DNA of 64,000 bases from Fragilariopsis cylindrus CCMP1102 (Eukaryota > Bacillariophyta > Bacillariophyceae > Bacillariales > Bacillariaceae), in contig FMBT01000137.1 of assembly GCA_900095095.1 (NCBI GenBank), forward strand, positions 32,353 through 96,352, written 5' to 3'. The notes beneath the pieces are model-generated. The model ran no database searches. It worked only from the letters and a program-made list of their open reading frames with translations, and had not been told where the DNA came from. Of this stretch, positions 1 to 64,000 are shown piece by piece. Each line of letters starts with the position of its first letter. The first letter of the stretch is position 1. Made by a program: the position numbers and the translations under genes.

Positions 1-2886
1 CTTATTGTTGGTATTCGTGGTGGTGGTGATATTGCCGCCATTGCCGCTAGTACCGGCAATACTACCATTGGATTGCTGCTGCTGGGGTTGCTGTTGTTGT
101 TGTAAGTGATCTGGATCATCTCGTTGGTAGTACAAAAAGTGCGCAGCCCTCCATCGAGCCTTTTTTGGATCTCCAACAGGAGGTAAACGAATGTACGTTG
201 ACGATCCACTACTACTTTTAGAGGACGGGTTCGTTGACGAATCAGCAGACTTATGCCGTTTTCTGACACGTACTCCATTACCCCCACCTACAGCCCGTTT
301 TTTCGTACCAGTAACACCCACGGTATTAGTAGTAGCAGTTGACGTAGCTGCATTTGATTGTGTAGGTAAAGCAATCCTTGACTTTGACACCTTCCCAATT
401 ATTGACGTCTTGACGTCTTGTATTGACGCACCTACAATTTGTTGTGAGGCCATTCCGTTTCCTGCAGACATCGATATTGAGCCAGGAGGAGGTTTTGGTT
501 CCCCCGGTGCTAATGCGGATGAAGTATTCTCCATGGAGGTTGCCGTCAACGTGAGCGGGTTCACTCCTGTACCAGGAGATAACGGAATGCTTGTCAACTT
601 CCCTTGCTGCAGTTGCGGCGATGATTTGGGTCGTTTCTTTCTTCGGTCTTCTTCGGGATCATAAGATTTCCGTTTCCATGTTGGCTGTCGTTTACGGCTT
701 GATGATCGTCCTTCGGTCAAAACGTCGGACGAACTAGACAGTGGTAATGATCGTCGTTTTCTAATCTTACTAGTATCAGGAGAGGAAACATCTACTGCAG
801 GTATTTCCGTAACAACATATTGTCTCTGTATCTCCATTTCCATAGTATTAAGATCTAAGTAACCCATAATCTCAAATGTCCCGAACTGATTCTTACCACA
901 ACCCCGAACTTGAACTAAAGAAATCAATGGTACCGTTGTTGGACGGGAATTAGTATTTGACAGTGTTGTAGATGTAGACGCAGACAGCGGCGGCAACGAC
1001 GTAGACGACGACGACGGTAATAGTTTCTCGGCACGGATGGATGATGATGATGGCGCTTTCGCTTCATCTTTTGAGGCTGCAGGGATGATTATTTTTGGAA
1101 TGTGATTCTGAGTGGCAGTATCGAATGCAAAGAAGCGTTTCGAAAATTCGTAGTATTGATCATCGTTATTATCATTGCCTTCGTTACTGTATTTTGATGC
1201 TGTTGTCGAATCGGAATCAGATGGAGTAGCATTCAAAAAAAGATAAAAAGTTTCAGCAATTTTTTGTGATGGTGGTGGTGGTTGTGTATTTTTATTGTTG
1301 TTGTGTCGACCAGCCTTCTTTGCCACAGTATTTTCAAAATATCCCGACCATAATCCACTGGGTGGACAACAATGATCTTTGTTATTGTCGTTAGTGGAAG
1401 CCTCAGTAAAATCTGGCATTATAGAAGAAAATGTAACGGGAGGGTCAGTCGAATAAGTATTAGTATCAGTATCAAATTTGTTTGGTGGCATTTTCGACTC
1501 TTTTTCATCTATCGTCATAGTCGTTGTTGCCGCTGCTGCTGCTGTTGAAGTCATTTCCTTTTTGTTTTGTGCTTCTTCGCTTAAAACAACTATCGCCGTT
1601 GAAATTGCGGTGGTGGACGGAGTTCTTTCCTTCTTATCGTTCGACGACAACGATGGGAGATGTTGTGCTGTCTCTTTTTTCTTGTCAGCAACAACAGTCG
1701 TTTCTTCCTTTTCAGTAATAGTATTACACGACGTAGTCATCTTTGTAACAATACTACTATCGGTTTTGGTTATTGAACTTTCTAATGCCTTGTTGTTGGT
1801 GGTGGTGGTTTCTTCTCCTATCTTGTCAACACTTTTTTCAATGACTGGTGAAGATTTTTTTTCTTCTTCTTCTTTTCCTTCTTCTTCTTTCTTTTCAACA
1901 TCATCTACATTATTATTCGTGATGGTATCATTCGGTTGTTTCACAACAACAGGTGATAATGCTGATGATACCGAATCTGTTTGCTGTTCTTTTTTTATAG
2001 TTTTTGTCAATGGAATTGGAGTCGATAAGGATTTTACTGCTGCTGCTATTTCAATTGCACTACTGACCGGCTGTTCTTTATTGTTGTTTAGTGGACTGGA
2101 ATCTTTTATTTTTGTATCCTTTTCTTTACTGTCATGATGTGATTTTGATTCTTTTGTTTGGTGTTCATTGAAAATTACACTATCGTGTTCTTTTTTAGCA
2201 GCAGCTGTTGTTGTTGTTTTTTCTTTACTTGTATCACTGATATCTGCTACTACCGATCCTCCAGCAGGTTGGGCCAATACACCATCTGTGTGTTGTAGTG
2301 ATGACGCCAACGCCGACGCCGACGACGAATTATTAGTATTATTATTATCCTGCTTTTTATCAGTTGTAATAATAACAGGGTCTTCTTGTGAAGTTTCCGT
2401 TGCCGCCACTGGTGTTGTTGTTGATGTTGATGATCCTTCTTTCGGTGTATCTATTGATCCTTCGGTATTGTTAGGAATAGATTGTTTTTGAGATATTATT
2501 TTATTATTACTATGAATAATTCCTTCCGCATTATTTTCTTGTTTGTCAACAGATGATGATCTTTCTTCCCCTACATCGACATTGCGTGTTGTTGTTGTTG
2601 TTGTTTCTTCTTCGTCTTCTTCTCTTTCTACTACACTATGACTATCATCCTGCTCCTGCTCCTGCCCCACAATTCGTACATTTAATGATGGTACAGAAAT
2701 TTCAGATGGAGTTGATGATTCCTGCCACTTGTATAAAAATGGTTGAGTTACAACTTTCTTTTTATGACTTCTACTATTCTGATTATCAGACTGTACATTG
2801 TCACCAAATACCCATCGTCCATTCCATGACCATTCCTTTACCGTTTCATCGTATTTTAATATACCTTTTAATGCAACAGTCGACAT
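1..2886 (-). CDS. Large low-complexity, probably nuclear protein (3'-truncated by window edge)
   Basis: An uninterrupted minus-strand frame of 962 codons starts at ATG 2886 and leaves the window at position 1 without a stop. I do not recognise the full protein. Ordered blocks lie in Ser/Thr/Asn/Gln/Lys/Glu-rich sequence. Residues about 8-30 read KGILKYDETVKEWSWNGRWV. Near residue 510 there is PSGLWSGYFEN. Near residue 660 there is VRGCGKNQFGTFEIMGYLDL, which resembles a 'G.N.FG.F.l.G' block I associate with stramenopile proteins. Basic clusters near residues 705 (RKRR) and 745 (DRRKKRPK) look like nuclear localisation signals. A tail block KKARWRAAHFLYYQRDD lies near residue 910. No membrane segment is seen. 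A chance frame this long in such repetitive DNA is possible, but the non-repetitive conserved-looking blocks and the sense-strand Met start argue for a gene. A regulatory or chromatin role is only inferred. Confidence 0.75.
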   Translation of the reverse strand, partial: MSTVALKGILKYDETVKEWSWNGRWVFGDNVQSDNQNSRSHKKKVVTQPFLYKWQESSTPSEISVPSLNVRIVGQEQEQDDSHSVVEREEDEEETTTTTTRNVDVGEERSSSVDKQENNAEGIIHSNNKIISQKQSIPNNTEGSIDTPKEGSSTSTTTPVAATETSQEDPVIITTDKKQDNNNTNNSSSASALASSLQHTDGVLAQPAGGSVVADISDTSKEKTTTTAAAKKEHDSVIFNEHQTKESKSHHDSKEKDTKIKDSSPLNNNKEQPVSSAIEIAAAVKSLSTPIPLTKTIKKEQQTDSVSSALSPVVVKQPNDTITNNNVDDVEKKEEEGKEEEEKKSSPVIEKSVDKIGEETTTTNNKALESSITKTDSSIVTKMTTSCNTITEKEETTVVADKKKETAQHLPSLSSNDKKERTPSTTAISTAIVVLSEEAQNKKEMTSTAAAAATTTMTIDEKESKMPPNKFDTDTNTYSTDPPVTFSSIMPDFTEASTNDNNKDHCCPPSGLWSGYFENTVAKKAGRHNNNKNTQPPPPSQKIAETFYLFLNATPSDSDSTTASKYSNEGNDNNDDQYYEFSKRFFAFDTATQNHIPKIIIPAASKDEAKAPSSSSIRAEKLLPSSSSTSLPPLSASTSTTLSNTNSRPTTVPLISLVQVRGCGKNQFGTFEIMGYLDLNTMEMEIQRQYVVTEIPAVDVSSPDTSKIRKRRSLPLSSSSDVLTEGRSSSRKRQPTWKRKSYDPEEDRRKKRPKSSPQLQQGKLTSIPLSPGTGVNPLTLTATSMENTSSALAPGEPKPPPGSISMSAGNGMASQQIVGASIQDVKTSIIGKVSKSRIALPTQSNAATSTATTNTVGVTGTKKRAVGGGNGVRVRKRHKSADSSTNPSSKSSSGSSTYIRLPPVGDPKKARWRAAHFLYYQRDDPDHLQQQQQPQQQQSNGSIAGTSGNGGNITTTTNTNNK

Positions 2887-3474
2887 TGTCCTTTGTTGTT
2901 GTTGTTGTCCTTGTTGTTGTTGTTATAATTTCAATTCAAGATGAAAATATACTATTAATTGACTGATTGTGTTAACACTGATGCTCTTGAATGTATGCTG
3001 TTCTTAGTTTATGTTATCTATCGTTTCGTGTCAATAAAAGTTTGTTTGGTACTGTACTAGAAGTATTTGCGGTTAGCTACGACTTATTAGTGGTGGCTGT
3101 TTAACTTTCTAGTTGAGTTCTACCGTAAAGACAAGATTTAGTTTCACAAACTAGTAACAAACATAATTTTAATTGTCCTCGTTGCTTCGCGACAACGCGA
3201 GTTTGCACGTGTTTTACAGTTTCTGCCGCGCGTAGAAACAACAACATAATCAATAAGTAGAATCGAATCCTAGTATTCTGTGTTATACCAATAATAATCT
3301 TGCAATCAACGACAATAAACAATTAAATTCAAAGCAAAATAGATTGACATTGTAAGTCCTACAGTAAACTTACTTCGTCATCTTTCTTATTCATGATAGC
3401 ATAAATCGATAGAGCCTACTAGTAGGAATACGAGAAGGAGTAAGAGAATACAACGAAAAAAGATCATCAAATAA
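2887..3474. other. Divergent intergenic region
   Basis: No gene is supported. It lies between the start of the minus-strand low-complexity gene and the start of the plus-strand GST gene, so it probably holds both promoters. Short frames here have no recognisable content. Confidence 0.6.
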
Positions 3475-3597
3475 ATGAAGACTCGCTCGTCGTCGTCCGC
3501 AATATCTTTATTGTGTTGGTGTATAATAATATCTTCTCTATCGTCGACGAAGAATAAGATCATCAACAACGTCAATTCACTACCATTATCATCGACG

Positions 3598-3633
<36 letters not shown>

Positions 3634-4664
3634 ACTACGGTCCCTAATAATCGTTGTCGTCCTGTTCAATATATGGATGCATTACTAGTCGCACAAAAAA
3701 TATGGAAAGATTCCTATCTATTCGAAACTGATATACATGCAATAATACGATGCGGTAATAATAATAATGAAGCCGAAGAAGTCAACAAAGTAGGTGACTA
3801 CGATAATAAACAATTATCACTCTCACCATCAATACCACTACCACTACCACAATTCCATTTAGCTTATATGCCAATGAGGAATCGTGGTGAAATAATCCGT
3901 TTAATGTTAGAAGAATCTGGTTGTTTGTATGATTTAGAAATTATTGGATTTAAAAATTGGGCAGAAGCTGTAGTCGGTGAGGATGAGGAGACGAGTAATA
4001 ATACTCGTGGCGGTGGTAATATAGGTATAGGCAATATAAAAGCAACAACACCACAAGGGAAATGTCCCGTATTGAGGAATTATGATGGAAAGGATATTGG
4101 TAATGATCTTGGACAAGAGGGAGCCATTACACGTTATTTAGCAAAAGAATTGAATTTACCGGGAACAAATTCGATAGAGGAAGCAGAGGTGGATGCATTG
4201 TATTGTTTTTGGTTTCCACTATGAGAAACAATGGTCTATCACATGATGGAGAACATTTTTCAATAGCATCTCTTCGGGATGCTCACCAACAATGATCGAC
4301 CACGATATCAAGATGTCTTCCGATTAAATACATTATCCAAAGCAGATCGAAGTTTAATGGCACTGGGTTACTTTGAAGAACAACTGGAGAAGTCTAACAG
4401 TGGCTACTTACTTCCCAGCGGTTGACGTATATCGATTTTGGTTTATTTTATATCCTATTTGAACTGGCCGAGGAAGATAATGTACCTGATTTTGTGATGA
4501 AATTTAATTTACCAAACCTTGGATTATTTTTAGAATCGATCCAAAACCGGTCGAAGATAAAGGATTATATCCTATCTCCATCACGTATGCCAAGATATAA
4601 ACGAGATACTGATGGTACTAGTTTATATACCTACATTGAAGGAAAAGGCTCTCCACGACGTTAG
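3475..4664 (+). CDS. Glutathione S-transferase-like protein, frameshifted
   Basis: The first 249 codons carry an N-terminal hydrophobic stretch (LLCWCIIISSLSS, a likely signal peptide), a (Thr)12 tract encoded by ACA repeats, then a GST thioredoxin-like domain: FHLAYMPMRNRGEIIRLMLE, PQGKCPVLRNYDGKDIG, GAITRYLAKELNLPG. The frame breaks near 4210. The GST C-terminal helical domain follows in other frames (SLMALGYFEEQLEKSNSGYL, then LTYIDFGLFYILFELAEED from 4422 to the stop at 4664). At least three shifts separate the pieces, while the protein content stays collinear, so missing bases in the sequence or recent decay are both possible. Family members conjugate glutathione to electrophiles. The signal peptide suggests a secreted, ER or plastid form. 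The family call is good; whether the gene is intact is open. Confidence 0.7.
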
Positions 4665-4902
4665 TTACTTAGTTAGTTAGTTTGATGGTTATGTTTCCAA
4701 AATCTAATATTAACTAATATATACAGCTATTATACATATTACACACTATGCTTTGCTATATTTTTCCACGAACAAATGTATCCGGAAGATTGGATCTTAG
4801 TATGACATATCAGAACTTTGGGCGAATACAGAAAAATGATTTGTGCATCGAACTATAACAATGAGCTATATCGTGTCAAATCGATTCGTCCATTTCGTCT
4901 GT

Positions 4903-5547
4903 CTATCGCAGGCTGCAAAGGTTGTGACCAAGACACCAGGTTTTGTGTGGTTTCTTCTTCCAGCCGATATTCTGACAATCACAGTTACAGTACCAAACAA
5001 ATTTACCGTGTTTTTTGCAGGCACTACAGCATTTCATGGGTGTTGTCGATCCCCATATCTTCGAACTTTTTACACCATTTAAAGCATCGTCGATTGTTTC
5101 CTCTACCATAAATCGGAGCTGCTTATCGGATATGTTTGCGCTTGATTCGTACACGCGTCTTTAGCTCTTCTCGTGGCAAAGTTGAGCCCATCAGTTTTAA
5201 CTCATTCATTTGAAAAATCATTTGCAGCTGTAATGAGACTCTCTACTGATTGCGATGGCACGAGTACTTGTATTGAATCAGTTTTTTTTTCCCTAGCTAG
5301 AGAGGATACATTAGTATTGCATCAAATTAGTTCCTTCAAGATAATAGTGGTAGGAGCGTTGCCAGTACGCACTACACTGAACATGGACAATGAGCACAGA
5401 ATAATAATGTACACTATTTTCTTCTGCTGATCCTAGTAGGCCATGAGATGCTCTAGCAACCGATTGAGGTATCGCTGATGACTGTGGTCTATGATGCATT
5501 AGATTTTTTGCTAACGATCGACAATAATCGATTATGGTTGCTGACAT
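4903..5547 (-). pseudogene. MYND-type zinc-finger protein, broken
   Basis: The 3' part reads CCSACKKHGKFVWYCNCDCQ, then NIGWKKKPHKTWC, giving the C-x2-C ... YC-x3-CQ ... W ... H-x3-C ligand pattern of a MYND finger. Upstream on the same strand, in a shifted frame, lies SVESLITAANDFSNELKLMG, running into REELKTRV at about 5155, where the frame must change to reach YESSANISDKQLRFMVEETI. A further upstream piece starts near 5547 (AKNLMHHRPQSSAIPQ). The pieces are collinear and separated by shifts and stops. MYND fingers bind proline-rich peptides. The finger is clear; the gene boundaries are not, and an intron between 5311 and 5290 cannot be excluded. Confidence 0.5.
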
Positions 5548-5901
5548 CCATTATCATGGTTTGACACCATCTCATTTTTATACCGGTACAAATGAAAAAC
5601 CCTAAATTAAAAAATGTAGAAGCAAGAAGGCCTACTTCCTACCGTAAACTCCTCGGCAAAAATCAAGAAATTGCTTAGATGGCAGGGGTAATAATCTATA
5701 CTTGACGGTGGATCTGCTGAAAAAATCTCAGTCGTACTTGTAAGCATCCGTTGACGTACAGACATCTCGATTTTGATCGGAATATGATACGATGAATACA
5801 ACAAAAGCTATATTTTTGGTCGAAAGGAAAGTTTTACCTGGAGCGAAGAAGGTGGTATTCAATTTTCATCGACAGAACATTTAAACTTTTAGAAAAAAAG
5901 A
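5548..5901. other. Intergenic
   Basis: No supported gene. This is a short, mostly unique stretch upstream of the Mpv17-family gene that presumably carries its promoter. Confidence 0.5.
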
Positions 5902-6765
5902 ATGCTGAATTTTTCTTATACTGGACGATTGTTGATACGGCATCATCGAAGGAGATGGAATTCGTCATCAAAAGCGTCAACCACGGCGACGACAGCGGCG
6001 GCGGCGGCGTCGGGGATGCCCTTGTCACGATTTTCATTTTCTTCTTTGATATCTTGGTATAGTAATCAACTGGATCGTCGTCCCTTACTGACAAAGATAA
6101 TATCTAGTGCTCTGATTGCAGCTTCGGGAGATATTATTTGTCAGGTTATCGATAGTGGCTCGACAACTGCTGCATGTATTGATGATAACACTATAACTAC
6201 TGCTACTGTTAGTAAAATTGAAGAAAAAAGGGTACAGACGAATGATAATGATACTGATTTTAGAATATCCATCGATAATACAACTGCGCAACAACAACAA
6301 CAGATAGACTGGTACAGGACGGGAAGATTTTTTTTGATAGGAGCCTTTTGGGTGGCACCAGCAACTCATGTCTGGTATGGATTTTTATCCACCCGACTTT
6401 TAGCTGGAGCGGCGACACCAAAACGTATCCTACAACGACTATTCATTGATCAATTCGGTGCGGCACCAATTTTTTGTCCTACCTTCATGGGATTGTTGTG
6501 GCTGCTAGAGGGACAACAACCAAGTGTTGTAGTGACCGAGTTGATTGACGCGACACCAACACTACTTATCTCTAATTGGACATTATGGTTCCCCGCAATG
6601 GCAGTCATGTTTAGCGTCGTTCCGCTGAAATTCCAAGTCCTGTATTCAAATTGTGTTGGTTTGATATGGAGTGTCTATCTGAGCTATGCCTCTACGCGTT
6701 TAACTACACGTTTAACGCAAAGTTCAGATTCAGCTCCAGCTACACCGTCGTCGTTGTCGTCGTAA
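5902..6765 (+). CDS. Mpv17/PMP22-family membrane protein
   Basis: 287 residues in one intact exon. The N-terminus is rich in Arg/Ser and poor in acids (LLIRHHRRRWNSSSKAS), like a mitochondrial presequence. The family core follows: YSNQLDRRPLLTKIISSALI with SGDIICQ, then RTGRFFLIGAFWVAPATHVW, and the signature C-terminal block NWTLWFPAMAVMFSVVPLKF, QVLYSNCVGLIWSVYLSY. An acidic/Asn/Gln insert (about residues 85-140) separates the first two blocks and makes the protein longer than the usual 180-200 residues. Members sit in the inner mitochondrial or peroxisomal membrane and influence small-molecule permeability; substrates are not settled. It converges on the P450 gene, and the 3' ends of both are copied again at 20750-21140. 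Confidence 0.9.
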   Translation: MLNFSYTGRLLIRHHRRRWNSSSKASTTATTAAAAASGMPLSRFSFSSLISWYSNQLDRRPLLTKIISSALIAASGDIICQVIDSGSTTAACIDDNTITTATVSKIEEKRVQTNDNDTDFRISIDNTTAQQQQQIDWYRTGRFFLIGAFWVAPATHVWYGFLSTRLLAGAATPKRILQRLFIDQFGAAPIFCPTFMGLLWLLEGQQPSVVVTELIDATPTLLISNWTLWFPAMAVMFSVVPLKFQVLYSNCVGLIWSVYLSYASTRLTTRLTQSSDSAPATPSSLSS

Positions 6766-6924
6766 TGGTTAAATGTCATAAAAACAAGCCATCTAATTAC
6801 ACAGATGCATATAAACATCTAGAACTTCATATAATAATACGAAGCACCTCTGTTGTCGAAATCTATATTGTAGTATACATTCGTTTACAAATAATAGGAA
6901 ACAATTTAAGAAGAAAACTGAAAA

Positions 6925-8624
6925 CTAATATTTTTGTTTGGGTCGTATTGACACCATCACCGGTCCATCTCGTTGTGCTAAGGTAGCACGTTCGAAGCAC
7001 AATGAGGGGATTGGTTTTGGTAACGACACATCAAATTCTGTCAATAATATGGCAACGACTGCTTGCAATTGGATCATTGCCAGTTCTCGACCAGGACATT
7101 TATGAACACCGTGTGAAAATGTGGTAAATTTGTAGTCATCCATGTAAAAGTCTTCGGGACGGCGTAGATTGAAAACAGCTGCATCCTTACCCCAAATGGA
7201 TGTATCTAAACTTGAGGCGATGTGAGCGAATGCTATTGTGGAACCCTTTGGAATATTGTAAAGCTTCTCGTTTTTGGTACTATTTCCATCATCAGCTTTC
7301 ACAGAAACAGTTAATGGTGATTTAGAGATACGAACTCCTCCAATTGAGTGAGCTGTTAATCGAAGACTTTCAAGACATACACGACGCAAGGTTGGACACG
7401 ACGATTTAAATTGAGACCACGTGGGACTTGATGTTGAGGAGACTAAGTTTGCTGATTCCTTTTGACAACGTATAAGAACTTCATCGGATGCATGTTCTTG
7501 CATTAATAGGTAACTTTGAGCTGCTCCGATTGCGGGATTTTTATGAGCTGCAAACAATAATCCTACGATATATTCAGCAATATCGGATGTTTCTATATCT
7601 CTATTGCGAACCTCGCGTAGCCAAAATCCAATGTTGTCATCGGTGTTCTTGTCCACATCGTTTTGTAGTGATTGGTCTTGTTGTAGGACTTTTTCAAGAC
7701 GTTGTTTTATGATAAGTTGTAATGCTTCACGTCGACGTTGCAGTGGCCATAAAATAGCCACAAGTGCCAATCTTTTAGGCAAAACTACCGCCTTTGCGAC
7801 GACATCTTCAAGAGGAGAGAAATACACAAAAAATGATCATGTTATTAGTGAAAAAGAAGAAAAACAATCTTGTTCGTGTATTTACGCATCAACATGCAAT
7901 TCAAGACGAAATTTAAGGATCTTAATGCTTTACCTTCTATCGTGTCTTGAAGGTCCATGAATTCTTTCATAAAATCATAACTTATCCAATCTTTCAAGAA
8001 TGCTTTGCCGATTAATACCTCAACCGTTGCACGTAACATTACTCGTCGAATCGCGTTAAAAAATTCAATCTCTTTGTCGCCTACTGCTGGTAATTCGATA
8101 TGAAGGGAATCTCGAATTACTATCAACCACGCGCTTAATAGTTTATCTGCCCTATCAGTGTGTAACAAACCCTTCAAAATGCTTGTGAGGAGTGTTGTTC
8201 CCTTGTTTACGTTCTTATATCCAAGTGTTTCTTCAAAGCCGATATCTGCCATCGCATGTTTCGAAGATAATACCGATTCGGGGACGTTAGCGAGTTGTCT
8301 TTGTTCTTCTGGGCCACAAACAAGGAACATGACCTTCCCAGCTAAGTTTATTCGAAATAATGGTCCACATTGTTTTCGTATATTCATTAAAAATCCTGGT
8401 GGATCCACGCGATAAGAAATCCCGTGACCCAATAAAGGTATGGCACCGGGAGCCCAGGGAAAATTGTCTTTATCATCTGAATCGTCACTACTGTCTGTCG
8501 ATCTAGAATAGGTAGCGGTAACGGTGACGAAGACGAATATTGCCAAAACAGTCGTCGTTATCAATAATATTAACATTGACGGATTCCAATCATTGTTTAT
8601 GACGATGGCATTCATGTTTGCCAA
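6925..8624 (-). CDS. Cytochrome P450, two exons
   Basis: Model: complement(6925..7805, 7934..8624), 523 residues. The intron at 7806-7933 has GT and AG ends, and the join reads DLQDTIEDVVAKAV in frame. A membrane anchor lies near residues 18-37. A proline hinge follows (WAPGAIPLLGHG). The ExxR motif is E376-SLR. The haem loop FTTFSHGVHKCPGRE has the thiolate Cys at residue 467. The helix-I region reads IVGLLFAAHKNPAIGAAQ, so the usual acidic-alcohol pair of (A/G)Gx(D/E)T is absent. That resembles non-classical groups such as CYP7/CYP8, and the N-terminal half is also CYP51-like in layout. Substrate unknown. It is ER-anchored if typical. The gene is intact and converges with the Mpv17 gene. 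Confidence 0.92.
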
Positions 8625-9160
8625 TACAGTACGTTGTCTTTAAGCGACGATATGCTCTCCGTCTCTCTCTTTCTCTCTCGCTAACTTACTGGTCCTTCCG
8701 CACTGTAAATATCGTAGGGGCTGGTCGAAAACTAGTATTTGATTTTTTGAAGAAAAAAAAAGGAAAAAAAAGTAGGCATGCATTGTGCCTACGTTCTGAA
8801 GACATTGAAAATATCATCACTCGAATGATTAGTAACGATGACGAGAATGTTAATGAATAAGAGAAAATAAAATGGCTTCTTTTAGTCTTTTGTATCGTCT
8901 CGTACATTTTGTTTAAAATAAAGTTATAAATTTAATATTTCTATTATTTCTATTTGTTTATTCCATTTCATATATGAAATGAATTCTGTAATCCAACTAG
9001 TTTTTATGGGCTGTCTTCAGAATAAGACCAAGAATCCCATGCATAATTTCGGATTGAATCACAAAAAAATATCATATTTATTCATGTTGTATGGTATTCT
9101 AACATGAATCACAACCCTCCGGAAGACAGACCTTCTGTCCATGTCCAACTACGTTGTACT
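8625..9160. other. Intergenic
   Basis: No supported gene. It contains a short CT-rich run near 8660-8690 just upstream of the P450 start and A-rich DNA near 8750. It includes the 3' flank of the repeat protein below. Confidence 0.5.
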
Positions 9161-10168
9161 TCAATCCTTGCTGGAGTAATAAGTTGTTTGCAGGAATATT
9201 TTGAATCGTTGCATCGTTGACTCCTTTTTAGAAGCGCAACATTGCGTACGAACAAGATACCAAGTATTGACACTTGAAGTTGTTTCGAAATGTTTTCCAG
9301 AGGGACACGCTTCCAGATTACGTTGTCTATCATCAGGGCCATAATCCCACGAGTCCCAGGAATCCCAGGAGTCCCAGGAATCCCAGGAATCAGGTGATCC
9401 ATCTTCACTCCATGAACCTTCCTCCATCCATCATTAGGAGGAGGACCTTCAGGACCCCAGTCTTGACGGACCCATCCTTCTGGAGCATCTCGTCCAAAAT
9501 TGCCACGGAAGTATCGGTTGTTATTTCCAGTTCGGGTCCAATAAGAATAACTGTTAAGCTTGCGATCATCAGGGCCATAATCCCACGAGTCCCAGGAATC
9601 CAGAGTCCCAGGAATCCCAGGAATCAGGTGATCCATCTTCACTCCATGAACCTTCCCTCCATCCATCGTTAGGAGGAGGACCTTCAGGACCCCAGTCTTG
9701 ACGAACCCATCCTTCTGGAGCATCTCGTCCAAAATTGCCACGGAAGTATCGGTTGTTGTTTCCAGTTCGGGTCCAATAAGAATAACTGTTAAGCTTGCGA
9801 TCATCAGGGCCATAATCCCACGAGTCCCACGAGTCCCAGGAATCCCAGGAATCAGGTGATCCATCTTCACTCCATGAACCTTCCCTCCATCCATCGTTAG
9901 GAGGAGGGCCTTCAGGACCCCAGTCTTGACGAACCCATCCTTCTGGAGCATCTCGTCCAAAATTGCCACGGAAGTATCGGTTGTTGTTTCCATTTCGGGT
10001 CCAATAAGAAAGCTTACGATCGTCTTTGTCTGCATCTGCATCAGGATTCAATTCGGTAGGATAATTCATTCTAGCTACGTCTCCTCCTCGGAGATTAGTA
10101 GCCATAGTGGTGGGAGATGCAATGGATCCAAGAATCCAAAGCGCTACGATACTATTTTTCATCAACAT
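9161..10168 (-). CDS. Secreted Trp/Asp/Ser tandem-repeat protein, two frameshifts
   Basis: Start at ATG 10168 (or 10162) gives a signal peptide (KNSIVALWILGSIASPTTMA). Three near-identical units of about 76 residues follow, each with SYWTRTGNNNRYFRGNFGRD, APEGWVRQDWGPEGPPPNDG, WREGSWSEDGSPDSWDSWDS and YGPDD. The frame breaks twice, near 9600 and near 9420. At 9420 the third unit has CC where the other two have CCC; near 9600 one base is missing from the DSWDS tract. The last frame continues to a Cys-containing tail ending near 9161 (CPSGKHFETTSSVNTWYLV). The protein is very rich in Trp, Gly, Asp and Ser and looks extracellular, perhaps wall-associated, but I know no family. Units are so alike that recent expansion or gene conversion is likely. 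Confidence 0.75.
9300..10030. repeat. Coding tandem repeat, units of about 228-235 bp, three copies
   Basis: The same landmark (gaagtatcgg) occurs at 9508, 9743 and 9971, giving spacings of 235 and 228 bp. The length difference lies in the nested 9-bp DSW repeats. Copies are nearly identical. Confidence 0.9.
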
Positions 10169-10269
10169 TATAATTTTGATTTTTGTTTGATTGATTGTTT
10201 TGTCTTTGTCTGATATTAATTTTATGATAATTGCAAGAATATTTGTTGTTGCCGTCAAGCGCTGTGCGG

Positions 10270-10530
10270 TGGGGTTTTTCTTAACCTGTAAGAGCACGAT
10301 GCATGAGGTGTTTTCTTATTAAAGACCGGTGAGATTTTTGTTACAAGAGTATTCTCGCGTACGAAATGTTTTTCCGGAACCGGTAACAAGGAATCGAATC
10401 AGTGACCGGTGGGGGTTTTCGTAACCTGTAGAGCGCGATGCATGAGGTGTTTTCTTATTAAAGACCGGTGAGATTTTTGTTACAAGAGTATTCTCGCGTA
10501 CGAAATGTTTTTCCTGAACCGGTAAGAGAT
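10270..10530. repeat. Direct tandem duplication, period 139 bp
   Basis: The segment around gcatgaggtgttttcttatt starts at 10301 and again at 10440, and each copy runs through gaccggtgagatttttgtta to the gaaatgtttttcc region with few differences. Internal accggt palindromes recur. It sits upstream of the repeat protein; no function is evident. Confidence 0.85.
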
Positions 10531-10580
10531 AGAGTGGCTGGAATACATTGAAGTAAGACCAAATGCTACACGACTTGGAT

Positions 10581-10615
10581 GGAATGAATGAATGAATGAA
10601 TCAATCAATCAATCG
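10581..10615. repeat. Tetranucleotide microsatellite
   Basis: (GAAT)n passes directly into (CAAT)n. A similar GAAT/CAAT mix occurs near 28840-28865. Confidence 0.8.
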
Positions 10616-11132
10616 AATCCAGCATAGCGCATTAGACCTTAAGGGACCTTCAGTTCGTCAACAACTTTCCAGTTAGGGTTGGCTTCTAAATCAGGAGAAT
10701 TTCCACCCCCGGCACCCTGCCGTAGCCGTGGTCCACGCGCACAGTTACCATGTAAACCGTAAAAGATCCGCCGTATGGAGGGATACCAATTTTCCTCCAT
10801 GTGCTACCCTTCGGCATGACACCGTCGGTATTATCGTCATGATATCCATTGCGTCAAACAAGGTAATGTTACTGAAGCAGAATTGAATAAAAATGCTCAG
10901 AAGAACACATTAAGATACTGCATTTGTACTGGTATCCGAATAGCCGCCGCGCCCGCATTTTTGTTAAGCCTCCACTCGATAATTCTCAACATAAAAACTA
11001 AATCATGCCCAAATTTTAATAAAAACTAAATCATGTCCAAATTTTACTAGTATTTTGTTAGTCTAGTATGTTATAACAACTTTAGCATCAAATATATACA
11101 CCTGAAAAGTCATTTTTTTGGAAAATTAAACC
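10616..11132. other. Non-coding, left part of an old element
   Basis: No gene seen. The last part (10980-11090) has the partly repeated phrase aaaactaaatcatg-cc-aaatttta and leads into the gag remnant, so it may be a decayed leader or LTR. Confidence 0.4.
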
Positions 11133-12317
11133 ATGAAGTTTACAATTGACCTATTGGATGTAGTGCTATACCTTCCTATGTGCTTGTGGGACGCAGGTGC
11201 GAAGAGAGGACTTTATCCTACAAAGTTTGACAAAGAACGTTGTAGAGAGATCCTAGAATACGCTCTATCTCCAGTTTACCTTACAGAACTGCATGACAAT
11301 GGATGGTGTCTATCAAGCAAGTCCTATGCCCAATCAATCACCAAGCTCAAGGAGATTGAACCAGGTATTCTTAAGCAATTAAAATTTGCAAAAGAACAAC
11401 TGCAACAAGCTAAAGATATAGCTGAACTGCAGAAAGGAAAAGGGAAAGCAATTACCCCTTCTCGCGATTGTAAGAATGGTGGAGAGAAGAGGAAGCAAGA
11501 GTGTGACACCTGTGGTAAAAGACATACAGGTGAATGTTGGAAGCTCCAATCTGGAGGAGGGAACAACAGTGGTCGGAAAGGCAACAATTTCTTTACTAAG
11601 AAAGATGCTAAGCAGTACATGAAAAGCATGTTCGCGAAGCAAGGAGCTAGCTCTGACTCAAGCGACTCTGACAAAGAAGACTCTTGGAAACAAGGGTAGA
11701 ATCAAGCAGAACAAATGCATGTATTAGCATCTGCTAATATCAATCCTAACGAACGCAATATTGAGTTTGATAAGGGTGATCTTAGAAGATACAAGAAGCA
11801 AGCTAGAAAATACTTCAAGAAGACATGAGATAGGACTACAACGAAACCAGGTAAGGTCCTCAACAGACCTACACCGGTACTAGTTGGTACTGTTGATGGT
11901 ACATTAGATCCAAGCCGAGCAAAGTCACTGCATGGTGCAAGGCGCTTCTCTGAAGTTCTGCTCTCAATAGTTAACAACAATGGTCAAGAAACTATGGCAC
12001 GATGTCTTCTAGACACTGGATGTACCAAGTCAATGATACTGAAACAGTTTACAGATAAGAAGCGGCAAACCAAGCTATCAAAAGAGAACACTATCAAGTA
12101 TGAAACATACGGTAGTGAGTTGCACTCTTCTATGACAGCTAGCTTGTGCTTTAAGATGATTGAATTCGAACAGCAGAAGAATCAAACCATCGAATATAAG
12201 TTCCAAGCAGGCACTCAAACAACAAGATTTTCGATCAAAATGAACCACAATATATCTCATTTGCAAGTGTTGCAGAGGACAACACCTTCTGGGTTGGGTG
12301 TACTAGCATCTGCATAG
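11133..12317 (+). pseudogene. Gag-protease remnant of an LTR retrotransposon
   Basis: A first frame (to 11699) holds a Gag-like helical segment and a zinc knuckle CDTCGKRHTGECW of the short C-x2-C-x3-H-x3-C type found in some Gypsy and related Gags, followed by a Ser/Asp-rich tail. After the stop, the content continues with shifts (NINPNERNIEFDKGDLRRYK) to an aspartic protease segment LLDTGCTKSMILKQF near 12003-12047. Homology stops near 12317 and no reverse transcriptase follows. A copy of its last 100 bp reappears at 19061-19170 on the far side of the Copia insertion. Old, inactive remnant. Confidence 0.65.
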
Positions 12318-12393
12318 TATACCAAAACATTGTAGTTGCCTCCTACCACTTTTTTGTTCCTGTGGTTGTTGAATACATTACAATCCGCTGTTA

Positions 12394-12398
12394 TGGAA
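12394..12398. repeat. Target-site duplication, left copy (TGGAA)
   Basis: TGGAA lies directly left of the 3' LTR and again at 19061-19065 directly right of the 5' LTR. Five base pairs is typical of Copia integrases. Confidence 0.9.
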
Positions 12399-12650
12399 TG
12401 TTATAATCTAAGGTATTCTACAGTGCTAATCCGTAAAGTATCTAGAAGCAGTTAATAAAAGAAATAAGTTAAATCCTTTATAATGTTAAGTTTATAAATA
12501 ACAATGATATCAAGTAGATGATATCATTGCAATGATACCACACACGCTGTTACTGTATCAACTGTACACAGATAGTGTGGCTAGCGTTCGATCGTATAAT
12601 ACGATTCTTAGTAACGCAGTATCGAGTAGGAACTAATTCAGTCCCCAACA
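12399..12650 (-). repeat. Copia 3' LTR
   Basis: 252 bp with TG...CA ends. It contains the palindromic stretch atgatatcaagtagatgatatcat. It is the 3' LTR because the element reads on the minus strand. Confidence 0.93.
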
Positions 12651-12663
12651 CACTCCTACATTG

Positions 12664-15600
12664 TCATACATGGACCCATGTATGATAATGTAATAACAAC
12701 TTAGGTTGCATTAGTTTCTGCACTAGCTTTGCTACCAACAGCTTAGATGCTTTCTTGGCTTCCTTGTACTGGTCTTCATACCAGTCATAGTCGGCTTGTG
12801 ATACTCCCATGATAGCATTCCTGTGTAATCTGAACAGCAAACCCTGTAATGGCTTGGTGAAATAGTCTGATACCATCTCCTTTGTTGGACAATATGACAT
12901 AACAACTGTACCATCATTAATCTTATCCGTGATATAAAAATATCTAATGTTAATGTGGCGAGTTCTCTGTCCACATGAACGTCGACCATTTCGTGCTAAC
13001 TTAATGGTGCTGGTGTTGTCCTGCAGTGCAAGGACCTTAGTACCCAATAGTTTTAACGGATCACTATCGGGGTAGTGTTTAACCTGACACTTCATGAACA
13101 GGCTGATCCACTCAATAAATGTAATGGTATCATCCACACCAACTAGTTCCGATTCGGTTGAGCTCCTAGTTGTAAGCTTCTGTTTGATGGACCCTGAAAC
13201 AACAGAACCTCTTCCCATTGTTAAACAGTATCCTGTATGACTCTTCATATCCATGTGGACAGCGAATGAGGCATCAATGCTCCATGTCAGTCTTCCGGAC
13301 TCATCCCATCCCAATACAAGTGGAAGATGGATGGTTTCCCTGATATATCTTATCACCTTGGCTAGCTTCTTGTAGTCGTCCTTATCTGGTGATGCAACTC
13401 TTGTGCATAGAAATGCGACAGCTGTCTGCAGATCTGGTCGGGCCCTCTTGGCTGCAAACAGTAGCCTTGCCACTGTTCGGTGATAGTAGTCTGCAATCTC
13501 AGGGTCGAGTTTTTCACACTCTTCATTAACTGTAAACAGGTGATCGCTTGCTACTGTTACTGATTTACCATCCATATCGTCTGGTGCTTCTATTATGATG
13601 TCCTCCAAGTAATCATACATTGTATACTTCACAATACCATCTTCAGAATAGTCAATGGTCATGCCCAAATACTCGTGGATCCTTCCATAGCTAGCAGCTA
13701 TCTTCTTGTTCACTCCGAATTCCTTATTCAACTTGTCAATGATGTCATCCAGTACAGACTGTGTTACATGGGACATTTTCAAGTCATCAACATGAAACTG
13801 TATGGTGCATTGCTTGCCTTCAATCATGGAGTTGAATGTGCATTCATCATAATCATTCACTGTGAACCCAATTGATTCGAGGAAGCCCCTAAGCTTGTCA
13901 TAAAACAAACGCGCTCCTAGCAACGTTCCATATATGGCCTTGGTGACCTTACCAACTAACCATCTCTTTCCATTCGTTGTAGTTTTAATGAGCTTTTCAT
14001 ATTCGGGTCTGATTCACAAATCATATCGACCATTATTCCTTCAAACTTGAGGTAACACTCTTTGCCCTCTTCTTGTGGATAATCAGCCTGTAGGAATGCC
14101 CCAGGGATGTCCCCAATCACAACAGCCCTCCCTTCGATCGCATCAATCAGGGAACTAACCATAAGGGCTTGTGTTTTCACGGTGGGTGAACTTGATTCAT
14201 CTTTGGTGATGTATCCTCTTTGTGATCGGCCATCTGCGCAGCCGCGGGCCTTGATCTTTCCACATCTCTTTCTCTTGAGGAACATTAAGTAGCTAAGTGA
14301 CAACTTGAACATATCATATGTTACTGACTTTGGGTGCAGCATTTGAATCACATCCCTACCAATCAGATTTTCATCTAGCTCTTTGAGAGTAGCGTCGTAT
14401 CCGGGACCACCGAATACAGTTAACCCCTTCTTGAAACCATACTGTGGCGTTGATAGGGTTGCTTCCAAATTGCCAAATCCTTTTATGATGGACAAGCAGT
14501 AGTTTGCTTCCCCTTTTCTATTCCAGTAGTCACCGTCCAATCCTTCCATTCTTGGCCGATCTTCTTCTTCTTCTTCGTCTCCTTCAGGTTGGTCCGATCC
14601 TTGGTCCGATCCTTCGTCAACTTCATCTACAACATATTCGTTTTGATTTTCTTCAACGATACTTGTGTTGTCTTCGTCATCTTCTTCAACCACATTGAGC
14701 TCTTCAAGCATAGGGTCGACATCGATTGGTTCGTCTGGCGCAGCATCTTCACCCACTCCTGCTTCCTCATCATCATATTGATTTGGAGCATGTCGTGGTC
14801 ATCATCATTGGGTACGCTGTCGTCATCTTGTGGTTGGTATGACTGGTCTGACGCGTCGTCGTCATCGAACTCGGGCGCTTCGCCCTCTTCATTGCTTGGT
14901 TCCAGATCAAGGATGGTGGTAAGGTTATCGATATCACCAAAGATTAGTCCATCTGGTTGACCTTCGGCCCTGCCCTGTTCATTAATCGTATTAATGATAT
15001 CGTTCGTCATAGGTATTCCTTTTCCTTCCAGCCCAATAACTCTTGGGACCGAATTTCGTTGCTTGGTGCTGATGTTGTACACAAAATGGCCACCCCCACC
15101 ATCATTAGGTCTCAAATACAGTGCATCGAATGTTCTGGATTTTTCGATACTGTTGGTGCTTCCACCGGGAACCCCATACACATACGCACCGGGCATATAT
15201 GGAGGAATAAGCAGTTTCTTGCCTGTTATGATTTGTCTGGGAGACATAGTAGGGTGCACTCCCCCTTTCCTATTGACAGCATTCATTAGCTGCACTATAG
15301 TGTAGACCACTTCCATAAGCAGTCTCTTCGGAATCTTCGTGAATGGCATCATCGATCGGACGCCACGGATCCTTTCCTTGGTGAACCTGATACACCGCTC
15401 AATGAAGTGCACATGTGCATTCTTGTCGCAGCATATTAGGTCGATCTCTTGTTTCCCCAGTGCGTCCTTACAGTGCTGGAATGCCCTGTCGGAATAGATT
15501 GATTTGATTTTAAACCCTCTGAGTTTATATATAGTGTCCATCTTTCGAATGGCTTCAACATACATGTCGTCCGACTTGTTTCTAATACATATGGCTTGGA

Positions 15601-17490
15601 TAAACTTTATGTGCTTTGATACACAAATTAGGAACGCGACTCCGTTTACATGCATGACATCTATGCCAGCCGTCACTTCTGAATAGTGCTTAAGTATTGA
15701 TGGCGGGACTCCTAGTACGTAGTCTTCTCTGGGCATATTGTTAGTACGCTGTACAGTTTTTCCTTGTACTGAATGCTTGTTGGGCCCGAAAATAGCCTTA
15801 GCTATATTTATGTTTCTCCGACTTACGCCACACTCCTTAATCGCACCTGTTTCTAATCCATGTGCAAAGTCCTCATCAGAGGGGAGGCATAAGCAATCTT
15901 GAATGTAGCGGGCCATCGTAGCCCTCTTGACGTCTAAAGCTGAAAACAGTTTCTTCTCTTCTTCAACTGTAGTTAGGAGTGTGGCTGGGGACGATCCGTC
16001 GTCCACATGTAAACAGTATAGCCCATTCGGTTCTACTCCGAATCTGACATACTCACCATTGTCTTTGTAGACATAGAAGGCATTATCAACACTAGTGTCA
16101 AGGGTGATACGATGGAGCTTAGAAAGCGCGGCGAGCGAGATCAAATTTGCTACTCCATCTTTATGTAGGTGTAAATCAGCTTGGGGTAGTGGAAGTGTTT
16201 TTAGATCATCACAGAGTTCACCGACTTGATTATTAGACCATGATTTACCCCCGCAGTGGATGGTTGTTGGACTTGAGCTTGCTGTTACATTTTGAAGCAT
16301 GTCCGCGTTTGCAAACAGGTGTAGAGATGCTCCACTGTCCAGAACCAAAGCATTCAGTGAGATATTCCCACGGGAAAGTTTGTTGTACCCACTCCTTACT
16401 TCTTTAGATCTCATTGTTGGAAACAATTGGGGATTGGGAAGTACTTTAACACTCTCTTCTGCAGACTTGACTGTCGTGAATGCATAGGATGGATTCGGTG
16501 TTGCATCGGGGATGTCAAGGATCGATGACTGTTGATCCTCCCCCACGTTGATTACCATTTTGGGCTGTAGACGCTTGGTAGTATTTAGCGTCCGCCCCTG
16601 CAAAAATCCTGATCCTGATAATCAGGGTCAGTCGGATCGAAGTACATATACGCATTATCCAAATGAATGACATCTTTTAATGTATCAAACTGATCTGGAA
16701 AGATACTTGTTGGTCGTCCTGACCTGTAGAGATATGGCAGCATCTTGTAGAGCGTGAATTGGGTAGTTGATCGTCCAAGATACTTTGATTCTTTACGATA
16801 TATTTGAATATTACCACCAAATCTTTGTCTTACATCAACCATATTAGCAATATTACTGGTCTTTTTGCCATTGATTGCCGCCAGTTTTGGTGGGTCTAAC
16901 ACCGTGGTAACTAGGTACTGCGAACGGATTGCTCCATTCTAATTGGCACATTCAGACTGGTGATGTTCATGGACGCACAAGGGTCCAACAAAACATTTAA
17001 GTCACCGATATTGGTGATGACACTGTCGTCATGAGAAGTGAATGTTGCAGCACTGCTGTCTTCATCTGTATCACATACGTATGATGCTTCACATATAACT
17101 GTTTGGAAATCCTTATCACCAACCGTGGTACTTGCACTAGATTCGGATGATGTCGTTGAAGCGCCATACGTCCTAGGCTGTAGGCCTGGCATTTCACCAT
17201 CACTGATTGAGTCATCATAAGAGAAATCGTCAGTATCAAAATCCATTGAGTCATTGGTCATATAAGTTGAATCATCTTGACCGTCGATGTGGACGATATT
17301 GAATGGATCATTCGAATCAACGCTTGAACCATCACTTGAACTATCGTCGGCAGCTCTGTCATGTAGGGACGGCATTCGTTCATCATCATCATCACTGGGG
17401 TAATAATGGTCACCAATGATAATACAAGCCACTTCACCAAGATCTTCATCATTGAATTCTGCTTCAGTTGTGATTGGTTCGAAGCATTTT
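12664..17490 (-). CDS. Copia Pol: protease, integrase, reverse transcriptase, RNase H (several frameshifts)
   Basis: Pieces in order: an acidic linker (16911-17490), a short piece 16585-16902, then 14627-16603 with protease motif LVLDSGASLHLFAN and an integrase core (AGIDVMHVNG, IYSDRAF, HFIERCIRFTKERIR) giving D, D and E. Piece 13956-14756 is the reverse transcriptase N-half (KARGCADGRSQRGY, DIPGAFLQADYP). Piece 12664-13923 has FHVDDL in place of YVDD and the RNase H blocks DASFAVH and RSSTESELV. Breaks lie near 16910, 16595, 14755 and 13940. Each is a single change of frame with no lost domain, so the parent was active and the breaks are recent or sequencing errors. Confidence 0.85.
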
Positions 17491-17526
17491 GATGAATGAT
17501 ACCATTATCACTCACCGCAGCTAGGA

Positions 17527-18716
17527 CTACTGCTTTGGTGTCGTGTTGTCAACGACGTGTGCACCAGCCACATTGCCATCATCTTGTTGCTCTCCTGCTG
17601 CTTTACGTGCAGCTGCAGCTGCTTTCTTTTGTTTAGCAGTTCGGGGATTTTGATCATTAGAGGTTGATGGTCCATCATCTTCGTACTTGTCGATGAGCTC
17701 GTAAGCTTTTGATGCTGTTACCGGGTAACAGTCTGCATTCCCCGTAAGGAATTGGTTCTTGAGGTTAGTCTTGAGGTTCTTGCTCTTGCAGCCTTCAATC
17801 ATTAGGATTCCTACTATCAAATCATTGACTTTCTTGTCATACACCTTCTTATCGGATGCGACCATGCCCAAGTACGAGACCAGTGTTTCACCAGCATCAG
17901 CTAGGAAGGGCTCGTATAGCTTTGTTCCAAAGACGAAGTCGCCCCTGCCCTGCAAGCATTGTTAACATACACTGATAGGTGTCTTTTGTACTGCGCCGTG
18001 TCGACTGCAGCGGATGCATTCTTGGGCTTCTGCATATAGGTAATGGACTTACGAATATGTCTAAGCCTAGCCAATGGTTCCCATGTTGATGTCTCGTTGG
18101 TTGAGCATGTTTCTAGGAGAAGCTCGATTAGCTGTACAGGGCATTGGGATGCCACTACTGTGGCATACCTTCCGTCGTGCTGTAAATCATCCCAAGCGAT
18201 TTGTTCGAATTGTCCTTTTAATGCAAGGAAGATGTGGATTGCATTCTTTTCATATTCAATGAAGTCCTTCAATGTGTGATTGTAGCGTGCCTTCCACATG
18301 TCATACGCAATCTTGTACTGTTCTGCGCCAGTTGCGCTGTAGGTGAATACGTTCGCTGTGATAGTACCGTAACTTGATTGTGATGGTGGTGCGCCAACAA
18401 AGTCCGCTTCATCAAACCTGTTTAATTCTGTAATTGATTCAGCCCATTTGCCATATCCTTTTGAGCCACAGTAGGTGACTAATGCGTCGGTTAGATCGAC
18501 GATCTGTGTGGACTGGTTTGGTCCTACTGTAACTACCTTTTCATACAAGGCAGTATCACTTCCAGCTAATCCTTTAAACTGGTTTCTTTTTGGCGCGTTA
18601 CTGTTGTTGTTGTTACGATTTCGGTTACCTTGATAACCCGTTCTACCTCCGTTGTTGTTGGTATTGTTGCCTCCCGTAGCAGGGGGGGTGCTGCCACTGG
18701 TTGGGGCAGAGGACAT
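17527..18716 (-). CDS. Copia Gag, one frameshift
   Basis: Starts at ATG 18716 about 90 bp inside the 5' LTR. An Asn/Gly-rich N-terminus is followed by a helical Gag region (DMWKARYNHTLKDFIEYEKN, WEPLARLRHIRKSITYMQKP). At about 17950 the frame must shift from VYVNNACRAG to LQGRGDFVFGTKLYEPFLAD; both sides are collinear Gag. It ends at 17527 after a Lys/Ala-rich segment. A -1 shift would be needed, but I see no standard slippery heptamer, so a missing base is more likely than programmed shifting. Confidence 0.8.
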
Positions 18717-18808
18717 TATATCGACCTTGTTGTAGGAATAATGTGTTCAACAAATTTCTTTTCGATGGTTTCCTCTATCGTATATCTGTTCCGATTGTTA
18801 TTTATAAA

Positions 18809-19060
18809 TGTTATAATCTAAGGTATTCTACAGTGCTAATCCGTAAAGTATCTAGAAGCAGTTAATAAAAGAAATAAGTTAAATCCTTTATAATGTTAAG
18901 TTTATAAATAACAATGATATCAAGTAGATGATATCATTGCAATGATACCACACACGCTGTTACTGTATCAACTGTACACAGATAGTGTGGCTAGCGTTCG
19001 ATCGTATAATACGATTCTTAGTAACGCAGTATCGAGTAGGAACTAATTCAGTCCCCAACA
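18809..19060 (-). repeat. Copia 5' LTR
   Basis: Same 252-bp sequence as the other LTR with no difference seen. Transcription of the element should begin here, on the minus strand. The adjacent primer-binding region (minus strand from 18808) does not match the initiator-Met tRNA half-site common in Copia, so the primer is unknown. Confidence 0.93.
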
Positions 19061-19170
19061 TGGAAGGCACACAAACGACAAGATTTTTGATCAAAATGAA
19101 CAACACAATATCTTATTAGAAAGTGTTGCAGAGGACAACACCTTCTGGGTTGGGTGCACTAGCATCCATT
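19061..19170 (+). pseudogene. Second copy of the end of the gag-protease remnant
   Basis: 19066-19170 matches 12215-12317 with small differences (shared run gttgcagaggacaacacctt). The Copia insertion lies between the two copies, so the target already contained a duplicated tail, or two related remnants lay next to each other. Confidence 0.7.
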
Positions 19171-20029
19171 ATACCTATACCTACAAGGGCCTCATAATGC
19201 TTAGGTTTTTATGGAAATTATGAAAGTGTAGGGCAGCATTAACCACAAAATAGTTCATTTAGGCCCCAAATCATGCTTTTCCACTTTTGTACGCACCTAA
19301 GCTGGATCATACTGCAATTACATCCAAAATAATGGTGGGTTGGGATGGTGTTGCTTTCCATTCACAAGTAATATGTCCTAGCTAGTATGGACAGTGTATC
19401 TATTTTCTGTATTCTAATTTACCTGATGAGTGGTATGTTTAAATAAATAATGGTGACAAAGGAAGACATGTGGTTTGGGCTATAATCTTTCTGTGTAGTG
19501 TGGGATGGTGTGTTTATTTCTTATTTTGATATATTAATATTTTGATGTATTAATATGTATATGGATAATAATAGTAATAATAATAACACAATACCATCTA
19601 TATCTGTGAATGTTGTGATACCATACATGATATGAATCCAGATACTTAGAATAATACAGTAAGCATTATTCTATATAATTGTTTATTCTAAATATGTATT
19701 CTTCTTTACACTTGATCTCTCACTCCTCTTCCTCCTCACTATCACCCACCACATCCACATCCTCATCCACATCCACATCCACATCCACATCCACATCCAC
19801 ATCAACATCAACATTAACAATCATACCATAGTAATAATAGCTACATGCATGCAGGCATGCTAATCAGTTGCATGAGGTTTAACAAGGCTTATAACATGAT
19901 ATTATGTATAGTAACAATTCTTTGTTATATATTTATGTAGTACTTGTCTATTCCAGGTACACCAGGTATTGTATTCTTCACGAGTCAAACCGTGCAGGTC
20001 TGACATAATGCACGGAGTAATAGCTTCAA
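19171..20029. other. Non-coding accessory DNA
   Basis: No gene supported. AT-rich, with short ATA/AAT runs (19540-19590), a minisatellite (19751-19816) and short direct repeats of gcatgc (19845-19860). Confidence 0.5.
19751..19816. repeat. Hexamer minisatellite (CATCCA)n
   Basis: About ten units of ccacat, drifting to caacat at the right end. It follows a TCC-rich stretch. Confidence 0.9.
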
Positions 20030-20600
20030 TCTTGGCTTTTTCCCTGCAGCAATCTTGTTTTCATATCTAGCTTTCCTCTTATTGCCCAAGGCACTGTTTT
20101 CATCTTTTGATGCAGCCAGCTCTCTTTGCTTTTACTGTTATGTTATATGCAGCCCTTTTCTCCTTGCGGAAGTCACTGTTTGCGTAATTAGCTCTTGTCT
20201 CCTTGCGCCCTGGACACTGGTTCCATATCTATCTGTTGACTCCTTGCGGAAGTCACTGTCTGTGTAGTTAGCTCTTGTCTCCTTGCCCTGGACCATCTTT
20301 TCATACCTAGTTGCAGATTTAGCTATTGACTCCTTACCGCTGCCACTTGCCTGTCATGCAGCTGCACAGTTGCTTTCTTCTCTGTGTATGTTTTTAGTAC
20401 TATTTACTAGATCAGAGTGTACTTTAGTTTGTTTCAGACACTCTGGTAGATCATAGATATTTACAACAACAATGTCATCCTCAAAAACATCAAATTCAGT
20501 GAAAGCATATACAGGATGGCATGTACGACACCTGCTTGAACCAGTTTATTAGGACCTAGTGAATAGATCCATTTTCAGGTCATAATAAATCTATTTTTGG
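20030..20600 (-). pseudogene. Decayed copy of a 13-residue-repeat protein gene
   Basis: On the minus strand, from about 20560, HPVYAFTEFDVFEDDIVVVN and IYDLPECLKQTKVH correspond to HLVYLLGEILVSHGDVFTVD and IKDLPAFLKHTLKYG in the 35.7-36.8 kb gene. Further on come degenerate 13-residue units such as KETRANYTDSDFR and KETRANYANSDFR, as in that gene. Many shifts and stops. No known domain recognised. Two diverged copies in one 64-kb window suggest a multicopy, perhaps mobile-element-borne, family. Confidence 0.6.
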
Positions 20601-20749
20601 GTCATCCACCAGTATCATTACAACATGTATATACAGTACACATCCCCCCAGCTTCCTTCAATACTTTCCCATGTGTGTTCAACACATGATAAGCGCATAC
20701 CATCAAACAACCATATAATAGTAATGCCCAAACATCTTCCATTGGGTCT

Positions 20750-21140
20750 GGCAGTCATGTTTAGTGTCATTCCGCTTAAATTCCAAGTCTTGTACTCAAA
20801 TTGTGTTGGTTTGTGTTTGACATGGAGTGTCTATCTTGTTACAATGCGTCTACATATTTCCAGCAAAGTTCAGATTCAGCTACAGCTTCACTGTCCTCGT
20901 TGTAATATAATGGTTAAATGTCATGAAACAAGCCATCCAATTACACAGATGCATATAAACATGTAAAACTACATCATATAATAATACGAAGCACCGCTAT
21001 TGTCGGAATCTACATTGTATCATATTTGTATGTACAAATAATAGGAAACAATTTAAGAAGAAAACTGTAGACTAATATTTTTGTTTGGGTTGTATTTACA
21101 TCATCACTGGTCCATCTCATTGTGCTAAGGTAGCACGTCG
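20750..21140 (+). repeat. Duplicate of the Mpv17/P450 3' junction
   Basis: This matches 6600-6991 along its length with scattered substitutions and small indels. It contains the last exon part of the Mpv17 gene (VMFSVIPLKFQVLYSNCVG), its 3' flank, the short intergenic spacer and the last codons of the P450 gene on the other strand. Stops and shifts make it non-functional. Confidence 0.9.
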
Positions 21141-21643
21141 GAGCCTCCAGATCTTGGTACTTGTAGTCTCATTCTTATATTTCAAACCGGTAGGGGGCGC
21201 CATTTGCTCTGCTGGCATTCCTTCTTTATTACTTTACATTTCTCGCAATCTGCTCTCTGTTCGCGCCATTATTTGAATTTGTTTTATTTAGTACATTTTC
21301 TACGTCGTAGGAAAATTCAAAGGGAAAAAGAGAAAACCTTTGCCTGCCGCCGCGTTATCGTCGCGCAATCTACTCTGTCAGAGTTTCTGTAGCATTGGGA
21401 TTGGTCAAAATGAAAAAAATTGTCGTGATGAACCGTGGAGTTTTGCATAAAAATGTCACTTTGCTTGAATAATTGTACGGCAGATTGCACGTCGATACCA
21501 TCACAACTGTAGAGTTCATAAAAAGAAATTGGCATCAAGTATTTCCTTTGATTTTGATTTGTACACACATACACAGTAATACACATACATACACAATACT
21601 AATCCAATCTAAATTAACCAGATAAACTACAATTCATCACACA
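21141..21643. other. Upstream region of ribonucleotide reductase gene
   Basis: No supported gene. It lies between the duplicated segment and the RNR start and probably carries the RNR promoter. A CA-rich stretch (acacacatacacagtaatacac) is at about 21560-21585. Confidence 0.5.
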
Positions 21644-22992
21644 ATGCCTATCTCAACGTCTACTCTCGAACAGCATTTCAGCACTCTTTCTACGGAAGAT
21701 AATGTTGTAGAAAAGGTCAGTCCTGCCTTTATTACACCCACTAAGGCGGAACGAGACAATTTTTCGGATGACGATGATTCATGTTCCGATGGTTCACCTG
21801 TAGCCGTATCTCCTAGTAACGCTGTTCTTCAAGTTATTAAAAAGACAGATCACAAGTTACTAGAAGAAAGTGGTGCACTTGTACCGGAACCTCTTCTAGT
21901 TGAAAACCCTCACAGGTTTGTTATTTTCCCTATCCAAGACAACGATGTAAGTTTATTTTATTGTATTCATAATAATCCGTTAGTCTTATCGCGACGCATG
22001 CATGCATGTATATTACCATCTGTTTCTGCTATTTCATCTCACATCACAACCTGATCTTATCTTTATTATTAAAAAAAACCGTAATAGATGTGGGAAATGT
22101 ACAAAAAGGCGGAAGCATCCTTTTGGACTGCCGAAGAAATTGATCTTGGTGCGGATATGACTGATTGGGTAAAACTTTCTGATAATGAACGTCATTTCAT
22201 TAGTCATATCTTAGCATTCTTTGCGGCATCGGATGGAATTGTGAATGAAAATCTGGCACAAAATTTCATGACCGAACTTCAATCACCGGAGGCACGATGC
22301 TTTTATGGATTTCAAATCGCTGTTGAAAACATCCATTCGGAAACGTATTCTCTCTTGATCGATACGTACATCAAGGATACGAGTGAAAAGTTAAGACTTC
22401 TACATGCTATTGATACCGTCCCCTGTGTCCGGACCAAGGCAGAATGGGCACTGCAATGGTGTGATGCGGACAAAGCAAGTTTCGCGGAACGCTGTGTCGC
22501 CTTTGGTGTCGTCGAAGGAATTTTCTTTTCTGGAAGTTTCTGTGCCATCTTTTGGCTCAAAAAACGTGGTTTGATGCCGGGATTGTCCTTCTCGAATGAA
22601 CTAATTTCACGTGACGAAGGATTACATTGTGACTTTGCCTGTATGCTATACAAGAAGTTGATAAACAAGTTATCGACGGAACGTGTAGTAGAAATCATTA
22701 CAAATGCTGTTGAAATTGAAAAGGAATTTGTCAGTGATGCATTACCCGTAGAACTCATCGGTATGAATTCTGGTTTGATGAAACAATACATCGAATTCTG
22801 TGCTGATCGTTTGTTTGTTGCATTGGGCTGTCCTAAGTATTATCTAACTGTTAATCCATTCGAATGGATGGAAAGTATTTCACTTCAAGGAAAGACAACT
22901 TCTTCGAAAAACGTGTTGGGGAATACGCCAAGTCAGGTGTCGGTGGTGATGCTGCTGAGAATCACTGCTTTGACCTTGAATGTGACTTCTAA
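21644..22992 (+). CDS. RNR2: Ribonucleoside-diphosphate reductase small subunit (R2), one frameshift near the 3' end
   Basis: Class Ia R2 supplies the tyrosyl radical with which R1 reduces NDPs to dNDPs. Exons 21644-21946 and 22088-22992; the GT-AG intron joins QDND to [20 protein letters not shown] in frame. The radical-site block [19 protein letters not shown] (Glu, His, Tyr), [15 protein letters not shown] and [10 protein letters not shown] (second iron site) are all present. After SISLQGKT the frame breaks at about 22893. One missing base there restores the family C-terminus ([17 protein letters not shown] and the R1-binding tail HCFDLECDF, stop 22990-22992). An essential gene with one lost base is most simply a sequence error. 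The acidic N-terminal region is variable, as usual. Confidence 0.95.
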
Positions 22993-23584
22993 ACCTATTA
23001 CGTACTTTAAAATATAAAACGAGGGTGGTAGTATTTGTATAAAGTTGATAACACGATCGACTGTGAAATAAAGCCGGATCAAAACATCACAAAAAAGAAT
23101 GGGAACATAGAACACGAATTAAAAACATTACTATAACAAAAAAGAACGAATTGTGGGAAATGAAAGTAACAAATTGTAACACATAAAAATAAAACTATTA
23201 TATTGTATTATCTTAAAAATTTAATCAGTGTCTAGGTTTTTAGTTATTAGCGAAGTGATTTTGTGTTAATTCTTTGTTTACGTCTTGTTATCTTTTAGCT
23301 GATTCTAAGACTTCATGCGTGCCTTGCAATGTTCACGACATATCCCTGATACGAATCATACATTTGCGTCTTCTGATCCTCGTCGTCCTTCAACATATAA
23401 TATTATATCTGAGATCATAAACATCATTATCTATGAGTTCACAGCCTCATTACCAAGTCAAGTACATGCAGTGTCAGTGTCATTGGGCGCTTCAGATCTG
23501 CGCTAGGGAAAGAATATATACATGTAGATAGTTTTATTATAGCACCATGATCAACAACCTATACCGCAAACAACGAAAGTATAT
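22993..23584. other. Convergent intergenic region
   Basis: 3' flanks of the RNR gene and of the minus-strand methyltransferase. No gene supported; AT-rich. Confidence 0.5.
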
Positions 23585-24576
23585 ATTACGCTGTAGCAAT
23601 ACCAAAACAAGTAGGATTAAGAATCCAAACTTTTCTAATTCCATATATTGCAAATCTACGGATTGAAAACCAGCAGAACGAATAACATCTCCTGTTTTTC
23701 GATCTAAATGACATCCATCTGCTCTTTTGACCTGTGAAGGAGTCATTTCAATTTGATAATTTGCTAGTTTACTATCTGTCTGACTAAGAACATGTTCCCA
23801 GAATTAAAATTTACCACCAGGTTTCAAAACACGTTTAATTTCAGATACGGACCGAATAGGATCAGTAACACTACAAAGTGTTAAGGTACACACAATGGCA
23901 TCACATGAATTGTCCTCAAGTGGTAATGTTTCGGAAACACCATGAACGATTCGAAGACTATTCCCCATATTGTTGGAAAGCAAACCTGCTCGTGAGGCAC
24001 TATCTTTTGCATAGCCTTCCATACGATCATTGGGGTCGATACCAATGATGTCTAATCCATGCTGATCTTTGTAATATAATGCATTCGGAAAGGACCCCAT
24101 TCCAACTTCCGCAATAACTATTTCCTTCATATTAACATTGTTGTCATTATTCCTGTTTGAGGACAATGATTCAAAAAGTTGTCGAAAGAGTTTCTTTTTG
24201 GTAGGATACGATTCTTTTTCGTAGTCAATCATCCCGACCGACATCCCCTGCGCAAAAGCTGCATCCTGCAATAAATTTCTTGGAAGATCGTATTTAGTAA
24301 GAGATTCGAGAGGTGGGGATGTAATTGCCGCGAGACCATGCGAAACACGAGGGAAACCGCCAATCACAGTTACTGCAGAAACCGATTGACGAAGTATATC
24401 GAAGAATACCTGTCGACGGCATTGGCATTGGTTAGAACAATAAGCATCGTTTTCATCGTCGTCGCCATCGTCGTCGGTACTATCGTTTATTCTTGTTTCC
24501 GTTGAAGAAACAAGAGAAAATTGTTGTTTTTGATGTTGTTACTGATTGGCACCACAACAAATGCCGTGCTCTTCAT
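23585..24576 (-). CDS. METTL7/UbiE-like SAM methyltransferase with in-frame stop and frameshifts
   Basis: The best start is ATG 24576, giving a hydrophobic start (KSTAFVVVPIS). A shift near 24500 leads to the frame DAYCSNQCQCRRQVFFDIL. The core has the SAM-binding motif IVIAEVGMGSFPNALYY, the acidic motif II region GLDIIGIDPNDRMEGYA, then VCTLTLCSVTDPIRSVSEIK and RVLKPGGKF. Directly after KPGGKF comes an in-frame TAA (23804-23806), and the same frame goes on with FWEHVLSQTDSKLANYQIE and ADGCHLDRKTGDVIRSAGF. A last shift near 23640 restores NPTCFGIATA-stop. Relatives methylate small thiol or lipid substrates; the substrate here is unknown. Either a pseudogene or errors; the TAA needs only one substitution. 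Confidence 0.75.
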
Positions 24577-25398
24577 GATGGTAGACTTGAAGTCGAAGAG
24601 GATGGACGTTGCAACAGCCAAAAATATCCATATCAACAAATTCGGACTGAAAGAGATTATGGAGATCATTGTTTTTTTTGTTCTACTTGCTTCTTTCTCT
24701 CTGCGTATATCGTTCTTGATCTTGATCTGCCTTGAGTTTTGTGTTTTGTGTCATGATTTTTTAAGATCCATCAATGACATCAATTCGTATCCGTGCACCC
24801 TACTTCAATGCGTATCGCTGGAATTATTATACGATAAAAGCGCTTGAACCATCAAAATCTACCACAAATGCGAATGTACGAAAAAATAAAAATAAGCGAA
24901 TATTTACGATATTTAAGTTCAACACGCTTTATGTTCAATAATTCAAGCGATAGCCTTCTAAGTTAGGTGCACAGAGGAAGTACGTATGAAGTTTCACTTG
25001 TTTTTTGGAAAATCGTGAATCAAAAAATATCGAGACGTGGATATGAAGTTTCCAAACTAGACTGGCTGTAATTTTTCAGGATTACGGACACCACCTTTCA
25101 CACTTCTCATTTACCAGCGGGTATGCAAAAATAAAAAATAGTGATCGTGACTACCCCATCCAATCAACGATGGTGAAGACATCAGCCAAAAAAGAACCAC
25201 ACATCATGTCAAGAATTAATAATCAGCAAAAAGAATCTTATGCCAAAAAAAGCAGAATACAACAAAAACTGCACGTACTATCTATTCAACAAAAAAACCG
25301 TTGACACATTCTTCTAAAACATCAAGAATTCACAAGAATAATAAACAAGACGGATAACAACAATTCGATCAACGATAACAATCAGTTAATAATACAAG
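24577..25398. other. Divergent intergenic region
   Basis: No supported gene. It contains upstream DNA of the methyltransferase (minus) and of the small gene at 25399 (plus). Confidence 0.5.
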
Positions 25399-26046
25399 AT
25401 GACAAGAGTTTTATCAGCATTAGGAAAAGCGGCATCATTTACCTTTCGAGGTGCAGCTGTTACGTTCGGATCTACAGTATTTTCTTGCGTCGTGGCATGT
25501 CAAATTGAAAAGGGTGCGAATAGAATGATATATACTTATTTCCCTAATAAATTTGCCAATGTAAAAGCTGCCAGTGGTATTACACAGGAAGAACTTGAAA
25601 TGGCAAATATGAATTACGGTGCTGCTTCTATAATTACTCAACAGCAACAAGACGATAATTACGTTCACAATCAAGAAGATCATTCGTCATCGTCGTCGTC
25701 GTCGTCGTCGTCAATAACAACAACAACTCCTAAAGTAGACGAACCCAAACTATTCTTTCGATACGTCCAGGACGAACAACAACAAGAAAAAGAATCTCTG
25801 TCATATTTTGACGACATACGAAATCAGCTATTGTCATTATCAACGACAACGTCAACGATATCGACATCGACATCGACAACACAGACGAAGACAACCGAAA
25901 AGAATACTGCACTAGAAGAAGAAAACATGAATAATAAGTTCTGGTCAGAAGAAGCGAATGCGACCGCTAATGAGGCTATCTCAGGTATAATTCCTACAAT
26001 TATCGTACCGAGTCAAGAAATTATGGCTTGTTCATTGACAGCATAA
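25399..26046 (+). CDS. Hypothetical protein, 215 residues
   Basis: Intact single-exon frame starting at ATG 25399. The N-terminus (TRVLSALGKAASFTFRGAAV) is basic and amphipathic, like a mitochondrial presequence, and continues into a weakly hydrophobic stretch GSTVFSCVVACQ that might insert in a membrane. The middle is low-complexity (Ser10 tract, Thr, Gln). One block, PKVDEPKLFFRYVQDE, and the C-terminal ISGIIPTIIVPSQEIM look structured. No family recognised. The clean frame and clear start in sequence where other genes are broken support it as real. Confidence 0.6.
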   Translation: MTRVLSALGKAASFTFRGAAVTFGSTVFSCVVACQIEKGANRMIYTYFPNKFANVKAASGITQEELEMANMNYGAASIITQQQQDDNYVHNQEDHSSSSSSSSSSITTTTPKVDEPKLFFRYVQDEQQQEKESLSYFDDIRNQLLSLSTTTSTISTSTSTTQTKTTEKNTALEEENMNNKFWSEEANATANEAISGIIPTIIVPSQEIMACSLTA

Positions 26047-26651
26047 TAATAAAGAATCTATCTTCTGTTGTATGTATTGAATGATTACTTGAAGGAAAAA
26101 ACTCTCGTCGAAGTCATAGATATTCGCAAGTGAAAAGAGCCTACGATAATAGCTAGATAATACACAGAGAAAAATAATTAGAAATATGTTTTGTGTCCTA
26201 TTTTCAGTTGGATTTCTTTAATAGATACTACTTGATGGTACATCATCTGATCTTTAACAATGCATTGTAGAGTTCTTGTTTGATTGAAGCGCACTTAAAA
26301 ACCGTAGATTATAGTGTAGTGACTAGTGCAATATACGTAGATAATACGAATCAATTAGAACATACAGAGAGCAGATGTTTCAAAGTGAATCATCCGCATT
26401 CGGCGTCGTTGTAAATGTGTGTTGTTCTTATCGGTATCGTGCATACACCTGGTGTTATATTGTTCATCGTCGATCCAAATATGAAGTACTTATTTATTAA
26501 TTTTAAAGAGTGGATCGAACTGAGATTCTTGGGGCGTTTTTTTGTTCTTGGTTATCACGAGACCGAACTCATTATTATCAGTGCACGAAAATCTCGATTC
26601 AGAGCAATTATCAACGAAAACATCCTCAGTAAGTATTGTATTATATTAGCT
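26047..26651. other. Convergent intergenic region
   Basis: No supported gene; AT-rich 3' flanks of the genes on each side. Confidence 0.5.
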
Positions 26652-28478
26652 CTATGTCCAACTGTCTGTTGCTGTAGACGCAACATTCGGAATGCTTTTT
26701 CCTTTTGTAGCTTCTACATTGACATTTTCGGATACATTGGCATTTGGATCGGATCTAACAGCTTGCCGTTTCCCCCGTATAGTATACCGAATCCAACGGA
26801 GATTTTGATCTCCAGTTTGAAGTGGGATCATTCTATCGCGTCTCAATTTCAAAGTCGCTGTTGCAGTTTTGTCACCCGATAAGATGTAAACCTCTGTCCC
26901 ACTGGGACATTTATCCCGAACAAAATGTTTGAGACCTTCCCAGCTCTCTTCAATATCCTCCGTCAATCTAACGCCCCTGTGTTATGGTAAAAAATAATGA
27001 AGAGTTGAGTATACATACTGAATAATTTTTCCTGTCACTGCTTTCACATAATTAATTGAAATAAAGTTAACAACTTACCATGGTGGATTGGTAGCTACGA
27101 AATACTCGATATTATTATTGATGTTGTCGCTGTCGCTGTCGTTTTCGTCGTCAATATCGTTCGTTTCTAGATCATAACAATCTTTGTTAGATACGGAGAC
27201 AAAATTTAACAGACCAGCCGAAGACAAGGCTGACTCCATTATGTCCACTGCTCGAGGATGAATATCATTACCTGTAATTTGAATTAATGACGGATGTTCT
27301 CGCATTAGTTGAATACCTGCCTTAGCACGTTGGGTCGCATCGAGTAGAATATTCTTCCAGACAGCAGCTGCATCAACATCATCGATGTCGTCGTCGTCAG
27401 ATGCTGACTTCCATCTAGTTACCGGAGGCGTGGAATGATTTGGAATTCCACAACGGATACGCATCAGACCGGGTGCAATATCTGTGGCCATCATACATGC
27501 TTCTAAAACCAAAGATCCACTCCCTGCCATTGGATCGATAAATTTGAGTTGATGCTGCTGCTGCTCCTCCTCCTCATCTTGTTCATTATTAGCTGAGATA
27601 ATGGCAGCTTCGACTTTCTCCTTCCATCCCGCCTCAATTAGTAGTCCCGCAGCCATCGACTCCTTCATGGCCGCCTTGTGGATAACACTCCCTTGACGGT
27701 ATCCACGTTTATGGAGACTCCCTGGTGGGTGTAAGCTTCTAAATATAGATAGAGAGGCCGCACCTCCATCGTTATTACTTTCGTCGACGTTAACTCCCCG
27801 CAGTATAGCAACCAGTGGCACATCTGGATTTTCTAATTCAACGTTCGGACGGTCTCCTCTCATGTCACGAACAACATCACACAACGAATTTTTGATAGTA
27901 AGTGCTGTATAATGAGAATGTGAAAGATCCTTTGGAAGCTTTTGTGGACTGTTCAAAATGGCTTTTACTGATACCGTCAACATACCACCTTTACCGTCTC
28001 CCAATAATTCTTTCACATTGACGCAATCGCGTACGAAATCATGGACGTCGTGTCGAGTATACAGCAACGAGTTTCTGTCAACATCGTAGCTTCCCTCTGA
28101 TGCGGATTGGCCGGTAGTTGCAACCAGCTCAAGGAGTTGATGTGCCGATCGTAACCAGCACAATGCGTATAGAGATGCCTCTCTTGTTGCTTCAAAAGTC
28201 ACAGCAGCCTTTCCCGACAAATCAATATCAATAATATCATCCGGATGATTTATTTTCATTCGCATATCTTCCAACTCTCGTTGTAAAACGTGGGCCAATC
28301 CTGGACCACAAGTTGCAAGGTATGTCGCTCTCGTCGGCGAAGAAGAATCATTTTCGTTTCCTCTTTTGGCGAACAATGATATCAGATTCCTAGTAGGAAA
28401 TGTGACGGTATTTGGTTGAAAGCAACACCCCACTTGCAGGAACACAAGCGATACAGTTATACCGAAAAGAAGTGACAC
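26652..28478 (-). CDS. THUMP-domain RNA guanine-N2 methyltransferase (RlmL-type), two exons
   Basis: Model: complement(26652..26976, 27079..28478), 574 residues from the first codon used here (GTG 28478). The GT-AG intron 26977-27078 interrupts the Trp codon of the catalytic NPPW motif, and the splice restores NPPWGVRLTEDI. Order: hydrophobic N-terminus ending GCCFQPN (a signal-plus-transit pattern suggesting plastid import), THUMP region (YLATCGPGLAHVLQRELEDM to AILRGVNV), then the methyltransferase with HKRGYRQGSVIHKAAMKESM, FIDPMAGSGSLVLEACMMAT and ITGNDIHPRAVDI. E. coli RlmL methylates G2445 of 23S rRNA; a plastid or mitochondrial rRNA is the likely target here. No in-frame ATG precedes residue 1; a good ATG ATG at about 28500-28505 is in another frame, so the very start may contain an indel. 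Confidence 0.85.
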
Positions 28479-28509
28479 CCATCGATATTGCTTTGTGCAT
28501 CATCTTGAT

Positions 28510-29194
28510 GATAGTGGTTATTGTGGTATGATATTTTGCTTCGCCGTTGCCTTGCTGTACTCATTGTTGGTACATTATAATACCGTGAAAAACACAACAG
28601 AATTTTAAATTAAGTTTTATTTTTTGATGTGCAGCTAAGATGAAGATTGGTTGGTCCATCGAGTGAATCGAATAATCGAATGAATCACGAGTAGTACACC
28701 AATGTCCTGTAAGAAAAACAGCAGCACGTGTGACCCAACATACTTTGAACTTCGAAGTACATCAGTTAGTAATTTCACACATACAGTACGGCTAAATTTT
28801 GTAATTCCCATAATCGGGACTCCGAATCGAATCGAATGAATGAATCGAATGAATCAATCAATCGATTGGCGGATTTTCTAAATCGAATCGAAGACATCGA
28901 TATTATCGAAGCACGGGGTTAAGCGCTATAATATCTTCGCGCGTAATAACACGTTCAACGCTCAATCCAATCCCATGAATGAAAATTCAACTCAAGCTTT
29001 TTTTCCATCGCGCTTGAATTGAAAATTCTACTCAAGCTTTTTTTCCATCGCGCTTCTAACAAGATTATCCTAAAGTTACTATTTAATTGACGCTTCCCAA
29101 AAAAATACTGTGAAGTATCATAATAAATAATATGAGTGGATAGTCCTGTTGATCTTTCGTCCGAATATCTACTCTCAATTGATTCACTATCAAC
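28510..29194. other. Divergent intergenic region with short repeats
   Basis: Upstream of the RlmL-type gene (minus) and of the DUF285 gene (plus). No gene seen. It holds a mixed GAAT/CAAT microsatellite at about 28830-28865 and a 40-bp tandem duplication at 28981-29055. Confidence 0.6.
28981..29055. repeat. 40-bp tandem duplication
   Basis: Units start gaaaattc at 28981 and 29021 and share ctcaagctttttttccatcg and cgctt. Only one or two differences. Confidence 0.9.
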
Positions 29195-30339
29195 ATGAGA
29201 CTTCCCGTCCTAAACACTCTGTTTGCAACAACTATCACTTGGTGCTTTGTTCTGGACGCAGCTTCTTCGAGCGCTGTCAGCACTTCCTTTAATGACAATA
29301 TTGTCTCGACGCAGCAAGATTTGTCAACTAGACAATTCACTGACAATTTGTGCGCTTGCTTCACCGATCGTTCTGAGCTCAGAAGAGCCATCATACAGTT
29401 TTTGAAGGATGGTTGTTCGGACGATAACAACTGCGACAACACAGTTGTGCAAAATTATGGTTGGCCCATCGGATCATGGTGTGTGTCCAATGTCACTGAC
29501 ATGACTAATATGTTCGATATGACTAATATGTTCGATTTAAGATCGTTCAATGAAGACTTGTCATCCTGGGATGTTTCACAAGTGACTGACATGAATTATA
29601 TGTTCTCTGATGCATCATCATTCAATCAAGATTTGTCATCCTGGGATGTGTCACGAGTGATGCATGTTTATATGTTCGGGTCGCATCATCTTCAATCAAG
29701 ACTTGTCATCCTGGGATTTTCACAAGTGACTGATATGATTTTATGTTCTCTAGTGCATCATCTTCAATCAGACTTGTCATCCTGGGATGTGTCACAAGTG
29801 ACTAATATGAGTATCGATGTTCCTTGATGCATCATCGTTCAATCAAGACTTGTCATCCTGGGATGTTTCACAAGTGACTAGCATGAATTGGATGTTCTCA
29901 TATACACATCATTCAATCAAGACTTGTCATCCTGGATGTGTCACAAGTGACTGGCATGAATAGTATGTTTGAGTTCGCATTATCGTTCAATCAAGACTTG
30001 TCATCCTGGGATGTGTCACAAGTGACTGCATGACTGAGTTGATGTTCCTTGATGCATCATCGTTCAATCAAGACTTGTCATCATGGGATGTTTCGACAAG
30101 TCACTTATGGAGACGAGATGTTTGGGGGTACTGCTGCTTTAGATGACAGTATCTTCTGCAGTTGGAGCGCTACTTGGAAAAGGCTTGTTGACTGTACTGA
30201 AAGAACAAGCGCGGCGCCCACCCCAACGATATCTACAGCTCCCTCCAATGGTGAAAGAACAAGTGCAAGTGCAACACTTTCAATCTTGTATGGAGCTTCC
30301 CTTTCGTTGCTGCTGGTACATTTGCTCATTAACTATTAG
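29195..30339 (+). CDS. BspA-like (DUF285) surface repeat protein, several frameshifts
   Basis: The start codon ATG 29195 gives a signal peptide (LPVLNTLFATTITWCFVLDA). The pre-repeat region has RSELRRAIIQFLKDGC and YGWPIGSWCVSNVTDMTNMF. About eight DUF285 units follow, with consensus FNQDLSSWDVSQVTDMNYMF. The end has SIFCSWSATWKRLVDC, a Thr/Ser/Pro stretch, and a hydrophobic tail ILYGASLSLLLVHLLINY, as in a GPI-anchored or membrane-anchored protein. Frames change several times inside the repeats. Compared with neighbouring units the changes are single missing bases, for example gggatttt-cacaag near 29715, caatca-gactt near 29771 and cctgg-atgtg near 29932. DUF285 is a leucine-rich-repeat-like fold used on cell surfaces. 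A second, diverged member lies at 54.6-56.1 kb. Confidence 0.8.
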
Positions 30340-30712
30340 ATTTTTGCACTGTATACTAGTCGCTTTCATCAAACAAATGTCGTTTCGTGCGTAGAGAAGT
30401 TGAACCAAATGTTTTGGCTTTCCTTTCGCTTTGTGTGTCCCAATTTTTCAATGCAATGCAACAACCAACTATTTTTGATCCTAGTCGTTTTTTTACACCG
30501 AAAATGATCACTGGTGACGACAAGGAAGAAGGAAAAGGAACAGTTGCATGAAAATATGATGGGAATGTGTGAAAAAGTTAAGGCCTTCTGGACACTGTAG
30601 ATATCGAGCCAAAAAAAAAGTCTGCGAAGTCAAAAATATTTATTGTCAAATAATACCCATGAGAAAATATCAGTCATCGATTTACTTGTCTTTTGTAGGA
30701 CTAGCATTCTGA
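30340..30712. other. Intergenic
   Basis: No supported gene between the DUF285 gene and the mucin-like gene; both are on the plus strand, so a terminator and a promoter are expected here. Confidence 0.4.
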
Positions 30713-31809
30713 TTGATCGTCGTCGATCAACCTGCTGCCCGTTTAATCAAAGATGAGGCCATAGCTGGTTCGCATGCGACAACGAACGAATTATTGTCGT
30801 CGTTATCATTTTCGTTGCGTCGGGAGGAGGATGAGTTAGGAAGAAGAAGAAAAAGGAAAAAAAAGTATCCGAAGAATATTGAAAACATCATCTGGAACAG
30901 CCCCGACTGATAATAATACTAAGGCAACGAAGGAAGAAAAATCATCCACCGATGATAACTTTACGTCTCCCTTATCTACATCGCCGAAGAAAGGGAGCAG
31001 CAACAATGGTGATGCATCATCATCATCAGCAGCAACGATAACACCTAAAGATCCTGTATCGATTGCTAGCCGAACTACCTCTATTGAACTTAGTATAGAA
31101 TCGACTCTATCACCAGAAGAAAGGGGTATTCATTTCGTGGAACCTCAGACTGCATTTCCTAGTGCAATGCCAACAGCTAAAGATGTAACGACGAACTCGT
31201 CATCGTCGTTGGGAAGTGGTAGTAGCAGCAACAACAGCACGAATACGAGTACATTATCATCATCGACTGCTCCATCCTCAAAAACAACAAGAACGAAAGC
31301 CGTATTGACGACGAATTCTACTAGTACTAGTGGTAGCAGTAGCAGAAGTAGTAGCAGTAGTAGTAGCAGTAGCAGTGGTACCACTAGCATTGACACACCA
31401 ACAGGTAAGAGTTACTGTTTCATTTGAGCGATATCGCAATCCGAAAAGAAGAAGAAAAAACGACACTGTATCTCACCGATTGTATTTTTTATCTCTAATT
31501 TTTAATCAATGAATACTATGTATCGACCAATACATCACTTGCAACGTAGATGATGAGGGCAAAGATGATTATGATGATTCTATTGCGTCGCCACAAAAAT
31601 TGAATTCAACTACCGGTACGAAACCATCATCATCATCATCATCATATTTATATGTACCAAAAGAAAAAGATCAACCAGACTCATGGCCTGGAATTGTTGG
31701 ACTTATCTTTGTTTTAGTTGCGATCGGACTTTGTAGTATTACAGTATATAATAGTAATCAGAAAAGAAAATCATATCAAGAGATACCGTCGGTATCATTA
31801 ACCGTATAA
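30713..31809 (+). CDS. Mucin-like single-pass membrane protein, start uncertain
   Basis: Two exons, joined at 31404/31550 (intron 31405-31549, GT-AG), giving DTPTDDEGKDDYDDSIASP in frame. The extracellular-type part is rich in Ser/Thr with an AGT-encoded poly-Ser run near 31335-31375. The only conserved-looking block is SIELSIESTLSPEERGIHFV, followed by EPQTAFPSAMP. Near the C-terminus, SWPGIVGLIFVLVAIGLCS is a transmembrane segment followed by a short basic tail NSNQKRKSY. The frame of the body is closed upstream by a TGA near 30832; the upstream acidic/basic piece 30713-30860 joins only with a shift in the A-run near 30860. No ATG is clearly the start. Role unknown. Confidence 0.55.
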
Positions 31810-32304
31810 ATACAAATAAGTACATTAAATAATAAATATAAAAGGGGACGACCGTGTCATTCTTTCATCATTTATGTAGAGACAAAGACATGAGAAAGAC
31901 AAGACAAGAAAAGCTACGTTATCCTATATCATTGTATTACATACATACCGAAAATCCAGCTCAAATTTTTATAGCTTTGATGAATATGACATCAATCTCA
32001 CATGCTATGCGGAGAAGACAATACTGTAGAAAAATAAACTTCTTGTTTTGATCACAAACGAGTAATTATTTCTGTATAATAGATGAAAAACATATAGATA
32101 AAAGTTCTAGTTGTATAATACTCATCGTTTGATAAAACTGTGTACTACAGGATTAATTTGGCATCACGAGGAGGACCTAGTAGTAGTCTTCGGTTGTGTA
32201 TTTCTTATTCTCTTGGCAATTATTTATATAGCTAATTATGATTTTTTTCCGGAGCGACTGAATTACAGTACAATATATCTATGTTATATCTCATCATCAT
32301 ATCG
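31810..32304. other. Convergent intergenic region
   Basis: 3' flanks of the mucin-like gene and the minus-strand gene below. No gene supported. Confidence 0.5.
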
Positions 32305-34988
32305 TCATATAGATCGAAACCATGACAGCGCATCCGAAATTGCTTTAAGTGCATCTTCGCCACCATTACTGTTTGTTTTAGTATTAGTATCACTACCACC
32401 ATCCAATTTGAGGAAGCGTTGAATCCATCGTGATACTTGATCTCCAGCCGATAATTGTCCATTGATGCGTGTTTCAACCAAACGATGTTCTACGATTAGA
32501 CCTGTATCTGGATCTATTCGATAATCTGATACCAATTCTACTCTTAAGGGTAGACCAGAGGTGATAACTGGAGGAGGATCCGATACCGAGACGTCGATGG
32601 CGGCATGATGATACCGGCTCCAGGCGGAGGAATACGAAACAAAAATGTAAGTGTCAGTCGAATTTCTCCTGTGGGTACAAGCAATTCAACACGAGGAGGT
32701 ACAGTTTTTTCTTCATCTATCAATAATCGTCTTTGTCGAATCGATTCTTGAATTCCCATTATTACAGATCCGATCGATCGATTATATAAGATGATCCTCG
32801 AAGGATTGATTCTCCAAGATAACCATGCAACTCGACGTTCTCTGATATGTGCTTAAATGCTGGAGGGGATCTAGCGCGAGTCAAGGACGATGGTGACGAC
32901 ATATTAAATATGATAGGCCGTCTTCGTATAGGTCGGCCATGATATAGTAGCAAGCTGCAGCCGCAATTTTTGAAAGCTTCTTCTTTCCGGTGGATCCAGC
33001 TTCGGTTGTAAATGACGTAGGTGCCGTCGTGGCTAATGTTGACTTCTGTTTTTGCAGAAAAGGGGATAGACTAGGTTGGTTCATTAATAGCTCAGTTAGA
33101 AAGTCCGTGGGACCTTTACAGACTTAGACTTAGACCCAGAACTACCACCTTGTTGTTGAAAGGCAGCGGCAACATTGTCGACCAACCATCGTCCATCTAA
33201 CTTGATTTTATTACCATTGGGACCCAAAGCTAACATTTTCCCCTGGCGTATTTCACTGATAATTGGACGATCCTCCCTAGATGTGGTCGTATCCAAATCA
33301 TAGACGTCTCGACCACGAATAGTCCATTGTGGAAGACTATTGGTCGTAACTTCGTAGGTAATGGCAAGTGTCCTGTTAGTCCATCCAGAACCTTGCAGCG
33401 TTTCATAGTCCATGTCCCTCCCGTTGCTTTTCGAGTCAATGCCATACTTTGGTAGAAGTTTGCTAGAGATTCACATCCTGTCATCAAAATTGATTCATCT
33501 GCTATTTTGTACGTAACATCGTCGGCAAAGAGTTTCGGATCGACAATAGACAGATCAGATAACTGTGGAATGATATCATTCAAAAATCGGACCATACAAG
33601 ATCTAGTATCTACGTATTCGTTCCAGTCTTTGGTGCCAGGACACGGAGGATGGAACATAGACGACGACAATGATGATGACGGCGACTCTGACGACGACTC
33701 TGACGACGACGACTCTCCCGTTTGCTTTGTATCTGCTTTTCTCGTTGTCTTTTTGTTACCGATCGTTGCACTAGATTTTTCGTCGATCCAGCCGTTACCT
33801 GTAGCAATTGATAATTCATCCATAGAATTTACTTGGTATATTGGAACAGTTGTATCTTGCGGATCGAAATTTGCGTCGTCATCATCATCGACTGTGTTAT
33901 TGGAAGATATTTCTACTGATGATAGTCTAGTCGACATAGCTGTTGCTGCCTGGTCTAAAAACCCATCTCTGAGTGTATTGAAAAAACTGTTATCACGAAC
34001 GATGTTTTGAAGAATTGGATTTTGTTGTAGGTTTGATACCGTCGTTTGTATACTCTTTAAGGCTTGAACGATTGAAGGTCCATTGAGGGTACGACCATTA
34101 AAACTGGACTTTCTAATAACAAAGCGTTCAACTTTACCAGTTCATCACAGGAAGTTCATCATCATCACTACCATCATCTTCGCTACTTGTTGTACTTAGA
34201 TAGCAATCTGTGATCCCCTCCAAGTTATTGTACCTAGATGATAATGAACCTAATGTTGGTATTTTCGCTCTCCAAGGTATTCGAATAATCGAATATGTAT
34301 CGTCAATGATTAATTGGCATTCAATTTGTACCCTGGTATCAGTTGTACCACCTGAGAAAAGAATAGCTTGCTGGGCCGCAGCCGTGGACAACACTAGTAC
34401 GTCACTCAACGCTACCAACTCCTCACGGCTATTCACAATTATTACCCCTTCTTCTTCTTCCTTATTTTCTTTGTCGTTTTTGGTGGTACCATTCTCTTGG
34501 AATTTGTCGTCAAAGTCGTCATCGAGGTCATCGTCGTCAAGGTCTTCGTCGTTATTGTTATTGTTGCTGTTGTTGCTGTTTTTATTATTATCGTCAACCA
34601 ACACTCTTAAAGAAAAGTCGTTCTTAGAATAGACTTCTTCTACGGTAAACGGGGTAAGAGGCTTTGTTAGTATCGCAGGTAATTGCAATTGAAGAGATCG
34701 AAGAGTTTTATCAATAGCAACCAGACGATTGAATTCTTCATCTTCTAACATTCCCTCTATTTTTATTCTATCGACCACATCTTCATTGCTGTTATCTTTA
34801 CGACGAGAAGAGAAAGATGATGATGCACATCGAGTGACACCGTGACGGTGATGTTGATGTTGTATTACGAAAGAAGACGAGAACAATGTATTCGGTGGAA
34901 TCGAATAGCACCATAAGCTTAGAATGATGATAATGATGAGCACCATCCGACTCGGGATTGTCACCATCACAATCGCCGTCGCCTTCAT
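32305..34988 (-). CDS. Large secreted or organelle-targeted protein with a DUF2358/NTF2-like segment, several frameshifts
   Basis: One gene of about 890 codons can be followed on the minus strand from ATG 34988 to the stop at 32305, with shifts near 34135, 33420, 33100, 32950 and 32560. The N-terminus is a signal anchor (MVLIIIIILSLWCYSIPP). Then come RIKIEGMLEDEEFNRLVAID, an Asn/Asp-rich linker, and IRIPWRAKIPTLGSLSSRYN. After the first shift: KVERFVIRKSSFNGRTLNGP, SIVQALKSIQTTVSNLQQNP. The central block (DPKLFADDVTYKIADESILM, TGCESLANFYQSMALTRKAT, PQWTIRGRDVYDLD) resembles NTF2-like DUF2358 domains of algae and plants; that is an inference. The last part includes ISENVELHGYLGESILRGSS and ends DALSWFRSI. 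Collinear content across all shifts argues for one gene rather than several. Confidence 0.6.
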
Positions 34989-35698
34989 AATTTTTATTTC
35001 TTATTCTAATACCTATTCAAATCCGGAGGATTGTTTCTCTCTTGCTCGAGTATTGCATCATAATTTGCTTTGATTCTTGATCCGATAGTGTGATCTGTGA
35101 TGACAAATTCGAAAATATATATACCGGTATATAAGAATCATCAATCATCAATCAACACATCAATCTCATCATTTTCCTTATTGACTCACATTAATCATAC
35201 AGTAGACGATGTAGGGGGAGACTCTAGCAAAAATACAGCCAATCACAGTTCGCCCCTCTTTTTCTATTGACAAACCTTGTGTGTATCGTGTCAGTCAAAA
35301 AGCACCCTAACCTTATGGGTGGTATTCCGTTCCTAGATCCTAGATCCTAGATCTTGAAGATCTTGAATACGCTTCAGCAGTCATGGAGTAGAATTTATAC
35401 TTTGTATATACAGCTTAATACAGTATTATCACTGTACAATAACTCAAGATGGCAAAAAGTACTCTTGAGCTATGCTTGACATCAGTATACAATTTTAATT
35501 TTTAACATTACTATCTTTACTCTAAATATACTAATGCGTTTGGGTTTTAGTTGTGCATTATAACAAGTTATGTGATGAGTGAATATATATACATATATAT
35601 ATATATATATGTGTTATTGTTCTTTTATGTAACACATTTGTGTCACATAGCGTGTGTCACATAGCGTATGTTGACATATCATGATTCTTCATGAATAC
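34989..35698. other. Intergenic with short repeats
   Basis: No gene supported. It holds a (GATCCTA)n tract near 35333-35355 and an AT dinucleotide run at about 35585-35612, followed by a short direct repeat of gtgtcacatagcg near 35640-35665. Confidence 0.6.
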
Positions 35699-36784
35699 TT
35701 ACGCACGAAACTTGGCTTTTTTTGCTGCAGCACTCTTGACTCTTCCATTGGCTTTTCTTGTTCTGTTATATTGAGCTCTGTTCTTCTTGCGGGAGTCACG
35801 GTCTTTGTAGCTAGCTCTGTTCTTCTTGCCTTCTTCACTGTTTTTGTAATTAGCTCTCGTCTCCTTGCCATTTTCACTGGTTTCATAATTAGCTTTGTTC
35901 TTCTTGTGGACGTCACTGTTTGCATAATTAGCTATTGTCTCCTTGCCCTTTCCACTGTCTTTGTAATTAGCTATTGTCTCCTTGCTTGCCCTTGACACTT
36001 TTTTCATATTTATCTCTCACCTCATTGCCCTCGACACTGTTATAATGTCTATCTCTTGTTGCTTTCTTCTCTGCATCAGTTTGAGTGGAACAAGATCCTT
36101 CCGTACTTTAGTGTATGTTTTAGAAACGCTGGTAAATCCTTGATATCTACAGTGAAAACATCTCCATGTGAAACAAGAATCTCACCAAGTAAATATACTA
36201 GATGACATGTATTCACTTAGGCACCACCACCATCCATTCTTCTAAACTTCTTGATTCATCCGCCGGTACCATTATCAAAGCAATATTATTACCAGTTTCC
36301 TTCAACATCTACCACATGAGCAATAAACCGCGTCACTTGACCATGAGGTAGTGCCCAACAACCAACAATTGGACTATTACTTTTCTTGTCTGCTTGCACC
36401 GGGGCTGTAGACCATTCAACAAAATGCAACCATCACATTCACCATTATTATGGGGAGCCAGATGAGCATTGGGGGAATTTAACATGTTTGTTGTGGCTGT
36501 TGCATGGACTTATGGGGAGCCAGATGAGCATTGGGGGAATTTAACATGTTTGTTGTGGCTGTTGCATGGACGTATTGTCCTTCGGTTGATTGTGACCGTA
36601 AATGTCGTATCGCTTCATTTTTTCCTTTTCTGATACAGTCATAAAGTGCCACTATGATGTGCAGAATGCCTATTTTTAGAAGGCTATAAATACTAAATAC
36701 GACGTTCGATGATGACTTCAATGTTCGATGTCTTGGAAAGACAAGATTGATTGATTCATACAAGTAGTAGATGTAAAAAAACAA
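35699..36784 (-). CDS. Unknown multicopy protein with 13-residue repeats, frameshifted
   Basis: Minus-strand content in order: KGKNEAIRHLRSQSTEGQYV and HATATTNMLNSPNAHLAPH (36479-36784), GWCALPHGQ-type block seen as SPIVGCWALPHGQVTRFIAH near 36340-36400, then HLVYLLGEILVSHGDVFTVD, IKDLPAFLKHTLKYG, and finally at least seven 13-residue units (YNSVEGNEVRDKY, KETIANYKDSGKG, KETIANYANSDVH, KKNKANYETSENG and so on) down to a basic tail GRVKSAAAKKAKFRA. Frames change several times and a 62-bp tandem duplication (36449-36572) disrupts the upstream part. No known domain recognised. A decayed second copy lies at 20030-20600, so this is a dispersed family, perhaps transposon-borne. Confidence 0.5.
36449..36572. 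repeat. 62-bp perfect-looking tandem duplication
   Basis: tatggggagccagatgagca starts at 36449 and at 36511; the two 62-bp units appear the same up to the last bases (catggact / catggacg). Confidence 0.9.
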
Positions 36785-36945
36785 AAAGCATTAGCGGTAC
36801 AATGTATGTTCATCATAATAAGATAAAACGAAGAGCAGAAGCAGAGCAGCAAGCCACAAAGAATCGAACAAGCGAGCAACCGAACGCATCATTGTTGTAG
36901 AGAGTATTAATAACAAATAATATCTTCATTTGAAGATCGAATACG

Positions 36946-38633
36946 ATGGTATCATGCCGTGCCGCCGCAATCGCTATTTGCTGGGTGGTGTTGACCACCA
37001 CGACAACGTCAAAAGAAGTTTTTGGAAAGGAACTTGTGGTGATCGCTGGTCCACATAAAACTTCCGAAACATCGGTAGAAGAATTTTTCTATTCGTATGC
37101 ACGTGGAGATAGTCCCGAACAGGAAAAAGAAAAATCTTTACTAGGATGGAGTTGGCCACAAATTTTAGGTACGTACTGTACATACCATTTCTTAAATCCT
37201 TTCCCCCCCCGTAGTACGGCGGTAGTTACGGCACAATTAACTGCTACATACAGCACCTGTTCTTATCATAGTCCTTCTATCTTTCTCTTCCTCTTTCTCT
37301 CTCTTCCTGCTTTACCGTATACTATATTATAATAATAAATAGGTTTAGGACCACCACATTTAGCATATGATCGACTTGTGATTGATTATGATAATCAGGA
37401 TGTCCAAACAAAGATCATTATGCATTAGTAAATCATTTAGATACATCATCACGTGGATTAGTGATGGGAGGTGACGAGTATGATCGTGTAGGTAATACAA
37501 TATGGTCTAATCGGAATGCACTAAAAGCAATTAATGATGTTAGTTCAGCTACACAAATTGCTAATGATGATATACTATTGTTTTATTGTATGAACATCCA
37601 CGTGTGAACAATGGTTATCAATTTATACTCATAAAATAACAACAACAGAAATCGGTAATGACAGCACTTTCAAAGATCCGTATGAAGAATTTCTATGCAA
37701 TCCAGATACATACGAGGAACGATTGGAAACATTAGAAACAGCAATGAATCCATTTAAACTAGCGACATCCTACTTAAAAAGGGTGGATATAATGTTGTGA
37801 TGATTGATTTAGATGGTGTACGTGATGCTGGATTAATGATTGAACATGTGATTGGTTGTGAGATTTTAGTGGTACATGTTCGAATGCTGGATGGCTGGAT
37901 TCTTTAGAAAGTGAATCATTTATGAAATATCAAAAATCGGACGATGAGGCAACCCATCCGTTCCATTCACTTACTCCAAATGATGTACAAGACTTAGAAC
38001 GATTATTACGTTTACGGGATTGTAATTATCAAATATATTAAAGGATCATCCTAATTTTAGTATATTATACGAAAAAAGTATCTTTAAAAGTTGTCCAAAG
38101 ACAACGAACGACGTGGTAGTCACAGATCTACAAGATACTACTAAATTGTTCAATGCCATTCAATCACAAAAAAAATGTAACACTGATCCTATTTCACTTT
38201 CAACTATGTTGAAAATATACCTCAAGTGGATGACACTAATCTATCGAAGTATAGTGATGATACTGCTACTGTCGTACCAGCGGTGGTCGAGAATAATGAC
38301 GAAAGTGGTGAGGACGACCAACAACAAATGAGTGATCCATCAGTAGGTTCTGTGATGAATAATAACAATGACGAAAACGAAAATGCAGAAGACTTAGAAG
38401 CATCGTCTACGACGATGGAGGATGGCGAAGAAGAAGAAATTAAGAACGAAAAACATCCATTATCCTATCTAATTCAAATTGTATTAGCATCAACAATTCT
38501 TTTATGGGTAGCATTCATGTTACGTGTACGATGGAAGAAGAATAGAGATTTGAAATATACTCAAGGTAGGAGTGATGGGATTATGCCATCTATTAAAGAA
38601 GATCGGAATCGAAATCTTAGTGAAATCATGTAA
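36946..38633 (+). CDS. Sulfotransferase-like type I membrane protein, frameshifted
   Basis: Exon 1 (36946-37168) has a signal peptide and the PAPS-binding-type loop LVVIAGPHKTSETSVEEFFY. The intron 37169-37342 is GT-AG and restores WPQILGLGPPHLAYDRLVID in frame. Then, with shifts near 37400, 37590, 37790, 37870 and 38040: DHYALVNHLDTSSRGLVMGG, VGNTIWSNRNALKAINDVSS, MIDLDGVRDAGLMIEHVIGC, THPFHSLTPNDVQDLERLLR. The last part has an acidic stretch, one transmembrane segment (LIQIVLASTILLWVAFML) and a basic tail ending at 38633. Sulfotransferases move sulfate from PAPS to sugars or proteins, usually in the Golgi; the topology here (catalytic domain first, anchor at the C-terminus) is type I, unlike the type II animal Golgi enzymes. 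The substrate is unknown. Confidence 0.6.
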
Positions 38634-39015
38634 CTTATAAAATACATAGTCCTATATACACGTATAGGATGTATACATGTATACAAATATATTAAAAAAT
38701 TAACAATCGCAATTTTAAGTTATGACAGGCCAGTCATAGAATGCATTGCATTGCATTATCGCATCGCATTGATGACAATAGAATAGAATACAAGACAATA
38801 CAAGACAATATGGTATTGTACTATCTTTCGTTCCTCTTTGCTGCTGCTGCTGCCGTTGTTGCATCTACTCATACTTTGCATATATCAATAGGTTTTTAAA
38901 TAGTATTATTTACCGTAAATTTAATAGTAGTTTATATATTATTGTTACCCGTTAGCTAGCTAACAGTACGATAAGGCTTGACTAAGACCCTTAGACGCGT
39001 ACTTTTTTGATGTAT
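38634..39015. other. Convergent intergenic region
   Basis: 3' flanks of the sulfotransferase-like and IPK genes. No gene. Short runs: gcattgcattgcattatcgcatcgcatt near 38742-38770 and repeated acaagacaat near 38790-38812. Confidence 0.5.
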
Positions 39016-39920
39016 TTATCTTTGATATCTCCTTATTACAGTGCTATCGTATTCGTAGTTGTTTATGTTGTTCGATGCAGTATCCGTACTAGTAATTTCG
39101 CCCTTGCTGTTGCTGTTGCTAACCATAGCAGCCTTCGCGCTAGAAGAACAACACTTCGTGATAATTACATCAATACCTGTTTTTGCGACACTTACTGCTG
39201 CTTCTAATTTTGTCTGTTCATTAGTCAGTTATGAAATGCAATGAGCAACAACAAATAAATAAATATATTAGCAACGGTTATTGAATACTCAGAATTCAAA
39301 TTGTATTGTACGGTAACTTAAGGGAGAAGGAAGAACGAAATGGACTACAGTATATTGAACTATAACGTACCTCAAGTCCGCCTGTTACGTCGTGTTCATG
39401 TAACGAACCAGAAGCAGATACTATATCTTCGTTCATTACCTTGCCCGTAATAGGATCAATATCTATATGTCTGACTAATACTGCATCATCATGATATATG
39501 TTTGGATCTTTTGTGTACACCCCATGCACATCAGTTAAAAATATTGTCTTCGATATGCATTCATTCATTAACGGATGTGTTGCAATAATTTCGACCAATG
39601 TATCACCCCCTAATATTCCTCCAGACATTGACTGATGCTGGAACATGATATCATCATTAATTATGCTACTACCATCACCATCAGCATTCCTGTTATGGTA
39701 TGTGCCATACAGTCCAGCATCGCCATGTATAACCGGCACAAGTCCCGCTGACAGCGTTTCTTTAATAGCATGAACAAGTAACGTAACTCCATTATATTCA
39801 TTTCCACCATGGGCCATTAGTCCTGGTATATTCATACACGGTGAAATACCAACAGCATTGACACCCTCTTCAATAAGATAGGAAACAATTGAACTATTCA
39901 ATTTCTTTACGCTATATATT

Positions 39921-39971
<51 letters not shown>

Positions 39972-40636
39972 CGAAAGCCATTACATTATATCATCACAAG
40001 GAGGAATCTACTAGCAAACTATGCAACGCACCTAAGACGTGTTTTTGCAATACCCGTAATCATATCCTTTTTTAGTTTCCTACCATTATTGGGTGGAGGC
40101 AAAGTTTCCCCCCTAAGACCATACTTCTTTGCTGTATGATGTCCAAAGGAACCAGCTCCATGAACGATTATCATTGCTGGTTTATTGTCACTGTCATTGT
40201 CATTGTTGTTGTCGTTATCATCGACATTGCTGTCATCGTCAATGTGATCACTAAGAAAATCATCATTAATGGATAATTTGACTGTTTTTGAAAACCATTG
40301 AAGAGCTTCTATGTTTAACATTTCTAGCTTCGCCTTGTCTGGAACGTTTTGGAAACATTAAAGAAATTTAATAGGGGTTAGTTGTTGTGACAACGACGAC
40401 GAATAATATGCGATCATGATAAGTCAAACGCAAACGCAGAAGTCGAGTGGATGTATGTGCGTACGGGGAATACTGTACAACTATCCAAATCTTTTCGATC
40501 AGTATTTTTTTTCCATTTCTAGAAATTTACCTGTTATGGACGATCCACCAACTTTCAGAAGTAGAACGTTTTTATGATTGCCACCGCCGCCGACCTGCTG
40601 CTGCTGCTGCTGCTGCTCCGTTTGACTACGACCCAT
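39016..40636 (-). CDS. IPK: Isopentenyl phosphate kinase, four exons
   Basis: Model: complement(39016..39213, 39371..39911, 40032..40338, 40531..40636), 383 residues; all three introns are GT-AG and every join keeps frame. IPK phosphorylates isopentenyl phosphate to isopentenyl diphosphate. Visible motifs: LLLKVGGSSITDK (nucleotide-binding Lys/Gly loop, residues about 25-37), the family hallmark HGAGSFGHHTAKKYGL starting at His95, TRLSVKKLNSSIVSYL, VNAVGISP, GLVPVIHGDAGL, GGILGGDTLVE, FLTDVHGVYTKDP and DVTGGLETKLEAAVS. An acidic Asp/Asn insert precedes HGAGSFGH. A Gln tract sits at residues 8-14. No signal peptide, so probably cytosolic, with the mevalonate pathway. Start ATG 40636 follows the only in-frame Met before the kinase loop. 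Intron 3 carries a (TG)n microsatellite. Confidence 0.93.
39923..39971. repeat. (TG)n(AG)n microsatellite inside an IPK intron
   Basis: TG repeats from 39923 to about 39955 pass into AG repeats. On the coding strand this is (CT)n(CA)n ending about 10 bp before the intron's 3' splice site at 39912. Confidence 0.9.
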
Positions 40637-41298
40637 TGTTGTTGTTATTGTTGTTGTTGTTGTTGTTGTTGAATCGCGATCACTATTGCATCGTAGACGA
40701 TATATCACGACTTCGAAGATATCCAGCGTCTATGAGTTAATGTAGCTGATTATGATATATGCTTTCTCGTCTACAGCATCTTTGTATGTTTGTTTTGGAT
40801 AATATTTTTCAATACTGTAATTCAACGTTTTTTGTGATGATCGGTGTCAAAAATTCAAGATTTTTCCTTGACTCAATATATTATTCTTACGCTAAACTTG
40901 ACTAGTTCGATTAAAAGTGTCATAATGCGCGCCCAAATGAAAATCAAGGGGCCCATCCATCAAAAAGGGTGCGTGCAACAACCATCCATCAATAATTTCT
41001 TTATTGACACGAGGAGATTATTTGATGTTTGCTGTCGATAAACAACTAAACTCGAAAATGATTTATGAGTCGAGTCAACAGACTTCAAATAAATCCATAG
41101 ATTTAGGTACTTACTAGTACGGTATCCGTTATCTCATCAAAAGCAAGACGGTAGGTACTATTTGAATGCACCAAGGTCTTCAAACATTCATTAGATTTGT
41201 GGGCCAGAAAATTACTACTGTAGTTCTTTGAAACAATAATATTTACGCTCCTGCCCAACGCCGGTCGACAACCAGAAAAGAAAAGAGAATTAAAGGCG
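40637..41298. other. Shared divergent promoter region
   Basis: Lies between the IPK start (minus) and the SufE-MnmA start (plus). No gene supported. It begins in a (TTG)n run at about 40637-40670. Confidence 0.6.
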
Positions 41299-43816
41299 AT
41301 GATGATGACGACAATACCGTCATCCTTCAATACAACAATATGCTTGAAAAGAAACAAGATTATCGATTTACTATTTATCGCATTTTTGATATCACATACA
41401 ATAATTACTATTGATTATATCCCAGTTTGTCATTCATTTACTACTACAAGTACTACTAATCCTACAAGTACCGGTAATCGGTTTTGGCACGATGACTCAT
41501 CAAAACAGAGACAACAGCAGGTTCGTCATCAAAGATCGAAAATATTATCGTCGTTACCAACAATAACATACAGTCCTGCATCATTTTCCACTACGAGACA
41601 GCAGCGACTCTTAGCAGCTACTTCTACTGAAAACGACGACGACGACGACGACGATGCTAATTTCGATAGAAATCGACGAAGAAATAATCTAGACGATGCT
41701 AAAAACAACAACAACGACGACAACGCTTCTGTAAAAGAAATTCAACAACGTTTGGTACAAAAGGGACTTACCTGGAATCAATCATCGTTGGATAGTTTAC
41801 CAAACATGGTGCGCGTCCCTGGGTGTGTTGCAACTGTATATGTTCTTGCAACAGTAGTAACAACAACAACAACAACAACAACAACAGAAGAAGAAGACGA
41901 CAACGAGAATGAGGGATTACAACGTCGAAATGTAGTACCGGTCGTACAACTATATGGAAATTCTGATGCTATTGTTAGTCGTGGTTTGCTAAGTGAATTA
42001 GCAGATTATTTAAAACAATCAAGTAGTATCGACGAAGTCTTGAAATTGGATCCAAGTACTGTTGCTGATATATTGGGTGTACGACCCGCCCTTAGTAGGG
42101 GAAGGAATGATGGATTAGCTAATATGTTAGAAATAATTCAAAAACAATTGTCATTTATACCACCGTATGAGGAATTGACTTTGAAAAATGACGTGACGGA
42201 TGTAATAAATAATAATGATAATAATACGACAATAATATCATCGTCATCACCATCATCATTATCATCATCATTATCATCGGACAACAGTAACAAAAAACCA
42301 ACAGTGGCATTGTTATTATCGGGTGGTGTAGATTCTTCTGTTGCATTTCGATTATTACTACAACAAGGATATGACGTTGTTCCGTTTTATTTAAAAATTT
42401 GGTTAGAAGACGAATTAGCACATTTAGGTGAATGTCCATGGGAAGATGATGTACAAAGCTGTCGAGACGTTTGTGACCAGGTTAATATTGAACTACAAAT
42501 AATTAGCTTACAAGATGAATATCATAAACACGTTATGCAACATACCTTAAATGAAGCATCATTGGGCCGTACACCCAATCCTGATATACTATGTAATTCA
42601 AGAGTAAAATTTGGTTGCTTTTTAGAATATCTCAAAGGTTTACCAAAAAATAATCAATTTGATTATATTGCTAGTGGTCACTATGCACAAGTCAAACGAA
42701 AATCGAATAACAACGATAACTGTGATGAAAATGATGATAGTGATGATGGCATCGCTAGATTGTATCGAGCTCCTGACCCTGTTAAGGATCAATCTTACTT
42801 TCTTTGTGCATTGGACCAATACCAGCTTCGACGATTATTGTTTCCTATCGGACACTTAGAAAAGACAGAGGTGCGACAATTAGCAGAAGACTTTCAACTG
42901 CCAAATCGGAACCGTCCAGACTCGCAGGGACTTTGTTTTCTTGGAAAAGTCAAATTTAGAGATTCATGCAAATTCATTTAGGAGAAAAATTCGGTGATCT
43001 TGTAGATGCTGTAACTGGTGAAATAATTGGAGAACATCATGGGTTTGGTACCACACTATCGGACAACGCAAGGGTATTGGTCCGTATCTGAAACCAAAGG
43101 CTACTGCTTTAGGTCCATGGTATGTGGTTGCGAAGGTATGTATGTATGTGGCTACTAAAAAATAGAGATGAATTACTTGTAGAGCCCCCAGGATTGAGGC
43201 ATTCATAGTTGTTACTTTCGATTGTCTTCCATGGGCAAAACACATTTATGTATCAAGTGTGGTTCCCTCTTAGAACATATCGATCTCACAAACATTTATG
43301 TCGCTGTTACTCTATTGTTCCTTTGTTTTTGCTTCTGTTTACGAAGGATCCATCAAAGAACATTGTCTACGCCAGTAATAAATACGACGAAGATGTGTTT
43401 GTCCAGTCTAGATCCGAATTCCACGTAGAAAGTCTTCATTGGATTTCTGGAAAAGAACCAACGCACCTTTTGGACACGAACGGTAGTTATCGACTCATTC
43501 TTAAGATACGTCACGGACCGAAATTGGCTGGAGGGACTTTGACGGTACTAGAAGAAGAAGACGATGGCATTGACAACGGCATCGAGGATAAAGTTTACAT
43601 GCAGCTAATAGTAATGACAACAGCAACAACAACAAAAGGAATGGGGGTATCGTTAAGCTCGAACAAAGGGATGGAGGTCTAGCTCCTGGTCAATATGTTG
43701 TATTTTACACGGAGGATGCCGAATGCTTAGGCGGAGGGATCATAAGTGAAAGGCACTGGGCCAAATTTCTCCTTGACACTCAATCTAGAGCTAAGACTAC
43801 CGAACAATGTATATAA
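41299..43816 (+). CDS. mnmA: SufE-MnmA fusion: sulfur acceptor domain plus tRNA 2-thiouridylase (frameshifted 3' part)
   Basis: MnmA makes 2-thiouridine at the wobble position of tRNA; SufE takes sulfur from the desulfurase SufS. The N-terminus is a signal-anchor and transit-like region (IIDLLFIAFLISHTIITIDY), suggesting the plastid. Residues about 143-283 are SufE-like: LPNMVRVPGCVATVYVLA with Cys176 at the SufE acceptor position, VQLYGNSDAIVSRGLLSELA, ILGVRPALSRGRNDGLANML. From residue 335 comes MnmA: SGGVDSS (341-347), GRTPNPDILCNSRVKFG with nucleophile Cys432, SGHYAQV, KDQSYFL, DSQGLCFLG with Cys546. Shifts follow near 42970 and 43045 (HTIGQRKGIGPYLKPKA is in another frame). The intron 43136-43346 joins VVAK to DPSKNIVYASNKYDEDVF. 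One more shift near 43640 leads to GGLAPGQYVVFYTEDAECLG, stop 43814-43816. Content is collinear with whole MnmA, so the shifts look like lost bases. Confidence 0.88.
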
Positions 43817-44013
43817 ACCGAACAGTGTGTATAAGTTTGTTGATACATAAATAAATAATAGCACTAGACTTACTAGCTCGATTGTAGTACTATAAATTAT
43901 GCGCATTTATTTATTCCTGCTACATCCAAGGCTTGACGGCTGTTTTTCGTACCGCCACTCGTGACTATAGGATGAATGAATTCTATCAAATGTGTGTATG
44001 CCTCCACGGCTAT

Positions 44014-45861
44014 CTAAAAAAAGATGCTATCCTCGTCGTCATCATCTATGATCTCAATAATATCATCATCTATAATCTCAATATCATAGGTGTTGTCTTC
44101 TATATCTGGTATTTCGGGTCCGTCCACAACCTGAAACTTTAATTCTTCATGTTTGAGCATTTCGAGTCTAGAAAGGTTGGCTAATTCATCTCCACACAGC
44201 TCCAGTACTACATACAAGACAATATGACAGAGGAAAATATTCGAAAGAGGGAGACAATAGTAAGATGATAGAAATAAAAGTGGGTGTCACACACACACAC
44301 AATATCCAGGCTCTTATATCTTATACCCTATTAGTATTGTACGTACCTTCGTGGAATAGTGGAGTGGGCAATGCTTTGCATTGTTTGAGAACTAATGATC
44401 GTGCACAGGCTATTGGTTGTAATTTACCCAACCGTACCTCAACATCTAACCTCGATTCATTATATTTATGACAACCAATGAAGAAACGAAATTGCATTGG
44501 ATTGAATTCACCAGAAAGTACTCCCTCAACAGCAGCATCGATTCCACCCTCATATATCTTTGATCCTGGACTAATTTCAATTGAACCCGGTAAATCAGGT
44601 ATCCCATGAATCAAAATAGCACCTTCTCCCTGATCATTTGGACCACCAACATAAACAGCACATTCATCTTGGAATGCTTTCATAAATTGTACAAGTTTAT
44701 TGGATGCATCCGTGCTGATTTTTAAATTATAAGCACCAAGGAAAACAAGTTTCCCTAAATTTTCTGTCAATTTCCACCCCATCGGACGATTCAAAACTAC
44801 TGCCTTCGAAAATTGACTATTGCCATATGTGGTGAAATTCTGTTCTAGGACTAAACAAACTTCCTGCCATTGTTCTTGATTTTCTAAATACAAATGTATT
44901 AATTCATCATAATCTTCTTCAAGTGCTGTTGCATCAATTTGATCATCATCATCCGCTAAGTTGGCAATATTTCTCATTTCTTCTTCAATATATTCTTTTG
45001 ATCTGTAATACCAATGATTTATGTTCAATTCATCTGTTGATATATCTTCCCCATCAGCATCTTCATCTAACATTGCTCGTAATCGTGAACCCATAATAGA
45101 ATGATTGTAGTTGCGATACAATTCTACCTCCAGTGGCATCCGAACAACAAGTCCACCCACTTCTGGCTATTTTTTGTTTTGTTTTGTGATGAAAATAGAA
45201 GGGGGAAAAATGCATGCATATGAGTGAGAGAGAGACATCAGAAGGGAGGGAAAACGACGTGGGGGTACTACACTAGTGGGTGGTGCATATCGGTACTATA
45301 CTTCCTTTAAAAAAAAAACGATACATAATACTTGTAACGTACCGTAGACGTAACATGAGCCCATGCACCCGAGGCATATTCTTTTGCTAATTCTTTGTCT
45401 TGTTTTTTCAATGCTTCCTCATTCTTTTTCTTGGAGGATTCATCTCTATAATCTACATTATCAATAAGATTATCATCGTCATCTGTTGATAAACTACGTC
45501 GAAAATTTCTCCAGTCACCTAATGAATCAGTATCGATATATTCACCATCATCGTCATCATCGTCATCATCGTCAGAATAATTGTCGTCGGCTACGGCAAA
45601 TCTAGCAAAAGAGAATGTTTTAGGTGAAACCGACAACGGCGCCGCATTATTATCATTTATGTATTCCTGCTGTTCTTGCTTCCTTTGGTGCCGTTTAGAA
45701 GATGACGATGACGACGAAATAGAAGGTACAACAGCAAACCCATTGATATGCTGCTTCCACAACGATATGACAGATATGATTATAACAATCTGTATTCTTA
45801 ACGCCGAGCAATAGCAAGGACGATTCGGAGAATTTCGTTGCTGCCGCCTTCGTTGTGCCAT
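44014..45861 (-). CDS. UPF0301 (AlgH/YqgE, DUF179) family protein, three exons
   Basis: Model: complement(44014..44207, 44347..45166, 45343..45861), 510 residues; both introns are GT-AG and in frame (joins VTSTPEVGGLVVR and LFHEVLELCGDELANLS). The N-terminus has a hydrophobic segment IQIVIIISVISLW followed by INGFAVVPS, a pattern like a bipartite plastid signal with Phe after the cleavage point. Acidic linkers follow. The UPF0301 core is clear: VVLNRPMGWKLTENLGKLVF, AVYVGGPNDQGEGAILIHGI, PDLPGSIEISPGSKIYEGG, FRFFIGCHKYNESRLDVEVR and CARSLVLKQCKALPTPLFHE. The C-terminus is very acidic (IEIIDDDDEDS). The biochemical role of this family is not known to me. The gene is intact. Confidence 0.92.
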
Positions 45862-47328
45862 TTTTTTCTCTACTTGTTGACTATGTCGTGTCGTGTGATG
45901 TGATGTTTCTGGATTTGTAATACGATACGAGCTTGGATTATAAGCAATTGCGACAGTCTTTATTTCTTTTTCTTTCTGGTTTGTTTCGATATATTTCGGG
46001 GAGCTCTAATAGCTGTCCGTATTGACCGATATGAATAGGAATAATTGCGAAAACGACTGCAACGGTGAAGTTGATCAATATAAATAATTAGTATACAGTC
46101 TATTTGTTTGCAGGGAGAGTAGTCAGTGGCTATCGCTTCGTACACCTTAAAAGAGTGTATTGTAAGTAAGAAATGCTATGTGGTGCCTAAAAAGAACAAC
46201 GAACAACTTTTGTTGCAGCAACTATTACAGTACATAATTTTGATTTCAAGAGACGTCGTGGTCAATCTGGTGATAAGATTGATTCGTTGAAATCTCAGTC
46301 GTAGATTCGATCCATTCGATTGATTCGTTGAGCAAGGTGACACCTGGAATGTTACTAACTTCTGTTCATTGTCCGTATGGGAGCAGACTGAAAGAGATTC
46401 CAATACTAATAGTAGTAGAACTACTAATACAAAAGAAACTCCCATTTCCCTCTCTCCAATTATACAACTTGCAGCATAAGTCGTAGTCACTTTTTCATTA
46501 CCGATTGAATGAGCAAATAATATGAGGGTTTCTCAGGAGAGCAATAGAAGCAGACATGGTTCAAAATTGAGACACAACATTGTCAATCTGTTTTGTTTTG
46601 ACTGTTTGTGCTATGTTTTTCCAGAGGAAAGAACCAACAAAAAGAAAAATGGAGTGGTTCATCATTATGTTGCTTCTATATAACACATATTTTGTGAAAA
46701 AATTGCCAGATGGTTTGACATGCCCGGACAAATATGATTGTGATGTACAGTATATCACTGATATTGATGTACTTTATCATCATCTACAGTAGTCAAATTG
46801 CTAGATTCCTTTGATTAGGAAATCTTTGTTCTTCGTACAATGCTTGTTATGTAATAATCTAGTTAATTTACATAACGGAATATTTTACGTGATGTTTATT
46901 CAGTCAGTCCGGCTTATTTATTCCGGCGAATTCCGGCTATTATTATTACAACGCGTTGTTGTCAAAATGAAATTCGTATCATGTATATCATTATTCACAT
47001 CATATTATTATTATATTTAAGATTATTTACTAGGAGTACATTAACGTTACCGTATTCTAAGACTTCCTGCATGAATGAAATGAAAGAGAATAAAATAATG
47101 TGTGATCTATTTTATCATTCAAGAGTGTCCATTTTTACTGATCACTTCACGTCCGGGTTGATCACTTCACGTTGAGATCTAAGTACTGTATTATTTATTT
47201 GAAGCACAAAAAGAAGAAGAAGAATATGCGCATTGCTGCCTCACGACACAAGAGACATTTTACATTCACTGGGAAATTCAATAAATAAACAACAGCATTT
47301 TAAAGAGAAAAAACAAACAGTCTTCATT
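45862..47328. other. Long intergenic region
   Basis: About 1.5 kb between divergent genes. No gene I can support: a minus-strand frame at 46176-46490 has a hydrophobic stretch (VLVVLLLLVLESLSV) but no recognisable domain, and the rest is short AT-rich frames. A small direct repeat gatcacttcacg occurs at about 47140-47170. Confidence 0.5.
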
Positions 47329-49495
47329 ATGTCAGATAGCGGGAAAAGCGACGACGGCAAGCACGATATTGGCAGTATTCATAGCAGTGAAGCAACACCT
47401 CCTCGTCGAAGATCATCCCTTGCAGCGGCTCGAGAATCGACAGCAGTGGTTGTTCATAAGATTGACGATAAACTTGATGCATACGAAAGAGAAACTGTTC
47501 CTGATGATCAATACAAAGGATTTTTATCTTTTCTAGGATTGTTTACTAGTCGTCATACGGCAGGGACAGAATTTGCGATAGGGCCGTTGTTCGTAGCACG
47601 CGGCTCATCCGCGATTGATATCCTGGTGGGATTATTCATTGGTAATTTCCTAGCAACACTATCATGGAGATTCATTGTTGCGCCACTTGCTGTATCACAA
47701 CGACTAACAGGTGAGTGAATATATACGTGTGATGGATGCATGATGGATGTTGCACAATTAAAATATCACACAGCAGCAACCAATCTATTCTAAACTTTAT
47801 TTCTTCTGCTTTTTATCTAGCATATTACGCGATGGAGCGTGTTGTCGGGAGGAAACTTATCATGGTTTTTGATTCCCTCACATTCATCTTATTAGCCGGA
47901 TTAGCAGGAGCAATGTTTACTGTTAGTGCAACAGCCTTCGCTGCAATGTTTAATGTGGATTCTCCTGAATTAACTGACATGTTACCATCGTCTGGAAGGT
48001 TCTGTGGTATTGTTATCGCATGTGGTCTTGTTACGACCATCGTTTCCGCGTTGGGGTTTACCTTTGTTACGTTATTTGGCCAAATCATGACACCAGTATT
48101 ACTCGCTGGAATTGTTTATCTTTGTTATAATTCACTCAAAATGTTAGGAGTCGGGGAAGACGGATGTGATTTATGGTGTATCCTCAATGAACAAGTATAT
48201 ACCGGAACGATCGTTCAGGGACAAACAAAATTTGGTATGGCACATTGTATATTTTTTGCTTGGTTCGTTGACTTACAACTACATATCGGTCAAAATGATT
48301 TAAGTATGTTGTAAGAATAAAGAAGATTGAATAGTTGTTTGATATAATTGTTTGTTTTGCTACTGTTTTAACTATTAGTAGTATTGTTACAGTTGTTATC
48401 ACCACTCATCAGCCCACTAATAATCGGTCCACTACTTAATTTATTATATTGTCGACATACACAGACGATTTGCTCGGAATGCGAATATAGGATGGACATC
48501 AGCAGGTGGGATGTATGTTGGACATTATTTTGCGTGGATAACGGCCGGTATTATGTATGCGGTACAGCTAAAAGAAGATCCAGAAAATACTAGTGTCGCA
48601 CCTGGTCCAATTGCAAAACTTGTTGGTGTATGTATAGTACCGAAATTGTTCTTTGAAGATCACAGTTTTTCTTTCTTTCTTCTCGTCTCTTCTCGTCTCA
48701 CACCAACACATTATTATCTAAAACACTCTTCATTTGATGGTGATCGTCGTTTAGGGGAACTTTGGTCTTGTTGTAATCATCATCGCAGGTAAAGTAAATG
48801 TGAAGTATCATAAATAAATAGATAAATACTACTAATGAAAAACAATCAAATTATTGTCTCTCATATTACCATTCTCTCTCTCTCTCTCTCTCTCTCTCTA
48901 AATATATATATATATATATATATATATAGGTTGGTCGACGGCTAATCCAGTTATCTATAGTTCAGGTCTTGCCCTTCAGCATATATTTCCCCAAATCCAT
49001 GCCTGGTCATCCACTATTATTGTTGGACTACTTTCGACCGCAGTTGCTTGCTTTCCAGCTATCACAAATCGTATTATTGAATTTCTTGCTCTTGCTGGTA
49101 TCATTTTATGCCCCATGGGTGTCATTGTATTCGCCGATCATTTTGTCTTCCCTCGAATAAATGGACTTCGTAGCGAGTTTGCATATCATCATCGACTGGA
49201 TGAGGAGTCTTGCCATATGACGAATTGGCCAGCTGTCATCACATGGGCGACTGCTGAGATCTTATCGCTTCCCCTCGCCCTACTCACTCCAGTTTCTGTG
49301 TACTTTGCTCCGATCATTACGATCCCGTATTCCTTTGCGGTATTTGTCGGATTGACTAAGTTGTTTGTGAGCAAAGGCTGGATGAAATACAAAGATGAGG
49401 AAGTACTTCCTGAAGATGATGAAGACGACGATGGTGATAAAATACATGCTTCGACTGATAAATCAGAGGCTAGAAGTGAGGAATGTGAGGCTTGA
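47329..49495 (+). CDS. NCS1-type purine/pyrimidine transporter, five exons
   Basis: Exons 47329-47710, 47821-48310, 48465-48627, 48755-48788 and 48930-49495; 544 residues; all four introns are GT-AG and close in frame. A hydrophilic N-terminus with RRRSSLAAA leads to about 12 hydrophobic segments. Family-like features: AGTEFAIGPLFVARGSS in segment 1, LAGLAGAMFTVSATAFAAMF, FAWFVDLQLHIGQNDLS, ARNANIGWTSAGGMYVGHYF, and AGWSTANPVIYSSGLALQHI. The C-terminus is acidic and cytosolic. NCS1 proteins (cytosine permease, Fcy2, allantoin or hydantoin carriers) import nucleobase-type nitrogen compounds with H+ or Na+. The substrate is not deducible. Exon 4 is only 34 bp, and the fourth intron is mostly (CT)n(AT)n. 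The gene is intact. Confidence 0.88.
48870..48928. repeat. (CT)n(AT)n microsatellite forming an intron 3' end
   Basis: CT repeats (about 48870-48899) pass through aaat into AT repeats up to 48928, directly before the AG acceptor and exon 5 of the NCS1 gene. The CT part can serve as the polypyrimidine tract. Confidence 0.85.
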
Positions 49496-50756
49496 AGAAA
49501 CAAATAACATTTGTAGTCTGTAATGGATTATTTAGGATCACATTACAATAATAGTAAGTTAGAAGATACATATCAATATTTGCTTACTACTGTTTAGAAT
49601 AAAAACTTGCATATTGACTCTAGTCTTTTCTTCTTACTGGGCGATATAGTATATAATCAAAATCATGTTAAATTCCTATCTGGCACTGTCATCTTCCATC
49701 AAACACTTTGCACCTCCAACAGGAATCAAGTAAGTAGAAGGCATTAGTGGACCACGGTCAAGTAACCAACAACATCGATAAACTACTTTCCCTTTATTAT
49801 AGTATTTTGGTCACAAAAGAAGTATACATCTGATACTGTTGTAATAGAAATTCTATGAAAGGATGTGTCCCAAATTAATTGCAAAATATCCATAAGGAAG
49901 ATGGGAAACTACAGAGAGTCGAATTGTAACTCAATGATTGAAGGTTTATAATTAGAGGATAACTGAGTATTAAAGAATATTATAGTCAAATATATTAGTT
50001 TATAGTAGAAACAAATGGAACAATGTTATATACAGTCATCAGTACAGAGTAGACTTGCTTTATACATCCATCACACGATGACAGAACATAACACAGGGAG
50101 ATTAATTCAAAAGTGGAATACACTTGGAAAATGGTACAGAAGTCTTAGCATCTCCATAGAAAGTGTTTTTTCATCTACTATACTAGACTAGAGAGTGTGT
50201 AGCATGTGTTATCTGTAGGGCTTGACAATTAGTACTTTCAACCAATAATTATTGCACAACCAACAAAGATACATATTGTACATTAACATCTATCTAAAAA
50301 GGAATCTTACGAGTCAAATGAAAAGTCTCATTTTTCTCGTCTAAAGATATTAATTTATTAAACCGTAATGCAGTGCGCACATTCATGGGACTTAATTCAC
50401 TAGTGATTCATCGCTAAATAACAATCAATCGCTAACACGGAACTGCCTCCATTACGATGGAAGCAGCTCTCTAGAATAGAACCCAATACTAATGCTTATA
50501 ATATACATTATCTCACAATAGAAAGCCTCTTCCCTATATACTAGTCTAGGGCATGGCAGTACAGTAGAAGTATTCATCGTTTTCCTTTGCTGTCTAAATA
50601 TTTTATTAAAGGAAGTAGTACATCTTAGTTGACAAGTTGACGCCGGAATTTCAAGGAAATACGTAGTAACTACACTGCCTGCCTGTACCATCATTAAAGT
50701 AACTTGTAACAATTTAGACTTATCAGTATTGTTCTTCCACCTTGCTAAACGATATC
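49496..50756. other. Intergenic, about 1.2 kb
   Basis: Between two plus-strand genes. No supported gene; AT-rich and apparently unique. Confidence 0.5.
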
Positions 50757-51995
50757 ATGTTTCCATCCTTCATATCATCCGTTTTTTTCGGAGATGGCGG
50801 TACCACTCCTCTGGCTGGCACTAGAGCAACTGAACCTATAACACAGAAAGAAACTGTTCGAGGAAATATTCACGAAGCAGGCTTAGAATCATATGCCTTT
50901 TCGGGTATGCAAGGATGGAGAATAACGATGGAAGACGCACATATGGTATGTAATGTTATACCAGTCGCAGGACAGGAGGAACCCTTACGCAAAGGTCATG
51001 CAATTTTTGGTGTCATGGATGGCCATGGAGGAGATTTTACATCGGAATTTGCAGCAGATCACTTTATGAGATTTTTCTCCTCCAGTAACCGTTTAAAGAA
51101 ATACGCCAATATGAGTATCGAAGATCAATCGAATGTACCTGGAATTGAATGTCTCCATTCTGCATTGACAGAAACTTTTTCTAAACTTGATGCGGAGATT
51201 CGTAAGCAACAAATTAGAAGGAACAATGAGATCCTTAAATTGTCGAAACAACAGGAGTTGGCGGAGGGTAGTCTCGTACCTAGAGTCAAGTATGAACGAT
51301 CAGGTTCAACTTGTATCGTCGTCCTTGTTACGCCCTCACATATTATTTCTGCTAATGCGGGAGATTCACGAGCGATTCTTCGTCGAAATGGAAATATATT
51401 ACCACTTAGCTTTGATCACAAACCAAATAACACCCCCGAGTTGGAACGTATCAACCTTGCAAGTGGATTTGTAAAGTGCAAACGTGTAGACGGAGATTTA
51501 GCCGTAAGTCGTGGATTAGGAGACTTCTCCTATAAAAGTAATGAATTGTTGCCGGTAGAGCAACAAAAGGTTATCCCGAATCCAGAATTTGTAATATACC
51601 CACGAAGTAAAGGTGACGAATTTATGGTACTCGCTTGTGATGGTATATGGGACGTAGCGAGTAATGAACAATGTGGATCGTTTGTACAAAGTCTGTTAGA
51701 CGAGGGAGAATCAGATCTAGGATTGATATGCGAAGAGTCAATCGATACCTGTTTAGATAAGAATAGTCGCGATAATATGACAATTGCTATGGTAACATTC
51801 CAAGGTTGTAAGATACCAACAGGTGGTCTTGGTATTAATAACGTTATATGGCAACGACGCGCAGCACGACAAGCAAGACAATTACAGCAATCAGCGAAGA
51901 AGGTAGCAACTAGAGCAGCAAGCAATGTAGGGTTGATTTCAGAGGAGGTATCATCCCCAACCCCGAAGCGTTCCGTAGCTGCATCAGCGAAGTAA
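50757..51995 (+). CDS. PP2C-type (PPM) protein Ser/Thr phosphatase
   Basis: Intact single exon, 412 residues from ATG 50757. The PP2C motifs appear in order: GMQGWRITMEDAHM, FGVMDGHGGDF (metal-binding Asp, Gly), SGSTCIVVLVTP, ISANAGDSRAILRRNG, LSFDHKPNNTPELERI, DGDLAVSRGLGDFSYK, MVLACDGIWDVASNEQ and SRDNMTIAMV with the metal-binding Asp. The catalytic metal ligands are therefore present. A basic Ala/Arg/Gln tail (RAARQARQLQQSAKK) follows and may direct location. Mg/Mn-dependent dephosphorylation of Ser/Thr; the target is unknown. Close to animal PPM1A/B/G in layout. Confidence 0.95.
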   Translation: MFPSFISSVFFGDGGTTPLAGTRATEPITQKETVRGNIHEAGLESYAFSGMQGWRITMEDAHMVCNVIPVAGQEEPLRKGHAIFGVMDGHGGDFTSEFAADHFMRFFSSSNRLKKYANMSIEDQSNVPGIECLHSALTETFSKLDAEIRKQQIRRNNEILKLSKQQELAEGSLVPRVKYERSGSTCIVVLVTPSHIISANAGDSRAILRRNGNILPLSFDHKPNNTPELERINLASGFVKCKRVDGDLAVSRGLGDFSYKSNELLPVEQQKVIPNPEFVIYPRSKGDEFMVLACDGIWDVASNEQCGSFVQSLLDEGESDLGLICEESIDTCLDKNSRDNMTIAMVTFQGCKIPTGGLGINNVIWQRRAARQARQLQQSAKKVATRAASNVGLISEEVSSPTPKRSVAASAK

Positions 51996-52304
51996 TGGTA
52001 CTTTCAACTAGAGCTGTTGTTTTCTAATAATTATCTACTACTATATATAATCAATACAATATTCATTCTTTAACATGAGGAATCGTAAGAAAAAATTGAA
52101 ATTATTTTATTTTTCTAGCTCATCTAGCTAGTAGCCTACTAGATGTGGATTGAGTTGATTGTAGGAATAGCGTCATTGTCGGTACCCAAAATCCCCAGTA
52201 CAGATCTTGCGATAAGGAGTGAGGAGCATTCCAATATGAATACGACATACTCAATACTGTACAATTGCATTCTTTATCTTGCATTACTGATGTTTTTTTC
52301 TTCT

Positions 52305-52336
<32 letters not shown>

Positions 52337-52353
52337 GCTGCTAACATTATACA
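51996..52353. other. Convergent intergenic region with (TTG)n
   Basis: 3' flanks of PP2C and the ZIP remnant. (TTG)n from about 52303 to 52337. No gene. Confidence 0.6.
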
Positions 52354-53215
52354 TTATACATTATATATAATATTACGTGATGCTATATAAAAAGAGCTAA
52401 TGATGACATAGCTAAATATCCTATCAAGAAGGCGAGTAATTTCATCACCAAGTAACTTTGAATCTCTACATACCAATATCTCTTTCAATCCAATTTCAAC
52501 AATCGATAAGTACAAAAATGTACCAGCTACAATAGCCTGGATGATTCCAACAAGTGTATTGCTATTATTGTATTTCTCTCCTCCTCCTTCTGCTGCTGTA
52601 GCCGCAACCAATGCTTCAAAAATATTCCTAAATAAATGCTAACTACACTACAGGAAGCAGATATGAGCACCGTTATATACTATCATCGAACGTTCATTTC
52701 AGATGCAACAAGAGATGAACGAAGTGCGTATCCTGCAAACCCTTTATGTGCCAATACTGCTGTTGTTATCGAATTGACTTCAGTATTCTTTGAATTAACA
52801 CCAATAGCAAGACCATCAAATATACCATGTACCAATAAGGGCAGTAATAAAATGATCGATGCAACTAAACTACCATGCATATGGTCTGCAATGTGTTCCT
52901 TATGATAATGATAATCATGATGTTCTACACCAGTAATTGATATGATACCAGATCCGATATCATTGTTGTTGTTGTTGTTGTTGTCGTTATGAAATGAACA
53001 AGACAATGACGACGACGTACAAGTGCTGGATATTGTTGTTCCTACATCCTTGACAATATTATTACTATTATGCTGTACAAGTAAAGGAGAATTATGATCA
53101 TGGTCATGATGATGTTGGTGACGTGTTTATTATGTTTCGTCATTATTAATGGATGATCATCGAAATGTGCATGAGGGAAATCTTCTAAAAATAAAACATA
53201 AACAAAATGTAAGAC
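52354..53215 (-). pseudogene. ZIP-family metal transporter, 5'-truncated and broken
   Basis: Minus-strand pieces in order: GTC at 53215 after a ttcag acceptor starts VLHFVYVLFLEDFPHAHF (like ZIP segment 3), a His-rich loop (VEHHDYHYHKEHIADHMHG), the signature helix LPLLVHGIFDGLAIGVNS, then LAHKGFAGYALRSSLVASEM, and after stops and shifts (52610-52690) GIIQAIVAGTFLYLSIVEIG with LKEILVCRDSKLLGDE. ZIP carriers move Zn2+ or Fe2+ into the cytosol. The first two membrane segments are not found upstream, where a 1-kb foldback element begins about 80 bp away. Stops at 52683-52690 make it non-functional as it stands, although an upstream exon further away and sequence errors cannot be excluded. Confidence 0.7.
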
Positions 53216-53297
53216 CTGAAATGAATGGAGCTATTAGGAATACATTACGCGCTTTTATCGTTTAATAATAATTATAAGCGATACAGTAGCGCGCTGT

Positions 53298-54330
53298 CAC
53301 TGGATGATTCCCGAATTCAATTAATCCTACAATCCTACAATCCTACACGCGCAGATTTTGGCGAAAAACACACAAAAACAGGAGATTATGGCGAAAAACA
53401 CACAGAAACAGGAAATTATGGCGAAAAACACACAGAAACACAGAAATCCTGGTAGACGAGACCCCACGTCTACCAGAAAATCCTACACGCACACATTTTA
53501 CATTATTTTGATGGAATCTTGAAATCTTTTTTAAAAAGAAACTAAATCCATACTAATGTTAAATATTAAGAATTGAAATTGAAAATAATCATCGCATCAC
53601 CTTAACAATGGGAATGTATTGAATCGAACCTCCATGGATATCGATCTATTTAATAAAATCTTACCAGACGAAATCTAGATATCTGTACTCATAACAAGGG
53701 AAAAAAGTTTTGGTTGAATTGGATCAATATTAAGTACTTAAACTCTCTCTTAGAAAAAGACGCACATGATCGGATTTTTCGGAAAAACAGGTCCTACATA
53801 CCCGGTGATAATGGGTCCTCTCTTAATGAACTAATAACAATAAAAATTAGCGCATTAACTATTAGAACAACAATAAAGACATCTGTATTAGCACTATATC
53901 TATTACTCTGTTCTCTGATTTTTAATCCTCCTCTCTTATGTACCTCTTCCTTGCGATTCGAAATTTGCCTGCCAGCCATCTATCACCTCATAGAATTTGT
54001 TCCAAATGACCAAATTCAACCGAAATTTTTTGTCTCTATTAACAGTACGAATATCTATATTTCGTCTATAAAGTTTGTATTAAATGGACCAATATTGATG
54101 GATCTATGATTTATTATATTCCCATTGTATGTATCGTATGAAAATAATTTTCTATTTCGATTCTTCAATGCGCATAAAAATGATAATTATTTTATTATTT
54201 ATTCAGGAGGGGAAAAGTAAGATTCCATTCAGAAATAAAGCTAACATAGCACTTATTTTTATTTTTTTCTGTGCGTGTAGGTTTGTAGGATTGTAGGATT
54301 AATTGAATTCGGGAATCATCCACTGTAACA
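53298..54330. mobile_element. Foldback (long inverted repeat) element, about 1.03 kb
   Basis: The ends are inverted copies: ctggatgattcccgaattca then attaatcctacaatcctac at the left (53299-53340), and its reverse complement at the right (about 54286-54330). The similarity continues inward: left 53510-53730 (ggaatct, caatgggaatgta, cgaaatctagatatctgtac, ggttgaattgga) matches the reverse complement of right 54010-54230 (ggaatct, caatgggaatata, cgaaatatagatattcgtac, ggttgaatttgg) at a moderate level. The loop is about 53740-54000. The left arm also carries 30-bp tandem repeats and a small hairpin (tggtagacg ... cgtctacca at about 53451-53475). A plus-strand frame at 53714-54109 inside it has no recognisable domain. 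No clear target duplication found. Confidence 0.75.
53351..53447. repeat. 30-bp tandem repeat, three copies
   Basis: ggcgaaaaacacacagaaac followed by aggaaattat repeats at 53351, 53381 and 53411 approximately, with small changes. Confined to the left arm of the foldback element. Confidence 0.85.
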
Positions 54331-54632
54331 ACAACAACGACGACGACGACGACGACAAAGTCAGTAACGATGCCGATGACGAGATCGACGGCAGCAGCAA
54401 TGACAGTGATAGCATCAACGCCTCGTCAATTATTATCAATAGGTAATAAATAGAATAGGAACGTTATGTTGTATAGTATAATGGGGTTACTTTTGAATAA
54501 ATTATAGTAAATAATTTTCCCTCTTTACTACGCATGACTGCGATGCTATCAAATAGTATAAAGAGTACAATAGTATAAATCTTTTCTTTCTTTTCATTAG
54601 TTACTGATGCACCATATATGCATTGCTAGAAC
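54331..54632. other. Intergenic, short
   Basis: It begins with an AAC/GAC triplet run. A short plus-strand frame (MPMTRSTAAAMTVIASTPRQ) looks like a targeting peptide but stops after 27 codons; not supported as a gene. Confidence 0.4.
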
Positions 54633-56115
54633 TTACATTTTCTTGGATTTCTTCTTGACTTGTTTCTTTGTTTTCTTGATACTCTTTTTCTTTTGACTCT
54701 TTGTAGTTGGTGAATTTGTTGGAGGCTTTGTGGGTACATCAGTTGGCTTGTTGCTTGAGACATCAGATGGCTGCTGAGACGGCTCGAAACCAGGAGCAAA
54801 GCATCCTTGTGTATAGTCTTGACACCATGGTCCAATGGTTGCATTTGGATAACCTATACCATCAGGACAATCAGTGCCATCCAGCATTGAAACTGTACCC
54901 ACATTATCAGGAGTCTTTCCAGCCCATGTGGAAAGACATTGATTAAAATCACTTACATTAACAAACATTCTAGTCATATACTCTACCTGAGAGACATTCC
55001 ATGAGTCAACAGGTTGGTTGAATTTTTCTGCTTGTAAGAACATATAATTCATATCTGAAACTTGAGATACATTCCATGAGTCGATACGTTGGTTAAATTT
55101 GTCTGCTCCAGCAAACATTCCATTCATATTCTCTACCTGAGATACGTCCCAATTACCAATAGGCTGGTTAAAATCACTGGGATAAATGGTTGTTAAACTG
55201 GATAAGTGGATAAAAACCCGCAAACATTCTATACATTGTTGTAACCTGTCCAACATCCCAACATTCTAAGGATCATTAAAACGAGTATATTCAAGTAAAT
55301 AATCCATATCAGTAATGCCCGTCGTATTCCAGCAATTAATATCAGCATAATCTGACGGACAATCTCCATAATCAATGTAGTAACAATAAAGATCAGATCT
55401 GAAAGTGAATCACTATAATTAGAAACGTCGGGACGTGGATCAGGGCATACAGAAGTACAATTCAACGAATCAAGTTGACGATGATATTGTGGGTGGTAAT
55501 GGTAGTAGGAATCAGTCATTTCCTCCTCCTTGTTAAATTCTTCTTTATCAATGAGGGACATAGTAGTAGTAACAACATTCTTGTATTCCATATCTTCTAA
55601 ACAGAAAGTGGAACACAATATCCACTAGATGCATAGGATGCATCTTCTGGTTCAAAAAAGGCACCATTTACTTCAATTGCTTTGTTTTGAGGAACACAAG
55701 CATCATTAGGGGACGAGCAGGTACCACGATTTAGATGACCATAGTCCATCTTCTTAATACCTTCTTTATCCAAAGAGATTTTCCTCTTCATTAGAGAATC
55801 ATCATCAGATGTAGCAGCAGCAGCAGCAGTAGTGGTAGTAGTAGTAGGAGAAATATTGCATTCCTCCAATGATTTTCCTTCTTGATGTTGTTGATGGTCT
55901 ACTAGATGATGAATCATTTCCTTCTTCTGCATGATATCACCTTTATCATCAGCAAGCTCTACATCATTTGCTTTGTTAGGACGACCATCAATGCTATTTT
56001 GAATCTTCAATGGCTCAAGACGGACTTTTTGTCTTGTATTTGACTTCGATTGATTCTTCAAGGATTGATTCTGTTACTCATGTAGGACAGAGTCATGGGG
56101 TTCTTCCATAGCCAT
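54633..56115 (-). CDS. DUF285 (BspA-like) repeat protein, second copy, with in-frame stop and frameshifts
   Basis: The start ATG at 56115 gives MAMEEPHDSVLHE, then an in-frame TAA, and the same frame continues NQSLKNQSKSNTRQKVRLEP. Further on: LNRGTCSSPNDACVPQNKAI, EPEDASYASSGYCVP, a shift near 55610, LDSLNCTSVCPDPRPDVSNY, a shift near 55400 to DYGDCPSDYADINCWNTTGI, and after one more shift near 55240 the DUF285 units FNQPIGNWDVSQVENMNGMF, FNQRIDSWNVSQVSDMNYMF and FNQPVDSWNVSQVEYMTRMF. The tail has NATIGPWCQDYTQGC, a Pro/Thr/Ser linker and a Lys-rich end (KKSIKKTKKQVKKKSKK). Unlike the 29-kb member there is no C-terminal membrane segment; the basic tail may bind polyanions. Role unknown; cell-surface or extracellular is inferred. 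Confidence 0.7.
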
Positions 56116-57263
56116 TGCGACCGAAGTCGCGGAAGGCTTGAAAGGAATGAATTAACGCAGAGGAAAATCTCATTGTTGGTTGGGAGATTTTGATGATTGA
56201 AAACAATTGGATGTTATATTGTTTTCTTCTTCTTCTTCTTCTTTTTGTGATATTGAAATTATGTGCTTTTTCTCTAAATTAAAAAAAAGGAAAATGATAT
56301 GAAATGTCGTGCATTACGTTCGCTAGCCAGTAAGCAGTACATGTAGTTTTTGTTCCTTCGTTCTTCGGAGACTCGTAGATATGTCGTGATGTGATTATTT
56401 TTGCTGTCCTTTTTTTACTGCAAAAGTGTTCTTGTTCCTTCATTCTTCGCTGACACAGTTGTTCTTTTGTTCTTTATGCATTACGTTTTACTAGCCAGTA
56501 CAGTAGTAATGTAGTGTTCTTGTTCCTTCGTTCGTCGTGATGTGATAATTTCTTGTTGTTCTTTATTTTTCTGAAAAAGCGTTCTTGTTCCTTCATTCTT
56601 CACTGACACGTTTGTTCTTTTGTTCTCCCTTTTTCAAAAATACGTAAAATCAGTCGTGGCCTCACTTTGTTTTATTTATTAAGAATAGTGATTGCTTTTA
56701 TGAAGCAAGATTCATCAGAATCAATCGATTGAATCATTCATCTGATAATGGCATGTTAATATAGCAATGTACCACCGTATTGAGTATTATCGTTCCATCA
56801 TTATCTTCGTTTTTTCGCTTTTATCTGTTTTTCTTGCATGAGATACAAGTCGTAAGCAACTACCGTACAACGAATCTACCGTACAACGAATTTTTCCCCG
56901 CGTTAAGCGCGTGTGTGTACGTGTTAATAACGCGTGCTAATTTTTTCACGTGATAGCCCGCGCGGCATTTTCCGTTGACTGGAGGAAGTACAAAGATCTG
57001 ATTTGAATTCGAATACAAATCCCTTCAATGTTAGACACGTAAAACTTGTAAACCGTCCTAGTTTGGTTTGCTTCCGATTGCTAGACTGACGATCTATCCC
57101 TGCTTTCTTCAATGTAGGACACAAAACACTGCGAAACGGAGTACAAGTAAGATAACTACAGATAAAATAGTAGGAAAAGACATGACATTGGAAATATCAC
57201 AATTCTTCTCTGTCGTTACAACTATTGCATTGCATTATTAGTATTTCTGGATCATAATTTATA
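56116..57263. other. Divergent intergenic region with internal duplication
   Basis: No gene supported. It holds a tandem duplication (56313-56640) and a GC-richer patch near 56900-56970 (cccgcgttaagcgcg, cccgcgcggc). Confidence 0.6.
56313..56640. repeat. Imperfect tandem duplication, period about 170 bp
   Basis: gcattacgtt-c/t-gctagccagta, ttcttgttccttcgttc, gtcgtgatgtgat, gttcttgttccttcattctt and tgttcttttgttct occur in the same order in both halves (56313-56480 and 56480-56640). Short inner repeats of gttccttc recur too. Confidence 0.8.
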
Positions 57264-59096
57264 ATGAGGCGCTCTATTGCTATCCCGTTTGTTTCATCCT
57301 CGGTAGCATCTATAATTGCTGTTCTTTTTCTTCTTGCTATCGTCATCGGACAAGGACAAAACACAGCAATAGTAGTTGTTGCACAAGATGTTGTAATCGA
57401 GGAAGAGGATAATAATAATATTAATAATAATAGTAATAATAATAGTAATAATAATAATAATAGTACCGATGATGATGTTGAAAACAATAATAACAATAGT
57501 AATAATAATAATAATAATAATGATAATAGTAGTAATAACAATAATGTTCTATTATGGTCATCAACAGGTGGTGGGTGGAGGGCGATGTTTGCAGGTACGT
57601 GTTCTCAGTTTTACTTTGTCGCCCCTTTCTATTAAACGTACGTAACTAATTTCATCCGTTGTTTATTCTTCTCTCCTTCTAGCCATTGGTTATGCGAATG
57701 TTTTCCAACAAGCAGGTATAATGGGTGAAAATTTCACAAATTTTGATTCTATAGTAAGTATCTTACTTGTCTTTATCTATCGATGATAGAGATACAATAT
57801 TGACCATTGACGATTGTCTCAATTCCATTTCAACGAATGAATACTCTCTAACTCTGCTCTGTTTCTTTGCCTTTCCTTCTATCTGCATTTACTGTACTGT
57901 ATTGCAAATGCACGCACAATACCTAATACAACCTATTATAATAATAGGCAACAGTTTCGGGTGGGTCGTGGTTTTCGACACAATTATTTTATTCGAAAGA
58001 ATTTTATGATCAAACTGTATTAGCTGAACCACCTTTAGAGCTGGAACAATTTGTGAAACAATGGATGGGAACATATTATAATATCTCTAGCATAGTTTCG
58101 AACGAAACTTTAGTAAAATGTGACACATCCAAAATTGATTCGGATTCGGATTCGGAGGATGATAAGGAACCAAATTACGATCCAGACAATGAACCATCAG
58201 ATAATTTATTTGATTTGTGCATCCTATTAGAAGAATACAATTTTGATTGGGCACAATTTATGGATGCTATGTTAACGGCTGCCTCCACAGAATACGGTGA
58301 TCCTAATTTTACCTCCCTGAAGGTATCACCAAATAATCGACATACATCTATGAAAAAAACAGATTTATTAATCCAGGCAGCATTAACGCCCAATTCAAGA
58401 GTTCGTCATAACGAAACAAATTCAACAACTGGTGTATACTTGGGATACGATGATAATGAAGAAACAAAGCTGTTTACAGTTCCGTTGTCATTTGCAATTG
58501 TTATTGATGATTCTGGTACAAAATATGTGTATGGGACGGATGACATTACTAATAATAACTCTAACATCGAGATATCAGGATCGGGATTATATACGTACAC
58601 TGTAGACAATACACCTGTCGAATTTTCGTGGAAAGATTGGTCACCATTTTATTTATATCCCGGTAATGGTGGTAACATCATTATCAATTCAACTGATCTT
58701 ATCATAGGAGATACACCAGTCAATAAAGTTGGAAAATTCCAACAACCTTTTAATGGATCCGATCAAACGACTGTCATCCAAGCTGCAAGTATAGTAGTTC
58801 AGCAGGTAAGTAATTGTTTTTTGCTTTTGCTTTTCGACTTTCCTATTATGATGTAATTTTTATTGTGACTTCTGTGCTTCTGTGCCTTCCTCTCATGATA
58901 TTTTTATCCGTCTACACTTAATAGGAGGACCATATTCTCCATTAAACCCATCGTGTACGCACATACATTCTCGATAGGATCGTATACGATAGAGGGGGCT
59001 ACACTTGCAACGGTATGGAGGGTCCTTGCGGGATTAGCAGTTGGGTGTTCGTTGGGGTTATTATCGATATTTACCACTAGTATTCTGTCAGAGTCG

Positions 59097-59135
<39 letters not shown>

Positions 59136-59932
59136 GAAGAAGAAGAAGAAGAAGAAGGGAAAGAATAGGAACAATCATGATAGTTTTCGGTGTTTGTTGT
59201 GGTATCGTCGTCGCATGCTTAACGGGAGTTTTTGTCGGTGCAGGATCGATAGTAATCCCGAATATATACGATAATGGTGTCGAACGGGTTTACAATAATT
59301 CGGACTTTGACGCATTTGCTGTTTGTAGTCAATGGCCATTTCCTTGTGGTGAACAAGATTCAATGATCATTGATGGGTGGCTTATTGACAATCCAGCATT
59401 AGTGATTAATATTGGACATCATCAGCAGAAGTATGATTTTGATACTACCACCAGCAACAGCAGCAACAATAAGTACACATTGAAGGTCATAATAACAAAT
59501 ACGAACCAGAAATGGGATGGTGATGAATGGGACCATGCACAGATTTTGCAATATTTTTCGACTTATTTCAATCAGAATATTCCACCTGGAGGATTCTTAT
59601 GGGGACCAGGTTATTTTGCCCCGTATAGATCTCCACAAATTTTTCAAGAATATGTTTCATCGAGCGACATCGATGCATTGATCGAGCCTATTTTTGATAG
59701 TAATATGACAACAGCACGTCTTAATGGAACAACAATAGACAATCCCTCATTTGGTGTATATGCCGGACAACAGGTTGAAATCCTATTATTAAATTTAAAT
59801 GAGGATATCACAACGTTGGTTGTAGGGAAAGATAACGTTAAAAAATATACCCAACCTCTTGCCGATATGACTGGACACATTGCGTCAAACCAAGAACTTG
59901 TTGAACGAGTACGCAATTTTGTTGAAAATTAG
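57264..59932 (+). CDS. Phospholipase/patatin-like membrane protein, frameshifted in the middle
   Basis: Exons 57264-57594, 57683-57753 and 57948-58805 join in frame. The N-terminus is a signal anchor (SIIAVLFLLAIVIGQG), then a long Asn-rich linker. The lipase core begins LLWSSTGGGWRAMFAAIGYA (oxyanion glycines), NVFQQAGIMGENFTNFDSI, and ATVSGGSWFSTQLFYSKEFY with a probable nucleophile Ser in VSGGSW. Near the end, DSMIIDGWLIDNPALVINIG supplies the Asp of a patatin/cPLA2-type Ser-Asp dyad. After exon 3 (donor at 58806) the continuation GGPYSPLNPSC needs a shift. Then EGATLATVWRVLAGLAVGCS is a membrane segment, a GAT/GAA triplet run disrupts the frame (59090-59165), and IVFGVCCGIVVACLTGVFVG is another. 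The dyad spans two membrane segments, which is odd for a lipase and may mean a lumenal re-entry or a mis-assembled middle. Substrate unknown. Confidence 0.6.
59095..59160. repeat. (GAT)n(GAA)n triplet microsatellite in coding sequence
   Basis: About 12 GAT units followed by about 8 GAA-type units. All three plus frames around it carry coding-like sequence on one side only, which places a frame change here. Confidence 0.85.
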
Positions 59933-60205
59933 GAAACCATAAAGTAATACACAATAACCAGCTAGCGGTGTTCACAAATATATATAGACTGTACAATTTT
60001 TACAAATATCATTATTTAGTATGTTACGGACGTTGATTCTGTATTTATTATATGTATATATATATATATTTGAAATTTTTTCGGGTTTCCGTGACGACCG
60101 AAACGATAATTATTGATAGTAGTTATATCTTCAGTTTAGGTACACTACCAGAAATAAAGCACCTTGGAAGCCAACATTAAAAGAAGGAAACATAAATCAC
60201 CACTA
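59933..60205. other. Convergent intergenic region
   Basis: Short 3' flanks with an AT run at about 60050-60068. No gene. Confidence 0.5.
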
Positions 60206-61854
60206 TCACAATTCTAACGAATTTTTACAAAGGCCTTTCCCATCACAATATTTTTTATAAACTGGAGATGGGTTGCGGTTTGCTGGGTCATCATCACGTT
60301 TTAAAAACGTGTAGAAAGCGTTGGTACCTACCTTGTTAATTCCGAATTTATCATCGGTTTCATTTACCAAATCAAAGCCCAAACCGCCAGTATCACAATC
60401 AAGAAGTGGATAGATTCCTTTCTTAAAACCTGAATCTCCAACAACAAGCCATTTAATTTTCTTCGACTGTGTTCCACATTCTTTCTTAGTCACATTGAAA
60501 AAATCTTCAATTGTGGCTTGATTGAAACGTCCTTTTGGATATGGCGATTCAATACGTTCTTCTCTCGAAAAGACGAGACCTAAGTCTACCTGACTGCCAT
60601 ATTTACCTAACTGACGTGAAAAGGTGGTGGCTAAGTCTCCGCCAGGTACACTGGGATCGTAGACCCAACTTGCTAGGTTGTAGAAACGATTCGTCCACAG
60701 GAAATTGATTTTTTCAATGACACCGGTTCGAAGTAACTCGCTTAAAATTAGAACATTAATTTCGGTAATAGCGATTCCGGCTCCGATAAAGTTGAGGATG
60801 TAGGGACCCTCGAACTTTTCGCTTTTGGGATCATCCACGATATTTAAATTGTGTGCGTAGTAACCTTCTTGACGATCCTCCCAAAACCCATTTTCTGGCT
60901 TGTTTGTCATCAAGAATGTCGTTCCAATCTTGGATGTCAATAACATGTATGTTAATCCAGTCGTCCCGATATTGAAGGGTTCTCGTCGGCATCAGGAGTA
61001 ATGTACTTGCATTCACGTCTTCCATCCTTAAAGGGACACTTTTGAGGAGGCCTAGTTAGACCTGGTCGTTCAACCTTGATGAGGAACTCGGCGAATCCAT
61101 TGTCGAGAATAGTCACGGGACTACGACACAATATTTGAAGATATCAATATACATAAAAGAATGCACACGGATTAGGTGAGAAGTAGAAATGGAATAGAAT
61201 GAAATGAAATGAGAATAATTTTCTCTCGATACAGGAATACGTACCTATACGCACGACTATAGGTAGGATAGTTGCTGTCGTTGAATTGCAGATTTTCTTT
61301 TTGAAGATATCTTGCAATTGTTCGATTCGTTGGTGCCATACGATAATAATCACCGAGCCCACTATCAATTCCTTCCTTGATTTGAGATTCACCGGGACAA
61401 AGTTCCATCACAATCCGCATAATAGTCTCTTCAGATTGATGTTCTTCATCCGTCTCCACAATTTCGCGACTGATTAATCGTCGTTCAAAGAATCCATTCC
61501 CTTTTACATCGGTATACACCGGACCTTTATTCTTACGACATCGTTTCTGTTTCTGGCTTTGGATTTTTCATTGATTTCGATTTCGATTTCAATTCCCGTT
61601 GTTCACCGCTATGTGTTTGCTGAAGAAGGTACGGATAAGCGTGATATGACAATATGTAAGAGAAATGAAAATGATACAAGGCGTACGAATATATTAGTGA
61701 GTAAAGTATATTATTCTTGACAACGATTAGTGAAATAACGAAGATATCTCTGATTTCTTTTCTGGAAACATACCGCAGTGACCGCAGAAATCGATGCATA
61801 CGATACCATCGCAAGAGCGACCCAAAACGATACGGTGGTAGTGGTGAACTTCAT
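60206..61854 (-). CDS. Secreted protein of unknown function, weak resemblance to an NAD-binding reductase domain, frameshifted
   Basis: The start ATG at 61854 gives a clear signal peptide (TVSFWVALAMVSYASISAVTA) that ends at a GTATGT donor. The next exon begins near 61620 (HSGEQRELKSKSKS), shifts near 61540, and reads GPVYTDVKGNGFFERRLISR, EIVETDEEHQSEETIMRIVM, YYRMAPTNRTIARYLQKENL. A second intron (about 61120-61240, GTACGT to GTAG) joins SRAYR to SPVTILDNGFAEFLIKVERP. Another shift near 60960 leads to IHVIDIQDWNDILDDK, then to the long last frame: GPYILNFIGAGIAITEINVL, ILSELLRTGVIEKINFLWTN, VDLGLVFSREERIESPYPKG, and a Cys-containing end PVYKKYCDGKGLCKNSLEL. The GAGIAITE block followed by LW-x-R recalls the NAD-binding half of ferredoxin-reductase-type flavoproteins, but the match is weak and the FAD half is not recognisable. 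Treat as unknown. Confidence 0.5.
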
Positions 61855-61912
61855 TTTAAAAGGAATGTTGCTTGTTGAATGTACAGTAAGACTTTTGTTC
61901 GTAATTCAATTT

Positions 61913-62238
61913 TATGAACAGTTAGTGTACATAATCTAGACGCGATGATATGATGATGATACGGTACAAGCTTTTTGTACTTTTCGTCGAGATCTTCGCC
62001 TGTTCGACCGTGACTCTTGTAGTATCAAACATGATTATACAGCCAAATTTTAATAAAAGTCTATCTTCTAATTTGTATGAACAGTTAGTGTACATAATCT
62101 AGACGCGATGATATGATGATGATACGGTACTAGCTTTTTATTTTTTGGTCGAGACCTTCGCCTGTTCTTCTCTGGTGTATCAAACCTGATGATACAGCCA
62201 AATTTTGATATAAGTATATCTTCTAATTTGTGAGCTTC
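61913..62238. repeat. Tandem duplication, period 163 bp
   Basis: The block tatgaacagttagtgtacat through ataatctagacgcgatgat to atcttctaatttgt starts at 61913 and 62076. The copies differ at scattered positions and small indels. It lies upstream of the secreted-protein gene and may carry promoter elements. Confidence 0.9.
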
Positions 62239-62870
62239 AAGCAGAGATTTATTGTCGCTCATGCTGATCACAATTGTTTTTTGAATTTACTATCAGATGT
62301 TGATAATGTTGGGTGCTTTGCTTCCGCTAAACACGCAATGGGTAATGGCAATGGTTATGGCAATGTCAATGGTAATGGCAATGGTATTTCTTTATTTAAC
62401 AAAAAGAACTCGACTCTATTGAAGCTTGAGACAAACTCGGGATTGAAAGAAGAAGGATGTGACCAATATTGCCTGTATTACAAAATGCGTCATTATCGAA
62501 AATATTATTTAGGGGAGTACTTGATCTTACTATTAGTACTTCAAGTGCACACCTATTCATGTTTTTATTCGCGCTTCGCGACACGAGTCGAGTCGTTCGA
62601 CGAGTGGTGCGTGCCGAAAAATATGCAGAATTCGCGTGAAAGCGCAGCTTTCGCGAAAGCTCCTGTCAATTTGTGGCGCGTAGCGCCTGGATTCGCGAAT
62701 GGAGCCGCAGGCTACTTTCGCCAGACCTGTGACCTCAATTGACATTATTTTCAAACCTGCCGGCTCATTTTTAAATTCAAAAAAGCTAAAACTAAAAAAA
62801 ATCCCCTCCGGTTTGACATTGTTAACACACATCACATCACATCGCAACACATCGCAACACATCATCACAC
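62239..62870. other. Unassigned region with minisatellite and GC-rich patch
   Basis: A 12-bp repeat ggtaatggcaat (62338-62392) lies in a plus frame that would encode Gly-Asn repeats, but no gene is recognised around it. At 62566-62715 a GC-richer patch contains overlapping short inverted repeats (gaaagcgcagctttc, ctttcgcgaaag). Function unknown. Confidence 0.5.
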
Positions 62871-64000
62871 CACAACAACAGCAACAGCAGCAACAGCAGC
62901 AGCAACAACAACAACAACAACAGCAGCAGCAGCAGCAGCAGCAACATATAAAAAGACCACAAGATATCAACATTGACAATGGTGGTTCTAGGTCTATAAC
63001 TTAACCGAATGTTAGATGACATCCCCCAAGTGAAATAGATTTTATCAATGAAATGCAACTTAGTACAGTAGATGACAGCGTTGATTTGATGGTTTGATGA
63101 CATGACAACATTACAACCATTACAACAACCAATCGATAGATCAATTGATCGGTTGATCAATCGATAAATAATGAACTTAAAATAAATCAATGATATCAAA
63201 ATAATGCGAGGGTTATGATGATGGAGATGGTGGTCCAACCAGCAGCATGGAGGTGCAGAACTTTGTTGGGACTGATGCTACTCCACGAATCGTGTCTATT
63301 GATACTACCACACCTGATACCTGTTAAGGAGAAGAAGGATGGAGACAACCACAAGGACATTCAGTGACATTGAATGCATCAAATAAATAAGGAAGAATAA
63401 TATTAACAACAACAACGGATTTTAATCCATTACGTATCACATTGGCATCCAACGATAATAATAATAATAATAACAGAAACAACATCGATTGCGCTTCAAC
63501 TGTTACATCGTCTAACACTAGAAGCACCACCACCAACGACAAGACCTTCCATCTCCCCTATCTATTTGAAGACCACTATACAAGAAAAATTACGAGACTG
63601 ATGCATTGATCATGATCCCCTACTGCACGAATACAATCATCAACTGGTTAGATTTGTTATCCAATGAAAATAATAATAATAGCAACAACAGCATCAAATC
63701 TGATTCATCAATCCTTTCTTATATGACCGGTGCTACTTCGACTACTACTGTCAGTGCGACCGGCGAGAGGAAAATTTCGAATAGCTTTCATTGTATGGAA
63801 TCCAATGATAATAATAATAATAATAACGTAGATAATAAAAATTACAGTAATGTTTTCTGTTATAACAATGGTTAAACCGATACGCTTTCGTCTACTACTA
63901 CTATCACAACTATTACTACTACTACCATTGACTACAATACAAGCACCAGGGACAAGGATGACGAAGAAATCACTTCGAATAATAACCGCCGTATGACATC
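62820..64000 (+). CDS. Low-complexity gene, partial, frameshifted, boundaries uncertain
   Basis: Coding-like plus-strand pieces: the poly-Gln frame ending HIKRPQDINIDNGG (63004), then SSMEVQNFVGTDATPRIVSI, DTTTPDTC, GHSVTLNASNK, TTTTDFNPLRITLASNDNNN, STVTSSNTRSTTTNDKTFHL, PYLFEDHYTRKITRLM, and from 63606 TNTIINWLDLLSNENNNNSN, SSILSYMTGATSTTTVSATG. Thr/Asn/Ser-rich sequence continues to the window end (TIDYNTSTRDKDDEEITSNN). The frame changes several times and stops occur at 63325 and 63390. No family recognised. It could be two genes. Confidence 0.35.
62871..62943. repeat. CAA/CAG trinucleotide repeat
   Basis: About 24 CAA/CAG units; on the plus strand they would encode poly-Gln inside a frame from 62699 to 63004. 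Confidence 0.9.

Follow-up and report, generated by a model that had tools for sequence, protein, structure and literature searches.

A single unbroken frame on the forward strand of the window (the 64,000-nucleotide stretch of Fragilariopsis cylindrus contig FMBT01000137.1 that was analysed) specifies a leader of plastid-like appearance, followed by a SufE domain, a linker and an MnmA catalytic domain. It is fairly likely, judging from the predicted protein, that the product is a plastid-targeted tRNA 2-thiouridylase with a built-in sulfur acceptor. The new element is the SufE-MnmA fusion of a diatom, a lineage far from the Apicomplexa. The frame extended from stop to stop over 41224-42981 (+), with the first ATG at 41299 and TAG at 42979-42981, and specified 560 amino acids with the following features.

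41299..42981, + strand: SufE-MnmA fusion open frame, 560 codons and TAG (open reading frame translation)
41299..41436, + strand: N-terminal leader, residues 1-46, a hydrophobic stretch and then CHS|F (read from the sequence)
41758..42147, + strand: SufE domain, residues 154-283, interrupted by a low-complexity Thr/Glu/Asp insert (PF02657 and shuffle control)
41824..41826, + strand: Cys176, counterpart of the E. coli SufE acceptor cysteine (alignments)
42148..42300, + strand: linker, residues 284-334, low complexity, no Met (Met positions)
42301..42948, + strand: MnmA catalytic (HUP/PP-loop) domain, residues 335-550 (PF03054; TIGR00420)
42319..42339, + strand: PP-loop SGGVDSS, residues 341-347 (aligned with E. 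coli MnmA)
42592..42594, + strand: Cys432, MnmA catalytic cysteine in NPDILCN (aligned with E. coli MnmA)
42934..42936, + strand: Cys546, MnmA catalytic cysteine in SQGLCFLG (aligned with E. coli MnmA)

The original prediction had placed SufE and MnmA in one open frame. Indeed, both domains lay within the 560-residue frame, and Cys176, Cys432 and Cys546 were located by a sequence check at the positions it had given. Contig C439 carried the same sequence over the entire fusion open frame, with an identical junction. Contigs C213 and C439 differed by one substitution and three one-base gaps in 7,002 columns (99.94% identity over 7 kb), a near identity which marks C439 as an allele or a redundant contig and not as independent evidence for conservation. 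Such near-identical duplicate contigs also suggest an uncollapsed, indel-prone assembly. Methionines occurred in the frame at residues 1-3, 170, 276 and 413 only. The nearest Met ahead of MnmA was thus residue 276, within the SufE domain, and with none between 276 and 413, the linker offers no ATG from which the MnmA part (from residue 335) could start.

Residues 143-283 had been read as SufE-like, and a profile search agreed, with PF02657 matching residues 154-283 at 39.8 bits (E 4.4e-10; Pfam gathering cut-off 27). A profile of three bacterial SufE proteins scored 25.5 bits against residues 143-300, where the best of 1000 shuffles reached 7.9. With diatom SUFE1 pieces added, the same profile scored the SufE domain of the fusion at 41.0 bits (best shuffle 8.4). 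A profile from E. coli SufE only gave 14.1 for the domain and 11.0 for the whole protein (best shuffle 7.1). Two divergent rows (L107 and L108) were left out of the home-made SufE profile. The NCBIfam equivalog models for SufE/CsdE scored below their cut-offs (19.1 against 160, 18.1 against 136.4 and 14.7 against 252), and single-sequence comparison with solved SufE/CsdE structures was weak (best E 0.32); these low scores point to a diverged SufE that only a profile brings out. Where it aligned with E. coli SufE, the domain was 23% identical, and 14 gap columns lay directly before the cysteine loop. The VPGC acceptor loop, GNSDA and RNDGL of the fusion aligned with E. coli SufE, and Cys176 aligned with the acceptor cysteine of that protein, which we take to be Cys51, as well as with SUFE1, L105 and L106. 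By these profiles and alignments, residues 154-283 are a divergent SufE domain.

The MnmA core predicted behind the SufE domain, with SGGVDSS and both catalytic cysteines, was confirmed by a match to tRNA_Me_trans (PF03054) of 224.3 bits over residues 335-550 and by alignment of the PP-loop and the two cysteines with E. coli MnmA. TIGR00420 scored 227.8 bits, under its cut-off of 236.95, as can be expected where only a part of MnmA lies in the frame. The gene had been predicted to extend to 43816. This position fits the end of MnmA, but the gene is not one frame to that point, since a stop at 42981 follows Cys546. The remainder of MnmA was recovered as four pieces in shifted frames, of which one scored over its curated cut-off, one just under and two weakly.

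42966..43040, + strand: MnmA middle domain, piece 1, shifted frame (PF20259, 14.2 bits, weak)
43046..43135, + strand: MnmA middle domain, piece 2 (PF20259, 24.9 bits, E 1.5e-5, just under the cut-off of 27)
43136..43346, + strand: probable GT...AG intron of 211 bases (by eye; the frame fits on either side)
43347..43646, + strand: MnmA C-terminal barrel, piece 1 (PF20258, 13.3 bits, weak)
43646..43816, + strand: MnmA C-terminal barrel, last piece and stop (PF20258, 37.0 bits, cut-off 20.6)

The window copy contained three frame breaks. The break before 43046 was absent from C439, and the other two were common to both contigs. An 11-base intron at the first break was ruled out as too short and because the residues downstream continue MnmA-like. 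Gaps outnumbered substitutions between the contigs (three to one), which points to assembly error, and the breaks in the C-terminal part are probably of this kind. Elsewhere in the window, the frame at 39296-39985 (-) matched the amino acid kinase family (PF00696, 50.2 bits), and the frame at 40019-40357 (-) had no Pfam match and contained the motif GAGSFGH, which to us recalls isopentenyl phosphate kinase; the two frames may be one gene. An AlgH-like DUF179 protein was encoded at 44321-45166 (-) (PF02622, 42.9 bits).

A plastid setting had also been predicted, and it remains likely from a leader that is plastid-type by eye and by hydropathy. The strong hydrophobic stretch (peak 15-residue hydropathy 2.39) is followed by CHS-F, which we take to resemble the diatom plastid cleavage motif ASA-F, and the fusion is probably located in the plastid. 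SufS was found on two contigs above its curated cut-off (543.4 bits; cut-off 475.1), with one TAA within the match and a leader similar by eye to that of the fusion. A separate SUFE1 consisted of SufE followed by BolA (BolA 58.4 bits) behind a plastid-like leader with ANAF. Its two copies (L007 on C164 and L008 on C28) differed by small gaps and substitutions and changed frame inside the SufE domain. SUFE1 also has VPGC, and it reads GDSDG and RNNGF where the fusion reads GNSDA and RNDGL. A second MnmA was encoded by a 519-residue frame with no SufE and, from the look of its leader, is probably mitochondrial. NadA had one match in the genome, in a 492-residue frame, and the contig concerned carried no match to SufE. 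TusA gave no match at E<=1 in the diatom genome, in an intron-blind search that can miss short genes; 11 of 14 control genomes matched. Silicon transporters gave 27 matches in the genome (up to 757 bits), two of which contained stops, and they identify it as that of a diatom; one of the 14 control genomes, from bacteria and archaea, also matched, under the cut-off.

In the proposed mechanism, plastid SufS would make a persulfide from cysteine and load it onto Cys176. Swinging on the linker, the tethered SufE domain would then hand the sulfur to a catalytic cysteine of MnmA (by analogy Cys546, presumably the counterpart of Cys199 of E. coli MnmA), and MnmA would adenylate U34 of plastid tRNA and insert the sulfur. 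The separate SufE-BolA protein would keep serving Fe-S cluster assembly, so that the two SufE domains would split sulfur between two products. This relay, which the original prediction had put forward, is the best reading and is supported by the domain layout, from which we infer the transfer steps. The accompanying claim that the relay is self-contained and bypasses separate carriers held in part: no TusA was detected, but a separate SufS would be needed and SufE-BolA is kept, and "self-contained" was an overstatement.

The fusion had been thought undescribed, and this did not hold. In the text of Yang et al. (2022), Toxoplasma gondii MnmA (TGGT1_309110), an apicoplast protein, is assigned SufE at residues 519-589 and tRNA_Me_trans by profile HMM (PMC9420914). 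Swift et al. (2023) describe a domain structurally like SufE within the first 421 residues of Plasmodium MnmA, and their SufE-like figure used the N-terminal MnmA regions of B. microti, T. annulata, T. gondii and E. tenella (PMC10219651). The diatom gene thus adds a member to a known architecture. As described there, nuclear-encoded T. gondii MnmA likewise joins the two domains in one chain with SufE first, but is at least 1598 residues long (in the numbering of Swift et al.), with a SufE match confined to 519-589 and three tRNA_Me_trans matches. P. falciparum MnmA (PF3D7_1019800) also has the SufE-like domain ahead of MnmA; there, in a comparison made by description, the 421-residue extension is recognised by its structural resemblance, while the domain of the diatom scores above the Pfam cut-off. 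SUFE1 (SufE-BolA) and SUFE3 (SufE-NadA) of plants and algae resemble the diatom protein in fusing SufE to a functional partner, but in the account of PMC8003979 that partner is BolA or NadA, with an Fe-S role, and not MnmA. The diatom fusion shares the MnmA chemistry of E. coli MnmA, with the PP-loop and both catalytic cysteines, and E. coli MnmA has no region aligning to its SufE part. E. coli MnmA with TusABCDE and B. subtilis MnmA with YrvO are described as receiving sulfur through separate proteins or a dedicated desulfurase (PMC10219651).

No report of SufE-MnmA in a diatom or other stramenopile was found in the open-licence literature searched. Oomycetes have, to our knowledge, no plastid. 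A Phytophthora MnmA-like protein is listed with the tRNA methyltransferase domain only in the relevant part of PMC4030286, and the portions of PMC8300815 and PMC13343975 in which the search words occur held no SufE-MnmA fusion.

Bacterial relatives were sought among at least 80 MnmA loci selected by two patterns. The SufE domain of the fusion gave no tblastn match at E<=1 against these loci, single-sequence tblastn being a weak test, and E. coli SufE gave one chance match (E 0.72). The in-frame stretch upstream of the PP-loop was measured for all of these loci, and among the 30 longest of these stretches the longest were not SufE-looking. One locus (L049) matched query residues 205-559, into the SufE part, but its upstream region was a separate frame that stopped just before MnmA and that may, from its sequence, encode a membrane transporter. 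The SufE profile matched in 4 of 24 genomes drawn from the at least 80 loci and in 40 of 61 genomes of one phylum, with one genome common to both sets. No bacterial SufE-MnmA was found by profile and frame length among the 84 distinct genomes, 43 with a SufE match and no cyanobacterium deliberately included. The only frame longer than 270 residues (599 residues, in G054) resulted from overlap with a SufS gene in a different frame, and one genome (G071) was uninformative since its two SufE matches were cut by contig ends. No viral contig was confirmed. Among the at least 80 loci, nearest to the diatom MnmA was the YLKIWLED type (L022-L054) and not the E. coli type, in a ranking biased by the scan patterns and made without cyanobacteria. 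These MnmA sequences, from Acidobacteriota, Patescibacteria, Babeliales and Spirochaetes, were 45-57% identical to it, except for two loci at 38 and 44%.

Apicomplexan data bear on the relay from both sides. The best external support comes from genetics: apicoplast maintenance in P. falciparum was reported to require SufS and MnmA but not SufE (PMC10219651), which is what a SufE domain built into MnmA would lead one to expect. SufA-SufE is said to be missing from T. parva and B. bovis, although SufS is retained (PMC4010437), and loss of free SufE may in Theileria and Babesia go together with SufE-like MnmA N-termini, a connection drawn across different species. Two separate SUFE-like proteins are ascribed to T. 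gondii (PMC8639094), so a fused domain there would also sit beside free ones. Against the relay, the diatom SufE domain is divergent and has a low-complexity insert, and the window gene as assembled has no intact C-terminus. In addition, B. subtilis MnmA alone replaced Plasmodium MnmA, with success in one of four attempts (PMC10219651), indicating that SufS can apparently feed MnmA without SufE.

This last result also supports a reading in which the SufE domain would serve only as a docking or activating module for SufS, with sulfur passing directly from SufS to the MnmA cysteine in the manner of B. subtilis YrvO. Swift et al. judged direct transfer the closest parallel to their data, but also name the SufE-like domain as a potential carrier and a relay from SufS through it to MnmA as possible (PMC10219651), and the divergence of the diatom domain, with its gaps ahead of the cysteine loop, would also suit a docking role. 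Retention of Cys176 and, as in E. coli, of the GxSDA and RxxGL stretches would be unexpected for docking alone. SUFE1, however, reads GDSDG and RNNGF: SufE proteins differ in these stretches, which makes them weak evidence on this point, and we regard docking alone as rather unlikely. That the fused domain is a second general SufE, merely parked on MnmA and feeding SufBCD Fe-S assembly too, has a precedent in the other partners to which plant SufE is described as fused (SUFE1-BolA and SUFE3-NadA; PMC8003979). It is improbable given that the genome has its own SUFE1 and that loss of free SufE made Plasmodium dependent on mevalonate, which was ascribed to lost Fe-S synthesis (PMC10219651), so that the SufE-like domain of MnmA apparently does not replace free SufE there.

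The frame breaks raise the question of whether the gene has decayed, with a C-terminus of MnmA that is truly frameshifted. Two of the three breaks are shared with C439 and two of the four downstream pieces score weakly, which speaks for decay. The other two pieces, however, retain a match to MnmA families (24.9 bits, slightly below the cut-off, and 37.0 bits, above it), C439 lacks one of the breaks, and the differences between the contigs are mostly gaps. SUFE1 also changes frame inside its SufE domain, and stops occur even in 2 of the 27 silicon transporter matches, which introns could explain as well. Decay is on this evidence highly improbable. One-base errors of the kind this assembly appears to contain could also have joined two separate genes, but the junction is identical on two contigs, albeit possibly redundant ones, a separate MnmA would have no Met to start from, and the same architecture is described in Apicomplexa (PMC9420914, PMC10219651); an artificial joining is scarcely credible.

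The preferred reading, a thiouridylase with a tethered sulfur acceptor, places the diatom beside the Apicomplexa. The predicted domain order suggests that the SufE-MnmA architecture spans red-type complex plastids, and its presence in both lineages raises, without proving, a single origin there. We see an even chance that the fusion arose once, before the red-type plastids of stramenopiles and Apicomplexa diverged, and that it would be how complex red plastids in general supply sulfur for tRNA 2-thiolation, with one SufS, a free SufE for Fe-S clusters and a tethered SufE for tRNA. If true, this would explain why SufE is dispensable, and SufS is not, for apicoplast survival. The diatom fusion also shows a branch of sulfur use that is unnamed in the main text of a 2021 survey of the SUF proteins of 25 microalgae, which treats SUFE1 and SUFE3 and in which MnmA has no occurrence (PMC8003979). 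What lets apicoplast SufS feed MnmA was left open in the account of Swift et al. (PMC10219651). A fusion in a photosynthetic diatom, in which SufE scores above the Pfam cut-off and keeps its acceptor cysteine, supports a tethered carrier as the answer. Diatoms include culturable, genetically tractable non-pathogens, and the fusion makes the transfer of sulfur from SufS to MnmA testable in such an organism.
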